NCBI RefSeq assembly: GCF_000011485.1
Contig: NC_005071.1
Coordinates: 871,347-935,346 of the forward strand
DNA from: Prochlorococcus marinus str. MIT 9313
GTDB lineage: Bacteria > Cyanobacteriota > Cyanobacteriia > PCC-6307 > Cyanobiaceae
DNA: 64,000 bases
Reading direction: 5' to 3'
Part shown: positions 1-64,000 of the stretch, in pieces
Position numbering within the stretch: the stretch's first letter is position 1
Layout: each line of letters opens with the position of its first letter
Notes under the pieces: model-generated
The model's database searches: none
What the model was told of the DNA's origin: nothing
What the model saw: only the letters and a program-made list of their open reading frames with translations
Position numbers and translations under genes: made by a program

Positions 1-77
1 CTTGGGGGGTGCATTTTCAAGCAAAGGCAAATATCATGGTTTAAAATATCAATGCTGACTTGATAGAGTCAGTTCAG

Positions 78-164
78 GGAGAGGTGGTCGAGTGGTTGAT
101 GGCTCTGGTCTTGAAAACCAGCATGTCCGCAAGGGCATCGTGGGTTCGAATCCCACCCTCTCCG
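78..164 (+). tRNA. tRNA-Ser (anticodon UGA)
   Basis: An 87-nt class II tRNA with a long variable arm. The acceptor stem GGAGAGG (78-84) pairs with CCTCTCC (157-163), and G164 is the discriminator base as expected for serine. The anticodon TGA sits at 112-114 in the loop CTTGAAA. The T arm GGGTTCGAATCCC is canonical. No CCA is encoded. A short degraded copy of its 3' end lies at 930-945, so this tRNA may have served as an integration site. Confidence 0.97.
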
Positions 165-196
165 TTTTGAGGCGTACTCCTTACGGATGAGGCAGA

Positions 197-525
197 TTGG
201 TTAAAAAGTCAAAGGAAAACCCAGGAATCCTGAAGAGAACCTTTTCAGCAGCATTAGCCACAGCGTCATTGCTCATCGCGCCAACAGCCAATAGCGCTAG
301 AGCTCATTTCGACAACTATAGCTATTGGTATGGCTTTGTCGCTGGCGCAGGCGGAACAGTCTGCGGGCTTCTACAGGAGGGAATTTTTCTAAAAATAGCG
401 TGAAGGGGTTCACCGAAGGTTTTATGGAAGAACTCGAGAACAGTGCACCCATAGCAGCTGTAGACGCGGCAGTCGAAGCAATAAAAGGCGAGGACATTGG
501 AAAAGGTTGCCCTTTTGAAAGGTAA
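197..525 (+). pseudogene. Frameshifted small secreted protein downstream of tRNA-Ser
   Basis: Two overlapping frames appear to be one broken gene. The first (TTG start at 197, stop at 403) has a basic N-terminus and a signal-peptide-like hydrophobic stretch around residues 15-35, then an aromatic/Gly segment YWYGFVAGAGGTVCGL. The second frame (open 325-525) continues with a plausible globular tail, FTEGFMEELENSAPIAAVDA. The switch lies near 375-385 at a T-rich run (ggaatttttct). The N-terminal half predicts export. Function is unknown. It could be a sequencing error, a pseudogene, or less likely programmed frameshifting. Confidence 0.45.
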
Positions 526-1038
526 ATAACTTCCCGCTTGCAGGAAGATGCGACTCAGTAGCGGTGAACCCATGCATTGAACAAGCACCTTATCTTTTAG
601 CAAATTTACGCTGGGGGTTTGTGTGGAACCTGACCCTTCTTTTTTATGACTGAAGACGCATAGTGATATTGCAGGTGTAGGTTTCCCCTCTCCTACCTAC
701 ACGAAGAGCCGCATCACTCTTTTGGCATCGAACGACTCAGGAGAGAACGGAAGCTCTGGGGTTGAGCACCCAGGGGTATTTTTCTGTCAGAGGCCCTTAC
801 CTGAGTCTCGTTTCAGGGGGTATGAGGTCGTCTCCTTAAACGGCATTATTGGTGTTGGTGAAATTCGAAAAGACCTGGAAATAACTCTCATAACGTCACA
901 TCAGAAGTAATTTCAGGTTAAACCAACTGCCACCTTCTCCGTTTTAGTTACCGTAACAGCAGGTTATTAGATTTCAAAACAGATTCTATGTTGATTGTGG
1001 TGAAAGCAAATAGAATATCTACGTTTTAGATGCTCTAA
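526..1038. other. Stretch without a confident gene
   Basis: Contains a 62-codon TTG-start frame (722-910, +) with no recognisable domain and no clear ribosome binding site. At 930-945 there is a 16-nt match (15 identical) to the 3' end of tRNA-Ser plus its first downstream bases, a possible old attachment-site remnant. Confidence 0.4.
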
Positions 1039-2124
1039 TCAAACTGGTTGTAGATTTGCCTCTTGTAGTGTGACTAACTTATTGGAGTCAGAGTCCCAAA
1101 GAATATAAGCAAAGCAATCTGGTATGTCTTTAATGCGTAATTTCTTTGCTCCATGCAGAAGTGCTTTATTATGTGCATGGCATGCCTTCAATCTATAATT
1201 AGGGATACGCTCGCAAAGATGATGAATACTGTGAAAAGAAATATCTGCAAAAAACCAATTAAGCCATAGTGGAATATCTAAATTGCTACTCCCTTCAAGT
1301 GCAGCAGTAAAATAGCTCCAGTCGTTATTACCATGAGCATAGGAACCTTCGAAATTATGTTGAACAAAAAAGATGCAAATAAAGATTGCTGCCGAAGCTG
1401 TCATCACCAACGAATAACAGATCCAAAACAGACCGACTCCAAGCCATCGACTCATTAAAAACCAACTTGCTAGTACTAAGAGGTTATTTGCCAGAAGATC
1501 AGCTAATTCTCCAGAGGTATACCAATAACTTGACTGATGGTTCAGTAATTGAGAGCGAAAAATATTGATACTTTTCCAGCCATCATCTCGAAGACCTAAA
1601 ACAAATTGACGGCACTTAGACCAACAGTATTCTATTAATCCCAGGATTAAGGCCAATCGAGGCTTAATTATGAGGTAAAAGAAACCACCAGGAAATAACA
1701 TCAATGGATGCCGACTTATAAAATATATAAACTTGTTGATTTTAGATAGAGATTGATACTGAGCAAGAGTTAGTAAAGCTGAAGGGCCTCGATAACGCTG
1801 CCAATTTCCATTGTGTTTATGATGATAGGCATGGCCTCGTGACCAAGGGTGTTGAGGTATCGCATTCAGCACTCCAAGAAAAAAACCGGCTGAACGGTTG
1901 AGCCATCGGGAGTGAAAAAGAGAACCGTGTCCGCAATCGTGCATTAAAGCAAAGCAACGAGACGACAGCAAAACCAACAGGACAAGAACAATAAAAAATT
2001 GAACGGCCTTCAGGCCAACTGGAGAGGATGCATGCCCAATCAATGACACCATCAGCCATAATCCAGCGATCGGAACAAGAGTGGAGAACAACTGCCAACA
2101 AGCCAAAGGGTCACTGCGTTGCAA
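1039..2124 (-). CDS. Membrane fatty acid desaturase family protein
   Basis: A 361-aa membrane di-iron enzyme. All three histidine boxes of the fatty acid desaturase/hydroxylase superfamily are visible: HDCGH (62-66), HAYHH (98-102) and HSIHH (298-302). Hydrophobic segments lie at about 10-60, 75-90, 150-170 and 225-255. The HDCGH spacing resembles omega-6/DesA-like desaturases more than carotenoid ketolases. Its likely role is oxygen-dependent desaturation of membrane lipid acyl chains, but the substrate cannot be read from the sequence. The start is TTG; no ATG lies upstream in frame. It stands alone, with gene-poor DNA on both sides. Confidence 0.85.
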   Translation of the reverse strand: MQRSDPLACWQLFSTLVPIAGLWLMVSLIGHASSPVGLKAVQFFIVLVLLVLLSSRCFALMHDCGHGSLFHSRWLNRSAGFFLGVLNAIPQHPWSRGHAYHHKHNGNWQRYRGPSALLTLAQYQSLSKINKFIYFISRHPLMLFPGGFFYLIIKPRLALILGLIEYCWSKCRQFVLGLRDDGWKSINIFRSQLLNHQSSYWYTSGELADLLANNLLVLASWFLMSRWLGVGLFWICYSLVMTASAAIFICIFFVQHNFEGSYAHGNNDWSYFTAALEGSSNLDIPLWLNWFFADISFHSIHHLCERIPNYRLKACHAHNKALLHGAKKLRIKDIPDCFAYILWDSDSNKLVTLQEANLQPV

Positions 2125-2927
2125 GTAGGGCTCAATGACGAAATCAGTCCTGTTTAGAGGCCTGTTCTCTGGTGGGATTGGTGGATCGTAGGATTGTGTT
2201 GGGATCTGGCTAACGTTTGAAGTGTCCCTCTAATATGCCACTTTTATCAGCAAACTGTGCCTTTGCATAGAGGTGGATGAAATCACTAAGCGGGTTAAAC
2301 ACATATAGTGCAACTGATCTGGAGATGATGGCTAGGCAAGCAGCAGTTAAAAGGTATTGAGAACTTCATTGAGTAACAATACAGGAGAAGCAGAGATCCA
2401 AGCCAAATACTCTTAAAATAAATATATTGACGACAAAGCATCATGTTTTAAACCTATAAAAGATCAGGATATAAATCGATTGTAATTCATAAGCGAATCC
2501 GAATTAGAGTGTTAGCAAAAATTCCAAGAAATTCATGCTGAGATAGGAAAATAATGCCATAAAGACATAATCATGAAGGCAAAGGCAAATCCTTACAGGC
2601 CAGCAATAGGCAAAATGCACATTGCCAATAATAGAATCTGGCACGAAAAAACCATGAAAGAGCTTCTTAATACTTTTGCGGAGTTTTCTTTGTTTTAAAA
2701 GAATTCCAGACAGGCGTGAATCAAGTTGTCAACGTAAAAGCATGAAAACCAACTAACACTTGCGAGAAAGCAATCATTGGCGCAAGATATGGTCTATCTA
2801 AAGTCTAACAAGAATGCAATCGCTATATATACAAAAAGCATAGAGACTGGTTTTTAAGTATAAATTGCTCAATTAAACTTTAAGTAGTTAAGATTCTGCA
2901 GCAATAGATTGCAGAATATCCAATGAT
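2125..2927. other. Gene-poor intergenic region
   Basis: About 800 bases of AT-rich DNA. The only frame worth noting is 2573-2698 (+), 41 codons starting with ATG, without a ribosome binding site. I see no RNA gene, repeat or terminator that I can support. Confidence 0.5.
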
Positions 2928-3671
2928 CTAAAATTGTGATGGCCAAAGCTCGCTAAACAAATCTGAAAGTAGCTTTAGCCGCCTAGGTCTACTGCTACTA
3001 CTATACAATTGCTGCTGATCACGCAAAATATCTGCTGCGTTATCGCCAAGGGCTGCACAGATGAAATCATTGTCTTCAGCAATCCAACGAAAAACATCTT
3101 CATCCTCGACTTCTAGATGAAACTGGAGTCCATAAGCCAATGGGCCAATTCTGAACAATTGCTCACGGCAGCGAACACTACTGGCAAGAACGTTGGCATT
3201 TTTAGGCAGAATTATCCTGTCGCCATGCCAATGCAAAACATCCAGTGGCTGGATTAAAGACCTGATGACTGACTGATTTCCTGCCTCGAGCGTGGATGTA
3301 ATTGGTGCCCACCCGACCTCCGCAAGTGGTCGCGGTGGATCGCCACCCAACAGCGGTTCAACGCCACCACCACAAGCATGTGCAAGTAATTGTGCGCCAA
3401 GACAGACACCAACAAAAGGGATCTGATGCTCCAAGGCTTGTTGAATTAAAAGAACCTCATCCTCTAACCATGGGAAGGCTGGGTTATGCAGATCGCCTAC
3501 GCCCATCGGCCCTCCTAGGACCAGCAAACCATCTCCTTTAACCAAAGAAGGCAAAGGTTCCCCTAGGTCCACACGGATGACGTGGACTGACATCCCGTGT
3601 TGTTGTGCAAGGTCTTCAAACAAGCCAGGAGTTTCACGGTCTAAATGTTGAACAACAAAGAGGCGTGTCAT
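2928..3671 (-). CDS. Class I glutamine amidotransferase domain protein
   Basis: A stand-alone GATase1 protein of about 247 aa. The nucleophile elbow is GVCLGAQ (Cys90), and the catalytic His184 and Glu186 are in QFHLE, so the triad is complete. LGGPMGVGD near residue 52 is the oxyanion-side loop of the GMP-synthase-like subgroup. Such proteins release ammonia from glutamine or act as gamma-glutamyl hydrolases; no partner synthase is adjacent, so the substrate is unknown. The reading frame extends 34 codons upstream, but the fold begins at MTRLFVVQH, so I place the start at 3671. The gene is isolated between two AT-rich gaps. Confidence 0.85.
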   Translation of the reverse strand: MTRLFVVQHLDRETPGLFEDLAQQHGMSVHVIRVDLGEPLPSLVKGDGLLVLGGPMGVGDLHNPAFPWLEDEVLLIQQALEHQIPFVGVCLGAQLLAHACGGGVEPLLGGDPPRPLAEVGWAPITSTLEAGNQSVIRSLIQPLDVLHWHGDRIILPKNANVLASSVRCREQLFRIGPLAYGLQFHLEVEDEDVFRWIAEDNDFICAALGDNAADILRDQQQLYSSSSRPRRLKLLSDLFSELWPSQF

Positions 3672-4439
3672 TTGAATAGAAAATGAATTTGTCACACTAA
3701 TATTGTTGAGGTTAACTGCTACAGCAGTACCAACAGCCTGATTGATAAGGGTTGGCTGCTGAAACGAGCTCAATAAACAAATAAATGCAACTAAAGCAAG
3801 AAAAAAACAGTGGCTATAAAATAATACCTTGTGGTTATCAATGACATTTACAACAGGCAGATTTGATTTATTATAGAATCACGAAAAGCAATAAGGTCAT
3901 TGGACGAAAGCAATGCGCAAGCATTTCAACCATAAAAAGATATAAGCTGCTGATTACATAATAATTCAGCGTCTGTCTGGAGGATTTAATCAGCATCATG
4001 ATGAGCATGACTGATCTTAGACATGCAAAGTGAGAGAATCAAGCAGCCAATTGTAAATGAGCGAGTGCTTCGAGTAAAATTCACAGGGAAAATAAGGTAT
4101 AGAGTCAGTAGGAGTTTTTTCTTCAATATCGGGGCTCTGAAAGTAACATCTATTGGAAGATCATGAAGGACAATGATCTAAGTACGCAATATCGAATAGA
4201 AAGATTATAGTTAATCAATCGATAAGATTCACAGCAGAAATCATTTTTCACCTTGCATCTATGATCGACAAGTCGCAATCGAATAAAAGCTTCTATAGAG
4301 ATGCTGGTTTATGTATAAAAATCAACCTCACCAAGTAGGTGAAAATCAATGTCTAGTCAATGAACAATAGCATTGATAGTGATAAAGTCTAAAACCGTAA
4401 TCATAAATAATCGCAGAATATAATTGCTTAGCCGACCCA
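3672..4439. other. Gene-poor intergenic region
   Basis: AT-rich, with many stops in all frames. I see no credible small gene, RNA gene or terminator in it. Confidence 0.5.
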
Positions 4440-4853
4440 TTACCAAGCCTTGAAGCTAACTGGCTGATATTTAGCAAACTCTAGGGTCCAGCCTCTTTCG
4501 GCTATTTTTTTTAAATCCAGAAGGAAGCTCGAGAAGTCTCCGTTTTGGATCCAGGCTGCCTTGATTGCAGGTAGATCCTCCGGTAAACGCTCCATTGGCA
4601 GTTCTACAAGTAGGAAGCTGTTTGCTCCAACAGCTCGGTTCAAGGGGCCGTCATCTGTACGTTGCCATATGCGCAGCAATAATTCCAACGCAAGGGCCTT
4701 GCCATCATCTGATGGCATGTCATGACGCGCCTGTTGACCACAAACGTCCGCATTGCTCGGTGGGAGAGACTGTGATTTACCTGAAAGTGGTAGTGCCCGC
4801 TTACCATTTTGCTCAAGCAAGGCCAAGGCGATTAGATAGGGAGCATCTGCCAT
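4440..4853 (-). CDS. Hypothetical protein, 137 aa
   Basis: Starts with ATG and encodes a soluble acidic protein with no family I recognise. The N-terminal helix-like segment (LIALALLEQNG) and the ordered C-terminal half (about residues 65-137, rich in W/L/E) look like a genuine fold. There is no signal peptide, membrane segment or metal motif. Base composition is higher in G+C than the flanks, which supports coding. No operon partner. Confidence 0.55.
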   Translation of the reverse strand: MADAPYLIALALLEQNGKRALPLSGKSQSLPPSNADVCGQQARHDMPSDDGKALALELLLRIWQRTDDGPLNRAVGANSFLLVELPMERLPEDLPAIKAAWIQNGDFSSFLLDLKKIAERGWTLEFAKYQPVSFKAW

Positions 4854-5802
4854 AAGGCATCATCGGATCCTCCATCATGACGGGTTAACAGGCCTGCAAT
4901 GGCAAGAAAAGCAAAAAGGCTGTATTGAAATCACTCTAAGGAGACATTGCCAAATCCAGAGAGTGCATCAATTCCTTCATCCAGATTGAATAATGAGGGA
5001 ATGCTGCCATGATTTGAATTAATCATGAGTACGAGGATGGACAACCCAGAACGCCCTGTATGGATGAACTGGGCATTCCTAGGTATATTTCTTTGGACCA
5101 GCTGGCAGTTAGCCGGATTTTGGATGGAACGCCTCAACGGATAAGCCATCAGCTGAGTTAAAGCACAAAGGTATAAAGATTGCTGCCTATAGAGCAAAGC
5201 TCAAAAGAATCCTTTAACAATAATCCCCACAACCAATGACAATCCTGATTTCGTTAACCATGAGACATGAATCGAACAATGTCAATACTAGCTTTATTGA
5301 ATCTAAGTCATTAGAAATTAAATAAACCAAGCGATAGTGAATAAACACTGTCAGCAGAGGTTTATAATATAAACAAGATGATTATTAATTTAAGAATAAA
5401 TAGAAAGTCTTATTAACGCATTCTGCCGAAGAAGTAAAATCATGCTGAAGGCATATAGAATATTGTTTTAAAGGAACGTAAATCACTCATTTGATTCAAA
5501 TCCTGCATCTCTTCAAAGGCTCATCTAGCAAGAGCCTCATTCAATTAACAAGCCTCACTAATGATTTAGTTTCTTAAAGAGAGAAGATTGAACAAATCAT
5601 TATCTATTCTCACCCTAAGTTTCATAAAAAACCACATTTCCTTCATTGATAAAATGCCTACAACAGAGCTTGCTTACAAAGGAAAATCATAGAGACGTCT
5701 AGAACAATCAATAATTTGTATAAATAAGCACGGGATTGAGTTAATAATGGACGACCTGAATAAGCCTTGATGCATTAAGACTGGTTTGCTTGTATTAAAT
5801 CC
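4854..5802. other. Gene-poor intergenic region upstream of isiB
   Basis: AT-rich. A minus-strand frame at 4931-5197 (88 codons) has no protein-like composition and I do not call it. The isiB promoter must lie near its right end (about 5680-5800); I could not identify a convincing Fur box there. Confidence 0.45.
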
Positions 5803-6327
5803 ATGGCTGTCGGTATCTACTTTGCAACAACAACAGGTAAAACTGAGGATATTGCTGATCGGCTTCATCCTCTCCTCAATGGCACTAATACACCTCAGGA
5901 TTTAGCTGATCTACAGGACTTAAGCCCGCTAAACGATTTAGATGCGATTATCTGCGGTATTCCAACATGGAACACAGGTGCAGATAGTGAACGATCTGGT
6001 ACAGCGTGGGATTCCATGCTCGAAGGCATCTCCAAGCTAAGCCTTAGTGGTAAACAAGTCGCAATCTATGGGCTCGGAGACTCATCGACTTATACCGAAA
6101 ACTTCTGTGATGCTATTGAAGAGCTGCATCAATGCTTCAAAAATGCAGGAGCGACAATGGTGGGATATGTCTCAAAAGATGGTTATACATTTGAAGATTC
6201 AAAGAGTTTAATAGGGGACAAGTTTTGTGGTCTACCCCTCGATGAAGACAGCGAATCAGACATGACGGATGATCGACTGATGTCATGGGCAATTCAGCTC
6301 AAGCAAGAGATACCTGCGTTAAATTAA
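5803..6327 (+). CDS. isiB: Flavodoxin
   Basis: A 174-aa long-chain flavodoxin, a soluble FMN electron carrier that replaces ferredoxin between photosystem I and FNR under iron shortage. The FMN phosphate loop is FATTTGKTEDIA (residues 7-18), the aromatic W96-type loop is IPTWNTGAD, and the second FMN loop is YGLGDSSTYTENFCDA. The insertion around residues 120-150 marks the long-chain class typical of cyanobacteria. ATG start, no operon partner. It converges on the SLH porin gene. In cyanobacteria isiB is normally Fur-controlled; the regulator site is not evident here. Confidence 0.95.
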   Translation: MAVGIYFATTTGKTEDIADRLHPLLNGTNTPQDLADLQDLSPLNDLDAIICGIPTWNTGADSERSGTAWDSMLEGISKLSLSGKQVAIYGLGDSSTYTENFCDAIEELHQCFKNAGATMVGYVSKDGYTFEDSKSLIGDKFCGLPLDEDSESDMTDDRLMSWAIQLKQEIPALN

Positions 6328-6775
6328 TGATACTTACAAGATATCTCTATTAAACAAGAGATCACAATTGCAAACAACTCATCCACTCTTTTTTTTACAT
6401 CACATCGATCGATTAATAGCCTGGCATTAATCGATGAAGAAATAACATATTTCATCACCACAGTAAAGATAAAAAATCAAATATCACTGATTCATGCTTT
6501 GCCCTGAGATTATTAGATTGTTCACGAGCCTAATCAGGCCTGCTAGTGCCTTAAAGCGATAAGCAGGATAATCTATTAAACATTAAATTCGCTAGGTTCT
6601 ATTACCCTGAAATGTGTAATGACTATATGGATTAAACAAATAGTTGATCAAGTAAAAATTGCAAACGCCTTTTGGAATCTTAAATTACATATGAAAGAGT
6701 GTAAAAAACGCTCTGGATTATCGTCAAACATAAATTTAGAATATCAAGCTGTTGATGCAAGTCAAAGCTTGCGAT
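6328..6775. other. Convergent intergenic region with perfect inverted repeat
   Basis: Between the convergent isiB and porin genes. It holds a perfect 10-bp inverted repeat ATCGATTAAT / ATTAATCGAT (6408-6417 and 6426-6435) with an 8-base loop, preceded by a T8 run at 6389-6396. It may be a bidirectional transcript end or a protein site. No gene is supported. Confidence 0.5.
6408..6435. terminator. Possible bidirectional terminator hairpin
   Basis: Perfect 10+10 bp inverted repeat with an 8-nt loop between two convergent genes. It is AT-rich and lacks an adjacent T-tract on the isiB side, so termination is only inferred from position; an operator is an alternative. Confidence 0.35.
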
Positions 6776-8371
6776 CTAGAAGCTGAATGTCGTTCTCAAT
6801 ACACCACCAAGCTGGTTGAGTGTTTCATCAGTATCCATAAGCCCTGAGGCAGGGCGGCTCAGATAGAAGAGGCCTGGGGTAACAACAATGTTGTTAGTCA
6901 CCTGGAACTTATACCAAAGCTCTGAAACATAGTTTCCATCATGAGGTGTGCCACCACCTTTAAGCCTGGTTGCGAATGGTGCCTGGCCGATCGCGAAACC
7001 ACCAGCGTTACCTTCAACAAACAGATCATTCCATTCGAGACCAACCATCCAGGACTGCGACTGAGAAACTTCTCCCTTGTAAACATCATGGTCATCCTCA
7101 AAGCTGGTTGAATTGATGCCCCAGCCAAGGCTAACTGAAGGGATCCAACCATTCTCTTGAGGCATCCAGTATGCAGACAATGCGAAGGCATTTGTATAGC
7201 TATCGGTTCCAGAAGTGAATCCGTAGCTATCAGCTACATCCATACTCGAGTAAAGAACAAGATCATTATTTTGAAGATAGCTATAGGTCGCAGCGACACC
7301 CCACTGCTCATCGATATATCCGATTTGAGCAGTTCCTGTTCCAGCTGAACAATCATTAGCTATGCCACCACAAAGATAATCATTGGAATTGGGATCACCG
7401 TTACGTCCATTGGCAGCAACATAATTGACACTGATTGCCCAACCATTGTTCTCCCACCAAATGCCAGCGCCCTGACCCAGGTTTTTGTTGAAAGCACCAG
7501 CTGATGCACCAGGTAATGTGACGACATCCAAAACCGTTGAAGATCCATCACTTGCATAGGCCGTTGGCCAAATTGCAAGCATGTCTTCCTGGCCAACGAT
7601 TGCGCCAAGAGTTGCAGTGAAGTTCTCACCAATCGGGAATTGGTAAAAAATCTTGTCGATATACACGAGATCGGCACCAGTTTCTGACTCAGACGCAACT
7701 TCCAAGGTCGAGAGGTTTGTGGGTCCATCTCCTCCGAATACAGTCTTTCCGAAGTTACCTGCACGCAAAGTAGTAGACAGTGAGTCCTTACCTGTAAAGC
7801 TCGTGTTCAGCACAAGCTCAAGGTCATAGTTGAAGCTGGTTGCACCCCACTCTTTGTTATAGATATCTCTTACATCGTCAAGTGAGCCAGCAAAGCTATT
7901 TGCACCGAGAACAAAGGAAGCCTGACCAACAAGCTTGGTGGTGGTGGAAAACTGAGTGGCTTCGAGTTCACCAACGCGGGCTTCTAGCCCATCAACACGG
8001 CCCTTGAGGATTGCGAGCTCCTGCTCGAATTCGTTGAGCAGACGACGCAGTTCGTCGGTGACTTCAGTGATGCGATCGAGGCAAGCATTCAATAGAGCAG
8101 CCGCTTCAAAGCGGGTCATTGCTCTGTTGCCGAGGTAGCTTCCGCTTGGATAGCCAGCTACACAGCCGTAGCGCTCAATCAGGTTGCTCAGCGCCTGGTA
8201 AGCCCAATCGGTTGGGTAAACATCTTGGAATTGGGAGATGCTGGTGACCTGCTCGCTGGAGGCCGAATAATCGGACACACCTTTGATGTCTAGGTCTGCG
8301 GCATTAGCAGCCATTGGTGCCATAAGGCCCAAAGCAGCAGGTGCCACCAGCAATTGCTGGAAGAGTTTCAT
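6776..8371 (-). CDS. som: SLH-domain outer membrane porin (Som/OprB type)
   Basis: A 531-aa cyanobacterial porin. It has a cleavable signal peptide (residues 1-24, ending in AANA), one SLH domain (about 50-105, with DVYPTDWAYQAL and MTRFEAAALLNACLDR) that anchors to pyruvylated cell-wall polymer, a coiled coil (about 107-145, LLNEFEQELAILKGRVDGLE) and an OprB-like beta-barrel to the C-terminus, which ends with F. The start at 8371 is set by the signal peptide and by GAGG 8-12 nt upstream. It mediates solute passage across the outer membrane. A Fur-like palindrome lies 33-55 nt upstream, and its neighbour is flavodoxin. Confidence 0.93.
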   Translation of the reverse strand: MKLFQQLLVAPAALGLMAPMAANAADLDIKGVSDYSASSEQVTSISQFQDVYPTDWAYQALSNLIERYGCVAGYPSGSYLGNRAMTRFEAAALLNACLDRITEVTDELRRLLNEFEQELAILKGRVDGLEARVGELEATQFSTTTKLVGQASFVLGANSFAGSLDDVRDIYNKEWGATSFNYDLELVLNTSFTGKDSLSTTLRAGNFGKTVFGGDGPTNLSTLEVASESETGADLVYIDKIFYQFPIGENFTATLGAIVGQEDMLAIWPTAYASDGSSTVLDVVTLPGASAGAFNKNLGQGAGIWWENNGWAISVNYVAANGRNGDPNSNDYLCGGIANDCSAGTGTAQIGYIDEQWGVAATYSYLQNNDLVLYSSMDVADSYGFTSGTDSYTNAFALSAYWMPQENGWIPSVSLGWGINSTSFEDDHDVYKGEVSQSQSWMVGLEWNDLFVEGNAGGFAIGQAPFATRLKGGGTPHDGNYVSELWYKFQVTNNIVVTPGLFYLSRPASGLMDTDETLNQLGGVLRTTFSF

Positions 8372-8712
8372 TAGGTTCCTCACACAGATAGGGGAGAAAG
8401 GCGGATGATAATGATCTGTTATTAGCATTAGCCTTTGAAAGACTATTAGTGCCTATACCGACAGAAATTGCGATAGTATCAAGATCAAGCATCGGATTCT
8501 ACATGTAACACTTGACATGCAATTGAAGGCGCTCTAATCAATCAATCTCTACGAAAGACCTGGCTTAATTATTGGTTAGGCTTGAAAGCTAGCCTTGTAA
8601 AAATAAAACTTTAGACACATAGGCAACGCCATCAAATTCGGCAAGATAGTATTGAGACTGAGGAGCACTGACTACTAGTAGAAACATTATTAAGGGGAGG
8701 AGTCCAATAAGA
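8372..8712. other. Upstream region of the porin
   Basis: 340 bases holding the porin leader and promoter region. No gene is supported; a 62-codon minus frame at 8589-8777 overlaps the PPK2 end and looks spurious. Confidence 0.5.
8404..8426 (-). promoter_or_regulatory. Possible Fur-box-like palindrome upstream of porin
   Basis: GATGATAATGATCTGTTATTAGC is too long to be a core site, but the inner TGATAATGATCTGTTATTA (19 nt) resembles a Fur box (inverted GATAAT units) and lies 33-55 nt upstream of the porin start. Iron control is inferred, encouraged by the neighbouring flavodoxin gene. Confidence 0.3.
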
Positions 8713-9642
8713 TCAATCATAAGGATAGGCATTGGGTACAAAAAACTGCTCATTAATTGGTGGGCGCTCATATTCACCCTGTTCAGGCCTAGCTGGAAGT
8801 TTGATGGCCGGCGGTGTCATGTCTTCCCAGGGGACCTTGCCGAGCAAATGCCGAATACAATTTAGACGAGCTCTACGTTTATCATCAGCCTCTACGGTGA
8901 ACCATGGAGCTTCAGGAATATTGGTGTGAGTCAACATCACATCCTTTGCTTTGGAAAATTCAACCCAACGATTACGAGCCTCAAGATCCATCTCGCTAAG
9001 CTTCCAACGACGCGTAAAATCGTTAATCCTTGACTGGAATCTGGCCTCCTGTTGTACGTCACTAACTGAAAACCAATACTTGAGTAAAAGAATGCCACTT
9101 TGTACGAGCATCCTTTCAAATTGAGGACAAGCTTGATAGAAGCGATCTAGCTCATCTTGTGTACAAAAACCCATGACCCGTTCCACTCCAGCGCGGTTAT
9201 ACCAACTGCGATCAAACACGACAATTTCTCCAGCGCTAGGGAAGTGATCAACGTATCGCTGGAAATACCACTGAGTCTTTTGTTGATCTGATGGAGTTCC
9301 CAAGGCAACAACACGGCAACCTCGGGGATTCAAAGGTTCTGTCAATCGTTTGATCGTGCCCCCTTTACCAGCTGCATCACGGCCTTCAAACAGCACAATC
9401 ATGCGAAAACCAGTGGCTTTTATCCAGTACTGCATCCTCACCAAATCAGACTGAAACTTCTTCAATTCAGACTCATATAGCTTCTTGTTGAGACGTTGAA
9501 CACTTGAATGAAGGCCATCTGAAAATGCTGATGGATGTTGGATATCTTGATCAGCAGCATCCAGACTTTCCATATCCAGCTCACTGATTCTCTCTGATGA
9601 CACAGAAGCCTTCTTCTGTTTCTTGTTCTTGTCTTTGCCCAT
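8713..9642 (-). CDS. ppk2: Polyphosphate kinase 2 family protein
   Basis: A 309-aa PPK2 enzyme, which moves phosphate between polyphosphate and nucleoside mono- or diphosphates. The Walker A loop is GRDAAGKGGT (87-96) and the Walker B/lid region is VVFDRSWYNRAGVERVMG (from 141), both hallmarks of class I PPK2 (ADP/GDP phosphorylation). The first 40 residues are a lysine-rich, charged tail. ATG start at 9642. It is single-domain, so not a class II fusion. It stands alone on the minus strand downstream of the two-component pair, separated by about 130 nt. Confidence 0.93.
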   Translation of the reverse strand: MGKDKNKKQKKASVSSERISELDMESLDAADQDIQHPSAFSDGLHSSVQRLNKKLYESELKKFQSDLVRMQYWIKATGFRMIVLFEGRDAAGKGGTIKRLTEPLNPRGCRVVALGTPSDQQKTQWYFQRYVDHFPSAGEIVVFDRSWYNRAGVERVMGFCTQDELDRFYQACPQFERMLVQSGILLLKYWFSVSDVQQEARFQSRINDFTRRWKLSEMDLEARNRWVEFSKAKDVMLTHTNIPEAPWFTVEADDKRRARLNCIRHLLGKVPWEDMTPPAIKLPARPEQGEYERPPINEQFFVPNAYPYD

Positions 9643-9774
9643 TTCATCTTTCTAGCAAAGCAAACTTGTATTGCCTGCTAAAGTGACAAAAAGACAACAT
9701 CAATCAAGTTTTCTCAATCCTTGAGCAATCTGACAAAAACAATTGAGAATATCAACGGCGTTTTCCGCCAATGA

Positions 9775-11097
9775 CTAGTCAGGAGGATTAAAAGGCAATT
9801 GAAGCCTTACGGCAAATCGACCAGGTTGATCTTTAGTGGTTCCATCAGAAGCAACAAAACTAAGTTGGCCTGCATGTCGACTAACAACATGAGCAACGAT
9901 CGCCAACCCGAGGCCGCTATGCCCCTGTTCCCGGCGTGATTCATCCAAGCGTTGAAAAGGTTGTAAGGCTCGCTCCCACTGATCCATTGGCATGCCTTTC
10001 CCCTGGTCCCAAACTTCGATGTGATAGCTGTTTTCAAAACCACGCAGTGACACAGTCACGGGGGCTAAACCGTAGGTAAATGCATTGTCGATGAGATTGA
10101 CAACTGCTCGTCCCAAGGCAACAGGCCTCACCTTGGCCATAAGAGGTTGAAGATCAAGCCTCAGCAAGTCGGCAGAATGAGCAGCGCAGACTTCTGCCAT
10201 CCACGCCTCTAGAGGCAACTCCACCAAGGCTTCGCTATCACCACCACCGGCAAAAAGAAGAAACTGGCCAGTAATTCGCTCAAGAGACTCTAAATCCCTT
10301 GAACATTGCTCACGATCCTTAGCACTGAGGGATGGCAAAGACAGCCGAAAACTGAGTCGAGTTATGGGGGCTCTCAGATCGTGGGCGATGCCTGCAAGCA
10401 TCGTTGCCCTTTCACGGCGGTTGGCCGATAAGCGTAAAAGCATGGCGTTGAAACGTTGTGTGAGGCGTTGAACTTCAGGAGCGCCAACTGCTGCTACAGC
10501 CTCAGGATCAATACCATCGCCAACACGAGCGAGAGCCCTTTCCAGCCCCCTCAACGGTCGATCAACCTGAAAGAGAAGAAAAAGACCACCACAAATCACC
10601 ACGGCACCAACCAAAGCCAGCCCAAACATGATTGGCTCCGGTGGCCAACCAAACGCGGAACGCAGTCCAACTCGGAGCCAAACGGGCTCTAAAGGGGAAA
10701 TAAGTTCAATCCAAGCTCCACGTTGCGCAGCTTCAGCCGAGAAAGGAACCAAAATTGGACAATGGGAGAGTCGTTGGCATAGCTGCCTCTGAAGCGCATC
10801 TGTTTGCCGCTGAAGAGAATGATCAAATCTGGGCGGATCTGGTGGTCGATCGATCACTGCTAGATCCAGCCCTGTTAGCTCAGAAACCAAAGCAGGGGGA
10901 TACCGCTCAAGAGCTAACTCAGTAAGACGAACGTTGAGTGATAGATCACGACCAAGTTGAACGGTCTGAAGCATCTCTAACTGTCGGCCAAAGAGCACCT
11001 GCAAAACCAATAAACAAAGCGCCCAACTGCCAAGACCAACGCCACTCCAGCCCAAAGCAGTGAACACGATCGCCGCCCTGCGTTGTGTCCGCGTCAT
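9775..11097 (-). CDS. Sensor histidine kinase (EnvZ-like)
   Basis: A 440-aa membrane histidine kinase. TM1 is at about 12-36 and TM2 at 155-177, enclosing a roughly 115-residue periplasmic domain. A HAMP linker (178-225) precedes the HisKA box GIAHDLRAPITRLS with phosphoryl His239. The catalytic domain shows an N box (NLIDNAF, Asn338), G1 (DQGKGMP) and G2 (GHSGLGLAI). Its start codon overlaps the stop of the upstream response regulator by one base (TGATG), indicating translational coupling. The signal is unknown; the layout matches EnvZ/ManS-type osmo- or metal-sensing kinases. Confidence 0.92.
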   Translation of the reverse strand: MTRTQRRAAIVFTALGWSGVGLGSWALCLLVLQVLFGRQLEMLQTVQLGRDLSLNVRLTELALERYPPALVSELTGLDLAVIDRPPDPPRFDHSLQRQTDALQRQLCQRLSHCPILVPFSAEAAQRGAWIELISPLEPVWLRVGLRSAFGWPPEPIMFGLALVGAVVICGGLFLLFQVDRPLRGLERALARVGDGIDPEAVAAVGAPEVQRLTQRFNAMLLRLSANRRERATMLAGIAHDLRAPITRLSFRLSLPSLSAKDREQCSRDLESLERITGQFLLFAGGGDSEALVELPLEAWMAEVCAAHSADLLRLDLQPLMAKVRPVALGRAVVNLIDNAFTYGLAPVTVSLRGFENSYHIEVWDQGKGMPMDQWERALQPFQRLDESRREQGHSGLGLAIVAHVVSRHAGQLSFVASDGTTKDQPGRFAVRLQLPFNPPD

Positions 11098-11822
11098 CAG
11101 CGAGACCTGGGCTCACCATCAGGGACAAAAACATATCCATAGCCCCATACCGTCTGGATATAGCGAGGTCGACTGGAATCGGGTTCGACCAACCTTCTCA
11201 CCCTCGAAACCTGAACATCCATGCTTCGACTATCTGTATCACAAGCTGGCCCACGTGCGAGTTCAATCAATCTTTCCCTAGAAAGAGGGCGATGAGGATG
11301 TTGTACAAAGGCGGACAACAAGCTGAATTCTCCACTCGTAATCACAACTGGAGAACCATTTTGGGTCAGGGTACGAGCGGAAAGATTCAACACATTCCCA
11401 CCAAAAACCACATCGCCACCCTCGGCTAAAGGGGTGCCAGCGGGAAGCGCACAGCGCCGTCTCAAAACGGCTTCAATACGAGCAGAAAGCTCTCGTGGAA
11501 GGAATGGCTTGCCGAGGTAATCGTCTGCACCTTGCTCGAGACCGATGATCCGATCAACGGCCTCCCCCCTCGCGGTAAGCATCACAACAGGCAAATCATC
11601 CCCTGCATCACGCAAACGACGCAGAGCGGAAAGGCCATCATCACCCGGCAGCATCAAGTCAAGGACAACAAGATCAGGTCGTTGAAATTCCAACCGTGCT
11701 TCCAGTTGCTTGACATCGCTGAGACAGCGAACGTCATAACCCTGGTCAATCAGATAGGTACCCACCATCTGACGCAGTTCTGGGTCATCGTCCACAACCC
11801 AGATCATCGAGGAGCGTTCCAT
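11097..11822 (-). CDS. OmpR/PhoB-family response regulator
   Basis: A 241-aa DNA-binding response regulator. The receiver domain (1-125) has the acidic pocket DDD at 11-13, phospho-acceptor Asp55 in VVLDLMLPG, Thr83 in MLTAR and Lys105 in LGKPF. The C-terminal winged helix (140-235) carries the OmpR recognition motif VQVSRVRRLVEPD and the wing WGYGYVF. ATG at 11822 is preferred to the GTG one codon earlier. It is the first gene of a two-gene operon with the EnvZ-like kinase. Confidence 0.93.
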   Translation of the reverse strand: MERSSMIWVVDDDPELRQMVGTYLIDQGYDVRCLSDVKQLEARLEFQRPDLVVLDLMLPGDDGLSALRRLRDAGDDLPVVMLTARGEAVDRIIGLEQGADDYLGKPFLPRELSARIEAVLRRRCALPAGTPLAEGGDVVFGGNVLNLSARTLTQNGSPVVITSGEFSLLSAFVQHPHRPLSRERLIELARGPACDTDSRSMDVQVSRVRRLVEPDSSRPRYIQTVWGYGYVFVPDGEPRSR

Positions 11823-11973
11823 CACTATTGCGTGCTCTAGAAGCCACTGTTCCTCGATGGTATAGACAATCTCTATCGCTTTTTTTAAAGGGGTTGGAGC
11901 ATGTCACAGCTCAAAGAGCTTTGGTCATAGTTCAGTCATCGACATTGATGGACACGATCCATAGGCTGATTGC

Positions 11974-12489
11974 ATGACAAATCAGCCAAGGTCCCCTCTT
12001 TGCTGGCCGAAATCATTGCAGTCAAAGGTTTTCAGGTTGATCACTGCAGGACTGATCAGCACTGGAGCTCTGCTAAACCAAACCGCTGCCGAAGCACTAC
12101 CAGATGGCATTGAGTATTACGGCCAGCGCATGGAAGCCATGTTCTTACGACTGGACCTCAACGGCGATGGTCGGCTGGATGCAAGCGAGGTTGGAGAAAA
12201 GACTTACCTGATAAGAAGGCTGAATAGAAAGAATTCACGAGGTTATTTAATTTTAGAGGACTTGCGACCTCCCGGCACTCATCCAAACGGTAAACGTCTC
12301 CAACAACGTTTCAAGCAAGCCGATATCGACGGCAATGGGAAACTCAATCGCGATGAAGCTCAATCAATCCGCTGGCTGGCCAACAACTTCAACAAACTGG
12401 ATTTAAACAACGATAGAGATATAACGATGGAGGAACTTTGGATGCTGCAAAGATCGCTGGCGCCGCATCCTCATCCTCGCAAGCACTAA
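11974..12489 (+). CDS. Secreted EF-hand calcium-binding protein
   Basis: A 171-aa protein with an N-terminal basic and hydrophobic signal segment (residues 13-42). Three EF-hand loops follow: DLNGDGRLDASE (about 58-69), DIDGNGKLNRDE (about 117-128) and DLNNDRDITMEE (about 142-153), each with Asp/Asn at positions 1, 3, 5 and Glu at 12. It should bind Ca2+ in the periplasm or envelope. The role is unknown. It is divergent from the two-component genes, and its stop overlaps the 3' end of the convergent small membrane gene by 4 nt. Confidence 0.85.
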   Translation: MTNQPRSPLCWPKSLQSKVFRLITAGLISTGALLNQTAAEALPDGIEYYGQRMEAMFLRLDLNGDGRLDASEVGEKTYLIRRLNRKNSRGYLILEDLRPPGTHPNGKRLQQRFKQADIDGNGKLNRDEAQSIRWLANNFNKLDLNNDRDITMEELWMLQRSLAPHPHPRKH

Positions 12490-12887
12490 CGACGCATCTG
12501 GCGACGGATTGGCCTTCTGGAAACCTTCTTCGGCCTACTCCATAGTTGTGTAAAAAACCTCAACATCCGCCAGCTGCCACCAAGGAGAAGGATTAGTCCA
12601 AGCATCACGAGTCCAGCCAACAAAATCACCGAACCAAGACCCAAAAGGGCCTCAAGCAGATGAGTGATTCCGCGAATCAGATCAGCGATTGCTTCGCTGA
12701 CAATCACCACCCCATCGAGTCGTTGAGGAATCCAGTTCAAAAAAGCCAATAAACCGATGCCGCCAACCAACATCAGCATCGATTCAACACATTGACGCCA
12801 AAGAGGAAGCACCTTTCTGGGTCGAGATCTGCGGAAAACCTGACGTTGACGATCTGAGTTATTGAATTTTCGAAGAGGACTGCTCAT
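12486..12887 (-). CDS. Small basic membrane protein
   Basis: About 133 aa from ATG 12887 (ten codons longer if the upstream ATG is used). It has an Arg/Lys-rich N-terminus (residues 5-30), two hydrophobic segments (about 32-58 and 75-105) and a very basic Arg-rich C-terminal tail. It is an inner membrane or thylakoid protein of unknown function; the basic tails may contact nucleic acid or lipid headgroups. It overlaps the convergent EF-hand gene by 4 nt. Confidence 0.65.
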   Translation of the reverse strand: MSSPLRKFNNSDRQRQVFRRSRPRKVLPLWRQCVESMLMLVGGIGLLAFLNWIPQRLDGVVIVSEAIADLIRGITHLLEALLGLGSVILLAGLVMLGLILLLGGSWRMLRFFTQLWSRPKKVSRRPIRRQMRR

Positions 12888-13017
12888 GGGATAAGTCAGT
12901 AGGGGGGTCCGCTTCAACAGGACACGATTAATTCGATCTTCAAGCCTGCATACCTGCCAATGGGAGGTATAAAAGTGTTTTCAATAGACCGTAATTCTGG
13001 CCTGCAAGATCTGTTCG

Positions 13018-13635
13018 TCAACGATCAGAACGTGATTGCAACTCTGGCGCATTAGAAGTGGCAGGGGACAGCGTTCCATCTGGATTGCGTGGAACAGGCA
13101 GCAACAGACCAAGACCTGCAATCAAAACCAATGCTGCGCCACCAATCAATGGAGCTCCTAAGCGTTGGCCAAGAGGGACTCGCTCGGCCAATTCCTGTCG
13201 AGGCAATGGGTAATCAATTGGCAACTCCCAGTGAACCTGCACTCGTGAGTCAAGACGAAGTTCATCCAGACAACGCACGAGATCAGCAAGCTCTGCATCA
13301 TCAAGGTTAAGAGTGAGAGGAGGGACATTCGGCTGACTACTACGCAAAAGCAGTTGATGTCTGTCCCCAACAGGAGACATAACAACCACACTGGTTTCGT
13401 CACCAAAAGCTCGACTGACACCAGAAATGCGGTGGCGTGAATAGGGGAGCACAGCAGCCATCAAGGCCTGCAAATGTTCACGTTTGCCTTCTAGCTCTGG
13501 TGAACCAACCAACTGCAGCCGCCAACTCGACAGGATGCCTAGAACACCATCCCCGTGACCTGCGGAGAAATCTGGCAGGCCCTCCACCTGAAGGCGGACT
13601 GCCGTTTGGTCATAACGGAAAGAGAGATTCAGCAT
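13018..13635 (-). CDS. DUF4335 family protein
   Basis: A 205-aa cyanobacterial protein. The N-terminal two thirds are a soluble beta-rich domain; one transmembrane helix lies at about 160-180 (GGAALVLIAGLGLLLPV), with a short Ser/Asn-rich tail. I assign DUF4335 because of the sequence and because it directly follows a DUF3038 gene, a conserved cyanobacterial pairing. Its ATG overlaps the DUF3038 stop by one base (TGATG), indicating coupled translation. Function unknown. Confidence 0.7.
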   Translation of the reverse strand: MLNLSFRYDQTAVRLQVEGLPDFSAGHGDGVLGILSSWRLQLVGSPELEGKREHLQALMAAVLPYSRHRISGVSRAFGDETSVVVMSPVGDRHQLLLRSSQPNVPPLTLNLDDAELADLVRCLDELRLDSRVQVHWELPIDYPLPRQELAERVPLGQRLGAPLIGGAALVLIAGLGLLLPVPRNPDGTLSPATSNAPELQSRSDR

Positions 13636-14234
13636 CAGGGTGTCGGATCAAGCAGGCTGGCGCGCAGGCGATCGACTCCTCCATTACCAGCAGCAAGAGC
13701 AAGCGTAAGCACCAGCTCACGCTGAATAGGCTGAGATTGCTCTGGCCTCAACAGACGCTGAACAGCTCCGCGCCGAGGATTCATCCTCTCCTCGATCAGA
13801 TCGCGCAGTCGCTGATCCAGCAAAGTCCAGCGCTGCAAATTGAGTTCTTCTGGTTCACGTGATGAAAGCAGCTGATGAAGAAGGGGATAAAGACGGCTTG
13901 CCATAAAACAAAGCAGGCGAAGCAAAGCCTCAGTATCAATAGAACTGAGGTCACCTCGACGGGTAGCGCGTCTCAGTGGATTGTGACAACGTCGCTTCCA
14001 AAGCTCAACCCGGTTGGGGAACTGTTTCTGCAAACCCAACTGATTGGTTGCCCAGAGCATCGCCTCACCACCATTGAGATCAAGTGATTCGACCACAAGC
14101 AAGAGAAGGTCTAGACGCTCAAGTCCTCTCCTGCCAAGAACGGTGTTGTTCTGCACGCCGCTCTGCTTTTGCTCAAAGGGTTTCTGTGGCTGAACAGTTG
14201 ATGAAGGATCTGAAGTGGTTGTTGCATTAATCAT
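13635..14234 (-). CDS. DUF3038 family protein
   Basis: A 199-aa soluble, helical, Arg/Leu-rich protein. After a low-complexity N-terminus (1-30) comes the family-like segment [23 protein letters not shown] (about 36-58, cited in part) and a helical domain to the end. First gene of the DUF3038-DUF4335 pair. Its ATG (14234) overlaps the divergent apt start within a CATG sequence, so the two promoters must lie inside each other's coding regions or the apt start is further in. Function unknown. Confidence 0.72.
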
Positions 14235-14796
14235 GGCTGCGATGATGCCAGGCCTAAGGCCCCTGCGTCACCACTCTTTGGATCTTCGCCACCTCATTCA
14301 AGACGTACCAGACTTTCCAAAACCTGGAATTCTCTTTCGGGACATCAGTCCCCTGCTGCGTGATCCCGATGGCTGGGATGAAGTGATGCGACAGCTAGGA
14401 GATCTCTGCACAGAACTCAAACCCGATTTAATTGTCGGAATCGAATCACGTGGATTCATTGTGGGAACAGCTTTAGCAACGAATCGGAAAATCGGCTTTG
14501 TTCCGGTTAGGAAGCCTGGCAAATTGCCTGGTGATGTTCTTGGCATCGACTATTCCCTGGAGTACGGCAGCGATCGGCTCGAGATTCATGCGGATGCTCT
14601 GCAAGGTCATCCCCGTGTCTTATTGGTGGACGACCTTCTGGCGACTGGAGGAACTGCAAGAGCCACAGTCGAGTTAATCGAGAAAGCTGGTGGCGATCTG
14701 GTGGGATGTGGTTTTGTGATCGAATTAGCCGCTCTCGGCGGGCGGCAGCAACTTCCAGTTGAGATACCAGTGAAGTCACTGATTATCTACTCCTGA
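14233..14796 (+). CDS. apt: Adenine phosphoribosyltransferase
   Basis: Converts adenine and PRPP to AMP (purine salvage). The PRPP-binding motif [14 protein letters not shown] is at about residues 134-147, the hood motif [11 protein letters not shown] near 33-43, and VGIESRGF near 76. The family is normally 170-180 aa; starting at 14233 gives 187 aa, so a start at ATG 14242 or 14245, or slightly later, is equally possible. It is head to head with DUF3038 and its stop overlaps the convergent DUF2949 gene by 10 nt. Confidence 0.95.
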
Positions 14797-14999
14797 TCAT
14801 TTTCCCAATCGAGAACCTGCTGATACTGAGCCAAGCTGAGTAAACCGAAACTCCAAAGCACGACCGGCAGAGGTGCTTGCTCAAGTTCTGCCTGACGCAA
14901 GCCCAAGTTCAGAGCGTTCTCGCTAAGGCCGAGTTTCTGTTGCAAAAACTGCAGTAACTGGGGTGAGAATGAGGGCTGCGGATGGCTACTGATCACCAT
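14787..14999 (-). CDS. DUF2949 family protein
   Basis: A 70-aa cyanobacterial protein matching the DUF2949 pattern: a helical N-terminal part [12 protein letters not shown], then [10 protein letters not shown], and the signature [23 protein letters not shown]. It is soluble and all-helical by composition. It lies 21 nt downstream of the UbiH-type hydroxylase on the same strand and may be co-transcribed. Function unknown. Confidence 0.75.
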
Positions 15000-15020
15000 T
15001 TAACCAACTGCAGTAGACGA

Positions 15021-16223
15021 TCATTCTGGCAACAATCTGATAACTGTGATGGGTCCATCTGTCATGGCCTTCAAAAGCAACTGACGCAACAACGAGAGGC
15101 GAGCCAGAAGAAACATCAGCGGCAGTCGAACCATCAGCAACAGAATGTTTCGGCTGGAGAAAAAGCGCACGATCAGATCAGTAAATAAACCAACCAACAC
15201 GAGATCAAAAATGCGCTTGCGGGCATAGACCTGAGGCAACTTCTCAACAGGCAACTTGCCCTCATCGACATTCTTCACAAGGTTCATCAACGTGCTTACG
15301 TCACGCCAACAAAGATTCAACCCTTGTCCTCCGACAGGGTGACAGCGATGCCCCGATTCACCCACAAGGACGCCACGACCTCGCTGCAAACGAAATGCAA
15401 AGGCGAGTTGGAGAGGGAATGCCGCAGGACGATCCAAGAGCACATCTGGCTGAAGGCCATCTGGTAACACCGCAGCAAGATGATCAAGAAAGCACGAAGG
15501 AGACAGACCAGCACGTTCTTGGCATCGTCTCAAAGGACCACTCCAAACCATCTGGAAGACCTCACCTCCCATTGGCAAGACAGCTAGAGGACCTTCAGCA
15601 CGAAAAAGCTCATATGCCATCAAAGGATCAGCACCCCGAAGCAGCACCTTGGCGGTTAAACACCCATTTTGATAAGGATGGTTCCAAGTGTTGATACCCC
15701 ATGCCTGCCGGGTAAGAGATCTCGGACCATCAGCCGCAACAACCAAATCGTGACCATCAAGATGATGATCATCAAACCTCCCCAAATTCAAAAGCACCTT
15801 TGGAGATGTCTGAAGACGATCAATCAGCAATTCCATTAATGGTCGATGGTCAAGAATCCAGCCGACGGCACCGTGAAGCTGATTTTGGCTTGAAAGATCA
15901 TCAACCTCAAAATAGGTATGACGATTCAGCTCCTGATCATCTAGCCGCAATCTTGTAAATGGAGCGAGATGAGGAATCAGTGAGGCCCATAGATCAAGTG
16001 ATTGAAGCAATCGCCTTGATGAATGCGTAAGGGCATAGGCTCTACTTCGTGCTGGCAACTCTTCCACTGTTAAGGGGTCACAGAGGGTGACGCTGTTACC
16101 TAGCCGAGCAAGAGCAAGCGCCAAAAGGGTCCCAGTGGGACCAGCGCCAAGGATCTTCACTCGTATGTCAACTGGCAAAGACCCTTTTGCTGCAGAGTGG
16201 AACCGGTTCAAGTGGTCAACCAA
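15021..16223 (-). CDS. FAD-dependent hydroxylase (UbiH/Coq6 family)
   Basis: A 400-aa flavoprotein monooxygenase. The Rossmann FAD site is ILGAGPTGTLLALALARLG (about 24-42), the DG motif is VVAADGPRS (about 157-165), and the GD-like motif is GESGHRCHPVGGQGLNL (about 277-293), where the usual GDAAH is GESGH. Cyanobacterial members are thought to hydroxylate quinone or aromatic precursors. The TTG start at 16223 adds about 21 residues before the Rossmann strand; GTG at 16160 is an alternative. The C-terminal 60 residues are hydrophobic, suggesting membrane association. Confidence 0.85.
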   Translation of the reverse strand: MVDHLNRFHSAAKGSLPVDIRVKILGAGPTGTLLALALARLGNSVTLCDPLTVEELPARSRAYALTHSSRRLLQSLDLWASLIPHLAPFTRLRLDDQELNRHTYFEVDDLSSQNQLHGAVGWILDHRPLMELLIDRLQTSPKVLLNLGRFDDHHLDGHDLVVAADGPRSLTRQAWGINTWNHPYQNGCLTAKVLLRGADPLMAYELFRAEGPLAVLPMGGEVFQMVWSGPLRRCQERAGLSPSCFLDHLAAVLPDGLQPDVLLDRPAAFPLQLAFAFRLQRGRGVLVGESGHRCHPVGGQGLNLCWRDVSTLMNLVKNVDEGKLPVEKLPQVYARKRIFDLVLVGLFTDLIVRFFSSRNILLLMVRLPLMFLLARLSLLRQLLLKAMTDGPITVIRLLPE

Positions 16224-16582
16224 AAAATGAGAAACAGATCACTAGTGATTTTGCTGCAAGTTCGCCAATAGCTGTGAATTGATCAATCATGTTCTAAAGC
16301 TCCTCAAAGCAGTTTCCCAACCATCTCTGCAAAAAGTGAAGGGCAATGCAATATCCCTGAGCATTGCGAAGCCTCCACAGAGATGTTAACTGGCTGGCAC
16401 CCCCCCCGGTATTTCAGTGGCAAATCCTAAAAGTATTCAATCTTAAAAGTATTGATTGATCAACCATTCTCTTGTTGAGAACCTCACAGAGGAATCGATT
16501 AATTGTATAAGTCAAACGAACGATGCCATTTGCACTCCTAAGACTTTTCAAGCTAGTGGCAAGAAAAATCTCTTAGCGCGAT
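16224..16582. other. Intergenic region
   Basis: Gap between two same-strand genes. It contains a C9 run (16400-16408). A 85-codon plus-strand frame at 16456-16713 runs antisense into the next gene and is not called. Confidence 0.45.
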
Positions 16583-17239
16583 TCAGCTGGTCTGGCGAGC
16601 AAAACGCAACTGACACAACTCCTCAAATGCAGGCCTTAGCAAAAAGGGATACTCCCCGACCCACAACCGCTGCCCTGGCAACCATGCATCAGTCAGTGCA
16701 GCGATACGGCTGAAATCCTTGCGATCGCTCAGCACAAGGCAACGAATGAGAGATCCAGCTCGGATGAACTGATGCTTCTTGGACATCGGAAAGCTCAGTT
16801 GACCCAAATATCCATCTTCATCCTCTAACTCAAGAACAATCCAAGTACGTCTGTTCTCAACAAGCTCCAACTCTCCAAGCTTGTTCGCTTGCTCATGACG
16901 GTCCAGCACTCTTTCACGGGTGAACACATTGGCTACCTCACCTTCGAAGATGGCCGCCGCCGGATAACGACGAAGGCCTGCATTGCGCTGACCCGCTTCA
17001 ACGATTGGGCCCCAAAGCACATAAAGCAGAAGAGCCACTCCAACAACAAGCCAGACAGCACCCCATCGACTCGCCAGCTGACTCTGACTAATCAATAATG
17101 TGATCACACCTCCAATGGCGGCGATCATGACCCTCTGCAGAATCTTGCGAGGGTTGCCAAGGGCCGCTGCGAATTGATTACTGGTGGCCACTGCAGGGAT
17201 AAGCCTCTGAAGCTCTCCTGGACGCAAAGGGACCAACAT
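16583..17239 (-). CDS. Conserved cyanobacterial membrane protein
   Basis: About 218 aa. Two hydrophobic segments at about 38-55 and 61-82 form a hairpin; the rest (85-218) is a soluble beta-rich domain beginning AAIFEGEVANVFTRERV. It resembles conserved picocyanobacterial proteins of unknown function, sometimes mislabelled as a permease; no permease signature is visible. It lies 17 nt downstream of dapB and is probably co-transcribed. ATG 17239 is preferred to GTG 17245. Confidence 0.75.
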   Translation of the reverse strand: MLVPLRPGELQRLIPAVATSNQFAAALGNPRKILQRVMIAAIGGVITLLISQSQLASRWGAVWLVVGVALLLYVLWGPIVEAGQRNAGLRRYPAAAIFEGEVANVFTRERVLDRHEQANKLGELELVENRRTWIVLELEDEDGYLGQLSFPMSKKHQFIRAGSLIRCLVLSDRKDFSRIAALTDAWLPGQRLWVGEYPFLLRPAFEELCQLRFARQTS

Positions 17240-17256
17240 CGACACGCAAATGAATT

Positions 17257-18108
17257 TCAGATGAGGCGTTCAAGGCCATAAACCAGACCTTGAAGCTGTC
17301 GCACCTTACGAACGGTTAGCAACACACCTGGCATGTAGGCCGAACGATCAATGGTGTCGTGCCGGAGTGTATAGCTCTCTCCAGGAGCTCCGAACATCAC
17401 TTCCTGATGGGCAACCAATCCAGGCAGACGAAGCGAATGGAGTCTTAAGCCACTAGCTCGTAAGCCACCACGGGAACCAGTCAGCGATTCATGCTCATCA
17501 ACTTCAGGCGAATTAAAACTTTTACCGAGCTCCTCCATCATCTCTGCAGTTTTTATACATGTGCCACTCGGGGCATCAGCCTTACGGTTGTGATGCAGCT
17601 CAGTGAGTTCTGCATTGTCATAAAAGCGTGCAGCCGCAGCTGCTGCCTGTTGCAGTAAGACCATGCCAACAGAGAAATTTGGAATCACAGCGCCTCCCAT
17701 CGACGCTTTTGCTGCAAATTCACTGAGATCAACCAACTGCTGATGTGAGAGTCCTGTGGTGCCTATGACCGGATGAACCCCATAGGCAAACGCCGCCCTG
17801 GTGTGCTCATAAACCACTGAAGGATGTGTGAAATCAACAAGCACAGCGCCTTGTCCAGGGCCAGTCCTATGAAAAGACTGGCTGACAGAACAAAGACAAG
17901 CCTCAATGTCGGACGTCAAAGCAACATCAAGAACACCAATTCCAAGCTCCTCGCCTATCTCCACACCTTCCTTGCCTGGCGTTGTGTCGACTGCACCAAC
18001 CAACTCACAATCCGAAGCGAGATGAACAGCTTTGATGACCTCAGCCCCCATGCGGCCCAGTGCGCCAACAACCACAACAGGAATCAACTCTGGAGGGACT
18101 GAGGTCAT
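17257..18108 (-). CDS. dapB: 4-hydroxy-tetrahydrodipicolinate reductase
   Basis: The NAD(P)H-dependent reductase of the lysine/diaminopimelate pathway, 283 aa. The nucleotide-binding loop is [11 protein letters not shown] (residues 14-24). The substrate and catalytic segment [14 protein letters not shown] contains the HH pair and the invariant lysine, and GTTGLS is the hinge motif. Full length for the family. ATG start at 18108, divergent from chlH with about 115 nt between. Confidence 0.97.
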
Positions 18109-18223
18109 GGGAGGGCGATCGCTGAATAAAGCCTATGGGTCGACTCATGTAACACCCAGGCAGCGAACTTCACTCTGAGCCCCAGACAACCTAGGCTTCA
18201 TCGAATTACTTTGCAGTACTCCA

Positions 18224-21200
18224 ATGTTCACGCAGGTTCGCTCAGCCGATCGCCGAGTTGCTCCTGCGGAGAACCACAGCCATCAAGCTGTCATGAAAGC
18301 GGTGTATTTGGTACTCGAACCTCAGTACCAAAGTGCGCTTTCCCAGGCCGCAAACAGCCTCAATGCACAAAATGGAGCCATTGGCGTTGAACTGAGTGGT
18401 TACCTCATCGAAGAACTGCGCGATCCAAGCAACTTTGCAGACTTCCAAGCCGATGTAGCCGAAGCCGATGTTTTTATCGCCTCGCTGATTTTCATTGAAG
18501 ACCTAGCTCAGAAAGTGGTGGACGCTGTCACCCCCCATCGCGAGCGGCTCAAAGCCATTGTTGTTTTCCCTTCCATGCCAGAGGTGATGCGGCTCAACAA
18601 GCTTGGCACCTTCACCATGGCCCAGCTGGGACAGAGCGATAGTGTTATCGCCAACTTCATGAAAAAGCGAAAGGAATCAAACGGTGCTGGATTCCAAGAC
18701 GCAATGCTCAAACTATTAAATACACTCCCCAACGTTCTTAAATATCTGCCGGTTGATAAAGCACAAGATGCAAGAAGCTTCGTGCTCAGCTTTCAATACT
18801 GGCTAGGAGGTACGCCTGACAACCTACGCAACTTCCTATTAATGCTGGCGGATAAGTATGTCTTTCCAGCGACAGAAGGAGAAGATCGTCCAAAACTAGA
18901 CATCGTGGAGCCAGAGATCTTCCCAGACCTGGGCATCTGGCATCCGATGGCCCCGTCGATGTTTGAAGACCTCAAGGAGTACCTCAACTGGACGACCAGC
19001 CGCACAGATCTCTCAGAGAAAGCTCGCAAAGGCCCAATGATCGGTCTTGTCCTGCAGCGAAGCCACATTGTCACTGGTGACGATGCCCACTATGTCGCTG
19101 TCATTCAAGAGCTTGAGTTCCGTGGTGCACGTGTCCTCCCCATTTTCTGCGGTGGGCTTGATTTCTCTAAGCCTGTCAATGCCTTCTTTTTCGACCCAGT
19201 CAACCCTGACCAACCCCTAGTCGATGGGGTGGTTTCCCTCACTGGATTTGCCCTTGTAGGTGGCCCTGCCAGACAGGATCACCCCAAGGCTATCGAATCT
19301 CTCAAGCGCCTTAGCCGCCCTTATATGGTTGCGCTCCCGCTTGTCTTCCAGACAACTCAGGAATGGGAAGTTAGTGACTTAGGCCTGCATCCAGTTCAGG
19401 TTGCACTACAAATCGCCATCCCCGAATTAGACGGAGCCATCGAGCCAATCGTGCTCTCTGGTAGGGATGATGCCACCGGCAAAGCCCACACACTTCAAGA
19501 CCGGGTTGATGCGATTGCTGAACGAGCAATCCGTTGGTCATCTCTAAGAATCAAATCAAGAGCTGAGAAAAAATTAGCAATTACTATTTTTAGTTTCCCT
19601 CCAGATAAAGGAAATGTTGGCAGTGCTGCCTACCTCGATGTTTTTGGTTCCATCCATCGTGTTTTGGAGGAAATGAAGGCTCAGGGCTACGACATCCAAA
19701 ACCTCCCCAAAGACTCCAAAGCACTGATGGAGGCGGTAATCAATGATCCTGAAGCACTAGAAGGAGCACCAGAACTGGCCATTGCACACCGAATGAGTGT
19801 GGCTGAGTACGAGCACCTGACACCTTATTCAGAGCGCCTTGAAGAAAACTGGGGCAAGCCGCCAGGAGAACTCAATAGTGATGGTCAAAACCTACTGATC
19901 TATGGACGTCACTTCGGCAACATCTTTGTAGGCGTTCAACCCACCTTCGGCTACGAAGGAGACCCAATGCGCTTGCTCTACTCAAGAAGCGCCAGTCCTC
20001 ATCACGGCTTTGCTGCTTACTACACCTATCTCGAAAAGATCTGGAAAGCTGATGCTGTGCTCCATTTTGGCACCCACGGATCTCTCGAATTCATGCCAGG
20101 CAAGCAGATGGGCATGAGTGAAACCTGCTATCCAGATTCATTGATCGGAGGGCTGCCAAATCTTTATTACTACGCAGCAAACAATCCCTCCGAAGCAACG
20201 ATTGCAAAAAGGCGTGGTTATGCCTCCACAATCAGCTACCTCACTCCTCCAGCAGAAAATGCAGGACTTTACAAAGGTCTAAAAGAGCTAGGCGAACTGG
20301 TGGGTTCCTACCAACAACTGCGTGAAGGCGGTCGTGGTGTGCAAATCGTCAATACCATCATTGAAACCGCACGCCAATGCAATCTTGATCGCGACGTAGA
20401 CCTGCCAGAACAAGACGCGGCAGAGCTAGATCTCGACCAACGGGATGCCGTTGTAGGCGCGGTGTATAGCCAATTGATGGAAATCGAGAGTCGCCTTCTG
20501 CCATGTGGACTTCACACGATCGGCAAACCACCCACGGCAGAAGAAGCGATAGCGACTCTGGTAAGCATCGCCGCCCTTGAACGTGAAGACGACGGTCTTC
20601 GCTCGCTTCCTGGGCTGTTAGCAGAAGCAATAGATCGCAAAATAGAAGATATTTACAAAGGAAATGATGACGGCATTCTTGCTGATGTAGAGCTAAATCG
20701 CACTATCACTGAGGCATCTCGTGTCGCCGTTAGGGCGATGGTGCAATCTCTCACTGGACGAGACGGACGCGTGAATATGAAAGATAATTCCAACTGGTAT
20801 TTGGATTGGTTTTTTAATCTACTTCAGCGTTTTGGTGTAACACGCCCCAATGCATGGCTGCAAGCCTGTAGAAAAGCTGGATTCGGCAACATTGATTCCA
20901 TTGAGCTTGACAAACTGTTTTCTTATTTGCGCGGTTGCCTTGAAAAGATATGCGCAGACATGGAAATGCAGAGCCTTCTGCGTGCCCTCGATGGAGAATA
21001 TGTGCTTCCTGGTCCAGGTGGAGACCCAATTAGAAATCCAGGGGTTCTGCCAAGTGGCAAAAACATTCACGCTCTCGATCCACAGGCCATTCCTACCAGA
21101 GCTGCCGTTGCTGCAGCAAAAGGAGTCGTCGATAAATTAATTGAACGTCAACGCCAAGAACAGGGTGATTGGCCAGAAACAATTGCCTGTGTTCTTTGGG

Positions 21201-22267
21201 GTACAGATAACATCAAAACCTACGGCGAATCACTTGCGCAAATTCTCTGGTTTATTGGTGTAAATCCAGTACCAGACTCTGTAGGCCGTGTTAACAAGCT
21301 AAAACTCATTCCCCTTGAAGAGCTTGGTCGACCAAGGATTGATGTGGTTGTGAACTGTTCAGGAGTATTTCGAGATCTGTTTATCAACCAAATGGCATTA
21401 ATCGATCAAGGCGTCAAGATGGCAGCTGAGGCCGATGAACCACTGGATCAAAACTTCGTACGCAAACACTCCCTTGAACAAGCAAAGGAACAAGGCACAA
21501 GCCTTAGGGATGCCGCTTGCCGTGTATTTTCTAATTCAAGTGGAAGTTATAGCTCAAACGTAAATCTTGCAGTAGAGAACTCAACATGGGAAGAAGAGAA
21601 TGAACTTCAAGAGATGTATCTTTCACGCAAGACATTTGCCTTTAATGCTGACAACCCAGGAGAGATGAACCAAAACAGAGAAGTATTTGAATCTGTTATG
21701 AAAACAGCAGATGTCACTTTCCAAAACCTTGATTCTGCTGAAATTTCGCTTACTGATGTCAGCCACTACTTCGACTCAGACCCCACAAATTTAATCAAGG
21801 GTCTTAGAGATGATGGCAAAGCTCCCGCCAGTTACATCGCAGATACAACAACAGCAAATGCGCAGGTCCGCTCACTGAGCGAAACGATTCGATTGGATTC
21901 CCGTACAAAGCTACTTAATCCAAAATGGTATGAAGGCATGGTCAACTCAGGCTATGAAGGCGTTCGCGAAGTCGCCAAGCGCCTGAACTTTACCCTCGGC
22001 TGGAGCGCAACTAGCGGACAGGTAGATAACTTTGTCTACGAAGAGTCAAACGAAACCTTCATCAATGATCCAGAGATGCGTAAGCGTCTCATGGAACTTA
22101 ATCCACATAGTTTCCGTCGTATTGTTGGCACCTTATTAGAAGTTAATGGCAGAGGTTACTGGGAAACATCTGATGAGAATATTCAGCAATTGCAAGAGCT
22201 TTACCAGGAAATTGAAGATCGAATTGAAGGAGTAACAACGCCAGACAACCAATCGTCTGGCGAATGA
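18224..22267 (+). CDS. chlH: Magnesium chelatase subunit H
   Basis: The 1347-aa porphyrin-binding subunit of Mg-chelatase, which with ChlI and ChlD inserts Mg2+ into protoporphyrin IX, the first committed step of chlorophyll synthesis. It is full length. Recognisable CobN/Mg-chelatase segments include [16 protein letters not shown] and the highly conserved [20 protein letters not shown] (about 608-627), and the C-terminal [22 protein letters not shown] start at 18224, 115 nt from dapB. It is a soluble or envelope-associated protein. No regulatory site was identified. Confidence 0.98.
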
Positions 22268-22290
22268 TTAAAAAGTAACTCAAACCCTAA

Positions 22291-23133
22291 TTACCAGAGT
22301 CTGCTACCCATTTGAAGGGTCTGATGGATTGGGCCCACATCATGCACTCTCACCATTGCCGCCTTCGCCTGCACACAACGGCAGGCCACGGCGGCAGTAC
22401 CCCATATACGAGCCTCTGGGTCAGGTTGGTGCAAAACATCTCCGATGAAGCGTTTCCTTGAGGGCCCAACCAAAACAGGGAAGCCTTCAGAGCAAATCCT
22501 CTCTAGATGCTTCAACAACATCAGATTTTGTTCAGTGGTTTTAGCAAAACCCAAGCCTGGGTCCCAAATCAACTGATCAGATCGAATACCAGCAGCCAAA
22601 GCTTGATCCGTTCGACGAAGTAGGCCAAGGCGAACCTCTTCAATCACATTGCTATAAGTGGCAAGTTGATCCATGGATTGACTGTTGCCACGGCTATGCA
22701 TCAACACATAGGGACATCCTGCTTCGGCAACAACCCTCAGCAACTCAGGGTCACGCCTGCCGCCGCTGACATCATTAATCCAATCTGCACCTGCTTGCAG
22801 AGCCGCCTCCGCCACCTCCAAAAGGAATGTATCCACAGAGATCAACGCCTGCGGGTGAGCTGCACGTATTGCATGAAGAGCAGGCATCATTCTGTTCAGC
22901 TCCTCTTGCCAGCCAACCTCCTCGGCCTTAGGCCTCGTGCTCTGAGCACCAAGATCTAGTACATCAGCCCCTTCCTGTATAAGAAGAGTTGCCTGTGCTA
23001 GGGCACTAGCAGGCTCTAGATAATTGCCACCATCGCTAAAAGAATCGGGCGTGATATTAATCACACCCATCACGTTCGTTCGCTGTCCCCATTCCTGAGG
23101 CCAAGGAGATTTAACTGGTTTGATAATTGGCAA
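22291..23133 (-). CDS. folP: Dihydropteroate synthase
   Basis: Joins p-aminobenzoate to dihydropterin pyrophosphate in folate synthesis. The TIM-barrel signature motifs are present: [15 protein letters not shown], the pterin loop [23 protein letters not shown] and LVGPSRKRF. The open frame extends to 23193, overlapping tpiA by 83 nt; I place the start at TTG 23133, about 20 residues before the first barrel strand (overlap 23 nt). GTG/TTG alternatives a few codons away are possible. Third gene of the S4 protein-tpiA-folP run. Confidence 0.92.
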
Positions 23134-23842
23134 TGCGCGCAAAACTCTCTGGGTCAAGGGAGGCACCACCCACCAACACTCCGTCGATATCACTCATTGC
23201 CATCAACTCATCAATATTTCCTGGTTTGACCGAACCGCCGTACTGAATGATTAGTTCTGAAGCACCGACCCAACGACGAATGAGGCCACAGATACGATTC
23301 GCCTCCGATGCTTCGCACGTCTTGCCCGTGCCAATGGCCCAGATGGGCTCATAAGCAACCACAAGCTTGTCTGGATCGGTGTCTTCGAGTCCCTGTTCCA
23401 CCTGTCGTCGAATCACACGCTCAGCCTCTCCTCGTTCACGCTGCTCATCACTTTCACCCACGCAGACAATCGGGATCAGACCATGCGCTTGGGCTGAACG
23501 AGCACGACGGTTGATCTGTTCATCGCTCTCACTGAAGTATTTGCGTGGTTCACTATGCCCAACAATCGCGTATCGCACTTGATGCTCCAGAAGCATCGTT
23601 GGCGAAACCTCTGCGGTATAAGCACCATCATCCTCCCAATGCACATTCTGGCTTGACAATTCCAGACGAGTGCCGCCAACGGACTCTGCCATTGAGGAGA
23701 TAGCGGTGAATGGTGGGGCAATCACTACATGACGGTCATTGGGAGTGGCTTCGATTAATGGCAGGAACATGGCCGTGTACTCCCGTGCCTGAGCACAGGT
23801 CATATGCATCTTCCAGTTGCCAGCGATCACGGGTTTACGCAC
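23111..23842 (-). CDS. tpiA: Triosephosphate isomerase
   Basis: Interconverts dihydroxyacetone phosphate and glyceraldehyde 3-phosphate in glycolysis and the Calvin cycle. 243 aa, with catalytic Lys in AGNWKM (residue 11), His in VGHSEPR (about 95), Glu in [12 protein letters not shown] (about 164) and the phosphate loop [12 protein letters not shown] start at 23842. It follows the S4-domain gene by about 33 nt and overlaps folP, so the three are likely one transcript. Confidence 0.97.
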
Positions 23843-23875
23843 GCTCGGGTCCTCTGAAGTTCCGCAGGGGCTAAC

Positions 23876-24073
23876 TTACGGCCCTGTCGAAGCATTGCCG
23901 ACAAAGACCGCCTCATCTGTGCCCAGTCGAACCCGGTTGCCTGAACTCAAATGGTGGCCACGCCTTGTTTCAACAGAGCCATTGACAAACACCTGCCCTG
24001 ACTGGATCAGCTGTTTCGCCTCGCCTCCAGTGGCCACCCAGCCCTGCCATTTAAGAAATTGATCCAACTTCAT
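23876..24073 (-). CDS. S4-domain RNA-binding protein
   Basis: A 65-aa YbcJ/YaaA-like mini-protein made only of an S4 fold: MKLDQFLKWQGWVATGGEAK, then IQSGQVFVNG and a C-terminal RVRLG strand. Such proteins bind structured RNA, often rRNA. The start at ATG 24073 is preferred over the frame's extra eight codons because the S4 fold begins there. First gene of the tpiA-folP run; divergent from the ABC exporter with 37 nt between. Confidence 0.85.
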   Translation of the reverse strand: MKLDQFLKWQGWVATGGEAKQLIQSGQVFVNGSVETRRGHHLSSGNRVRLGTDEAVFVGNASTGP

Positions 24074-24110
24074 TGAATAAGCAGAGCGTTCACGCAACTA
24101 GTGTGACTCG

Positions 24111-25889
24111 ATGTTTTCCTCCTCCGAAGCCGGCTTCCGCAGACTGCTTCCCCTCTTACGCCCTCACCTGCGCAGGCTGATCTGGGGAGGTGTGTGCATG
24201 CTGATTTACGTAGGATGCTGGCCGCTACTGGCATGGCTTGCTGGGCAGCTGATTCCAGCGATCGGGGCAGGCAAGCTGGCCCAGGTCGTCCAAGTGATTG
24301 CCATAGCACTCACTGTTTTTCTGGTTCAAAAACTGGCTCAATTCGGACAGGACACCATGCTTGCCGGGCCAGCATTGCGAGTGAGCCAAGACCTGCGTCG
24401 TGATTTGTTTGCACAGCTGCAACAAGTCGAACTAGGGGCCCTCGAGAAACTGTCTTCAGGAGATCTGACCTATCGGCTCACTGAGGATGCCGATCGGGTG
24501 GGAGAAGTGATTTACAAGACCATTCAAGACACCACACCAAGTGCTCTGCAATTGGTAGCGGTATTTGGCTATATGGTTTTTCTTGACTGGCAACTATCAC
24601 TAGCCACCCTGCTGCTAGCGCCAATGGTGGCGATCTTGGTAAGCCAGTTTGGTGCCAGAGTCATGAGAGCTGCCGAACGCAGCCAGCGTCAGGTGAGCGA
24701 TCTTGCAGGGCTACTTGGTGAAGCAATCCAAGGGTTGCCTTTGGTGAGAGCCTTTGCTGCAGAACCCTGGCTTCAGAAGCGCTTTGATGCCGAAGTTGAT
24801 CTTCATCGTCAAGCGCGATACCAAACCCTGCGTCTGCTAGCTCTACAGCATCCTGTCGTTGGCTTCATCGAAGCCGCTGGCATCCTCACAGTCTTGGCGA
24901 TTGGTGCCGCTCGGATTCAAACCGGCGGAATGGATGGGCAAAGTTTCAGCAGCTATGTGGCTGCCTTGCTGATGCTGATCGATCCCATTAGCCACCTCAC
25001 CACGAATTTCAATGAATTCCAGCAAGGCCAGGCCTCACTACGACGCCTGCGAGAAATTGAACGCGAACCACAGGAACCTCCTGACATTGACGAGGCTGAA
25101 CCACTGGGTCGCTTAAAAGGTGATCTAGTGCTTCGTCACGTCAGTTTTGCCTATGTCAATGAGAAACAGGTGCTACACGATCTGTCTCTAGAAGTGAAGG
25201 CTGGCCAGACCGTTGCACTCGTGGGTCCATCTGGTGCTGGAAAGAGCACTCTGTTTTCATTACTTTTACGCTTCAACACGGCCCAGCAAGGAAAGATTCT
25301 TCTAGATGGTCATGAGCTCATCCAGGTCAAAGCCCAGGAGCTAAGACATCAGGTGGCCTTGGTGCCGCAACGAACAACAGTCTTCTCTGGCAGCGTCGAA
25401 GAAGCCATTCTTTTCGGTCGAAATGTGAGTAAAGAGAAGGTCAAAGAAGCAGCAATCCTTGCCAACGCTCACGATTTCATCATGTCCTTACCGGAAGGAT
25501 ATTCCACTCAATTGGAAGAACGCGGCACAAACCTTTCTGGTGGCCAACTGCAACGCATCGCCATTGCCAGAGCCGTGCTCGGCAATCCAGCCGTGCTGCT
25601 GTTAGATGAAGCCACTAGTGCACTAGACGCAGAAGCGGAAGCAGCGATACAACTTGGACTACGTCGTGCCATGCAAGGACGAACCGTTCTAGTGATTGCC
25701 CATCGTCTGGCAACTGTTCAGGAAGCCGATCAGATTGTTGTCTTAGAACAAGGACGTATCAGTGATCGTGGCAGCCATGACGAACTAATGGCCCGTACGG
25801 GACGCTATAGAGAGCTCTGCGAACGACAGTTCATTCGTGATTTGCAGAGTGTCTCAAAGAAAGACAAAGGGATTGTACGCATCCCATAG
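24111..25889 (+). CDS. ABC exporter, fused membrane and ATPase domains
   Basis: A 592-aa half-transporter of the MsbA/ABCB type. Six hydrophobic helices lie in residues 25-320. The ATPase domain has Walker A GPSGAGKST (about 374-382), Q-loop LVPQRTTVF, signature LSGGQLQRIAIARA, Walker B VLLLDEATSALD and H-loop VIAHRL. It would work as a homodimer at the inner membrane exporting lipid, peptide or drug-like substrates; the substrate is not readable. No peptidase C39 domain is present, so it is not a lanthipeptide leader-cleaving exporter. Confidence 0.94.
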   Translation: MFSSSEAGFRRLLPLLRPHLRRLIWGGVCMLIYVGCWPLLAWLAGQLIPAIGAGKLAQVVQVIAIALTVFLVQKLAQFGQDTMLAGPALRVSQDLRRDLFAQLQQVELGALEKLSSGDLTYRLTEDADRVGEVIYKTIQDTTPSALQLVAVFGYMVFLDWQLSLATLLLAPMVAILVSQFGARVMRAAERSQRQVSDLAGLLGEAIQGLPLVRAFAAEPWLQKRFDAEVDLHRQARYQTLRLLALQHPVVGFIEAAGILTVLAIGAARIQTGGMDGQSFSSYVAALLMLIDPISHLTTNFNEFQQGQASLRRLREIEREPQEPPDIDEAEPLGRLKGDLVLRHVSFAYVNEKQVLHDLSLEVKAGQTVALVGPSGAGKSTLFSLLLRFNTAQQGKILLDGHELIQVKAQELRHQVALVPQRTTVFSGSVEEAILFGRNVSKEKVKEAAILANAHDFIMSLPEGYSTQLEERGTNLSGGQLQRIAIARAVLGNPAVLLLDEATSALDAEAEAAIQLGLRRAMQGRTVLVIAHRLATVQEADQIVVLEQGRISDRGSHDELMARTGRYRELCERQFIRDLQSVSKKDKGIVRIP

Positions 25890-26014
25890 GATCAAGATCC
25901 AATCTTTGGTTCAATGCTAAAGATAATGCTCTGTTTCCCCTAACAATGGCTCCCAAATGGCCCTTAGGTAGGTCCAAAAGTACAAATGACACTCAAGAAC
26001 AGAACTCAAACACA

Positions 26015-26251
26015 ATGACTGACTCTGCCGCCAATAAATCTGACCCAGTGCTCACCTTCGAAGGCAAGCGCTACGACCTGAATGCACTACCAGATGAACT
26101 GAAGGAACTGATCCGTGGCATGCAAGTTGCTGATGCCCAACTACGCATGCACGAAGACACACTAAAAGTGCTGGCAGTAGGACGTCAGACTCTGGCAATG
26201 CAATTGAATGAAAAGCTCAAAGACGTCAGTCCTATGCCAGACGCGTCTTGA
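26015..26251 (+). CDS. DUF6447-like small protein
   Basis: 78 aa from ATG 26015 (the frame opens at 25946). The pattern TFEGKRYDLNALPDELKELI then MQVADAQL and a helical segment ending in ALAMQLNEKLK-like sequence fits the DUF6447 family of small soluble proteins (about 70 aa). It lies downstream of the ABC exporter, with 125 nt between. Function unknown. Confidence 0.65.
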   Translation: MTDSAANKSDPVLTFEGKRYDLNALPDELKELIRGMQVADAQLRMHEDTLKVLAVGRQTLAMQLNEKLKDVSPMPDAS

Positions 26252-26812
26252 AGTGACGTTTTCAGCCTCACATCTACCCCTTTTTTAAATCGATAGTTTT
26301 TGTTTATGCCAAAGAATATTCGCTATCGCACTCACTAGTAAGCCCGTCAGGCTTAGAACAAGCATGAGCCCATAAGTGTATGAGCAACAGCCCAGACAAA
26401 CCCTCGATCAGCAACAGGGATTGCACCAGCGAAACTTGAAATAGTGCCAGTGTCATCTCCATGGCCATGGTGACCCAATGTGGAGTCAGTAAATTCAGCG
26501 AGCTATTGATCTAGCCTCATAAAAGGCAAAGCCGAATGACCTGCATGATGAACAGCAATAGCATTGGCATATCAAGGGCATAAAGCCCACCCCTAATATC
26601 ATCAAGCTGGCTGTAAGCAAGACAAGGATGACAATTGGTCAACCACAGATGAAAGTTTTACTCGAGTAAACTAAGTACAATAACACCTAAAAACAGATAG
26701 ACTTAAAAGAATTAATTAGCTTTTCCAATAAAATCAATGCTGTCATCACTGACAATTAAGCAAAGAGCACCTATATTAATCTCAAAAAAATTGGCAACCA
26801 TTATCAATTATT
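26252..26812. other. Intergenic region with gene relic
   Basis: 560 bases between DUF6447-like and DUF3386 genes. Apart from the His-rich remnant at 26353-26568 (minus strand) I see nothing in it. Confidence 0.5.
26353..26568 (-). pseudogene. Degraded His/Gly-rich gene remnant
   Basis: On the minus strand a single frame reads through protein-like sequence with one internal stop: upstream AIAVHHAGHSALPFMRLDQ, a TAG, then LGHHGHGDDTGTISSFAGA and a hydrophobic segment AVAHTLMGSCLF ending at 26353. The His-rich linker followed by a hydrophobic stretch recalls metal transporters, but no family can be named. No start codon precedes it. Confidence 0.35.
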
Positions 26813-27487
26813 TTAAAGCTGCTCAAGATCTACGAACTTAAACAAATGCTGTTCAGCAGCCATTCCAGCAAAAGCATCTTTTTTCACTAACCTTTCACTC
26901 AATACCCACAAGCCATCATCAGCCAAGGGCACAAAAGTATCAGTGAACTGACTTAACCCACTGGTAGGCTCATTTGTTTTTGGGTCGTGGTATTGACTGC
27001 TGTAAGTATGACTTAGGTAGCCATAACCTGTATCCGTCGTACTTTTTGTAAAAATGGTCACCACTGTTCCGTGAATATGGCGATGAACCATCGTCACCAC
27101 ATCATTTTTGATCCGATAACGATCACCAAGATTTTTACCTCCAACGATCACTTCTAAGCCAACCTCATCGTTTTCACCTGCGGTAAAAGTGTTTTCACCA
27201 TGGGTCTTTTCAAAACTGCGTCGTACTCGATGTATGGCAACTTCCCAAAGCTGGGAAGAGACAGCCTTAGCGATCAATTCATCTTCTATACCATCAATAT
27301 GGGCCTTAAGATCTGCTCCCAACTCAAACTTCCCTTCCACGACACGATCATCCTTGACCCAGAGACACCGACCCCGATAACCAGAAAAGACCGGATCCCA
27401 GGTGTAGCGATTCTCATAAGCCGCCTGAAATAGTTCTCGACAATCACTACCAGGAGCCAAAACAATAGGGGAAGCGTTAGCGATCAC
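26813..27487 (-). CDS. DUF3386 family protein
   Basis: A 224-aa soluble protein found in cyanobacteria and plastids. The family's opening motif is clear: RELFQAAYENRYTWDPVFSG (residues 18-37). The remainder is beta-rich with conserved H/R positions (MVHRHIHG). GTG start. It lies 35 nt downstream of carB on the same strand and may be co-transcribed. Function unknown. Confidence 0.82.
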   Translation of the reverse strand: MIANASPIVLAPGSDCRELFQAAYENRYTWDPVFSGYRGRCLWVKDDRVVEGKFELGADLKAHIDGIEDELIAKAVSSQLWEVAIHRVRRSFEKTHGENTFTAGENDEVGLEVIVGGKNLGDRYRIKNDVVTMVHRHIHGTVVTIFTKSTTDTGYGYLSHTYSSQYHDPKTNEPTSGLSQFTDTFVPLADDGLWVLSERLVKKDAFAGMAAEQHLFKFVDLEQL

Positions 27488-27522
27488 GGCAAGAATTTCA
27501 GTTGAGCAAGCCTAATGGGAGA

Positions 27523-30500
27523 TCAAACATGGATGTCTTGAAGCGCCGCTACGGATAATGACTGTTGTTGAAGTGCCGTAATTCCCTCAACAGCAGCTCG
27601 TGCTCCAGCAATCGTCGTAAGGGTAGGCACGGAGTAATCAAGAGCTGCTCGTCGCAAATATTTGTCGTCATGAGCGGCCTGACGGCCAATAGGTGTGTTG
27701 ATCACCAACTGAATCTGACCAGAGCGAATCAAATCTTCGATATTGGGACGTCCCTCATGAACCTTAAGTACTGGCTGAACGTTCAATCCAGCCCGATTAA
27801 GGGCTTGAGCAGTTCCGGAGGTGGCCGTGAGATCAAAGCCAAGTTCAATCAGCCTTTCAGCGACAAGTATTAGTGCTGGCTTATCCCGGTCATGAGTAGA
27901 GAGAAAGACAGTGCCACGAATAGGGAGGGAATCACCAGCTGCAATTTCAGACTTGGCAAACGCCATGCCAAAACTGGAAGCTGAACCCATCACTTCTCCA
28001 GTGGACCGCATCTCCGGGCCAAGCACCGAATCGGCCCCAGGGAAACGACGGAATGGCAATACGGCTTCCTTGACAGACTGAAGAGGCGGTTGAGGCTCAT
28101 GCGTAAGTCCAATAGCCGCCAAAGTCTCTCCTGCCATGAGCCTAGTTGCGATCCTGGCCAGGGGTACTCCTGTGGCTTTAGCCACAAAAGGAACGGTACG
28201 AGAAGCACGAGGGTTGGCCTCGATGATGAACACTTGTTCATCACCCGCTTCATCCCGCTGGACAGCGAACTGCAGATTGATCAACCCCTGAACTTTGAGC
28301 GCAAGGGCCAACGCTTCACTCCAGAGACGAATCGTGCGAAGGGCTTGCTCACCAAGAGAGATGGAGGGAAGGCAGCAAGCGGAATCACCAGAATGAATTC
28401 CAGCAGGCTCAATGTGTTCCATCAAACCGCCAATCACTACAACTCCATCAGAGTCACAGAGAGCGTCAACATCAACTTCCACAGCATTTTCCAGATACTG
28501 ATCGATGAGCACTGGATGATCAGGTTCGACCTGAACCGCTTCAGCCATATAGCGATTCAACTCTTGTTCATCAAACACCACCTCCATGGCTCGGCCTCCA
28601 AGCACATAAGAGGGACGAACAACAACGGGATAACCAATGCGAAGTGCTACGGCTCGGGCATCTTTTTCACTGCGAGCCAAGCCATTACGTGGCTGGCGAA
28701 TTTGAAGCTGCCGCAGGATCGCCTCGAACTGTTCACGATCTTCAGCCCGATCAATTGATTCTGGTGATGTACCCCATATCCGTGTGCCTGTTGACTTTCC
28801 GATCGAACTCTCTAGCCAACGAAGCAAGGGAATCGCCAACTTGAGTGGGGTCTGACCACCAAACTGAACAATGACACCATTAGGCCGTTCAGCCTCGATC
28901 ACATTGAGTACATCCTCAAGAGTAAGAGGTTCGAAATAAAGTCTGTCACTGGTGTCATAGTCAGTGGAGACAGTTTCGGGATTACTGTTAACCATCACAG
29001 TGACAAATCCCTTGTCCTGCGAAGCAAATGAAGCATGGCAACAGCAATAGTCAAACTCAATTCCTTGGCCGATACGATTAGGACCGCCGCCAAGAATCAT
29101 CACTTTTGCGCGGTTGTCTGTAACGACCTCACTTTCCGGCTCAAGTTTATACAATTGGTCATCAGAATCAAGACGGTACAGGGGTCGCTCATAAGTTGAA
29201 TAATGATATGGAGTAGTAGATGAAAATTCGGCAGCGCAAGTATCGACTGTCTTAAAAACAGGTTTGATATTTAACAGTTCACGACGTGCACGTACAGCGA
29301 GCTCTTCAGAACCTGTCGCCCAAGCAATCTGACGATCGGAATAGCCAAGCTGCTTCAAGCAGAGTAGAGACTGCTGATCCAATTCATCTAATGTGCGGCC
29401 ATGCAGATGCGTTGTCTCAATATTGATCATGTGGCGTAATTTGGCTAAAAACCAAATATCAATTTTGCTCAAAGCGTAAATATCATGGTCACTGCGTCCG
29501 GCCAACATCGCTGTTCTCACTGCCATGATCCGCTCAGGAGAAGGCGTGCGCAACAAACGCTCAATTTCTGTAGGCGTAAATTCTGGCTCTTGCCGATCAC
29601 AACCCCAACCAGCCCGCCCAATTTCTAGAGAACGCATCGCTTTCTGAAAAGACTCTTCGAAACAGCGACCGATCGCCATTGCCTCTCCCACAGACTTCAT
29701 TGCCGTAGAGAGAACAGCAGGGCTGCCCTTAAACTTCTCAAATGCAAATCGTGGAATCTTCGTGACAACATAATCAATTGTGGGTTCAAAACACGCTGGT
29801 GTCTTACCCGTGATGTCGTTGATAATTTCGTCAAGGGTATAACCAACAGCAAGACGAGCAGCAATCTTGGCAATTGGAAACCCCGTGGCCTTACTTGCCA
29901 GCGCTGATGATCGACTAACGCGCGGATTCATTTCAATAACAACCACCTCGCCATCATCTGGATTGATCGCGAACTGAATATTGCTACCCCCCGTAGCAAC
30001 ACCTATCTCACGAATAATGGCAATGGATTGATCTCTAAGCCTCTGATACTCACGATCGGTGAGAGTTTGCGCAGGAGCAACAGTGATTGAATCTCCTGTA
30101 TGAACACCCATTGCATCGAGATTTTCAATGCTACAGACGATCACAACGTTATCCGCCAAATCACGCATCACCTCTAACTCGAACTCCTTCCAACCCAACA
30201 ACGACTTTTCGATCAAGATCTGAGAAACCGGGCTGGCATCAAGACCGCTTTTGCAGATCGCTGCAAATTCTTCAGGGTTGTAAGCAATGCCACCACCACT
30301 GCCACCAAGAGTGAAGGCCGGTCGGATGATGCGCGGAAAACTATTAATCACTTCACCAACCTCTTCTGCCTCCTTGAGGCTGGAAGCAATCCCTGAAGGA
30401 CAAACGTTGACTCCTATACGCTCCATCGCCTGCTTAAACAGCTGGCGATCTTCGGCCTTTCGAATTGCAGCTAGATCTGCACCGATCAACTCAACGCCAA

Positions 30501-30831
30501 AACGTTCGAGTGTGTGGTTTTCAGCCAATTCCACCGCCAAATTAAGAGCCGTCTGGCCGCCCATGGTTGGCAGCAACGCATCAGGGCGCTCTAACTCAAT
30601 GACGCGAGTCACAACCTCGGGCGTGAGCGGCTCGATATAGGTGCGATCAGCCATCTCCGGATCCGTCATGATTGAGGCCGGATTGGAATTCACCAACACC
30701 ACCTCAAAACCTTCATCCCGCAAGGCCTTACATGCTTGAGTGCCGGAATAATCAAATTCACAGGCCTGGCCAATCACGATCGGACCTGACCCCAGCAGAA
30801 GGATGCGACGCAGATCAGACCTACGGGGCAT
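27523..30831 (-). CDS. carB: Carbamoyl-phosphate synthase large subunit
   Basis: About 1102 aa. Makes carbamoyl phosphate for arginine and pyrimidine synthesis, with CarA supplying ammonia. It has the duplicated architecture: first half beginning [20 protein letters not shown] with an ATP-grasp domain, a second half beginning [18 protein letters not shown] with a second ATP-grasp domain, and a C-terminal MGS-like allosteric domain ([11 protein letters not shown] to the end). ATG 30831 is preferred to TTG 30852. Divergent from DUF3318 (about 120 nt). Confidence 0.98.
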
Positions 30832-30951
30832 GGAATTTCGGGTGTTGGCCAAACGCGACTAGCTTCCCACGCAACGTCAGAGATAGCTCAGGGAAAACAC
30901 CCAGGCGCCATGTAGTCGCTAGCTTGATGAGTACGGAGAGAGATCAAGACC

Positions 30952-31587
30952 ATGAGCGAACTCCAGCGCCTTAAGGGGCAGCTGCCGCCAGAGATGCAGA
31001 GCTGGGTGTTCGTGGAGGCGGCAGCAGCGGTAGATCCACCGCTCATCACCCTCGAGGAAATCGGACGCGATGAGGTCGAGATCCAAATCGATCTCGAACA
31101 ATGGGACAATTTCGCGCTCGACCATCGCAACTTGCTTTTTTGGCATGAAGTTGGTCGAGTCCAGAACGACACCATTCCTCGCGATGGCTGGGAAATGGCT
31201 GCTCTAGCCATCGGCCTCGGCGGTGCAATTGGTGAACTCTGGGTTCAAGACGGATTGTTGCTATTAATGGCCCTAGGTCTTTCGGGCTTCGCTGGATATC
31301 GGCTCTATTTAAAAAACAACTCTGAAAAGCGGCTTCAGGATGCAATCGCTGCCGATGAACGGGCTATTGATCTGGCCTGTCGTTTTAATTACAGCGTGCC
31401 GAATGCCTACAAGAGCCTTGGGGGAGCGCTAAAGGAGCTTGTGGAACAAACCCGCAAAAAGAAGAAGCGAAGCTTCTATGAAGATCGATTGGAAGCCCTT
31501 AGAAAAAGTGCTGAAAAAGCTCGAGCAGAGATGGCTGAACAGGAAGGATCTCGCCAATCCGTAAGCAGTGAGAACGTCTATGGATAG
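30952..31587 (+). CDS. DUF3318 family membrane protein
   Basis: A 211-aa cyanobacterial protein. The N-terminal soluble part contains the family motif LDHRNLLFWHEVGRVQND (about 61-78, one residue uncertain). Two hydrophobic segments follow (about 82-100 and 103-122), then a long charged helical tail (130-211) with poly-Lys/Glu, probably coiled coil. Its end overlaps the rsfS start by 8 nt, indicating coupled expression. Function unknown. Confidence 0.8.
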   Translation: MSELQRLKGQLPPEMQSWVFVEAAAAVDPPLITLEEIGRDEVEIQIDLEQWDNFALDHRNLLFWHEVGRVQNDTIPRDGWEMAALAIGLGGAIGELWVQDGLLLLMALGLSGFAGYRLYLKNNSEKRLQDAIAADERAIDLACRFNYSVPNAYKSLGGALKELVEQTRKKKKRSFYEDRLEALRKSAEKARAEMAEQEGSRQSVSSENVYG

Positions 31588-31948
31588 TGAACAGCTAGCA
31601 GAAATGGCCGCTGAAGCCTGCGACGATCGCAAAGCTACAGACATTCAACTGATCCGAATCGATGAGGTCTCCAGCCTGGCGGACTGGATGGTGATTGCCG
31701 GAGGACTGTCTGAAGTCCAAGTACGAGCAATTGCTAAATCTGTGGAAGATCGCCTTGAGGTAGAAGCCGATCGATTGCCATTGAGAAGCGAAGGTCTTAA
31801 TGAAGGGAAATGGGCTCTGCTCGATTACGGCGAATTAATCGTGCATGTTCTACAGCCAAGCGAACGAGGCTTTTACGACCTGGAAGCCTTCTGGAGTCAT
31901 GGAAAGCATCACGGCTTCATGAGCTCGAATCTCTCTCAAGCATCCTGA
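31580..31948 (+). CDS. rsfS: Ribosomal silencing factor RsfS
   Basis: A 122-aa RsfS/Iojap/YbeB protein. It binds ribosomal protein uL14 and blocks joining of the 30S and 50S subunits when nutrients are scarce. Characteristic segments are DDRKATDIQLIRI, SLADWMVIAGG (family: DYFVIASG), WALLDYGELIVHVL and the C-terminal YDLEAFW. ATG 31580 overlaps the DUF3318 stop by 8 nt; the frame's earlier codons are ignored. Confidence 0.95.
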   Translation: MDSEQLAEMAAEACDDRKATDIQLIRIDEVSSLADWMVIAGGLSEVQVRAIAKSVEDRLEVEADRLPLRSEGLNEGKWALLDYGELIVHVLQPSERGFYDLEAFWSHGKHHGFMSSNLSQAS

Positions 31949-32105
31949 GACTTAAAAACACCACTTTGAATGAGTAGCAATTAACACCAACTCGAAGTTC
32001 CATTGCTTGGTTATTTGGCACGAACCATGGACTTCATCACAAGCTTCATCATCCAAGGGGGCGAGTCTCTGCCAGGCTCTCTGAAGCCCAAAAGTCTGCT
32101 TGAGC

Positions 32106-33083
32106 ATGAATCTTCCAACCTGGTTCGGAAGCTCCCAGCGTTCGAGCACAACGCCTCTTGAAGTAAGCCTTAAGCGTGGCTCCAGCGTGGAGTCGATCCA
32201 TCGCGTGCATGCTGTGGTTTGCGATGGGCGAGGGCGCGTCCTGATGCGAGCGGGTTGTGCAGACTTTGAAACCTTCATCCGTTCAGCTCTAAAGCCCTTT
32301 CAAGCACTGCCATTTTTGAGTAGTGGTGCAGCGGAGCAAATGAACTGTGGAGAAAAAGGATTAGCAATCTGCTGTGGATCCCATTCAGGGACACCCGCCC
32401 ATGCCCGCGAAGCCTTCAGGTTGCTTTGGAATGCCGAGCTAGACCCAAGCCTGCTGCAATGCCCCATTCCAAGGGGAGGCACGAGCCCGCTAGAGCACAA
32501 CTGCTCCGGGAAACATGCTGGCTTTCTTGCGACGAGCAAGAAAATGGGTTGGCCCCTTGATTCATACCTGCAAGGCAACCATCCTCTGCAAGTCGAAGTG
32601 AATCGACGCATAGCCGAACTGCTTGGGCTACCGGCCGACGAGCTCGTAGCTGCCAGGGATGACTGTGGAGCACCAACCCTTCGCCTACGGCTAGACCAAA
32701 TCGCTCTGCTCTATGCCCATCTCGGGGCATCACGTCAGGCAGAAATGGAACAAGTGATCAGGGCGATGTTGGCCCATCCTGAACTCGTAGCAGGGGAAGG
32801 CCGATTTGACACTGAGCTCATGCGACGAGCTCACGGACAAATCGTGAGCAAGGGTGGAGCAGAAGGTGTCCAATGTCTAAGCCGCGTTGGTGAAGGGATG
32901 GGTGTAGCGATCAAAGTAGAAGACGGATCCAAACGAGCAAAACACGCTGTAGCGCTCCACCTACTTCGCCAACTTGATTGGCTCACCCCAACCGGACTGC
33001 AAGAATTAGAGGAACAGGTGTTGCTCATTGCTCCAGGTGTGCAGCTGGAAGTGGCCGGCGCTCTTCGATACCAGGAAACCTAA
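32106..33083 (+). CDS. Asparaginase family protein (bacterial type II, PF06089-like)
   Basis: About 325 aa. Family motifs: RGSSVESIHRVHAVV near residue 25, FIRSALKPFQALP near 62, CCGSHSGTPAH, and NCSGKHAGFL with the catalytic-type S/K environment of this penicillin-binding-like asparaginase group. It hydrolyses asparagine to aspartate and ammonia. ATG 32106 is used. Upstream of the initiator tRNA with about 50 nt between. Confidence 0.88.
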   Translation: MNLPTWFGSSQRSSTTPLEVSLKRGSSVESIHRVHAVVCDGRGRVLMRAGCADFETFIRSALKPFQALPFLSSGAAEQMNCGEKGLAICCGSHSGTPAHAREAFRLLWNAELDPSLLQCPIPRGGTSPLEHNCSGKHAGFLATSKKMGWPLDSYLQGNHPLQVEVNRRIAELLGLPADELVAARDDCGAPTLRLRLDQIALLYAHLGASRQAEMEQVIRAMLAHPELVAGEGRFDTELMRRAHGQIVSKGGAEGVQCLSRVGEGMGVAIKVEDGSKRAKHAVALHLLRQLDWLTPTGLQELEEQVLLIAPGVQLEVAGALRYQET

Positions 33084-33131
33084 ACAAAGACCAGGTTGCA
33101 CAAGCCTCAAAAGGTATGCTTTGAGGGTCAC

Positions 33132-33207
<76 letters not shown>

Positions 33208-33213
33208 TCTTAA

Positions 33214-33237
33214 AAGCCCCTCTCTGAGGGGTTTTTT
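33214..33237 (+). terminator. Rho-independent terminator of tRNA-fMet
   Basis: Stem CCCCTC / GAGGGG with loop TCT and a T6 tract (33217-33237). The same terminator was carried with tRNA 3' copies 2 and 4. Confidence 0.85.
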
Positions 33238-33678
33238 AATGTCCTGGACTAGGAAATTCTAAAACTGACAGGAGTGAGCAAGCTGTCCCTAATCGCACAA
33301 GATAAACCCCAATAAACCAGTTTGGTGTGGTAGTTGCCTACCACAGTAAAAGCAGATCCCGGTACACTTAAGTGAGGAAAACAGCCATCAAAATGTTCAA
33401 TGCCGAACATTTCGAGGTGTGCCTCTCAAGTTAGTGCCACATCAGCTAGAGGGGTCGAGAGGATGCCAAAAGGAACGCAGAAGAAGCTCAACGAGTTCGA
33501 CACCTAGGCCAACGCTCTCGTTACCTCTAGGTGTCGGTTCCGGATGGTCAGGAGGAAACGGAACTATGTAATCCGGGTTCTCAACTACAAGCCCGTCTGG
33601 AACATAGTCATGCGCTACTGAAAAGCTAACCATCAACTTCTCACCTCTAGCCAATACCTATATCTCCTTAACTCACTC
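33238..33678. other. Island segment A, entry region
   Basis: No gene is supported. At 33325-33393 lies a conserved block with hairpin TGGTAG-TTGC-CTACCA followed by CCCGGTACACTTAAGTGAGGA; a similar block recurs at 45138-45205 after tRNA copy 5. At 33611-33680 begins a 70-nt sequence repeated at 37309 and 41293 just before transposase relics. Minus frame 33442-33654 is judged spurious. Confidence 0.5.
33325..33393. repeat. Conserved hairpin block, copy 1
   Basis: Hairpin TGGTAG/CTACCA with a TTGC loop, followed by CCCGGTACACTTAAGTGAGGA-like sequence including the palindrome CACTTAAGTG. The partner copy at 45138-45205 keeps the stem, with an enlarged loop. Both lie 120-140 nt downstream of a tRNA-fMet 3' end. 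Confidence 0.6.
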
Positions 33679-34020
33679 TCAGCACGTGAACTGAATATCA
33701 CCATCTCTGATTCCATTTTTTTTATATTTCACGGCAAGTTGATGCCAATCCTCAGGGATTTGATTGAGGCGAATATCCCAAGCCAAAGGCAATCGTTGTT
33801 GGCCTGGTGAGATCTTATTTTTCTTGCTTCTAGTTCTTGCACTGCTCACCAGCCGTTTAAGTATGCGACTACCCCAGTGGCACTTTGGAGCGCCTTTGCC
33901 GTGATGGCGATAGCGCTGGCAGAAACGTTCATAGCGCTTGGCACAACCATCGAACGTTGCCGAGAGCATTAAAAAGGCATGGCTCCATTCACTGATGCCG
34001 TCTGATTGCAACCTGATGTA
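33679..34020 (-). pseudogene. Y1 transposase relic, C-terminal third (copy 1)
   Basis: Encodes only the C-terminal roughly 110 residues of the island's Y1 transposase (compare the full copy at 35597-36391): QSDGISEWSHAFLMLSATFD, then KRYERFCQRYRHH, KCHWGSRILKRL and the tail [16 protein letters not shown]. Homology to the full gene stops at the codons for HYVRLQ; beyond that point the procA upstream region begins. The same breakpoint is found beside procA genes 2, 3 and 4. Confidence 0.8.
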
Positions 34021-34077
34021 GTTGAAGTTTCATACAATTCAATCGATACTTGTGCATTCATCAGCCTTAGATTGTGC

Positions 34078-34083
34078 TATACA
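34078..34083 (+). promoter_or_regulatory. Possible -10 element of procA copy 1
   Basis: TATACA in the context TGCTATACAT, 23 nt before the ATG, inside a 90-nt upstream block shared by procA copies 1, 2 and 4 (copy 4 reads TATAGA). Promoter activity is inferred. Confidence 0.3.
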
Positions 34084-34106
34084 TAAAGCATAGACAACTA
34101 CATCTG

Positions 34107-34370
34107 ATGTCAGAAGAACAACTCAAGGCATTTATTGCCAAAGTTCAAGCCGATGCTTCACTACAGGAACAGTTAAGGACAGAAGGAGCTGATGTTGTAG
34201 CCATTGCCAAAGCTGCAGGCTTCTCGATTACCACAGAAGACCTAAACTCTCATCGCCAAAATCTGTCTGATGATGAGCTGGAAGGTGTGGCTGGGGGAGG
34301 GGGGAAAATGACTGTACGCGGAAGAGACATGAGCTGTGGGTGTCAGGATTACTGGGAGGATGATTACTGA
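34107..34370 (+). CDS. procA: Prochlorosin precursor peptide 1 (lanthipeptide)
   Basis: An 87-aa RiPP precursor. The leader (residues 1 to about 66) is of the Nif11/nitrile-hydratase-like type: MSEEQLKAFIAKVQADASLQ, VVAIAKAAGFSITTEDL, then ELEGVAGG, the double-Gly site where a C39 exporter cuts. The core after GG is about 22 residues with Cys, Ser and Thr: VRGRDMSCGCQDYWEDDY; it could form two (methyl)lanthionine rings. A LanM synthetase (ProcM) would have to act in trans, as is known for prochlorosins. No Shine-Dalgarno sequence is evident. The leader DNA is identical to copy 2 while the cores are unrelated. Confidence 0.95.
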   Translation: MSEEQLKAFIAKVQADASLQEQLRTEGADVVAIAKAAGFSITTEDLNSHRQNLSDDELEGVAGGGGKMTVRGRDMSCGCQDYWEDDY

Positions 34371-34450
34371 CAAACAAACTGTCGCAGACATATATTCAGC
34401 TGTCCCTTGCAGCTGCCTCTGACAGGACATACCACAGCCTACACACTCAA

Positions 34451-34476
34451 AGCCCTTGCATTAGCAGGGGCTTTTT
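34451..34476 (+). terminator. Terminator of procA 1
   Basis: AGCCCTTGC-ATTA-GCAGGGGCT stem with a T5 tract. The same terminator follows procA 2, 3 and 4. Confidence 0.85.
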
Positions 34477-34655
34477 ATTTCATCAACGACTTCCATATTT
34501 GCTTAAAACGGCATCCGATACCTGGCACCATTGACTTGCAAAAAGTTACCTTGATGTCTTATTTAGCAGGCAACAACCACCAATAGTTTTTCGTATTCAT
34601 CACAAATTTGCCTCTAAATCCTTTTGCCCTAAAACTACTTATATTCCTAACTTAA

Positions 34656-35003
34656 TCACCACAGTCTGAGAGTTTGATCTCCATCTCTGATTCCATTTGT
34701 TTTTCTAAATCTCACCGCAACCTGATGCCACTCCTCAGGGATTTGATTGAGGCGAACATCCCAATCCCATGGCAATCGTTGTTGGCCTGGTGAGATCTTA
34801 TTTTTCTTGCTTCTAGTTCTTGCACTGCTCACCAGCCGTTTAAGTATGCGACTACCCCAGTGGCACTTTGGAGCGCCTTTGCTCTTATGGCGATAGCGCT
34901 GGCAGAAACGTTCATAGCGCTTGGCACAACCATCGAACGTTGCCGAGAGCATTAAAAAGGCATGGCTCCATTCACTGATGCCGTCTGATTGCAACCTGAT
35001 GTA
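34656..35003 (-). pseudogene. Y1 transposase relic, C-terminal third (copy 2)
   Basis: Same extent as copy 1 (about 112 residues, ending at the identical internal breakpoint), with the tail NQIPEEWHQVAVRFRKTNGI closer to the full-length gene. It lies between the procA 1 terminator and procA 2, so it doubles as the downstream flank of procA 1 and the upstream flank of procA 2. Confidence 0.8.
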
Positions 35004-35089
35004 GTTGAAGTTTCATACAATTCAATCGATACTTGTGCATTCATCAGCCTTAGATTGTGCTATACATAAAGTATAGACAACTACATCTG

Positions 35090-35368
35090 ATGTCAGAAGA
35101 ACAACTCAAGGCATTTATTGCCAAAGTTCAAGCCGATGCTTCACTACAGGAACAGTTAAGGACAGAAGGAGCTGATGTTGTAGCCATTGCCAAAGCTGCA
35201 GGCTTCTCGATTACCACAGAAGACCTAAACTCTCATCGCCAAAATCTGTCTGATGATGAGCTGGAAGGTGTGGCTGGGGGAGGGGGAGGCTGTGACGGTA
35301 TCAGGATTACTGACAAACAAACTGTCGCAGACAATACAATTGTCCCTTGCAGCTGCTTCCACCAGTGA
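35090..35368 (+). CDS. procA: Prochlorosin precursor peptide 2 (lanthipeptide)
   Basis: A 92-aa precursor. The leader is identical to precursor 1 at the nucleotide level up to the Gly run (ELEGVAGGGG). The core CDGIRITDKQTVADNTIVP... ends CSCFHQ and has three Cys, three Thr and one Ser, enough for two or three rings. Striking: about 60 bp of this core is homologous to DNA that is 3' untranslated in copy 1, and the shared TCAGGATTACTG is read in a different frame. Modification by a ProcM-type LanM and export by a C39 transporter would be supplied from elsewhere. Confidence 0.95.
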   Translation: MSEEQLKAFIAKVQADASLQEQLRTEGADVVAIAKAAGFSITTEDLNSHRQNLSDDELEGVAGGGGGCDGIRITDKQTVADNTIVPCSCFHQ

Positions 35369-35391
35369 CATACCACAGCCTACACACTCAA

Positions 35392-35417
35392 AGCCCTTGC
35401 ATTAGCAGGGGCTTTTT
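35392..35417 (+). terminator. Terminator of procA 2
   Basis: Same GCCC-rich stem, ATTA loop and T5 tract as procA 1. Confidence 0.85.
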
Positions 35418-35596
35418 ATTTCATCAACGACTTCCATATTTGCTTAAAACGGCATCCGATACCTGGCACCATTGACTTGCAAAAAGTTACCTTGATGTCT
35501 TATTTAGCAGGCAACAACCACCAATAGTTTTTCGTATTCATCACAAATTTACCTCTAAATCCTTTTGCCCTAAAACTACTTATATTCCTAACTTAA

Positions 35597-36391
35597 TCAC
35601 CACAGCAACAGACGTGAATCACCATCACGGATGCCATTCGTCTTGCGAAATCTCACCGCAACCTGATGCCACTCCTCTGGGATTTGATTGAGCCGAATAT
35701 CAAAAGCAAAAGGGAGTTGCTGTTGACCTGGAGATATTCGCTTTCTCTTGCTTCTGTTGCTCCTGCTGCTCTGAACAAATCGCTTCAGCATCCGTGAACC
35801 CCAATGGCATTTGGCTCCTGCTTTGGCCTGATGGCGATACCGCTCGCAAAAGCGCTCATAACGCCTGGAACAGCCCTTCAGGCTTGATGCCAGTTGCAGG
35901 AAGCTGGGGTGCCACTCGCTGATGCCGTCTGATTGCAACCTGACGTAGTGGCCATAGTTGGAATAGGGGTCATAAAAGCCTTTCCTTACCCCAGCCGCTT
36001 TGGGATTGGCATGGATATACCTCAAGGTGTTCAACTCCCTTCTGTGGTCTTTGGGGTGGATCGGCGTTGAGAAATACCTGGCCTCCCAGAAGTGCCCACA
36101 ACGGCCGCTCAAGCGGTTCAAGGCCATGGCGGAATACCAGGCGAACCAATGCATCAACCTCGGCAAATCCTTGGCATCGGTTGGCTTAACGAGCAAGTGA
36201 AGGTGGTTAGCCATCAAGCACAGCCCATACACCCTCACAGGAAACTTCTGCTGGGCTTTATTGAGCACTGCCAACAACACATCACGCCTAAGGGCTTTGG
36301 CAATTAAGAACTGCCGGCTATTGCAGCGCAGCGTGATATGGAAACTGCAGCCAGACGGTAGTAAGCGTTTTGCTCTCACCTTTGCCCTCAT
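35597..36391 (-). CDS. Y1 (HUH) transposase, REP-associated/IS200-like family
   Basis: A 264-aa protein, the most complete copy in the island. Motifs: FHITLRCNSRQFLI (first strand), the HUH pair in GLCLMANHLHLLVKP (about 60-74, His-x-His), GHFWEARYFSTPI, and YIHANPKAAGVRKG (about 129-142), whose Tyr is the candidate nucleophile; RAYTs have YIHLNPVRAGL here. The C-terminal 110 residues are basic. Such enzymes cut single-stranded DNA at hairpins. ATG start. Its C-terminal third recurs as relics beside procA 1-4. It is followed by a DUF1651 gene upstream. Confidence 0.9.
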   Translation of the reverse strand: MRAKVRAKRLLPSGCSFHITLRCNSRQFLIAKALRRDVLLAVLNKAQQKFPVRVYGLCLMANHLHLLVKPTDAKDLPRLMHWFAWYSAMALNRLSGRCGHFWEARYFSTPIHPKDHRRELNTLRYIHANPKAAGVRKGFYDPYSNYGHYVRLQSDGISEWHPSFLQLASSLKGCSRRYERFCERYRHQAKAGAKCHWGSRMLKRFVQSSRSNRSKRKRISPGQQQLPFAFDIRLNQIPEEWHQVAVRFRKTNGIRDGDSRLLLW

Positions 36392-36477
36392 TTACTCAAA
36401 CATCTACAGCCTCAGAGCTGTTATTCCACTGATCGCTAAATCACTCGTCGTCTGAGAGCACAGCCAGCTCAACCAAA

Positions 36478-36742
36478 GCTCTGCGGATCGATTCTTTTGG
36501 GCTGACGTAACCCTCGAACCTTCGCATTGAAGTCTTTTCCATAACTCTCTTGCATCATCAACGTGGTGATAGATCGTTCTGGTTTTTAAGAGAGCTGGCT
36601 CACCTTTTATCGGTCGACCTTTGATCACTTCAATGTGGCGTTCCAGGTAACTACGACCAAGGACATCTTTGAACTTGAGATACCAATAACCCTCAGGATC
36701 AGATAGCCAGTGCGTCTGGCCATGACGTGCAGCCCCAAGCAT
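36478..36742 (-). CDS. DUF1651 family protein (copy 1)
   Basis: A picocyanobacterial mini-protein of about 85 residues (the open frame continues to 36404). Family features: THWLSDPEGYWYLKFKDV, then RHIEVIKGRPIKGEPALLKT, and ARELWKRLQCEG ending VTSAQ. Soluble, function unknown. It precedes the conserved hairpin and tRNA copy 2. Copies 2 and 3 (39237, 44414) are nearly identical and a relic is at 46351, always at the same position relative to a tRNA 3' copy. Confidence 0.8.
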
Positions 36743-36820
36743 CGGGTATAGAGAACCAGTACTTACGTTCTACAGAAGAAGCCAGGTTTTTCATGAGTGC
36801 AAATGCCTAGCTCAGACAGC

Positions 36821-36878
36821 CTCGGAATAGCTAAGAACAGGAGAGCAGTTCCCCGGGCCAGAGTGGGGAGGGGGTTTT
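36821..36878. repeat. Conserved hairpin module, copy 1
   Basis: TCGGAATAGCTAAG, a GAGAG element, then stem CCCC (36851-36854) / GGGG (36865-36868) and a G-run with TTTT. The same module is at 39550, 44837 and 46531, each 80-120 nt before a tRNA-fMet 3' copy. It may be an element end recognised by a recombinase or an RNA hairpin. Confidence 0.7.
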
Positions 36879-36945
36879 ACTGTGGTAGTTAGGTGTGGTA
36901 GGCAGTTGAACCGACCCAGTCACTGCAAGGGAAGTCAGCCAAGAA

Positions 36946-37063
36946 CGTCGGGCTCATAACCCGAAGGTCGGGAGTTCAAATCTCCCCCCCGCCACCACTT
37001 AAAAGCCCCTCTCTGAGGGGTTTTTTAATGTCCTGGACTAGGAAGTTCTAAAACTGACAGGAA
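36946..37063 (+). repeat. tRNA-fMet 3' half copy 2, with terminator
   Basis: Identity with the parental tRNA starts at CGTCGGGCTC (anticodon stem) and continues through the terminator to the sequence ...CTGACAGGA, about 115 nt. It lacks the D arm and 5' acceptor strand, so it is not a functional tRNA. Confidence 0.92.
36997..37026 (+). terminator. Terminator copied with tRNA copy 2
   Basis: CCCCTC / GAGGGG stem and T6 tract, duplicate of the parental tRNA-fMet terminator. Confidence 0.8.
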
Positions 37064-37165
37064 GGCCCAACCTGTTCTAGTTGCCCCTATTTGCACCCAG
37101 TTTTAACGTTAACAGGGGCACTAAGTGCCCTTTACGGAAGGCTAAAAAGGGGCTTTAAGAGGCAC

Positions 37166-37285
37166 ATGGCACAAGGACGACCAAAAAGATCTCAGAGCAC
37201 TTGGGACCGCTGTGTGGCCGATTTGAAGGCTACAGATGCCTAGCACCTTCTTGCCAATAAGATGCCTGAAAAGGCGTGTAATTGA
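37166..37285 (+). pseudogene. Small GRPKRSQSTWDR protein, broken by amber codon
   Basis: Homologue of the intact 39-aa gene at 41150. ATG, then MAQGRPKRSQSTWDRCVAD and KATDA, followed by TAG where the intact copy has TGG (Trp). The rest (HLLANKMPEKACN) stays in frame to 37285. Loss of the C-terminal 13 residues probably inactivates it. Confidence 0.6.
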
Positions 37286-37378
37286 TAAAAGCAGGCTCTG
37301 AGAATAGTCATGCGCTACTGAACAGCTAACCTTCAACTTCTTGCCTCTAGCCAATACCTATATCTCCTCAACTCACTC

Positions 37379-37750
37379 TCAGAACGTGAACTGTATATCA
37401 CCATCTCTGATTCCATTTGCCTTTCTAAATTTCATGGCAAGTTGATGCCACTCCTCTGGAATTTGATTGAGGCGAATATCCCAAGCCCAAGGCAATCGTT
37501 CTTGACCTGGTGAGATCCTCTTTTTCTTGCTTCTAGTTCTTGCACTGCTCACGAGCCGATTAAGCATGCGACTACCCCAATGGCACTTGGGAGCGCCTTT
37601 GCTCTTGTGGCGATAGCGCTGGCAGAAACGCCAAAGCGCTTAGCGCATCCATCCAGAGAGGCAGAGAGCTTACATCCAAAGATAATCTAATAGAGAGGCA
37701 GAGAGCTTTAAAATCAGAGCTCCATTCACTGAGGCCGTCTGTTCTCAAGC
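37379..37750 (-). pseudogene. Y1 transposase relic (copy 3), rearranged
   Basis: C-terminal fragment beside procA 3. The last about 62 residues are open (37379-37567). Further in, the frame is destroyed by a deletion near 37630 and by a duplicated AGAGAGGCAGAGAGCTT block (near 37654 and 37694). The breakpoint toward procA matches the other relics. Confidence 0.75.
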
Positions 37751-37832
37751 TGTTGTGGAAATTTCATACAATTCAATCGATACTTGAACTCATCAGCCTT
37801 AGGCTGGGCTATGCATATGCAACTAAAAACAA

Positions 37833-38096
37833 GTGTCAGAAGAACAACTCAAGGCATTCATCGCCAAAGTTCAAGGCGATAGTTCACTACAGGAACAGCT
37901 CAAGGCAGAAGGCGCTGATGTTGTTGCTATTGCCAAAGCTGCTGGTTTTACAATCAAACAACAGGATCTTAATGCTGCCGCTTCTGAACTGTCAGACGAA
38001 GAGCTGGAAGCCGCTAGCGGCGGAGGCGATACCGGCATCCAAGCGGTGCTGCACACGGCTGGATGTTACGGCGGGACCAAAATGTGCCGCGCATAG
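37833..38096 (+). CDS. procA: Prochlorosin precursor peptide 3 (lanthipeptide)
   Basis: An 87-aa precursor. GTG start replaces the ATG of its paralogues in the same SEEQLKAFIAKVQ context. The leader ends ELEAASGGG, a variant of the GG cleavage site. The core (about DTGIQAVLHTAGCYGGTK then MCRA) has two Cys and three Thr. The upstream region is less conserved than in copies 1, 2 and 4. It would be modified in trans by a LanM synthetase. Confidence 0.93.
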   Translation: MSEEQLKAFIAKVQGDSSLQEQLKAEGADVVAIAKAAGFTIKQQDLNAAASELSDEELEAASGGGDTGIQAVLHTAGCYGGTKMCRA

Positions 38097-38158
38097 TGTA
38101 TTCTGCTGCGCTATGCTAACACAAACGATGCAGCATAACCCACAGGCTACACACTCAA

Positions 38159-38183
38159 AGCCCTTGCATCTGCAGGGGCTTTT
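38159..38183 (+). terminator. Terminator of procA 3
   Basis: GCCCTTGC-ATCT-GCAGGGGC stem with a T4 tract, paralogous to the other procA terminators. Confidence 0.8.
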
Positions 38184-38435
38184 ATTTCTTAATTAGATCT
38201 AAATTTTCGCCCAAATCGTTCTTCAATACCTGACACCATTGACTTGCAGAAAGTTGCCTTGATGTCTTCTTTGGCAGGTAAAAATCAGCAATAGCTTTTC
38301 GCATTCATGACAAATCTAACGTCAACTTTATCTACCAGAAAACTACTTATATTGCCCAACTAATCACCACAGCCTGAGGGTTTGATCGCCATCCCTGATT
38401 CCATTTGTTTTTCTAAATTTCACCGCAACTTGATG

Positions 38436-39158
38436 CTACTCGTCTGGGATTTGATTGAGCCGAACATCAAAAGCAAAAGAGAGTTGCTGTTGACCTGGTG
38501 ATATTCGATTTCTCTTGCTTCTGTTGCTCCTGCTGCTCTGAACAAATCGCTTCAGCATCCGTGAGCCCCAATGGCATTTGGCTCCTGCTTTGGCGTGATG
38601 GCGATACCGCTCGCAAAAGCGCTCATAACGCCTGGAACAGCCCTTCAGGCTTGATGCCAGTTGCAGGAAGCTGGGGTGCCACTCGCTGATGCCATCACAC
38701 GCCAACCTGCCGTAGTGCCCATAGTTGGAGTAGGGATCAAAGAATCCTTTCCTTACCCCTGCTGCTTTGGGATTGGCATGGATATACCTCAAGGTATTCA
38801 GCATTCGCCGGTGATCTTTGGGATGGATTGGCGTTGAGAAATACCTGGCCTCCCAGAAATGCCCACAACGACCGCTCAAGCGGTTCAAGGCCATGGCGGA
38901 GTACCACGCAAACCAATGCATCAACCTCGGCAGCTCCTTGGCATCGGTTGGCTTGATGAGCAAGTGAAGGTGGTTAGCCATCAGGCAGAGCCCATACACC
39001 CTCACAGCAAATTTCTGCTTGGCCTTTTTAAGTACCGCCAACAACACATCACGCCTAAGGCCTTTGGCAATTAAGAATTGCCTGCTATTGCAGCGCAGCG
39101 TGATATGAAAACTGCAGCCAGATGGCAGTAAGCGTTTTGCTCTCACCTTTGCCCTCAT
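38436..39158 (-). pseudogene. Y1 transposase, nearly full length, amber-truncated
   Basis: 240 aa, over 90 percent similar by eye to the copy at 35597-36391, with the same HUH segment (MANHLHLLIKP) and YIHANPKAAGV. A TGG codon in the tail (NQIPEEW-HQ in relatives) has become TAG, giving a stop after NQIPDE; the remaining 25 or so codons are still readable downstream (to about 38376). The catalytic core is intact, so partial activity is possible. The start MRAKVRAKR at 39158 follows the paralogue. Confidence 0.8.
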
Positions 39159-39236
39159 TTGCTCGAACATCTACAGCCTCAGAGCTGTTATTCCACTGAT
39201 CGCTAAATCACTCGTCGTCTGAGAGCACAGCCAGCT

Positions 39237-39509
39237 TCACCAAAGCTCTGCGGATAAATTCTTTTGGGCTGACGTGACCCTCCAACCTTCGCGTTGAAGT
39301 CTTTTCCATGACTCTCTCGCATCATCAACGTGGTGATAAATCGTTCTGGTTTTTAAGAGAGCTGGTTCACCTTTTATCGGTCGACCTTTGATCACTTCAA
39401 TGCGACGATCCAGATAACTACCACCTAAGACATCTTTGAACTTGAGGTACCAATACCCCTCAGGGTCAGATAGCCAGTGCGTCTGGCCATGTCGTGCAGC
39501 CCCCAGCAT
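39237..39509 (-). CDS. DUF1651 family protein (copy 2)
   Basis: 90 aa, near-identical to copy 1 (SDPEGYWYLKFKDVLGGSYL, RHIEV replaced by RRIEV, GRPIKGEPALLKT). It stops earlier, after SAELW. It lies between the transposase at 38436 and the hairpin module at 39550, as in the preceding segment. Together, transposase, DUF1651 and hairpin form a repeated block of about 1.3 kb (35.6-36.9 and 38.4-39.6 kb). Confidence 0.8.
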   Translation of the reverse strand: MLGAARHGQTHWLSDPEGYWYLKFKDVLGGSYLDRRIEVIKGRPIKGEPALLKTRTIYHHVDDARESWKRLQREGWRVTSAQKNLSAELW

Positions 39510-39549
39510 CGAGCGTCATCGATTAGTACTCATGTTCTACAGCAAGAGC

Positions 39550-39603
39550 CTCGGAATAGCTAAGGCAAGAGAGCTGATCCCCGGGCCAGAGTGGGGAGGG
39601 GGC
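39550..39603. repeat. Conserved hairpin module, copy 2
   Basis: TCGGAATAGCTAAGGC, GAGAG, and the CCCC/GGGG stem with the same loop as copy 1. An 80-nt sequence that follows (GGGGCACTTAAGG ... CTTCTTCG) is shared with the module before tRNA copy 5. Confidence 0.7.
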
Positions 39604-39682
39604 AAGTATCGCAGGGGCACTTAAGGGGGGCACCTATAATTTCGGCCCTCTGATACCAATGGGTCTGACAATACTTCTTCGT

Positions 39683-39727
39683 GCTCATAACCCGAAGGTC
39701 GGGAGTTCAAATCTCCCCCCCGCCACC
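39683..39727 (+). repeat. tRNA-fMet 3' half copy 3
   Basis: About 45 nt identical to the parental tRNA from the anticodon loop (GCTCATAA) to the acceptor end; it is followed by a different terminator, so the right flank belongs to another element. Confidence 0.92.
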
Positions 39728-39732
39728 AAATA

Positions 39733-39758
39733 AGACCCCTGTCCAGCAGGGGTCTTTT
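39733..39758 (+). terminator. Terminator after tRNA copy 3
   Basis: GACCCCTG / CAGGGGTC stem and T4 tract; unrelated in sequence to the parental terminator. Confidence 0.75.
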
Positions 39759-39818
39759 AGTTTCTGGAACTTGGTCTGGGGCCTTTAATGGAAATAATTT
39801 TGCAGGCTTTTGTAGATC

Positions 39819-40751
39819 CTATCCCTCACAATTTTGCGCGTGATTATCACTAGACGCTGAATTACGGGGAATTTCGGCAATCCCTTGATTTACATTTTCG
39901 TCGTTTTTCATATCCTGTAGGTCATCCCAGCCATATTTAATCCCTTTATAATTCCAATGACCGGAAAAAATAGCATAATGCTGAATACCATGGTAATTAT
40001 CTGGCTGATCAGCGGCCCAGTTAGTGAAATCAACTGAAGCTCCACTTGCCCATTTGAATACACCCTCATGAGCCGAATCTGTAAGTCCAATCCACTTACC
40101 TATATAGTCAAAATTTTCTGCTAGCCATTTATTTTCTTCCTCATCATTGATCGTTACTAGGTGACCACCTAACTTCACTGCATTGGCTTCGGCTTCTACC
40201 CAACTGGGTCCATCTACGATGGTATAAAAACTATTACCTCTTTCAAGGATTTCTCTGCCGGGCTTAACTTTTTTCCTTAACTCGCTCAAACGATGCTTGC
40301 TGGAATCAGATAATGAATCACACATAACAAATGCTTTTGAACCAGTGCCTAACGTTTGCCTAGTAACTCCTACTGTGCAAGTTGCTAGATAGACTCCATC
40401 AGCACTCTCAAGCGTGCAATCCTTCTGTTTTGCAAACGCTTCAACCTCAGAGATATCATTACTTTTGCGTCCTACTTGAGAGATCACCAAGGCATTAAAT
40501 TGAGCTTTCTCCCTATTGAGTGATCTGCGTTGAGTACGACCTACCTGCATGGAGATTTTCATCAAGGGAACAGTAATCATCCCCATGATTACGGCTGTTA
40601 TAAGAACAGATGTAAGGGTGTAGCCATTAGGGGCGCAAAAACCATTCTTAGAGCCTCTGCCAGACAGACCTTGCGTTATGAGCCATGCAATTCCGCACCC
40701 AGCATTTTTCGCTAAGCATGATTTGTCTTGAATACTGCGCGTTCTAGGCAT
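39819..40751 (-). CDS. Prepilin-like protein with C-type lectin domain
   Basis: 310 aa. After a 43-residue leader comes a type IV pilin-like helix, G43 then YTLTSVLITAVIMGMITVPL; the usual Glu5 is replaced by Ser. A coiled, polar region follows. The C-terminal half (about 165-300) is a C-type lectin fold: SFYTIVDGPSWVEAEANA, GGHLVTINDEEEN, WIGLTDSAHEGVFKWASG, FTNWAADQPDN and the final IAEIP strand. It may be an envelope-anchored adhesin or pseudopilin. The only full-size gene in segment C, with no transposase nearby. Confidence 0.85.
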   Translation of the reverse strand: MPRTRSIQDKSCLAKNAGCGIAWLITQGLSGRGSKNGFCAPNGYTLTSVLITAVIMGMITVPLMKISMQVGRTQRRSLNREKAQFNALVISQVGRKSNDISEVEAFAKQKDCTLESADGVYLATCTVGVTRQTLGTGSKAFVMCDSLSDSSKHRLSELRKKVKPGREILERGNSFYTIVDGPSWVEAEANAVKLGGHLVTINDEEENKWLAENFDYIGKWIGLTDSAHEGVFKWASGASVDFTNWAADQPDNYHGIQHYAIFSGHWNYKGIKYGWDDLQDMKNDENVNQGIAEIPRNSASSDNHAQNCEG

Positions 40752-40931
40752 AACTGCCTACCCAGGCAGAAGAATCACCTGGGCTTAAGGTTTTCTTAAT
40801 ATAGCAATGACTGCGTGAAAATAGGAATACTCGCTTCTTGGCTGTTGGGAATGGGGCTTTTCTACGTACCCGGTTTAAATACCCGGTCAAAAATTTGCGT
40901 CAGTGACCCACTGGGATCTGCCCCTGTCTAT

Positions 40932-41050
40932 TCGGGCTCATAACCCGAAGGTCGGGAGTTCAAATCTCCCCCCCGCCACCACTTAAAAGCCCCTCTCTGA
41001 GGGGTTTTTTAATGTCCTGGACTAGGAAGTTCTAAAACAGACAGGAAGGC
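40932..41050 (+). repeat. tRNA-fMet 3' half copy 4, with terminator
   Basis: Identity from TCGGGCTCATAA through the parental-type terminator. Beyond it the sequence stays homologous to that after copy 2 for roughly 450 nt, including the small GRPKRSQ gene and the start of the transposase relic. Confidence 0.92.
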
Positions 41051-41149
41051 CCAACCTGTTCTAGTTGCCCCTATTTGCACCCAGTTTTACCGTTAACGTG
41101 GGCACAAGTGCCCCTGTACGGAAGGCTAAAAAGGGGCTTTAAGAGGCAC

Positions 41150-41269
41150 ATGGCAGCAGGACGACCTAAAAGATCGCAGAGCACTTGGGACCGCCTTGTA
41201 GGCGATTTGAAAGCCACAGATACCTGGCACCTTCTTACCAATAAGATGCTTGAAAAGGCGTGTAGTTGA
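41150..41269 (+). CDS. Small basic protein, 39 aa (GRPKRSQSTWDR family)
   Basis: ATG preceded by AAGAGG at 41141-41146. The sequence begins MAAGRPKRSQSTWDRLVGD and ends in a helix TNKMLEKACS. It is basic with a hydrophobic face, of unknown function. A broken copy is at 37166, at the same distance after tRNA copy 2, so it is part of the element's left-end cargo. Confidence 0.55.
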   Translation: MAAGRPKRSQSTWDRLVGDLKATDTWHLLTNKMLEKACS

Positions 41270-41362
41270 TAGAAGCAGGCTCTAAGAATAGTTAAATGCG
41301 ACTGAAAAGCTAACCATCAACTTCTCGCCTCTAACCAATACCTATATCTCCTCAACTCACTC

Positions 41363-41715
41363 TCAGAATCTGAACTTAATATCACCATCCCTGATTCCGT
41401 CTGTTTTTCTAAACTTCACGGCAAGTTGATGCCACTCCTCGGGAATTTGGTTGAGGCGAATATCCCAAGCCCAAGGCAATCGTTGTTGACCTGGAGAAAC
41501 ACTATTCTTCTTGCTTCTAGTTCTTACACTGCTCACCAGCCGTTTAAGCATGCGACTACCCCAGTGGCATTTGGGAGCAGCTTTACTGTGATGGCGATAG
41601 CGCTGGCAGAAGCGCTCATAGCGCTTGGCACAACCATCGAGCGTTGCCGAGAGCCTTAAAAAGGCAGGGCTCCATTCACTGATGCCGTCTGATTGCAGCC
41701 TGCTGTAGTGAAAGC
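41363..41715 (-). pseudogene. Y1 transposase relic, C-terminal third (copy 4)
   Basis: An uninterrupted frame of about 117 residues, HYSRLQSDGISEWSPAFL to the C-terminus, without the N-terminal HUH domain. It ends upstream at the same codon as relics 1 and 2, immediately before the procA 4 upstream region. Confidence 0.8.
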
Positions 41716-41791
41716 TTCATACAATTCAATCGATGCTTAAACTCATCAGCCTTAGATTGGTCTATAGATAAAGAATAGACAACTACATCTG

Positions 41792-42037
41792 ATGTCAGAA
41801 GAACAACTGAAGGCATTCATCGCCAAGGTTCAAGGCGATACTTCACTGCAGGAACAGCTCAAAGCAGAAGGTGCTGATGTTGTAGCCATTGCCAAAGCTG
41901 CTGGGTTCTCGATTACCACAGAAGACCTAAACACTCATCGTCAAACCCTGTCTGATAGAGAGCTTGAGGGTGTGGCTGGGGGCACTACTGCTTTCACTGG
42001 GGTAGACACTGAAAGCATTGCATTTTGCTGCAGTTGA
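41792..42037 (+). CDS. procA: Prochlorosin precursor peptide 4 (lanthipeptide)
   Basis: An 81-aa precursor, with leader MSEEQLKAFIAKVQGDTSLQ to ELEGVAGG. The core TTAFTGVDTESIAFCCS is only about 17 residues, with adjacent Cys-Cys and six Ser/Thr; two nested or overlapping rings are possible. The upstream 90 nt match procA 1 and 2. Orphan precursor, needing ProcM in trans. Confidence 0.95.
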   Translation: MSEEQLKAFIAKVQGDTSLQEQLKAEGADVVAIAKAAGFSITTEDLNTHRQTLSDRELEGVAGGTTAFTGVDTESIAFCCS

Positions 42038-42059
42038 TTTAACCAGCCTACACACTCAA

Positions 42060-42085
42060 AGCCCTTGCATTAGCAGGGGCTTTTT
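42060..42085 (+). terminator. Terminator of procA 4
   Basis: Same GCCCTTGC-ATTA-GCAGGGGC stem and T5 tract. Confidence 0.85.
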
Positions 42086-42343
42086 ATTTCCTCAACGACT
42101 TCCATATTCGCTTAAAATGGCATCCGATACCTGGCACAATTGACTTGCAGAAAGTTGCCTTGATGTCTTCTTTAGCAGGCAACAACCACCAATAGTTTTT
42201 CGTATTCATCACAAATTTACCTCTAAATCCTTTTGCCCTAAAACTACTTATATTCCTAACTTAATCACCACAGCCTGAGAGTTTGATCTCCATCTCTGAT
42301 TCCATTCGTCTTGCTAAATCTCACCGCAACCTGATGCCAATCC

Positions 42344-42787
42344 TCAGGGATTTGGTTGAGGCGAATATAAAACGCAAACGGTATTCGTAATTGACCTGGA
42401 GAAACCCTCTTTTTTCCTGCTTCTAGTTCTTGAATGAATGACTAGCCGTTTAAGCATGCGACTACCCCAATGGCACTTGGTAGCAGCTTTACTGTGATGG
42501 CGATACTTCTGGCAAAGCCGCCCTGATTCTCCAAACAGGGTTTCGTTTTGCGGTGAACGGCGCCTATAGCCGTGGCAGGAAGGTTCATCCTGCGAATACG
42601 CCTCCGTTTCTACAATCACGCCCCAGAGCAAACGTCCATCTGCTTGGCGTTTGACCAAACGGCAGCCCACCAATTCAGGTCCCACCATCTCGGCAGGAAG
42701 GCAGAAGAAGGTCTTGGGTAGAGCGGGGAAATCCTTGGCGATGAGCTGGCTGGCTATGGGAGTGGCTGAAGCAACAACCTTCTTCAA
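42344..42787 (-). pseudogene. mpg: Chimera: 3-methyladenine DNA glycosylase N-half fused to transposase tail
   Basis: Residues 1-90 are the N-terminal half of an AAG/Mpg-type glycosylase: [18 protein letters not shown], then [20 protein letters not shown] with the catalytic-type Glu, and [12 protein letters not shown]. At residue about 91 it switches in frame into the Y1 transposase tail: [20 protein letters not shown] and KRL. The glycosylase DNA-reading half is missing, so it is a dead fusion. The start is TTG; the true N-terminus may also be lost. It lies divergent to procA 5, where the other precursors have a plain transposase relic. Confidence 0.85.
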
Positions 42788-42847
42788 CCAAGGCTGACAA
42801 TGCTGCTTGCAGAAGAGACAATTGAATTATCTATTCCCTTCTTTCAG

Positions 42848-43111
42848 ATGTCAGAAGAGCAACTCAAAGCGTTCCTCGAAAAAGTCAAAGCAGACACCAG
42901 CCTGCAGGAGAAGCTGAAAGCAGCTGCTGATTCAGACGCAGTTCTTGTGATTGCGAAAGACGCTGGCTTTAGCATCTCTGCTGATGACTTGAAGAACGCT
43001 CAATCAGAGATTTCTGAAGAAGAGCTTGAAAGCGTCGCTGGGGGTGCCGGGGTAACTGAAGCCACAATTGACGCTGGGGGCGGCTGCACATTCAATCCCT
43101 GCTGCCGCTGA
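42848..43111 (+). CDS. procA: Prochlorosin precursor peptide 5 (lanthipeptide)
   Basis: An 87-aa precursor and the most diverged: MSEEQLKAFLEKVKADTSLQ, AVLVIAKDAGFSISADDLK, ending ELESVAGG. The core is AGVTEATIDAGGGCTFNPCC plus R, with three Cys and three Thr. Its upstream region differs from copies 1-4 (a CTTTCAG context before ATG), and it faces the glycosylase fragment. Orphan precursor. Confidence 0.94.
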   Translation: MSEEQLKAFLEKVKADTSLQEKLKAAADSDAVLVIAKDAGFSISADDLKNAQSEISEEELESVAGGAGVTEATIDAGGGCTFNPCCR

Positions 43112-43146
43112 GAACTTTAAGAGCTGTGATGGAAATTACACCCTCA

Positions 43147-43173
43147 AAAGCCCCTGAATTGACAGGGACTTTC
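43147..43173 (+). terminator. Terminator of procA 5
   Basis: AAGCCCCTGAATTGACAGGG-type stem (AGCCCCTG / CAGGGACT) with a T-rich end; a diverged version of the other procA terminators. Confidence 0.65.
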
Positions 43174-43353
43174 TATTTCATCAACGACTTCCATATTCGC
43201 TTTAAACGGCATCCGATACCTGGCACCATTGCCTTGCAGAAAGTTGCCTTGATGCTTTATTTAGCAGGTAAAAATCATCAATAGTTTTTCGCATTCATCA
43301 TAAATTCACCTTCAACTTCTTTTACCCTAAAACTACTTATATTCCTAACTTAA

Positions 43354-43884
43354 TCACCACAGCAACAGACGTGAATCACCATCACGGATGCCATTCGTCT
43401 TGCGAAATCTCACCGCAACCTGATGCCACCCCTCTGGGATTTGATTGGGGCGAACATCAAAAGCAAAAGGGAGTTGCTGTTGACCTGGTGATATTCGATT
43501 TCTCTTGCTTCTGTTGCTCCTGCTGCTCTGAACAAATCGCTTCAGCATCCTTGAGCCCCAATGGCACTTAGCTACCCCTTTGCTGTGATGGCGATACTTT
43601 TGGCAGAACCGCTCATATCGCCTGGAGCATCCATCGAGCGTTGCCGAGAGCTTTAAAAAGGCAGGGCTCCATTCACTGATGCCGTCTGCTTGCAACCTGC
43701 CGTAGTGGCCATAGTTGGAATAGGGGTCATAAAAACCTTTCCTTAGCCCTGTTGCTTTGGGATTGGCATGGATATACCTCAAGGTATTCAGCATTCGCCG
43801 GTGATCTTTTGGGTGGATAGGCGTTGAGAAATACCTGGCCTCCCAGAAGTGCCCATAACGACCGTTCAAGCGGTTCAAGGCCAT
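43354..43884 (-). pseudogene. Y1 transposase lacking N-terminal third
   Basis: 176 aa starting at MALNRLNGRYGHFWEARYF; the HUH half is missing, replaced abruptly at about 43885 by unrelated sequence with a terminator. YIHANPKATGLRKG and the entire C-terminal tail remain. It cannot be catalytically complete. Confidence 0.8.
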
Positions 43885-43913
43885 GGTTGACGCTCTTTAA
43901 CCAAGCGACAGCT

Positions 43914-43939
43914 ACCCGCCCCTTCGGGGGTCTTTTTTT
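43914..43939 (+). terminator. Strong terminator with TTCG tetraloop
   Basis: ACCCGCCCC-TTCG-GGGGGT stem and T7 tract, exactly at the transposase breakpoint. No plus-strand gene lies just upstream, so it is probably the left edge of imported DNA. Confidence 0.75.
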
Positions 43940-43994
43940 GCCCTTCTTGAACAAGCGTTAATGCTGGTTGTACTTGTATTCATCGATACTCAAG

Positions 43995-44300
43995 ATGGAA
44001 CCAGCTGTTTTGACAACGGTGGTTTTTTCGCAAGCGATCCAAACCAAACCTCTCACTTATACGTCGCCTGCGGCACGTGAACGTGAAATTTACTTCTCAT
44101 CTGCAAGGAATTTGGCCAACGCTCAGTTTCAACTGGCTGATGCTGAGCTGACGCAGAGGTTATGGCAGGACGTGAGCGATCGCGATCTTGATGTGGATCG
44201 GGTGCTCAACTTGATGTATGGCTGCTGGTTCCACGACGATGCGGAAGCGATGATCGATGCAGACGAGGCTTATCTCCAGAGCGGACGTGCGGAAACTTGA
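43995..44300 (+). CDS. Small acidic hypothetical protein, 101 aa
   Basis: ATG 43995 (an upstream TTG at 43968 is possible). The sequence includes SPAAREREIYFSSARNLANA and DRDLDVDRVLNLMYGCWFHD, a soluble helical protein with no family I recognise. It overlaps the next small gene by 14 nt, in a two-gene unit bracketed by terminators at 43914 and 44437. Base composition is more G+C-rich than the transposase neighbourhood, consistent with separate origin. Confidence 0.6.
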   Translation: MEPAVLTTVVFSQAIQTKPLTYTSPAAREREIYFSSARNLANAQFQLADAELTQRLWQDVSDRDLDVDRVLNLMYGCWFHDDAEAMIDADEAYLQSGRAET

Positions 44301-44433
44301 GGCCATGGTGGGGAGAACCACCAAGCTCCTGGACGAATTACAAGCCGACTTGGAAGCAGAGGGAGATCCGAAGGCCGAGGCCATCAAGATCCTCAGATCT
44401 GAGAGTTGGACGCTCACCACGCCACGCAGCTGA
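44287..44433 (+). CDS. Small helical protein, 48 aa
   Basis: GTG start at 44287, overlapping the preceding gene by 14 nt. It begins MRKLEAMVGRTTKLLDELQA, then EAEGDPKAEAIKILRSESW, ending TTPRS. Strongly amphipathic helix, basic/acidic alternation. It may form a complex with the preceding protein, a toxin-antitoxin-like arrangement that I cannot support further. Followed by a terminator 4 nt after the stop. Confidence 0.55.
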   Translation: MRKLEAMVGRTTKLLDELQADLEAEGDPKAEAIKILRSESWTLTTPRS

Positions 44434-44436
44434 TAC

Positions 44437-44466
44437 ACAACCCCTCCTCCGGGAGGGGTTTTTTAT
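44437..44466 (+). terminator. Terminator of the two-gene unit
   Basis: CCCCTCC-TCC-GGGAGGGG stem with a T6 tract. Confidence 0.85.
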
Positions 44467-44499
44467 TAACAAGAATGCATCTGAACTTGAGGCTTAAAA

Positions 44500-44758
44500 A
44501 TATTTCTGACCATTGGGCTGACGTGACCCTCCACCCTTCACGTTGAAGTCTTTTCCATAACTCTCTTGCATCATCAACATGGTGATAAATCGTTCTGGTT
44601 TTTAAGAGAGCTGGTTCACCTTTGATCGGTCGACCTTTGATCACTTCAATGTGGCGTTCAAGGTAACTACGACCTAAAACATCTTTGAACTTGAGATACC
44701 AATAACCCTCAGGGTCAGATAGCCAGTGCGTCTGGCCATGTCGTGCGGCCCCCAGCAT
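44500..44758 (-). CDS. DUF1651 family protein (copy 3)
   Basis: Near-identical to copy 1 through RLQREGWRVTSAQW, here with the family's usual W after AQ. The open frame continues to 44414 across the terminator of the neighbouring unit, so the native end has been altered by a junction. It precedes hairpin module copy 3 and tRNA copy 5. Confidence 0.75.
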
Positions 44759-44836
44759 CGAGCATCATCGATCAGTACTTATGTTCTATCAAGGAAGCCA
44801 GGCCTTCTATGAGTGCAAATGCCTAGTACGTGTAGC

Positions 44837-44886
44837 TCGGAATAGCTAAGGGCAAGAGACACACCCCGTGGATGATGGGGAGGGGG
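44837..44886. repeat. Conserved hairpin module, copy 3
   Basis: CTCGGAATAGCTAAGGGC, GAGA, stem CCCC / GGGG with a changed loop (GTGGATGAT) but conserved stem and following G-run. Conservation of stem over loop supports a structural role. Confidence 0.65.
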
Positions 44887-44966
44887 CCCGAATCGCAGGG
44901 GCACTTAAGGCGGGAACCCATAATTTCGGCCTTCTGATACCAATGGATCTGACCATACTTCTTCGT

Positions 44967-45010
44967 GCTCATAACCCGAAGGTCGGGAGTTCAAATCTCC
45001 CCCCCGCTAC
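44967..45010 (+). repeat. tRNA-fMet 3' half copy 5
   Basis: Matches from the anticodon loop to the acceptor end, with one change (CGCTACC for CGCCACC). The 80 nt before it match those before copy 3. Confidence 0.9.
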
Positions 45011-45137
45011 CAAATCAAACTCTTGACAGGGCCTCAAAAAGGCACTGTTTTATTGACCTGAACTGCGAAGTTCTAAGACTGACAAGACCCAGCAAAGTGC
45101 TGCTAAAAGGACAGAAAAAAACAATGCTCACCGTAGG

Positions 45138-45205
45138 TCTGGTAGTTGCGCCTACCAGAGCAATCAGAGCCCGGTACACTCAAGTGAGGACATAAGCCAT
45201 AAAAA
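45138..45205. repeat. Conserved hairpin block, copy 2
   Basis: CTGGTAGTTGCGCCTACCAG hairpin then CCCGGTACACTCAAGTGAGGA, homologous to 33325-33393. Both follow a tRNA 3' end by about 130 nt. Confidence 0.6.
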
Positions 45206-45329
45206 GTTTCAGTTACGGCAACCTTTATGAGAACCTCCAGATATTGGCCAAGAGCGACATCATTTCGTGATCGTTGTCACAACATAAGTCAAAAAAGTTT
45301 GGCTGAATAGGGGCAACCAAAGGAGAGTT

Positions 45330-45554
45330 ATGAGCGTTGAGATGGGATCGGCGACCTGCCTGCATCTGATCGAATCAAAGAACCACATCGAAGCGGCAAT
45401 GGTTGGTGTTGCTCACCTAGAAGACGCTGAGTCTCTCAGGCATCAATTACGTTGCATCCATCGCCAGCTGGAAGGCATGCATGAGATGGAAAGAATCCAC
45501 GCTGCCACTAGGCTGCCTGTGGTTGAGGTACTGAAGCCTAGACCCATACGCTGA
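45330..45554 (+). CDS. Hypothetical protein, 74 aa
   Basis: ATG with a good Shine-Dalgarno AGGAGAG ending 4 nt upstream (45321-45327). Soluble, helical: ATCLHLIESKNHIEAAMVGV and ESLRHQLRCIHRQLEGMHEM. No family recognised. Only plus-strand gene of segment E. Confidence 0.6.
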   Translation: MSVEMGSATCLHLIESKNHIEAAMVGVAHLEDAESLRHQLRCIHRQLEGMHEMERIHAATRLPVVEVLKPRPIR

Positions 45555-45601
45555 CACCACGCAGATCCCGGCATCGAGATCCGCGAATCAGCACCTATCT
45601 T

Positions 45602-46057
45602 CTAAAGCAAAAACCCAGACTCAGACGTATTCCCTGGTGAATCACCATCTTGGTTTTTTGTCCAGCGATACCAAGTGGGCTTTTGATTGATTTTTTCTTT
45701 GATTCTTTTTCTTATTAGCTCAATGTCTTTTGCATTAGGCTCCCAGTCTTTATAAAGGTCACTTGGCCACTGCTCTTTTTTGAATTGACGTTCTGGATCT
45801 GGACGCATACCTCTGCATTTCATTTCCTTGATCAGGTCTAAATATCTTTTATGCAAATACTTACCTTTGTTGTAGAAGAACTTAACGTGACCAATATTTA
45901 AGGTGAATTCTTTGGGTAGCTGTTCTTTGGTTCTCTGCCAGTTTTTTGACTTTAATGAGCGTTGGAGTGCGGAGCCAACCATAAAAATTTCTCTATATTC
46001 CGCAACTAAATGTTGATCAGATAATTCACTTGGCTTGACCAAATTTATTCTTGTCAT
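45602..46057 (-). CDS. denV: Pyrimidine dimer DNA glycosylase (T4 endonuclease V/DenV type)
   Basis: A 151-aa protein. The N-terminus MTRINLVKPSELSDQHLVAE matches T4 DenV, with Thr2 (catalytic alpha-amine), Arg3, His16, Arg22 and catalytic Glu23 in EYRE all present. The segment GHVKFFYNKGKYLHKRY and the C-terminal KPTWYRW match the DenV FFYDK and PTWYKY motifs. It excises cyclobutane dimers after UV damage and nicks the site. The open frame extends 65 codons upstream, but ATG 46057 is fixed by the requirement for Thr at position 2. A phage-type repair gene carried as island cargo. Confidence 0.92.
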   Translation of the reverse strand: MTRINLVKPSELSDQHLVAEYREIFMVGSALQRSLKSKNWQRTKEQLPKEFTLNIGHVKFFYNKGKYLHKRYLDLIKEMKCRGMRPDPERQFKKEQWPSDLYKDWEPNAKDIELIRKRIKEKINQKPTWYRWTKNQDGDSPGNTSESGFLL

Positions 46058-46082
46058 ACAAAAGATCTTATTTGAAAAGGGT

Positions 46083-46277
46083 TCAGTTATTCGAGCTCTC
46101 TGAAACTTTGGCCTTAGAAGCATCGATGCTTGTCTTGGTGGTGGTGTCAGTCGACTCAGACGTCTTCTCTGTTGAAACACCGTCGTGCTTGAGAAAGTGA
46201 TCTCCAGAACACCCCATCGCGTGAATGGGAGTGCACAGCAATAGAGCGGCAAACACGGTAGCTAGAGGAAAGATCAT
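46083..46277 (-). CDS. Small secreted Ser/Thr-rich protein
   Basis: 64 aa from ATG 46277. Signal peptide MIFPLATVFAALLLCTPIHA, then MGCSGDHFLKHDG and a Ser/Thr/Lys-rich tail. The Cys shortly after the signal might be lipidated, but no proper lipobox is seen. Function unknown; it lies just upstream of denV on the same strand (25 nt) and may share its transcript. Confidence 0.55.
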   Translation of the reverse strand: MIFPLATVFAALLLCTPIHAMGCSGDHFLKHDGVSTEKTSESTDTTTKTSIDASKAKVSESSNN

Positions 46278-46350
46278 TCTGTTGATTGTCAGTACCACTT
46301 TTCTACTCAATCAATGACTGAAGTGACTAAGAGCCCTCCAAGGGACTGTT

Positions 46351-46483
46351 GATTTCCATCGATCGACCATTGATCACTTCAATATGACGATCCAGCTAAC
46401 TGCGACGTAAAACTTAATTGAACTGAGGAGACCAAAAACATCAGAGTCAGATGGCCTGTGCGTCTAGCCATAACATTCAGCTC
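46351..46483 (-). pseudogene. DUF1651 relic (copy 4)
   Basis: Nucleotide similarity to the other DUF1651 genes: CGATCGACCATTGATCACTT, GATCCAGCTAACTGCGACG and CAGTGCGTCTGGCC-like (here CTGTGCGTCTAGCC). The frame is lost. It sits in the canonical position before the hairpin module and tRNA copy 6. Confidence 0.7.
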
Positions 46484-46530
46484 TCGAGAAGGAGATCCAT
46501 GGATCAGTACTTAGGTTCCAAAGCAAGAGC

Positions 46531-46583
46531 CGCGAAATAGCTAAGGCGAGGAGAGGTGCCCCCGGGCCAGATTGGGAAGGAGG
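46531..46583. repeat. Conserved hairpin module, copy 4 (decayed)
   Basis: GCGAAATAGCTAAGGCGAG, GAGAGG and CCCCGGGCCAGATTGGGAAG: the stem is weakened. The oldest-looking member. Confidence 0.6.
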
Positions 46584-46658
46584 ATTTATCGTGAAAGTCA
46601 AGTAGTGATTGGCAGTTTAAAAGCTCTAGTGACCGGAAGGGAAAACAGCCACATTTGG

Positions 46659-46706
46659 TGAACTCACAACTCGAAGGTCGGGAGCTCAAACCTCCACCCC
46701 GCTACC
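46659..46706 (+). repeat. tRNA-fMet 3' half copy 6 (decayed)
   Basis: AACTCACAACTCGAAGGTCG, then GGAGCTCAAACCTCCACCCC and GCTACCACC: about 40 of 48 positions match. The farthest and most mutated copy, as expected for the oldest integration. Confidence 0.8.
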
Positions 46707-46902
46707 ACCACTTAAAAGTCAGGGGAGGAGGTTGATGTTGACCTGCAAATGAGATCGGAAATTAACAGGAGAGGAAAAACTTGCCGAGTTTGCTCTATTG
46801 TTACCAACTTTTAGCATTAGTTTCAACACGGTCTTTATTTGCGCTGAAGCCTAAAAAGGGTCTCAACTGTTCCACGGTGTTGGAGTTCATCAGCGCACCC
46901 AC
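46707..46902. other. Region after the last tRNA copy
   Basis: No gene. Weak similarity (GCCTAAAAAGGGTCT) to the sequence that follows tRNA copies 2 and 4 suggests decayed element DNA. Confidence 0.35.
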
Positions 46903-47055
46903 TTGAAGTGGAGGCCGCAGGCGAAACGGAAAGAAGCGATCAACGACAGGTTCGATCACTTCGGATCAAAAGAATGGCCACTCGAAATTCCAGAACGTCC
47001 TGATGGCGTTCAGGCAAACAGAAAAACTGAGCCACTCAAGAAGCTAATGGTCTAG
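46903..47055 (+). CDS. Possible small basic protein, 50 aa
   Basis: TTG start; KWRPQAKRKEAINDRFDHFG and SKEWPLEIPERPDG are protein-like, and the frame stays open for about 15 codons upstream without a start codon. It may be a truncated gene. No family recognised. Confidence 0.3.
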   Translation: MKWRPQAKRKEAINDRFDHFGSKEWPLEIPERPDGVQANRKTEPLKKLMV

Positions 47056-47103
47056 TAGACGACTTCCGTCTTCTGCATGACTTTCGTCTGATGAAAGGTG
47101 AAA

Positions 47104-47754
47104 TCACCCAATCCAGCCATCCAGGTGGGAGGCAGCATTGGAACGCACCAAACTGCGAGCAGCCGGCAATGCCGGTTCAAGGTACTTACTAGAAAAAGGC
47201 GGTAACGCACGGCTGCGCAGCCAGGTTCCCCAGCGGAATTCGTGATATGGGATCAATGGTTCTGGACGTATCAGCCCTTCACTTTTGAGCTTCCAAGCAA
47301 GGCTTCGGTAGGGGTCGTCCTCAAGCATTAACAAGCTCTTAGGTAAACCCTGCGGCAATAGGGGGCCATGGCCTCGGCCGTTGTAGAGATACAACCAACC
47401 ACGGTCGGCCAAAAGCTGAAGGCTCTCTAAATCATCCTCAGTAGGACAATTTTCGATCAGATATCCATAGGTGGTGGCGTCTTGGTCAAGATCCAATAGT
47501 GCTCGTAGGCGGTGATGACGATCAATCATCCACAGTGAACCTGAACCGTTGCCTACAAGGGGAACGGGCTTACCTTTCAAATATTTTTTTTGATCATTAG
47601 GGCTTTGTCCACGGAAATCGAGCTGACGACTCTTCACTTCCGCTAAGCCCACGCACCACTGGGTGGGCTGGAGTTGAGCCACGGAAACCTCAAAAAGCTC
47701 AAAGCCTTCATCAGCACCGGGGATCCGCTTATAGCTGGGCAGATGAAAGGACAA
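47104..47754 (-). CDS. ParB-like nuclease-domain protein (ParBc_2 type)
   Basis: 216 aa, TTG start. The N-terminal half contains the ParB-like signature LWMIDRHHRLRALLDL (about 75-90), with FEVSVAQLQPTQWCVG before it. The C-terminal half is unassigned. Stand-alone ParBc_2 proteins are not plasmid-partition proteins; biochemical roles are mostly unknown. No parA is nearby. Confidence 0.8.
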   Translation of the reverse strand: MSFHLPSYKRIPGADEGFELFEVSVAQLQPTQWCVGLAEVKSRQLDFRGQSPNDQKKYLKGKPVPLVGNGSGSLWMIDRHHRLRALLDLDQDATTYGYLIENCPTEDDLESLQLLADRGWLYLYNGRGHGPLLPQGLPKSLLMLEDDPYRSLAWKLKSEGLIRPEPLIPYHEFRWGTWLRSRALPPFSSKYLEPALPAARSLVRSNAASHLDGWIG

Positions 47755-47887
47755 ACACCTATGGCAGGTGCCATCATCCTGACAAAGCCCAAAAAAATGC
47801 CTCTAGACTTACTCAGCTAGGCAGGCAAGAACCTCTCAGAGTGAGGTAAAGAGATGAAAGAGACATAAGCATCTTGTGTAGGAACAA

Positions 47888-48025
47888 ATGATTAGAACTG
47901 GTTTGTGGAATGATGCTTTGTACGGATTCATTGCCAATCCACTGCTACCTGATCAATGCTTGTATTCGCCTCTAATAGTAGGAGTCTTATTTATTTTTAG
48001 CGATGGAATTGAGCGCGTAGAATAG
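47888..48025 (+). CDS. Small membrane protein, 45 aa
   Basis: ATG preceded by AGGA (5-nt spacing). MIRTGLWNDALYGFIANPLL then a hydrophobic helix SPLIVGVLFIF, ending DGIERVE. Looks like a genuine single-pass mini-protein of the kind common in picocyanobacteria. Unknown function. Confidence 0.5.
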   Translation: MIRTGLWNDALYGFIANPLLPDQCLYSPLIVGVLFIFSDGIERVE

Positions 48026-48117
48026 AGATACAGAATATTAACAATGGTTAAAAAGTTCTTTCAGCTGAAAAGGCCACTATCCAAAGAGAAGCCTAATTGT
48101 CACTTTTAAGATCAAGC

Positions 48118-48573
48118 CTAGAGCTCGAATGATTTTGCAAGAAGTCGAGCTTGTTTGACAAATTCAGCAATCTGGATTGAATCAACTGCTGCTCGCTGCC
48201 CATTACTGACTGCACGGTAATGATCGGCTACGGCCCAAGCAGTGGTATGAAGATCAAGCTGGAATCGTGGGATCAGATGCAAATGCAAATGATGAGCTCC
48301 TTCTCCAAAAGCAATGGTATAAACCCTGTCGCACTTGGTAAGCCGTTGTACAAGCCCACTACCAATTTGCATTGCCTTCCCCCAAGATGCTGTTTCATCG
48401 GGTAGGAAATCAATAGGTCCTGCCAAGTGACGACGTGAATCGAGCAGTAGCCAACCAAGCAAAGGAGCTGGTGCTGGATGATGGCGAAAAACCCAATGAG
48501 TTGTGCGAACAATTTCATAGTTAAATTGATCACTAGCGCTGCGATGGTGTTCACAGACTCCACAATTTTGCAT
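48118..48573 (-). CDS. HIT family nucleotide hydrolase/transferase
   Basis: 151 aa. The histidine triad is HHLHLHLIPR (about 100-109), with a zinc-type CGVC near the N-terminus and FGEGAHH before the triad. HIT proteins hydrolyse dinucleoside polyphosphates or AMP-linked compounds. ATG 48573 precedes MQNCGVC; the frame opens four codons earlier. No partner gene. Confidence 0.88.
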   Translation of the reverse strand: MQNCGVCEHHRSASDQFNYEIVRTTHWVFRHHPAPAPLLGWLLLDSRRHLAGPIDFLPDETASWGKAMQIGSGLVQRLTKCDRVYTIAFGEGAHHLHLHLIPRFQLDLHTTAWAVADHYRAVSNGQRAAVDSIQIAEFVKQARLLAKSFEL

Positions 48574-49195
48574 AAGTAGAATCAAATACTATATTTTAAA
48601 TAAAACAAGTTCAAATCGAAGGCGGATGAGATCAAACAAAGCATGATAACAGTTGTTTATGCACTAAAGAAATTCCCAGCAGAGTTAGACCTCCTGATAG
48701 TTCCTCAGCAATAGATCAGCACCATTGTGGATCACATCCACAACACAACCATTATTAACAGAACCATGGGCGTGATCAAATCGTATGAGCTTAGTGCTGA
48801 AGGGAGAGAGGGAGAACTACCTCATCAAAGTCTGAGGGCATATGACTCTTGTCTACAGCGCTGAGATCCACGCAAACAAAGTAGTCAGTAGAAAGCTGCC
48901 TTGCATCGATTAGGCCTGTGATTGGTCGCTAGATCAATGGGGTGAGAGCATGCTCAGCCAGTCGAAAGGAGATTTCTAAGGCAGTGATTTGGATGGGCAA
49001 CGTCGAAGGAGGTTCTCATCGCTGGCCAATGGTCGCTTAAACAACGTTATAATGTTGATCTCAGCTGAACAAAGTTGTGCGGGGGTTAATGAAGTTAGAG
49101 CCCTGGATGAGCAGCGATTGCCCAAACCAAAGGAGCAGCACCGGCAACGATTGCGCTCAGAAGTTGGGCAATGATAACAACGACCTGCTTAGAAC
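48574..49195. other. Gene-poor region
   Basis: Over 600 bases. A 32-codon plus frame (48766-48864) and a 61-codon frame (48989-49174) lack any supporting feature. Nothing else is seen. Confidence 0.4.
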
Positions 49196-49504
49196 TCATA
49201 ACAAAGGCCTGGGGGTTCTGGGCAAATCCGGATCACTGGGATCCGGACACTCGCAGGTCTCGACTTCACCGCATCCAGAGCAATAAATCTCTGCGAAGAT
49301 CTCCTCACTGTTGCTAGTTTCGATTTCTTCAATATTGGTGTTGCCTATAGGTGGCGCAAAATCGAAGCCACTTAGCAACTCCCGAATAAGCAGACGAAGT
49401 TCTTCAGGGTCATCCGTAGTGTTAACCCGAGCCTGCGCTCCTTCTACTGCTAGAAGCCTCATTGCTGGAAGTTGCTCAGATCCTTCTGAAATTGGGGTCC
49501 CCAT
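49196..49504 (-). CDS. Acidic Cys-motif hypothetical protein, 102 aa
   Basis: ATG start. The acidic protein has RLLIRELLSGFDFAPPIG in the middle and a C-terminal CSGCGEVETCECPD cluster (about 74-87) that could bind a metal. No family recognised. Isolated. Confidence 0.55.
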   Translation of the reverse strand: MGTPISEGSEQLPAMRLLAVEGAQARVNTTDDPEELRLLIRELLSGFDFAPPIGNTNIEEIETSNSEEIFAEIYCSGCGEVETCECPDPSDPDLPRTPRPLL

Positions 49505-50028
49505 TGCCTGAGGTTGAACTGGTAATCATTAATAGTGATACAGACCTGAACAAGAACTTGTGTGGACTGTGAGCATCTGAACACTAGACACACCTGTCTG
49601 AAGACTTAATTTAGCTAGATCGCGGAGATGGGTCGCTATCAAGAAAAATTGGCTGAGCTACAATAAGAAGATCGTTAGAACATGCCTAGGAGAACTAAAA
49701 AACTGAAATTTTAGATTCGATTATATTAAATATAGGCATAAAAAATTCAATCTCATTGTTTAATTTCGCAATAGCCCAAACACCTCTACGATGACTGAGG
49801 ACCAATAAAAAATTACTAATTCAACAGAATCGTCAGTTACCAATGGATAAACATTGCTGCCCAGAGGAATAAGCAATTAGATGTCGAAGGATATTGTTGG
49901 TTTGGGCACACAAAATCAACAACTCAATGTGCTTTGGAAAAGGATTTGACAGTGTAGGCTATAATGCTTAGATACAGTATCAATTGCCCTCTCCATGAGG
50001 GGGGTTGCATTTATCCATGGAATGAATC
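49505..50028. other. Gene-poor AT-rich region
   Basis: No credible gene or repeat seen. Confidence 0.45.
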
Positions 50029-50340
50029 ATGACTGTAACCAAGTCCAGTCCAGCCAACAAAAACAGCATACGCAAAGTCCAGCTGATACCCAGAAGCTCG
50101 CATTCAGAGCAGGTGAGACTTGTGAATACAAGCCTTCCGGGCATAAAAGTAATCTCAAGAAAGGATCTATGGAACGACTTTAGGAATCGATTAAAAATAA
50201 ACAATTATGAGATTGGATTACTGGCAAACGATCTAAATAAACTTGCTCAAAGAATTCAACCATTGATTATCAATGCAATTGATACTGTAGAGGGCGTTAT
50301 TAGAAGTTTCAGGAAAGCGCTTCATATGGACTCAAAATAG
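50029..50340 (+). CDS. Hypothetical protein, 103 aa
   Basis: ATG start without a clear ribosome binding site. Basic N-terminal half; the C-terminal half DLNKLAQRIQPLIINAIDTV and EGVIRSFRKAL is an amphipathic helix. No family recognised. Confidence 0.45.
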   Translation: MTVTKSSPANKNSIRKVQLIPRSSHSEQVRLVNTSLPGIKVISRKDLWNDFRNRLKINNYEIGLLANDLNKLAQRIQPLIINAIDTVEGVIRSFRKALHMDSK

Positions 50341-50636
50341 CAAAAGATTTTCTTATTGCCAAGAACACAAGAGCTCTAATCGTTCAATATGCTGCATCAT
50401 TTCATTAGGCAAATGGCAAATTTACTACTAACAACAGATTATCAACAAGGGTTCCATTAAAGGGAATCAAATAAATAGAGTATGCCAATACAATAAATAG
50501 ATTAATCCTAGTCATTGCCACTGAAGTATAAAGGAAAGATCCTCTATGATCCGGTAAGGATAATCACATTAATCCATTTACAGGGCCAACTAAGTTAATG
50601 CGTCTTGACCCCAAGTTAATTTTTTAAAGGGATTAA

Positions 50637-50786
50637 ATGAGCATAAGCAACAAACCTCTGGAACTAGAGTCTTCAGGAGATGTGAAGGTGCAACCAACGG
50701 AAATCAAGTACTAGTCATCAGTAGATGCAGCTTATACGGTGAAAGAATTTCTGGAGAAAGATCCTTCATTTCTAATGCACGTATGA
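50637..50786 (+). pseudogene. Possible small gene with in-frame amber stop
   Basis: AAAGGG then ATG 8 nt later; MSISNKPLELESSGDVKVQP and TEIKY, then TAG at 50712, then SSVDAAYTVKEFLEKDPSFL to TGA at 50786. Protein-like on both sides of the stop. It could also be a 25-aa peptide gene. Low certainty. Confidence 0.3.
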
Positions 50787-50846
50787 TCCTCCCAAACACG
50801 TAAGCTTGTCAATATCTAACCATTCCGAAGTTTTGGAGGCGAATAC

Positions 50847-50966
50847 ATGACTGAAAGCACATATAATGCAAATGCTAGCAGGATAACCATTGGTAAACTG
50901 GGAAACAAAGAACGGATTGACATCATGAATAGGAAGAAACGAATGATAGATGCGCACATGAACTAG
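50847..50966 (+). CDS. Small hypothetical protein, 39 aa
   Basis: ATG with the best Shine-Dalgarno in this stretch (GGAGG at 50835-50839, spacing 7). MTESTYNANASRITIGKLGN then KERIDIMNRKKRMIDAHMN: soluble, basic C-terminus. No family recognised, but typical of the mini-proteins of marine picocyanobacteria. Confidence 0.55.
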   Translation: MTESTYNANASRITIGKLGNKERIDIMNRKKRMIDAHMN

Positions 50967-51184
50967 AAGCATAGGGATTATGCTAGTAAGGACTTATGAA
51001 AAAACGAAAGGACATAATATTATTAATCACGCAAGCAATGAATCAGTCAAGATAGAAATGAACATGCAAATCGAGCAGAAATAAGGCCAGCTAACAGCAC
51101 TGTTTAGCAGCTCTAATCAGGTATAAAGTCAAGACAACAAGTATTCGCTGGACAATACGGTATAATAAGAAGAATTTGATTTTA

Positions 51185-51316
51185 ATGATGGGTAAGACCA
51201 AGCAACATAAAAAACTCGTAAGTTGGGCTGAAAAAGCCGAGCTATGTGCGACACGAGAAGAAGCTCAAAAGCTCATACGCAAAGCTGAAAAGGCACACGC
51301 AAAGCTAGAATCTTAG
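51185..51316 (+). CDS. Small helical protein, 43 aa
   Basis: ATGATG start. KTKQHKKLVSWAEKAELCAT, then REEAQKLIRKAEKAHAKLES. Resembles a recurrent marine picocyanobacterial mini-protein family (charged helix with W-x-E-x-A-E and REEA-x-K/A). Function unknown. Confidence 0.55.
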   Translation: MMGKTKQHKKLVSWAEKAELCATREEAQKLIRKAEKAHAKLES

Positions 51317-52688
51317 AAGATGTCTGCTCTTGAGCTCTAGCAGAGTTGCCAGTATTAAGGCTAATATCTCTAGTCAACAACCTGAAGTTAATTGGATTAA
51401 CTGAGACTGCGTACGAAGCAATTTGATACCGGCGACAAAGAGTTCTCGACTAGGAAATTAATTTGAGAATGAAGCACAAGCAAACCATTGCTCTTCTTAG
51501 AACATAAAATCAAGTTGCTTGAGGGTATCTGTCGGTGAATGGGTAGGTTAATCCTGGCATCGGTCTCAAGTATGACTCTGGGGAATGTCTTTTCAAGGTA
51601 CATTTTCAAAACTATCGCGTCTGGGGGGATAAGTGCTATCACTAGCCTTGAATGTTGCTAGATATAGCAAAGAAACTATCAATGAAATTGCTGCAGCTGT
51701 TGCAATGAAATAAGCGAGCATCTGCATCAGATCAACGAATCTAGGTACTGGGACGCTACATCCAAGCAACCGCGAGAATCTTCATTCCGTTGTCTTTCTC
51801 ATTGATATTAGGCATTTGATCCTCCAAAAGTAGATTTCAAACCAAAATGATTATCAACGAGAGGCCACGAATGGCGCGAAAACCAGCAAAGGGCAGCTCG
51901 TAACAATATATACACAGTAAAACATTAGAGCATGAGCTCGTCTTTTCTAAATCAATTATGGAAATGAAAGCCGAGTAACCAGAATGAGATGTAAAAGCAG
52001 AAGATAGAGAACGTTAGCTACAAATCAAAAAGATAGGTTAATTTACCTCCTTGCAAAGAGCGTATAGAATAGGAAAATATCTTAACTACAACCTTACAAG
52101 GAGTATCATAGACCTAATGTTCAGTTTTGCACGAAAGTAACGCGTTAATGAACAGCTTAGTTCTTATATACAACAGATACTGTCTTACCAGTAGTATGTA
52201 TTGCCTGTATTTCAATCACAAGAAGAGTACATGCTATACAACTGAGCAAAAGTGAATTAACAACAATAATGTTAAATCATTAAACAGTAGAAAAGTCAAA
52301 AACACTCAATTGAAAGAATAATAAAACCATTTAACTATTCTTTAGAGGAAACAGTTAAGGCATATTCCTCTTGTAAAGTAAGGCATAACTTATAGATATA
52401 TTTGATTGCTTACAAGGGATTTGATCGCAAATTATCTGCGATCCATTAGAATAGTATGCAATTGAGTTAACCGGGATGATATTTGCACATCTCGAGATTT
52501 TTAAAAGATTAATATTATTTTTTAGGACCATTTATATGCACTAAAAGATTATTTCAGCAATATCCAAGCAAAACTAAAGAGCTCAACAATATCGTCTACA
52601 CTAGTGACAGAGGCTAACCCCATCAGCTCAAAACAATCCATGCTTAACAAGCATACAACCAAGCACCCAGAATTTCTAGCTCAATCCA
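51317..52688. other. Longest gene-free stretch, AT-rich
   Basis: About 1.37 kb. A minus frame at 51397-51642 lacks protein character. Very short frames (for example ATG at about 51847, 18 codons) are not supported. No RNA gene was recognised by eye, though a non-coding RNA could be hidden here. Confidence 0.4.
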
Positions 52689-52973
52689 ATGACAACTATT
52701 CACATTCTCGACAACTTAGAGCCTTTTCTTAACTCTGTTGGGCGTATCTACGAGGTAGGCGGCGGGATTATTACTGTTTTAGCGATCCTTTGGATTCTAA
52801 ACTTCGTTGCAGGACTAATCCGTAACACCTATTCGGCTGGATACTCATTGGGTAGATTTTACAGAGCATATATCCATCGCTATTTAAAGACTATCGTTGC
52901 CGCACTTCTATCTCTAATAACAAAGAAAGTTTCCAATTCATCTGATTCTACAAAAGAAACCATCAAAGCGTAG
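52689..52973 (+). CDS. Small membrane protein, 94 aa
   Basis: ATG start. TM helix at about 23-43 (GGGIITVLAILWILNFVAGL) followed by basic-aromatic IRNTYSAGYSLGRFYRAYIH, a second hydrophobic helix (KTIVAALLSLI) and a Ser/Lys tail. Unknown function; the composition is clearly protein-like in AT-rich surroundings. Confidence 0.65.
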   Translation: MTTIHILDNLEPFLNSVGRIYEVGGGIITVLAILWILNFVAGLIRNTYSAGYSLGRFYRAYIHRYLKTIVAALLSLITKKVSNSSDSTKETIKA

Positions 52974-53451
52974 ATTCAATTAAGAAGAATGATAGGAAGC
53001 AAAGTGATTTGGCAATAGATTAAGCAAGAACAGGAAGGGAGCAAAATAATTCACTGGCCATTAGTGATAATTTTAAGTCAGCAATACAAAAATATTATTC
53101 AACACAACCACCAAGAAATGGAAAATGCAAATAAATAAGGCCTTTGAGGTAGTCTATTGGTGGACTAAAATAAATAAAACTAATGCTAAAAATAGTGACT
53201 TTAAAAAGGCTAGAATGACTCTCTTTAGGATGCTTCTTCTAAATGCCATGGGTATCATCACAAATAATCAATTAATTATAAAATCTTTGATTCGAAGAAC
53301 TGGAAGCCTATTACAATCAAAGAGTATGCAGATCTAGAAAAATATACAGAACGAAAAAAGTTATATTGGATCAAAAGTAGACATTTGCTTTAATTCCTGC
53401 AAGAATGATTGGTATTCAACCCATTTTTGTTGGTTAGACACTCGGGCATCA
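52974..53451. other. Gene-poor region
   Basis: A 70-codon plus frame at 53125-53337 is Lys/Asn-rich and of uncertain reality. Nothing else seen. Confidence 0.35.
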
Positions 53452-53895
53452 ATGTTGTTCTCAGTCTTGGTCATACTCCACATCCTTGCAGCTACGGTTT
53501 GGACTGGAGGACAGTTGATTTTAAATCTAAGGGTCCTGCCAGAAGCTCTCAAAGAAAAAAGTGTGTCTAAGGTGCGCTCATTTGAAAAGATGTTCGAGCC
53601 CTTAAGGGTGACATCACTAGCAATTCAAGTCATTAGTGGTCTCTGGTTAACATGGATCTATCTACCAGGAGGCCGAGGACTTTTTACATTTCAGACACCA
53701 ATTACATCCCTACTAACAACAAAGTTGATCTTGTTGGCGATCGCCTTTGCATTGGCTCTGCATGCACAAATAAGACTCATTCCTAATCTCAACGACGACA
53801 ATCTTATTGAATTATCTTGGCATATTCGTAGCATTACAACAGTATCGATTGCCTTTGTGATTGTCGGTGCAGGTATCAGATTAGGAGGATTCTGA
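53452..53895 (+). CDS. CopD-like integral membrane protein
   Basis: 147 aa with four membrane helices (about 3-22, 52-72, 82-106, 125-143). The opening ILHILAATVWTGGQLILNLR and central SGLWLTWIYLPGG match the CopD/copper-resistance D superfamily, in which His and Trp in helix 1 are conserved. Role possibly in metal or redox handling at the membrane; specificity unknown. Confidence 0.75.
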   Translation: MLFSVLVILHILAATVWTGGQLILNLRVLPEALKEKSVSKVRSFEKMFEPLRVTSLAIQVISGLWLTWIYLPGGRGLFTFQTPITSLLTTKLILLAIAFALALHAQIRLIPNLNDDNLIELSWHIRSITTVSIAFVIVGAGIRLGGF

Positions 53896-54218
53896 ATTAA
53901 CTAGAATCGAAAATAGTTTCGTATTACATTTCTATTGATTGGATATCTAATCAGACATTAAGACTAGATAGTGAGCTGGCCGAGTGAAGGGATAAGCGAT
54001 TAGATATCCTACCTTCTTTTTCAAGATCCTGGCTAGCTCTATAAAGGCATGTGTTCATAGAACTGACTCAACCATTTGTCATGACAAATTGTACTGAATA
54101 AGTACCATTCCTTTCCAGCCCAAACATTCACCGTCGCCCATGAATCTATTGACATTCTTGAAAATCAATTACTAACCCAACAAGTACAAAGTTAAAGCCA
54201 ATTACCTTATCCCTCCAG
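53896..54218. other. Gene-poor region
   Basis: No gene supported. Confidence 0.4.
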
Positions 54219-54389
54219 ATGACTCAACAACTGCTTGATATGGAGCTTGCTGAGCTTTTCTCGTGGACATTTCATACCCGCTGGCTAGAAGGTCCTCCAT
54301 GTATGTGTGAAGAGTGTCTGCGCGCTCGCCGTCAAGCACCTCATAGTGAATTTGGATGGGTTTGTCAACACCAACTATTCGACAGTTAA
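54219..54389 (+). CDS. Small Cys-rich protein, 56 aa
   Basis: ATG start; MTQQLLDMELAELFSWTFHT, RWLEGPPCMCEECLRARRQA and GWVCQHQLFDS. Four Cys in a CxCxxC...C arrangement plus three Trp suggest a small metal-binding protein. The opposite strand is also open (54202-54393, TTG start), but its composition is less convincing. Function unknown. Confidence 0.55.
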   Translation: MTQQLLDMELAELFSWTFHTRWLEGPPCMCEECLRARRQAPHSEFGWVCQHQLFDS

Positions 54390-54689
54390 GCAAGGATTAG
54401 ACTAAGAGCATAAATCAATATTAATACTTGTTGATGTAATGTATTTAGGCCGCATTGATTGTTTATTACACACTTAAAAAAAACTTCGTACCCATTGATA
54501 TTGCCTAAACTTGGTTATGACTATTTTCAACAATAGTGTTTTAGCGCTTATGTCTAATAAAAAGAAAGAAGTAGATTAAGAATTCCAATCAATCAAAAAT
54601 GTCTTGTGATAATGTAAAGGAGTTAATTATTTAAGGCATTAATTATTGATCGCTATCATTCATTCTAATAATATAGATCGAACCGAAGG

Positions 54690-54869
54690 CTAAGTATGTA
54701 TGGGTTTTACGCCTCGGCCAAGGCAAGTCAAACAAGTGTGATATGTAACAGGCGAAGACTTCAAATAGCCAACACCACCACAACGTATACAAACAGATGA
54801 ACTCTTAATATGTGAAGCTTTGAGAAAGCGAGGGTCTGTCACGTGGGAGGGTTTGAGTGTTGTCTTCAT
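54690..54869 (-). CDS. DnaJ-type zinc-finger mini-protein, 59 aa
   Basis: From ATG 54869: MKTTLKPSHVTDPRFLKASH then two CxxCxGxG-like repeats, CIRCGGVGYLK and CLTCLGRG. That is one half of a DnaJ central zinc finger, without a J domain. Likely binds one zinc ion. The open frame extends 44 codons upstream, but the motif-bearing part suffices. Function unknown; similar mini-proteins occur in marine cyanobacteria. Confidence 0.65.
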   Translation of the reverse strand: MKTTLKPSHVTDPRFLKASHIKSSSVCIRCGGVGYLKSSPVTYHTCLTCLGRGVKPIHT

Positions 54870-55091
54870 TGTTCTTACTATGAAACAGGTGTGCAAGCAC
54901 CTTGACATTGACTTACTCACCATTACAGGCCAAACCCCTCTACACAAGCCCCGGTAGGAATAATCTTCACCAATAGACTTGTATAAAACCTCAGCAGACA
55001 AGAGTCATTATTGCCTTAGGCCTTAGGCAAAATCCTTTTTTTATTCGGTGCAAATAGTGATAACTTCGACTAATGTCAATATATTGGTGCA

Positions 55092-55361
55092 ATGCATATA
55101 AAGCAAAAACCAGTAAACGCCATTAAGCTTATGCCTCAGATCCCATTACTATTGCCAAAAATCAACGACATGAAACTCCCGGCAAAAACTGCCCTAACAG
55201 CTGGAATTGCAACAGCTGTCATCATGATTCTTCCTTACATTATAAATCTGATGTTTACCGTGCTTCCTGGGTTCCTAGGAGCACTTACCAGCATTGTAAC
55301 GCCTATTTTCACAGCAGCGGGGCTGGCCTGGTTGATCACCTACATCTGGACAAAGCGGTAA
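55092..55361 (+). CDS. Small membrane protein, 89 aa
   Basis: Two hydrophobic helices (about 35-55, TALTAGIATAVIMILPYIIN, and 60-85) ending with Lys-Arg. The start could be ATG 55092 or the later ATG at MKLPAK (about residue 27). Unknown function. Confidence 0.55.
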   Translation: MHIKQKPVNAIKLMPQIPLLLPKINDMKLPAKTALTAGIATAVIMILPYIINLMFTVLPGFLGALTSIVTPIFTAAGLAWLITYIWTKR

Positions 55362-55847
55362 AAGAATATATCTCTAGGCAAGAATGATTTCAAACAGTAA
55401 TAAAATTGCAATAATGGTTTATTTGTTCATGAAATAGTTGCTCAGTATATATATTGGGTTTGTTTGCAAAAGCACGGCAGGCTCACTTGATAAAGCACTG
55501 GTTTTGACAATACTCACACAATTAGCGTTACAGTCTCAGGTATAAATAGTGCTAGCGAAGCATCTCCAAGGCCCCTATCGATCAAATGAAATAAGTAAAC
55601 TCAGCTAAACGTTAGCTAATATGCAAAGTAGAAAGGTGCGTAGTATTAAAACCAAGATTCGCAAATTTATGCACTATCCTAAGCCATAATATCCTTAAGG
55701 TTATTAGCATGCAATTGCATTCGATAAAAGCATCGAGATTGCAACGTCTACTTATCTCTAACCTCGATCTTAAAGACTTGATCATCTTTCTTACGGATAA
55801 CCTTAATCACTATCAATACTCTCTCCCTGCAAACTAAATATAAAGAG
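55362..55847. other. Gene-poor region with possible mini-ORF
   Basis: A 42-codon plus frame at 55709-55837 (MQLHSIKASRLQRLLISNLD...) and an opposing minus-strand frame (55748 leftward from the ndhF relic) both look marginal. No RNA or terminator seen. Confidence 0.35.
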
Positions 55848-56783
55848 TCAAGCAAATAAATTGGCCAAAACCTTTCCAGGCAAGGCCCTAGCTCCAGCAG
55901 CCAAAACTGGTTCAAGCCTGGCAACGACAAAAACACCTGCAGCAACTAGGGTTGTTGCATGAATGAGAGCCGAGGCAGGAACGGGTGTTTTCAACACATC
56001 AGGCCGCCAGATATACAATGGAAACTCTATTAGTTTTGCAATTGGTCCCATAATAATAAGGAAGCAAAGGAGAAGAGTCGTTGGATTTGAAAGCTTACCG
56101 CTGATAATCGCTTCTTCGAGAAGGGGGCCACTTTCATCAAATCCAAAACTTCTGGTCACCCAGAACAAACCAAGACTACCAAGTAGAAATCCAACGTCAC
56201 CAACACGGTCTACCAGGAAAATCTTTTGGGTTGTTTTGGAAGAGCCATTGGTGTCGTACCAAAAACCAACTAGAAGGTATGAAGAGATCCCAACCAGCAG
56301 CCAAAAGAAAAACATCTCTAATAGGTTTGGACTTAGGGCTAGACCTAATAAGGCACTAGTAAAAAAGCCTAGATAAGTAAAAAAACTCACATAGTTTTTT
56401 TTGCCCACCATATAAATATGTGCGGACAACATCAACAATATTCCTGCAGTGCTAATCAGTGCAAGCATCTCGGTACCAATGCCATCTACAACAAAACCAA
56501 TCTGTAAATTGAGATCAGTTAAGCCTGGCAAGTCGAAGATCACCTTACTGGCAACAGTTCCAGCCCTTTGTTCCGCAAGAAGGGCGTAACTGAGTACAGC
56601 TGCTGCACCAACACAGCTAACTAACAGGAATGAAACCGGCTTACTCAGTCGGTTCATGGTGAGCTTGAAACTGATCAACAAAAATCCTACAAAGCATGCA
56701 CCTGCCAAAGGCAGCACTGGAATTAACCAAGCAAGTTCTGAAGGTAAAGGCATTAGCGAATTTAGTGAAGTTAGAAGTTGCAA
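55848..56783 (-). pseudogene. ndhF: Truncated NdhF/NuoL-like antiporter subunit
   Basis: 311 aa, about half of the 600+ residue NDH-1 subunit F. Helices 1-8 are recognisable, e.g. VVDGIGTEMLALISTAGILL, YLLVGFWYDTNGSSKTTQKIF and SALIHATTLVAAGVFVVARL, but the protein stops right after helix 8. The essential Glu of the FWELVG motif is Leu here (FWLLVG), and the TKSAQ motif reads AKLIE. Proton pumping is therefore impossible in the normal way. No ndhD/cup neighbour. Probably a decayed paralogue. Confidence 0.8.
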
Positions 56784-57028
56784 GTTCCTTTGTCAGGTCG
56801 TCAAGTCCAACCAAGAAAATTAAGCCGAAGACACCAAACATGGAAATTGGAGAATTTCATCCATCACTAATAGGACGATTTTCCCTGTTGGTAGCAAAGC
56901 CTGAGCAAGCCGCCAAATAGATCCTTAGCATTTGGACATGAGGCCAAGACGATGAAAAGGCACGTCGACTGCATAAGGATTCAGTCAAGCTTGAAGGAAA
57001 TCAGCCGAATATCCAACAAGATTCTGAG

Positions 57029-57247
57029 TCACAGTGAGTTAATCCAATCCAAAATACCCATCAAAAGCTGGTGAAACGAGGGCACCGTGCGATCCAGTAT
57101 CAAGATCAGTACCACTAAAGCATTCAAAGCAAATACTGAGACAGAAACGGCTATGCCAAGCTTTTTCTCGCGTGGAGAGATCCGAGCGTTGGCTTCTGAA
57201 TTGTCCTTTGGCGTTGCATCCACCGCAATACTCAGATGATCTTTCAA
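57029..57247 (-). CDS. Small membrane protein, 72 aa
   Basis: TTG start. Polar N-terminus (DATPKDNSEANARISPREKK) and one TM helix (about 31-52, AVSVSVFALNALVVLILILD), then a short helix ending NSL. Looks like a single-pass NdhL/photosystem-type mini-protein, but no family can be named. Confidence 0.5.
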   Translation of the reverse strand: MKDHLSIAVDATPKDNSEANARISPREKKLGIAVSVSVFALNALVVLILILDRTVPSFHQLLMGILDWINSL

Positions 57248-57438
57248 TGTCGATGCTAAAGCAGGGAACAGAAGCCGGCGGATAAATGTGGAGGCTATTC
57301 ATCCTTTCTGTATGTCTTGAAATGGAAGGCCTATTAGCCGAAAATCAAGCCATATCAGCAAACTGCCCTAACAATGAACAATTCAGAGCCCCTTAGGCAG
57401 CCGTTATCGGTGCAAAGAAAGCGGCATGAGATGGCAGG

Positions 57439-57714
57439 ATGAGAACAGGCGTAACTTTGCCGGCAATGATGATCAACAGAATGCGCGAAGCCATCGTGGA
57501 TCAACTTCGTTCTTGCAGTACACCTGAGCAGCTTCTAGCGCTAGATGAGCAAATAAGAGTCGAGACCGATGCAGGCCCGCTTTATCGCCTGATCTGCAAC
57601 TTCCTGCGAGATCGAACGGTTGCTCCCGTCGAAGCAGCGAGATGGCTTGACACCTTGATGGACCATCGAGAGAAGCAACTGGACGACTGTCTCAACCTCC
57701 ACTGTCAGCTTTAA
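57439..57714 (+). CDS. Hypothetical soluble protein, 91 aa
   Basis: ATG 57439 or 57466. REAIVDQLRSCSTPEQLLAL and DAGPLYRLICNFLRDRTVAP, then EAARWLDTLMDHREKQLDDC: helical, well-composed. No family recognised. Confidence 0.6.
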   Translation: MRTGVTLPAMMINRMREAIVDQLRSCSTPEQLLALDEQIRVETDAGPLYRLICNFLRDRTVAPVEAARWLDTLMDHREKQLDDCLNLHCQL

Positions 57715-57831
57715 GAACAGGAACACTCTGCAGCAGTTCTTTAGCGGATAAAGCCAACAGCAGAGCACCGTGCTGGTGCCCCCCAGCAAAACGGTTTCGA
57801 TGCAAAGGATCTAACGCATAGAGGCTCTAGA

Positions 57832-57918
57832 ATGACGATTGCCGAGGCCATCAACGACTTCACTCTCCTAAAACCCGTTGAAATCGACGACGAGTCGCTC
57901 AACGAAAGAGACGACTGA
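57832..57918 (+). CDS. Possible mini-protein, 28 aa
   Basis: MTIAEAINDFTLLKPVEIDD then ESLNERDD. The frame is open and protein-like for about 25 more codons upstream, but without a start codon, so it may be an N-terminally damaged gene. Confidence 0.35.
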   Translation: MTIAEAINDFTLLKPVEIDDESLNERDD

Positions 57919-58397
57919 AGCAACCCAAGCCCAGAACAGCCCACAAGCGGATATATTTACTCAACAGTCAAAGCAGAGACGCCAAAAGCGCTGGAACCAG
58001 CTTCAAGCAAATCATTCCTAGTCAAGATTGGGGCTTAGGTCGCAATAATCTCTATGGATAGGCCAATTTGATCTGATTTTTGGTGCTCTTACTCTCCATA
58101 TCGGTAGCGCAGACAAAAGCCCTTATCCCTTAGCCCATTAAAAGCGTTGAATCGCCATGTGATCAACAACCCTATCCAAAGAAAACAACAAGAAGCTGTT
58201 CAGAAGACACGGCCAGACCATTGACTGCCACTGCCAGACCATTGACTGCCACTGACAGACCATTGACTGCCACTGACAGAAGGCTTGAGGAGAGACATCC
58301 CTATCCCAGACAAGACCACGATGTTAACATTTACTTAAGATGCATTTGCGCAAATAAGTATAGGCTTAGAAGCTATAGCTTCCACAAAATCCTTTCT
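57919..58397. other. Region with 21-bp tandem repeat
   Basis: Apart from the repeat at 58212-58280 no gene is supported. Confidence 0.45.
58212..58280. repeat. 21-bp tandem repeat, three units plus partial
   Basis: Unit GACAGACCATTGACTGCCAC-T (21 nt) at 58212-58232 and 58233-58253 (first base pair GC for GA) and 58254-58274, plus GACAGA. 21 nt keeps frame (RPLTATD repeats in one frame), but no gene start supports translation. Possible replication slippage locus. Confidence 0.9.
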
Positions 58398-58553
58398 ATG
58401 CGCCAATCTTTTGCTGGTACGACTGGTGCAGTACAGCCTTTGGCCACACCACGTATCCAATCAATCCGTGAAAAGATCAGCATACAGGAACTAGAGCTAC
58501 GACTTACAAGACTTGGTTTAGCAACAACGACCCATACTCCAAACCCTAGCTAG
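58398..58553 (+). CDS. Small helical protein, 51 aa
   Basis: ATG 58398; MRQSFAGTTGAVQPLATPRI then QSIREKISIQELELRLTRLG. A C-terminal amphipathic helix and disordered ends. A longer frame reaches back through the 21-bp repeats but is unlikely to be translated. No family recognised. Confidence 0.45.
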   Translation: MRQSFAGTTGAVQPLATPRIQSIREKISIQELELRLTRLGLATTTHTPNPS

Positions 58554-59090
58554 CAACAAAGTCATCATCGAAATTTAGAAAAGAAAGACAAAAGATTAAA
58601 AGTTGATCACCCTAAAATGGATCTTCAGATGATTATAATCCGCACAAGTCTAACAAAAAATTATAAATTGCCAGCCACTCCACAGTCCTGGCAATAGTCT
58701 TTATCCTTACTAAACTGTTTTTAAAAAAGACTAGATTGACTAGAAGGCCTCCAAAAAACAGGCTCCAACAGTACGATAAATAACGAATCAAGTGACTATG
58801 CAAATACGAGCAATACATTCATATGATTGGAGCAGGAGTGGAAATTAGGCACCTATAAGAGCTTTAATAACAACAAATTCACCTCTAAGTCGAGCAAAGA
58901 AATCGTTGTAATATTATATTTATCTGTAGAGAAATCGCTTGCACCTCTCCATTAACTGGCCGATCGTGCTCGACAGCGGGGCAATGTGGAGCAAAAGGGT
59001 TAACTAGAGAGAGAAGCGAAGGTTGAACGGCAAATAAAAGTTTGCGCTATCAAGCCAGAATGACCAAACAACGGCCTGATCCTCAACGCT
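58554..59090. other. Upstream region of metallophosphoesterase
   Basis: AT-rich; no gene supported. Confidence 0.45.
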
Positions 59091-60188
59091 ATGTCCCTTA
59101 ACCGCCGAGACCTCCTAAGCCTTAGCGGAGCAGGAATGGCCAGCTTGTTTCTTCATAGGGCCCTTGCCGCAAACCTGGTCAGTGCTCCGTCAAAGTCTCT
59201 CTTGTCTGAGCTGCCAAGGGGAGATCAGCGAATCGCACTGATCAGCGACCTCAACTCAAGTTACGGATCAACCAACTACGTGTCACAAGTTCATCGTGGC
59301 CTAGAGCTTTTAATCAAACTGCAACCCGATCTTGTCCTTTGCGCAGGCGATATGGTTGCGGGACAGAAGCTCGGGCTCACTTCAAACCAGCTCGATGCAA
59401 TGTGGTCTGCCTTTGATGAGCAGATACTGCAACCCCTAAGAACTGTAGAAGAGTCCTTCGCTCCAACCATGGGCAACCATGATGCATCAAACAGCCGCAC
59501 ACATTCGGGATATGTGTTTGAACTCGATCGTCTGCATGCTCAAAAGTTCTGGCGTGCTCGCCAAGGATCACTTGGACTCACATTTGTTGATGCTCATCAA
59601 TTCCCTTTCCGATACAGCATTCGTCATGGAGAAATCTTCTTGCTAGTTGTTGATGCCTCATCGGCCAACATCTCAGCGGATGACTGGGTCTGGGCCGAGA
59701 GCCAGCTAGATGGATCAGAAGCTCGCCAGGCAAAGTTGCGAATGATGATGGGCCATCTGCCGCCTTATGCCATTTCAAAGGGACGCGATCGTGCAGGCGA
59801 AGTGCTACACGAACCAGAACGTCTGCAGAAACTGCTTCAGCGCAAAAATGTACATCTATACATTAGTGGCCACCATCACGCCTGGTATCCGAGCCATGTG
59901 GGTTCCGCCAATCTGCTTAGTCTCGGTTGCATGGGTAGTGGACCCCGTCAAAGACTCAACGACAGAACCCCCCCACAACAGACCATCACCTTGCTCGACC
60001 TATTCAGTCAACAGGGCGAACTTGTAGAGACCACTATTGAGCTCGATGGCCTGCAAGTCTTACCAGAACAACTACTGCCCAGTTCATTACAACCAAGCGT
60101 TGGCCCAAGGCTTGACCTGCGCTCAACCAGAATCAATCTCAACAACAAATCAACTGCCAACAAAAAAAGACTTTCAGTTAAAACTTAA
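59091..60188 (+). CDS. Tat-exported calcineurin-like phosphoesterase
   Basis: 365 aa. The N-terminus MSLNRRDLLSLSGAGMASLF is a twin-arginine signal, cleaved near ALA-AN (residue 26). Metallophosphoesterase motifs: LISDLNSSYG (first Asp), LVLCAGDMVAG (GD), MGNHDAS (GNHD) and LYISGHHHAWYP (GHxH). It is an exported binuclear-metal phosphatase or nuclease, plausibly for phosphorus scavenging in the periplasm. Monocistronic. No Pho box was identified upstream. Confidence 0.92.
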   Translation: MSLNRRDLLSLSGAGMASLFLHRALAANLVSAPSKSLLSELPRGDQRIALISDLNSSYGSTNYVSQVHRGLELLIKLQPDLVLCAGDMVAGQKLGLTSNQLDAMWSAFDEQILQPLRTVEESFAPTMGNHDASNSRTHSGYVFELDRLHAQKFWRARQGSLGLTFVDAHQFPFRYSIRHGEIFLLVVDASSANISADDWVWAESQLDGSEARQAKLRMMMGHLPPYAISKGRDRAGEVLHEPERLQKLLQRKNVHLYISGHHHAWYPSHVGSANLLSLGCMGSGPRQRLNDRTPPQQTITLLDLFSQQGELVETTIELDGLQVLPEQLLPSSLQPSVGPRLDLRSTRINLNNKSTANKKRLSVKT

Positions 60189-60199
60189 TTAGAAAAAGC

Positions 60200-60679
60200 T
60201 TAAAAACATCGTCTAACCTGAGTAGTGGCCAACTGCACTTCGCGTTGAAAGAGAAGGGCCGCTGCCATTAGGCATACCATCGCCATAACGAACAAAGGCA
60301 CCACAAGTAAGGCAAGATCAAGTTGAGTGACCACACTGATAAAGACAAAAGCTACAACGAGTGCAACCAATAGAATCGTGATGGTGAGAAGTTCAATCGC
60401 TTTCATCACCAACGCCATGCGCCTCTTCAATGCTTGTAACTCTGTTTTGCTCTCACGCTCTGATGAGACAGGTGTATCCCGGCTCTGGGTCAAAGCTTGA
60501 AGCTCACGAGAACGATCAATAATGCGAACCAATCGGCTATTGAGAACAACCAGCAAACCTCCAATACCTGCGAGCAAGAAAACTGGCGCAACAGACATCT
60601 GGATCGCCCTCGACAGGTTTTCAGCGGGTTGATGACCCAATTGGGCAACCAGATCAACAAGCCCCAAGACATAAGTCAT
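60200..60679 (-). CDS. DUF2721 family membrane protein
   Basis: About 159 aa from ATG 60679 (12 codons shorter than the open frame). The DUF2721 pattern is clear: AIQMSVAPVFLLAGIGGLLV (first helix), NSRLVRIIDRSRELQ, then RRMALVMKAIELLTITILLV and a third helix pair. Three to four membrane helices. Function unknown; convergent with the phosphoesterase (12 nt between stops). Confidence 0.85.
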   Translation of the reverse strand: MTYVLGLVDLVAQLGHQPAENLSRAIQMSVAPVFLLAGIGGLLVVLNSRLVRIIDRSRELQALTQSRDTPVSSERESKTELQALKRRMALVMKAIELLTITILLVALVVAFVFISVVTQLDLALLVVPLFVMAMVCLMAAALLFQREVQLATTQVRRCF

Positions 60680-61166
60680 GAGCAAACGTATCGAGCAGAT
60701 AAGACAAACTACCAAGACCCAATCGAAAAGAAATGGTTGACCTGATAAACACCAGCTAAAAGTATGAAAGGGAACTCACTTACTGCAAAGACTGGTGAAT
60801 AGCTACCTACAGATTTAAGCGAAGAGATTCGGGGAAATTGTCAAAGAGACTATGTAACTGGAGATGTTAATGCCTATAGGAACAGGCTGAAAGTGTAGAT
60901 TGGGTAAAAGGCAGAAAGATAGACAAAATTGAATTTAATTGATCACTACAAATAGCAATCAATCCTGCTTGATAACCACAGCAATAATAGAGAGCTAAGT
61001 TAATATCATTCGTCAACAGAAGAAAGAAAGAATCGGCCTAAACAACAACCTCATAAACGTAAAAAAAACACAAGGTCTGTTATTACGAAAAGAAGAATGG
61101 AGATACACAGGCAAATAAAACAAGCAAATGGGTTAAATGTATTAAAAAGTTTCTAGGAGATGAAAT
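60680..61166. other. Upstream region of DUF389 gene
   Basis: AT-rich, no gene supported. AGGAGA (61155-61160) at the right end serves as the ribosome binding site of the next gene. Confidence 0.5.
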
Positions 61167-62327
61167 TTGAACAGGGATAGCATAGTGTTAAAGAAACAGG
61201 TTCGAGTTAATTACAAAATGGGCAAGAATCCCTTGCATCGCGCCTTCGACTTGCTAACAGGGCAATGGTCTATTTTTTTAGAACAACCTGTTCCAATTGA
61301 GGTGCTTGATGAGGAACGCATTGCTAACTCTTTACCTTCCTTTGGCTTCTTTGTTTTACTTATCACATCAACAATAATCGCAACCTTTGGACTGATTGCC
61401 AACAACACTGCCGTTGTGATTGGAGCCATGATCGTGGCTCCGTTAATGAATCCAATCTTGAGCATGGCGTATGGGATATCAATTGCAAGCAGCCTGTTGA
61501 TCCGACGATCATTAGTGACCTTGATCATAGGTACTGGAGTCGTTGTTATGACAGCAGCTTTAATAGCAGCATGCATGCCAATAAGAGTCTTAGGTTCAGA
61601 GATACTGGCTCGTACATCACCAAATCTGATCGACCTGCTAGTGGCTATTGCGGCCGGAATAGCTGGTGCTTTTTCTCTAACCCGCAAGCGAATTGCGAGT
61701 TCTATAGCTGGGGTCGCAATCGCCGTTGCGCTTGTGCCTCCACTTTGCGTTAGTGGCATTGGGTTGACGCTTGATCCAGAGATCAATGCCAAATTTGCTA
61801 GAGGAGTAATAAGGGGGCTCAACCATGAGGTTGCTACAGGGTCGTTCATACTTTTTCTGGCCAACCTTATAGGCATCACCTTTGCCGCTTCACTGACCTT
61901 TCTAAGTCAGTCCTATGGATCGATCAAGCGCTCATGGCTAGCATTATTAGCATGGTTTGCACTGATCATTCTTATTTGCATCCCTCTAAATTCCTCCTTA
62001 AGAAAGTTCTTCATTACAAAGAAGATTGAGATGGAACTCTCAACCATCGGGGCAACTCAACAAGAGCAAGGAGCAACAAATATAAAAATATCAGGAATTA
62101 AGCAGAAGATGCAGATACGCTATATGTATGTGAATTTAAAAGAAGATCGTGCTGTTCTAGATCTGGTACTCAATGTCCCAGAAGGCACACTGACAGAGGA
62201 AAAAGTAACCTCTATTAATAAAATACTGTTTGATTCAATAAAAGAGTTTGGGATTAGACAACTCGATGTAGACACAAGAATCGTTCCTTCACGAGTTCAT
62301 CAGTACAGGGAGACTCTTAAGCAATAA
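61167..62327 (+). CDS. DUF389 (TIGR00341-like) membrane protein
   Basis: 386 aa. TTG start, chosen because AGGAGA lies 6 nt upstream. The DUF389 core is obvious: NNTAVVIGAMIVAPLMNPIL, then ALIAACMPIRVLGSEILART, SLTRKRIASSIAGVAIAVAL and VPPLCVSGIG. Six or so membrane helices (about 60-275) precede a soluble C-terminal domain. Function in cyanobacteria is unknown; it may be a transporter. Convergent with the MscS gene. Confidence 0.9.
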   Translation: MNRDSIVLKKQVRVNYKMGKNPLHRAFDLLTGQWSIFLEQPVPIEVLDEERIANSLPSFGFFVLLITSTIIATFGLIANNTAVVIGAMIVAPLMNPILSMAYGISIASSLLIRRSLVTLIIGTGVVVMTAALIAACMPIRVLGSEILARTSPNLIDLLVAIAAGIAGAFSLTRKRIASSIAGVAIAVALVPPLCVSGIGLTLDPEINAKFARGVIRGLNHEVATGSFILFLANLIGITFAASLTFLSQSYGSIKRSWLALLAWFALIILICIPLNSSLRKFFITKKIEMELSTIGATQQEQGATNIKISGIKQKMQIRYMYVNLKEDRAVLDLVLNVPEGTLTEEKVTSINKILFDSIKEFGIRQLDVDTRIVPSRVHQYRETLKQ

Positions 62328-62458
62328 ATTCATTAGGCTGCAAATTGAGGGATTAGATATTAAATATTTCAAGAAGAATCAGACCATTGCATCTGAATAT
62401 GCTACAACTGACTGAACATTACTTCGATGAAGAATTTATATGATTTAGTTAAAGTTAA

Positions 62459-64000
62459 TCATTTTTGACGAGAAAATAACACATTTTGAATAGGAGCACC
62501 AAGTGTAATTCCCTCCCGGTCAAAAGCTTCTTTAATCTGCAACCTAAACTCACGACCTAAACTCCACTGGGCGAGGGGTTGAGTTTTAATCCAAACACGG
62601 ATTAAACAACCTGATGATTGCACCTGATCAATCCCAAGGATCTCGGGAGCATCAAGAAAATAACCACTCCATTGCTTATCATCTCTCATGGTATTGGCTA
62701 CAAGCCGAACCACATCGAGCACATGGCGAAGATTCTCGCGAGCTGATACCTTGATCTCAAAGTTAACTCGAGACCAATCCTTAGTAAGGTTCTCTACGGT
62801 TCGAATCTGGCTATTAGGCAGAGTTGTTAGTTGACCATCAGAACCACGAAGTTGAGTGTTGAATAAATTCATATTTTCAACAAAGCCACTAAAGGTGCCG
62901 ATTGTAACTACATCACCTATTGCAAAACGATCACTAGCCAAGATAAGAAATCCGTTAAGAATATCCTCCAGCACATTTCGAGAAAGAAAACCCACGCCCA
63001 CAGCAATAACCCCAGCACTGGTAAAAATAGACCGGTCGACTCCTATTGTTGTTAAAGTCAAAAAGATACCTAGAAAGATAGTGACTACGGTTGCTCCACC
63101 TTTAAGAACCTTAGAGTATGTACTTGCCCTAAGGGTATAGCGCATCGAACTAACATCCCTGCTAGAAACCCGCCTTATCCAATTATTAATATTAAAATCA
63201 ATGATAATGACAACCAAAAGCCGAAAAATAAAGATACCTAGCCAAATCAAAGGAATCGCAATCGACTGCTGCAGGGCAATAAATGCGTATATACGCATTG
63301 AAGGAAAAATAGCAGTAGCAGAAAGCAAGACTAAGACTGAAAATGCGATTCGAAGGAAATTACTTGCTAATAGAACGAGTTCTAAGAAGTTCTGGGTCTG
63401 GTTCAATAAAGAGTGAGTATAAGCAGCGGATCGAGGAAGATTGTCGATCGATTGATTAGGGTGTTGCTTTGCAGACTCATTGACATTATCGACGACAGAT
63501 GAATCCATAGAATGTTCAAGTGAATCGATTTCTTTAACATATCCGTCTTTACTGGAAAGCGGCATAAGGTTGCCCGAATAAGCAGCCATGACATCGTCTT
63601 TAAAAGATTCTGCAAGTGATTCCTGCTTATGCAATAAACGACAATTTATGGAGAGCAATGAAGCTCGTATAGTCTTGAGAAGAAGCAAACCTAAAGTACC
63701 AGTTAACAATAAGCTCAAAGAAAGGAAAACACGTAATCCAGGAAAGGAGGAGGAAAATTCCAGGCCCCACAGTTGATCACTAAAATTAATTCTTATTCTC
63801 TCCTGCCACTCTTGCGCCAACTGAGGGATCTCAATGCCTGCATGCTGAGCATCTGGAGCAGTTACAGTAATTACTGTCTGTTTAAAAAGACGATACTTTG
63901 GATTGTCTGGCAAATAGATAACTGTGGCTTTATTTTGGGTGCCGATCTGCACTGCAGGAGTAAGAGGATGTATAGGTTTCTGATGTAAGAACCACCAGAA
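62459..64000 (-). CDS. Small-conductance mechanosensitive channel (MscS), 5' end outside window
   Basis: At least 513 codons; the frame is open from the GTG at 63952 through the right edge (HQKPIHPLTPA precedes it), so the true start is beyond 64000. N-terminal soluble domain, several TM helices (about 90-280), the MscS pore helix with GVGFLSRNVLEDILNGFLIL, the beta domain FAIGDVVTIGTFSGFVENMN and TTLPNSQI, and a C-terminal mixed domain. Releases solutes on hypo-osmotic shock. Extra N-terminal helices make it a large MscK/YnaI-like member. Confidence 0.9.
   Translation of the reverse strand, partial: FWWFLHQKPIHPLTPAVQIGTQNKATVIYLPDNPKYRLFKQTVITVTAPDAQHAGIEIPQLAQEWQERIRINFSDQLWGLEFSSSFPGLRVFLSLSLLLTGTLGLLLLKTIRASLLSINCRLLHKQESLAESFKDDVMAAYSGNLMPLSSKDGYVKEIDSLEHSMDSSVVDNVNESAKQHPNQSIDNLPRSAAYTHSLLNQTQNFLELVLLASNFLRIAFSVLVLLSATAIFPSMRIYAFIALQQSIAIPLIWLGIFIFRLLVVIIIDFNINNWIRRVSSRDVSSMRYTLRASTYSKVLKGGATVVTIFLGIFLTLTTIGVDRSIFTSAGVIAVGVGFLSRNVLEDILNGFLILASDRFAIGDVVTIGTFSGFVENMNLFNTQLRGSDGQLTTLPNSQIRTVENLTKDWSRVNFEIKVSARENLRHVLDVVRLVANTMRDDKQWSGYFLDAPEILGIDQVQSSGCLIRVWIKTQPLAQWSLGREFRLQIKEAFDREGITLGAPIQNVLFSRQK

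Follow-up and report, generated by a model that had tools for sequence, protein, structure and literature searches.

Two neighbouring procA genes with the same leader and different cores lie in the window, by which we mean the whole stretch of 64,000 nucleotides from Prochlorococcus marinus str. MIT 9313 that was analysed. The host chromosome, of which the window spans 871,347–935,346, is closed (2,410,873 bases) and carries about 30 procA genes and a single LanM gene. The genes and features discussed below are as follows.

34107–34370, plus strand: procA copy 1, Nif11-type leader and core GGGGKMTVRGRDMSCGCQDYWEDDY, stop TGA at 34368–34370 (PF07862, E=9.5e-16; TIGR03798)
35090–35368, plus strand: procA copy 2, leader identical to that of copy 1, core GGGGGCDGIRITDKQTVADNTIVPCSCFHQ (PF07862 and TIGR03798)
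34290–34306, plus strand: G-rich run coding for the Gly-Gly(-Gly) cleavage motif of copy 1
34304–34435, plus strand: divergent block of copy 1 from the alignment (core and putative abandoned end), sharply bounded at the Gly-run and again immediately before the terminator
35287–35376, plus strand: divergent block of copy 2, from the alignment with copy 1
34347–34369, plus strand: direct repeat GATTACTG-GGAGGAT-GATTACTG in copy 1; a single GATTACTG in copy 2 (35305–35312)
34363–34422, plus strand: ghost core in the 3' UTR of copy 1, where copy 2's frame reads ITDKQTVADIYSAVPCSCL* (TGA at 34420–34422)
34449–34474, plus strand: intrinsic terminator hairpin of copy 1 (-18.1 kcal/mol, z -4.5), conserved across the procA family
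35390–35415, plus strand: terminator hairpin of copy 2, identical to that of copy 1
37833–38096, plus strand: third procA, core GDTGIQAVLHTAGCYGGTKMCRA, without homology to the cores of copies 1 and 2
33679–34011, minus strand: 3' fragment of a RAYT (REP-associated tyrosine transposase), cut off near codon 148 and lying 84 nt upstream of procA copy 1
34656–34994, minus strand: RAYT fragment of the same type, between the twins
35597–36391, minus strand: full-length RAYT-like gene (Y1_Tnp; PF01797, 9.6e-15; NF047646), convergent with procA copy 2

Both leaders score far above the TIGR03798 cut-off of 32.3 for Nif11-like leaders (90.7 bits for copy 1 and 90.5 bits for copy 2). In each twin the cleavage motif VAGGGG is followed by a core containing Ser/Thr and Cys, two in copy 1 and three in copy 2. 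The genome has one PF13575 match, at 281.6–282.8 kb in a 1084-aa open frame, taken as its class II LanM gene. Judged by these sequence features, the twins are a known kind of gene, the precursors of prochlorosins (class II lanthipeptides), and either core may be dehydrated and cyclised by ProcM. The core of the third procA we take to be that of ProcA3.3.

The gene at 35597–36391 contains a Y1_Tnp domain (PF01797, 55.2 bits, cut-off 23) and stays below the NF047646 equivalog cut-off (61.7 bits vs 80), and is RAYT-like by best match only. A second RAYT in the window (38367–39158; genome 909713–910504) is 92% identical to it and interrupted by one TAG. Six times in this genome a RAYT 3' fragment lies 81–84 nt upstream of a procA, each cut off at one and the same codon (about 148 of 264). 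In roughly a dozen cases a RAYT in convergent orientation, whole or fragmentary, is located about 470–580 nt away from where procA starts. This recurring fixed junction looks like a travelling module.

Homologous core blocks read in different frames

The leader DNA of the twins (34107–34301 and 35090–35284) is identical at 195 of 195 positions, and the flanks are nearly so, as the earlier note had seen: 514 of 520 positions upstream (33784–34303 vs 34767–35286) and 228 of 229 downstream (34436–34664 vs 35377–35605), both without indels. A near-identical unit, about 0.9 kb long, encloses each twin, and its 749 flanking nucleotides contain seven substitutions and no indel. The core blocks differ far more. 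Aligning 34304–34435 with 35287–35376 gives 79 identities, 8 mismatches and 6 gaps (of 2, 1, 21, 6, 15 and 3 nt); substitutions are concentrated in the core relative to the flanks (Fisher p=3.5e-5), and all six indels lie there.

The earlier note had further proposed that the cores are read in different frames from homologous DNA, and the alignment bears this out. The shared TCAGGATTACTG is read as TGT-CAG-GAT-TAC in copy 1 and as ATC-AGG-ATT-ACT in copy 2. Moreover, the stretch of the copy 1 3' UTR at 34371–34435, put at about 60 bp in the earlier note, is homologous to the DNA coding for the end of the copy 2 core: 34362–34435 and 35305–35376 align with 64 identities, 7 mismatches and gaps of 1 and 3. 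Chance likeness is countered by the local score of the pair, which is 83, whereas 67,896 comparisons with reversed sequences give 33 at most; the homology of the twin cores is far above chance level.

The offset between the copies falls from 983 to 943 up to the shared GATTACTGACAAACAAACTGTCGCAGACA (29/29), that is by 40 nt or 15 + 25, and this net shift moves the frame by one (+1). Each twin retains traces of the frame of the other. In copy 1 the ghost frame ITDKQTVADIYSAVPCSCL* is open and closely resembles the end of the copy 2 core, PCSC included, and copy 2 reads QDY* in the phase of copy 1. The 15-nt difference looks like a direct-repeat event, since copy 1 has GATTACTG twice, 7 nt apart (34347–34354 and 34362–34369), and copy 2 has it once. 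The net 25-nt part, which changes the frame, begins at the Gly-Gly G-run and can be aligned in more than one way, so that more than one placement of the frameshifting indel is possible. The sizes of a 15-nt insertion and a different 25-nt block, both assigned to copy 1 before, hold, but an insertion is not required: strand slippage between the GATTACTG repeats, with a deletion in copy 2, explains the difference just as simply or more simply.

We consider it likely that the twins derive from a recently copied unit and that indels after the copying changed the core frame behind an unchanged leader. The unit would consist of RAYT fragment, procA and 3' UTR. Indels would then have hit the core block, probably through slippage during replication, both on short direct repeats and on the Gly-Gly G-run, and the change of frame behind a constant leader would let homologous DNA code for unrelated cores. 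Since leader and Gly-Gly site are kept in both, the single promiscuous ProcM could act on either. A different history, in which old duplicates were homogenised on both sides by gene conversion and the core block with its old frameshift is the part that escaped, agrees with the abrupt divergence of the RAYT ends beyond 33784 and 34664 and with the tandem direct repeats, which favour conversion; it needs two separate tracts, each ending at the core edges, and we regard it as unlikely. The earlier note had also held that leaders stay untouched. This is true of the twins, but it is no proof of a process sparing leaders, given that the entire unit, about 0.9 kb long, was recently copied or homogenised.

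Direction of the frame change

For polarity, the core block was queried against 400 family genomes, which yielded a single relative, a procA of Synechococcus sp. UW105. This gene shares an exact 28 nt with the end of the copy 1 block (34413–34440), and its 3' flank is about 94–96% identical to that of copy 1, the similarity reaching into the 3' end of the RAYT. The UW105 reading frame closes with AAC-TGC-CTC-TGA, a real stop in the phase of copy 2. The matching TGA of copy 1 also falls in copy 2's frame (TGC-AGC-TGC-CTC-TGA); copy 2 itself is without this old stop and now ends TTC-CAC-CAG-TGA. Use of the copy 2-phase TGA as a stop in UW105 makes copy 2's frame the likely ancestral one. This suggests that copy 1 had its frame shifted, ran into a TGA early on and abandoned its former C-terminal core to the 3' UTR, and that copy 2 would have retained the frame, lost the old stop and recruited only about three codons. 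Identity is only 87% (169/195) in the UW105 leader, compared to about 95% in the 3' part, so the gene may be recombinant, in which case the phases may agree by chance with a probability of 1 in 3.

Homology of the UW105 core interior with copy 1 (TCAGGA-TACTGGGA) was set aside, as p ranged from 0.015 to 0.16 with the scoring scheme. Apart from the block end in UW105, homologues of the twin cores were found neither in the compared relatives nor, by exact pattern, in genome_contigs or viral_contigs. An orthologous pair for polarising was not found in the relatives either, as the G003 locus holds a single unrelated procA and the G002 contig ends there. The UW105 locus (L101:8414–9440), a procA with a Prochlorococcus-like 3' flank, suggests transfer between Synechococcus and Prochlorococcus. 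Its RAYT 3' end is, judged by eye, fused in frame to a putative DNA-3-methyladenine glycosylase start.

The mosaic of leader and 3' part in UW105 is also what would be expected if core cassettes were exchanged, one twin having taken its core block from a further procA outside the sample, whose core was homologous but diverged, with leader and 3' UTR/RAYT serving as homology arms; the frame difference would have come with the donor. The divergent block is sharply bounded, both towards the leader and towards the conserved 3' UTR, which fits such an exchange, as does the existence of unrelated cores behind leaders that are 99% identical. However, a donor was found neither in the 400 family genomes nor by exact pattern in genome_contigs and viral_contigs, and none is needed, given the clear homology between the two blocks. 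We find such an exchange distinctly unlikely and retain the reading of indels after copying. The idea in the earlier note that indels shift the frame and recruit or abandon 3' UTR is largely right and partly supported: the shift and the correspondence of UTR and core stand, and further examples exist, but the direction in this pair changes to abandonment in copy 1.

Recurrence in the procA/syncA family

To survey the family, we took 372 procA/syncA genes from regions of 17 genomes and compared each core plus 60 nt of UTR with every other. With a local score of at least 80 as the group threshold, frame-switched segments appear in 8 of 20 independent homologous core groups, two of them in this genome, as counted by eye from the list and the alignments and ignoring genome kinship. 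The frame is kept in the other 12, one of which is a stop-loss extension. The frame-switched groups (G, genome; L, locus; G000 is this genome) are:

Twins procA copy 1 and copy 2, this genome
G000 275.0 kb and 1017.4 kb: with a longer G-run, GSSYRNGKCTFGPACPS becomes GGARTKTANVPSDLPVRAP..., which lacks Cys
G299 L107 and L111: the shifted copy (L111) reads through its own terminator
G282 L145 and G191 L105: 7 nt more G in the run, Cys in both
G282 L141 and L142: leader 98% identical, the UTR of one equals the core of the other, Cys in both
G317 L119 and L126: compensated shift within the core
G317 L118 and L121; G299 L110 and G282 L143 (two groups): C-terminal shift or moved stop

Frame switching is probably one recurring route of core turnover in the procA family. 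Querying more genomes for the polarity of G282 L141/L142 and G191 L105 gave no more than short or weak matches. Not all turnover is explicable by small indels: several leader pairs that are 99% identical carry cores without any homology, so wholesale replacement or faster turnover also occurs. G299 L112/L113 and G000 914.2 kb/1710.9 kb, whose leader DNA is 99.4% identical and whose cores lack homology, are on sequence grounds core replacements by another route. In G002 (L079:5684–6028), a procA core contains a perfect tandem repeat (RPKRDETAGPLTFACTD twice) which is absent from its G003 counterpart (leader identity 92%).

The Gly-Gly junction (GGGGGAGGGGG) is rich in G. GGG codons are enriched at the junction across the family (36% vs 12% in Prochlorococcus), and G-runs of at least 6 were seen there in 8/47 vs 0/97, both counts being inflated by paralogy; this enrichment makes slippage at the junction plausible. 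A core with Cys and Ser/Thr arises in about 29% of random alternative frames, which is no better than the 25–35% for shuffled DNA. The idea that alternative frames are pre-adapted by being Cys-rich was rejected, with 0.34 for real sequences vs 0.31–0.37 for nucleotide-shuffled and 0.29–0.33 for codon-shuffled ones. That the junction is a built-in route of innovation, a slippage-prone hinge which repeatedly joins a fixed leader to new downstream core frames while the promiscuous synthetase exposes each product to selection, strikes us as quite improbable.

This account of the twins' origin is compatible with decay, in which a frameshift would have made copy 1 (or copy 2) a pseudogene with a functionless new C-terminus. 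The 1017 kb gene, without Cys, and G299 L111, with its terminator read-through, look like such decay rather than innovation, and Cys in both twins may be luck because about 29% of random frames would provide it together with Ser/Thr. On the other hand, both twins keep Cys, Ser/Thr, plausible lengths and an intact leader, and both products contain Cys in most frame-switched groups. Decay of a twin is therefore possible, but we think it doubtful.

Relation to known systems

Prochlorosins (ProcA/ProcM) were reportedly described by Li et al. in 2010 and Cubillos-Ruiz et al. in 2017 (PNAS 114:E5424). PMC10783134 credits insertion-deletion of cores to Cubillos-Ruiz 2017 and cites a preprint by Laurenceau et al. 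(2022) for TnpAREP/RAYT-associated lanthipeptide genes; in PMC10027976 a frameshift is mentioned solely in connection with a truncated gene. The hypervariability of cores, their indels and the RAYT association are already published. A description of frame switching in prochlorosins was not found in the accessible literature, and an earlier description is possible. The new part is the documented frame switch, the ghost core and the recurrence.

For diversity-oriented RiPPs it is an open question how a conserved leader comes to be followed by unrelated cores in their hundreds. Intermediates in which one twin's 3' UTR still holds a former core reveal one concrete mutational step that strain sequences can polarise, and our survey supplies a number, in that about 3 in 10 random frame shifts give a potentially cyclisable core. 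At least seven further cases in relatives suggest that frame switching is one ordinary way in which such bacteria invent new cyclic peptides.

Overprinting, in which a new peptide arises from an alternative frame, and slippage at contingency loci are general concepts. The procA genes resemble both in the alternative-frame peptide and the G-runs at the junction; the twin evidence, a comparison of sequences, differs from contingency loci in that reversible switching within populations is no part of it. As in the TnpAREP/RAYT-associated lanthipeptide genes, procA is flanked by RAYT genes and fragments, the link to the twins seen here being one of position beside procA. With the prochlorosins the twins share the Nif11 leader, the Gly-Gly site, the hypervariable core and one promiscuous LanM; what sets them apart is homologous DNA in another frame, with the abandoned core end still legible.
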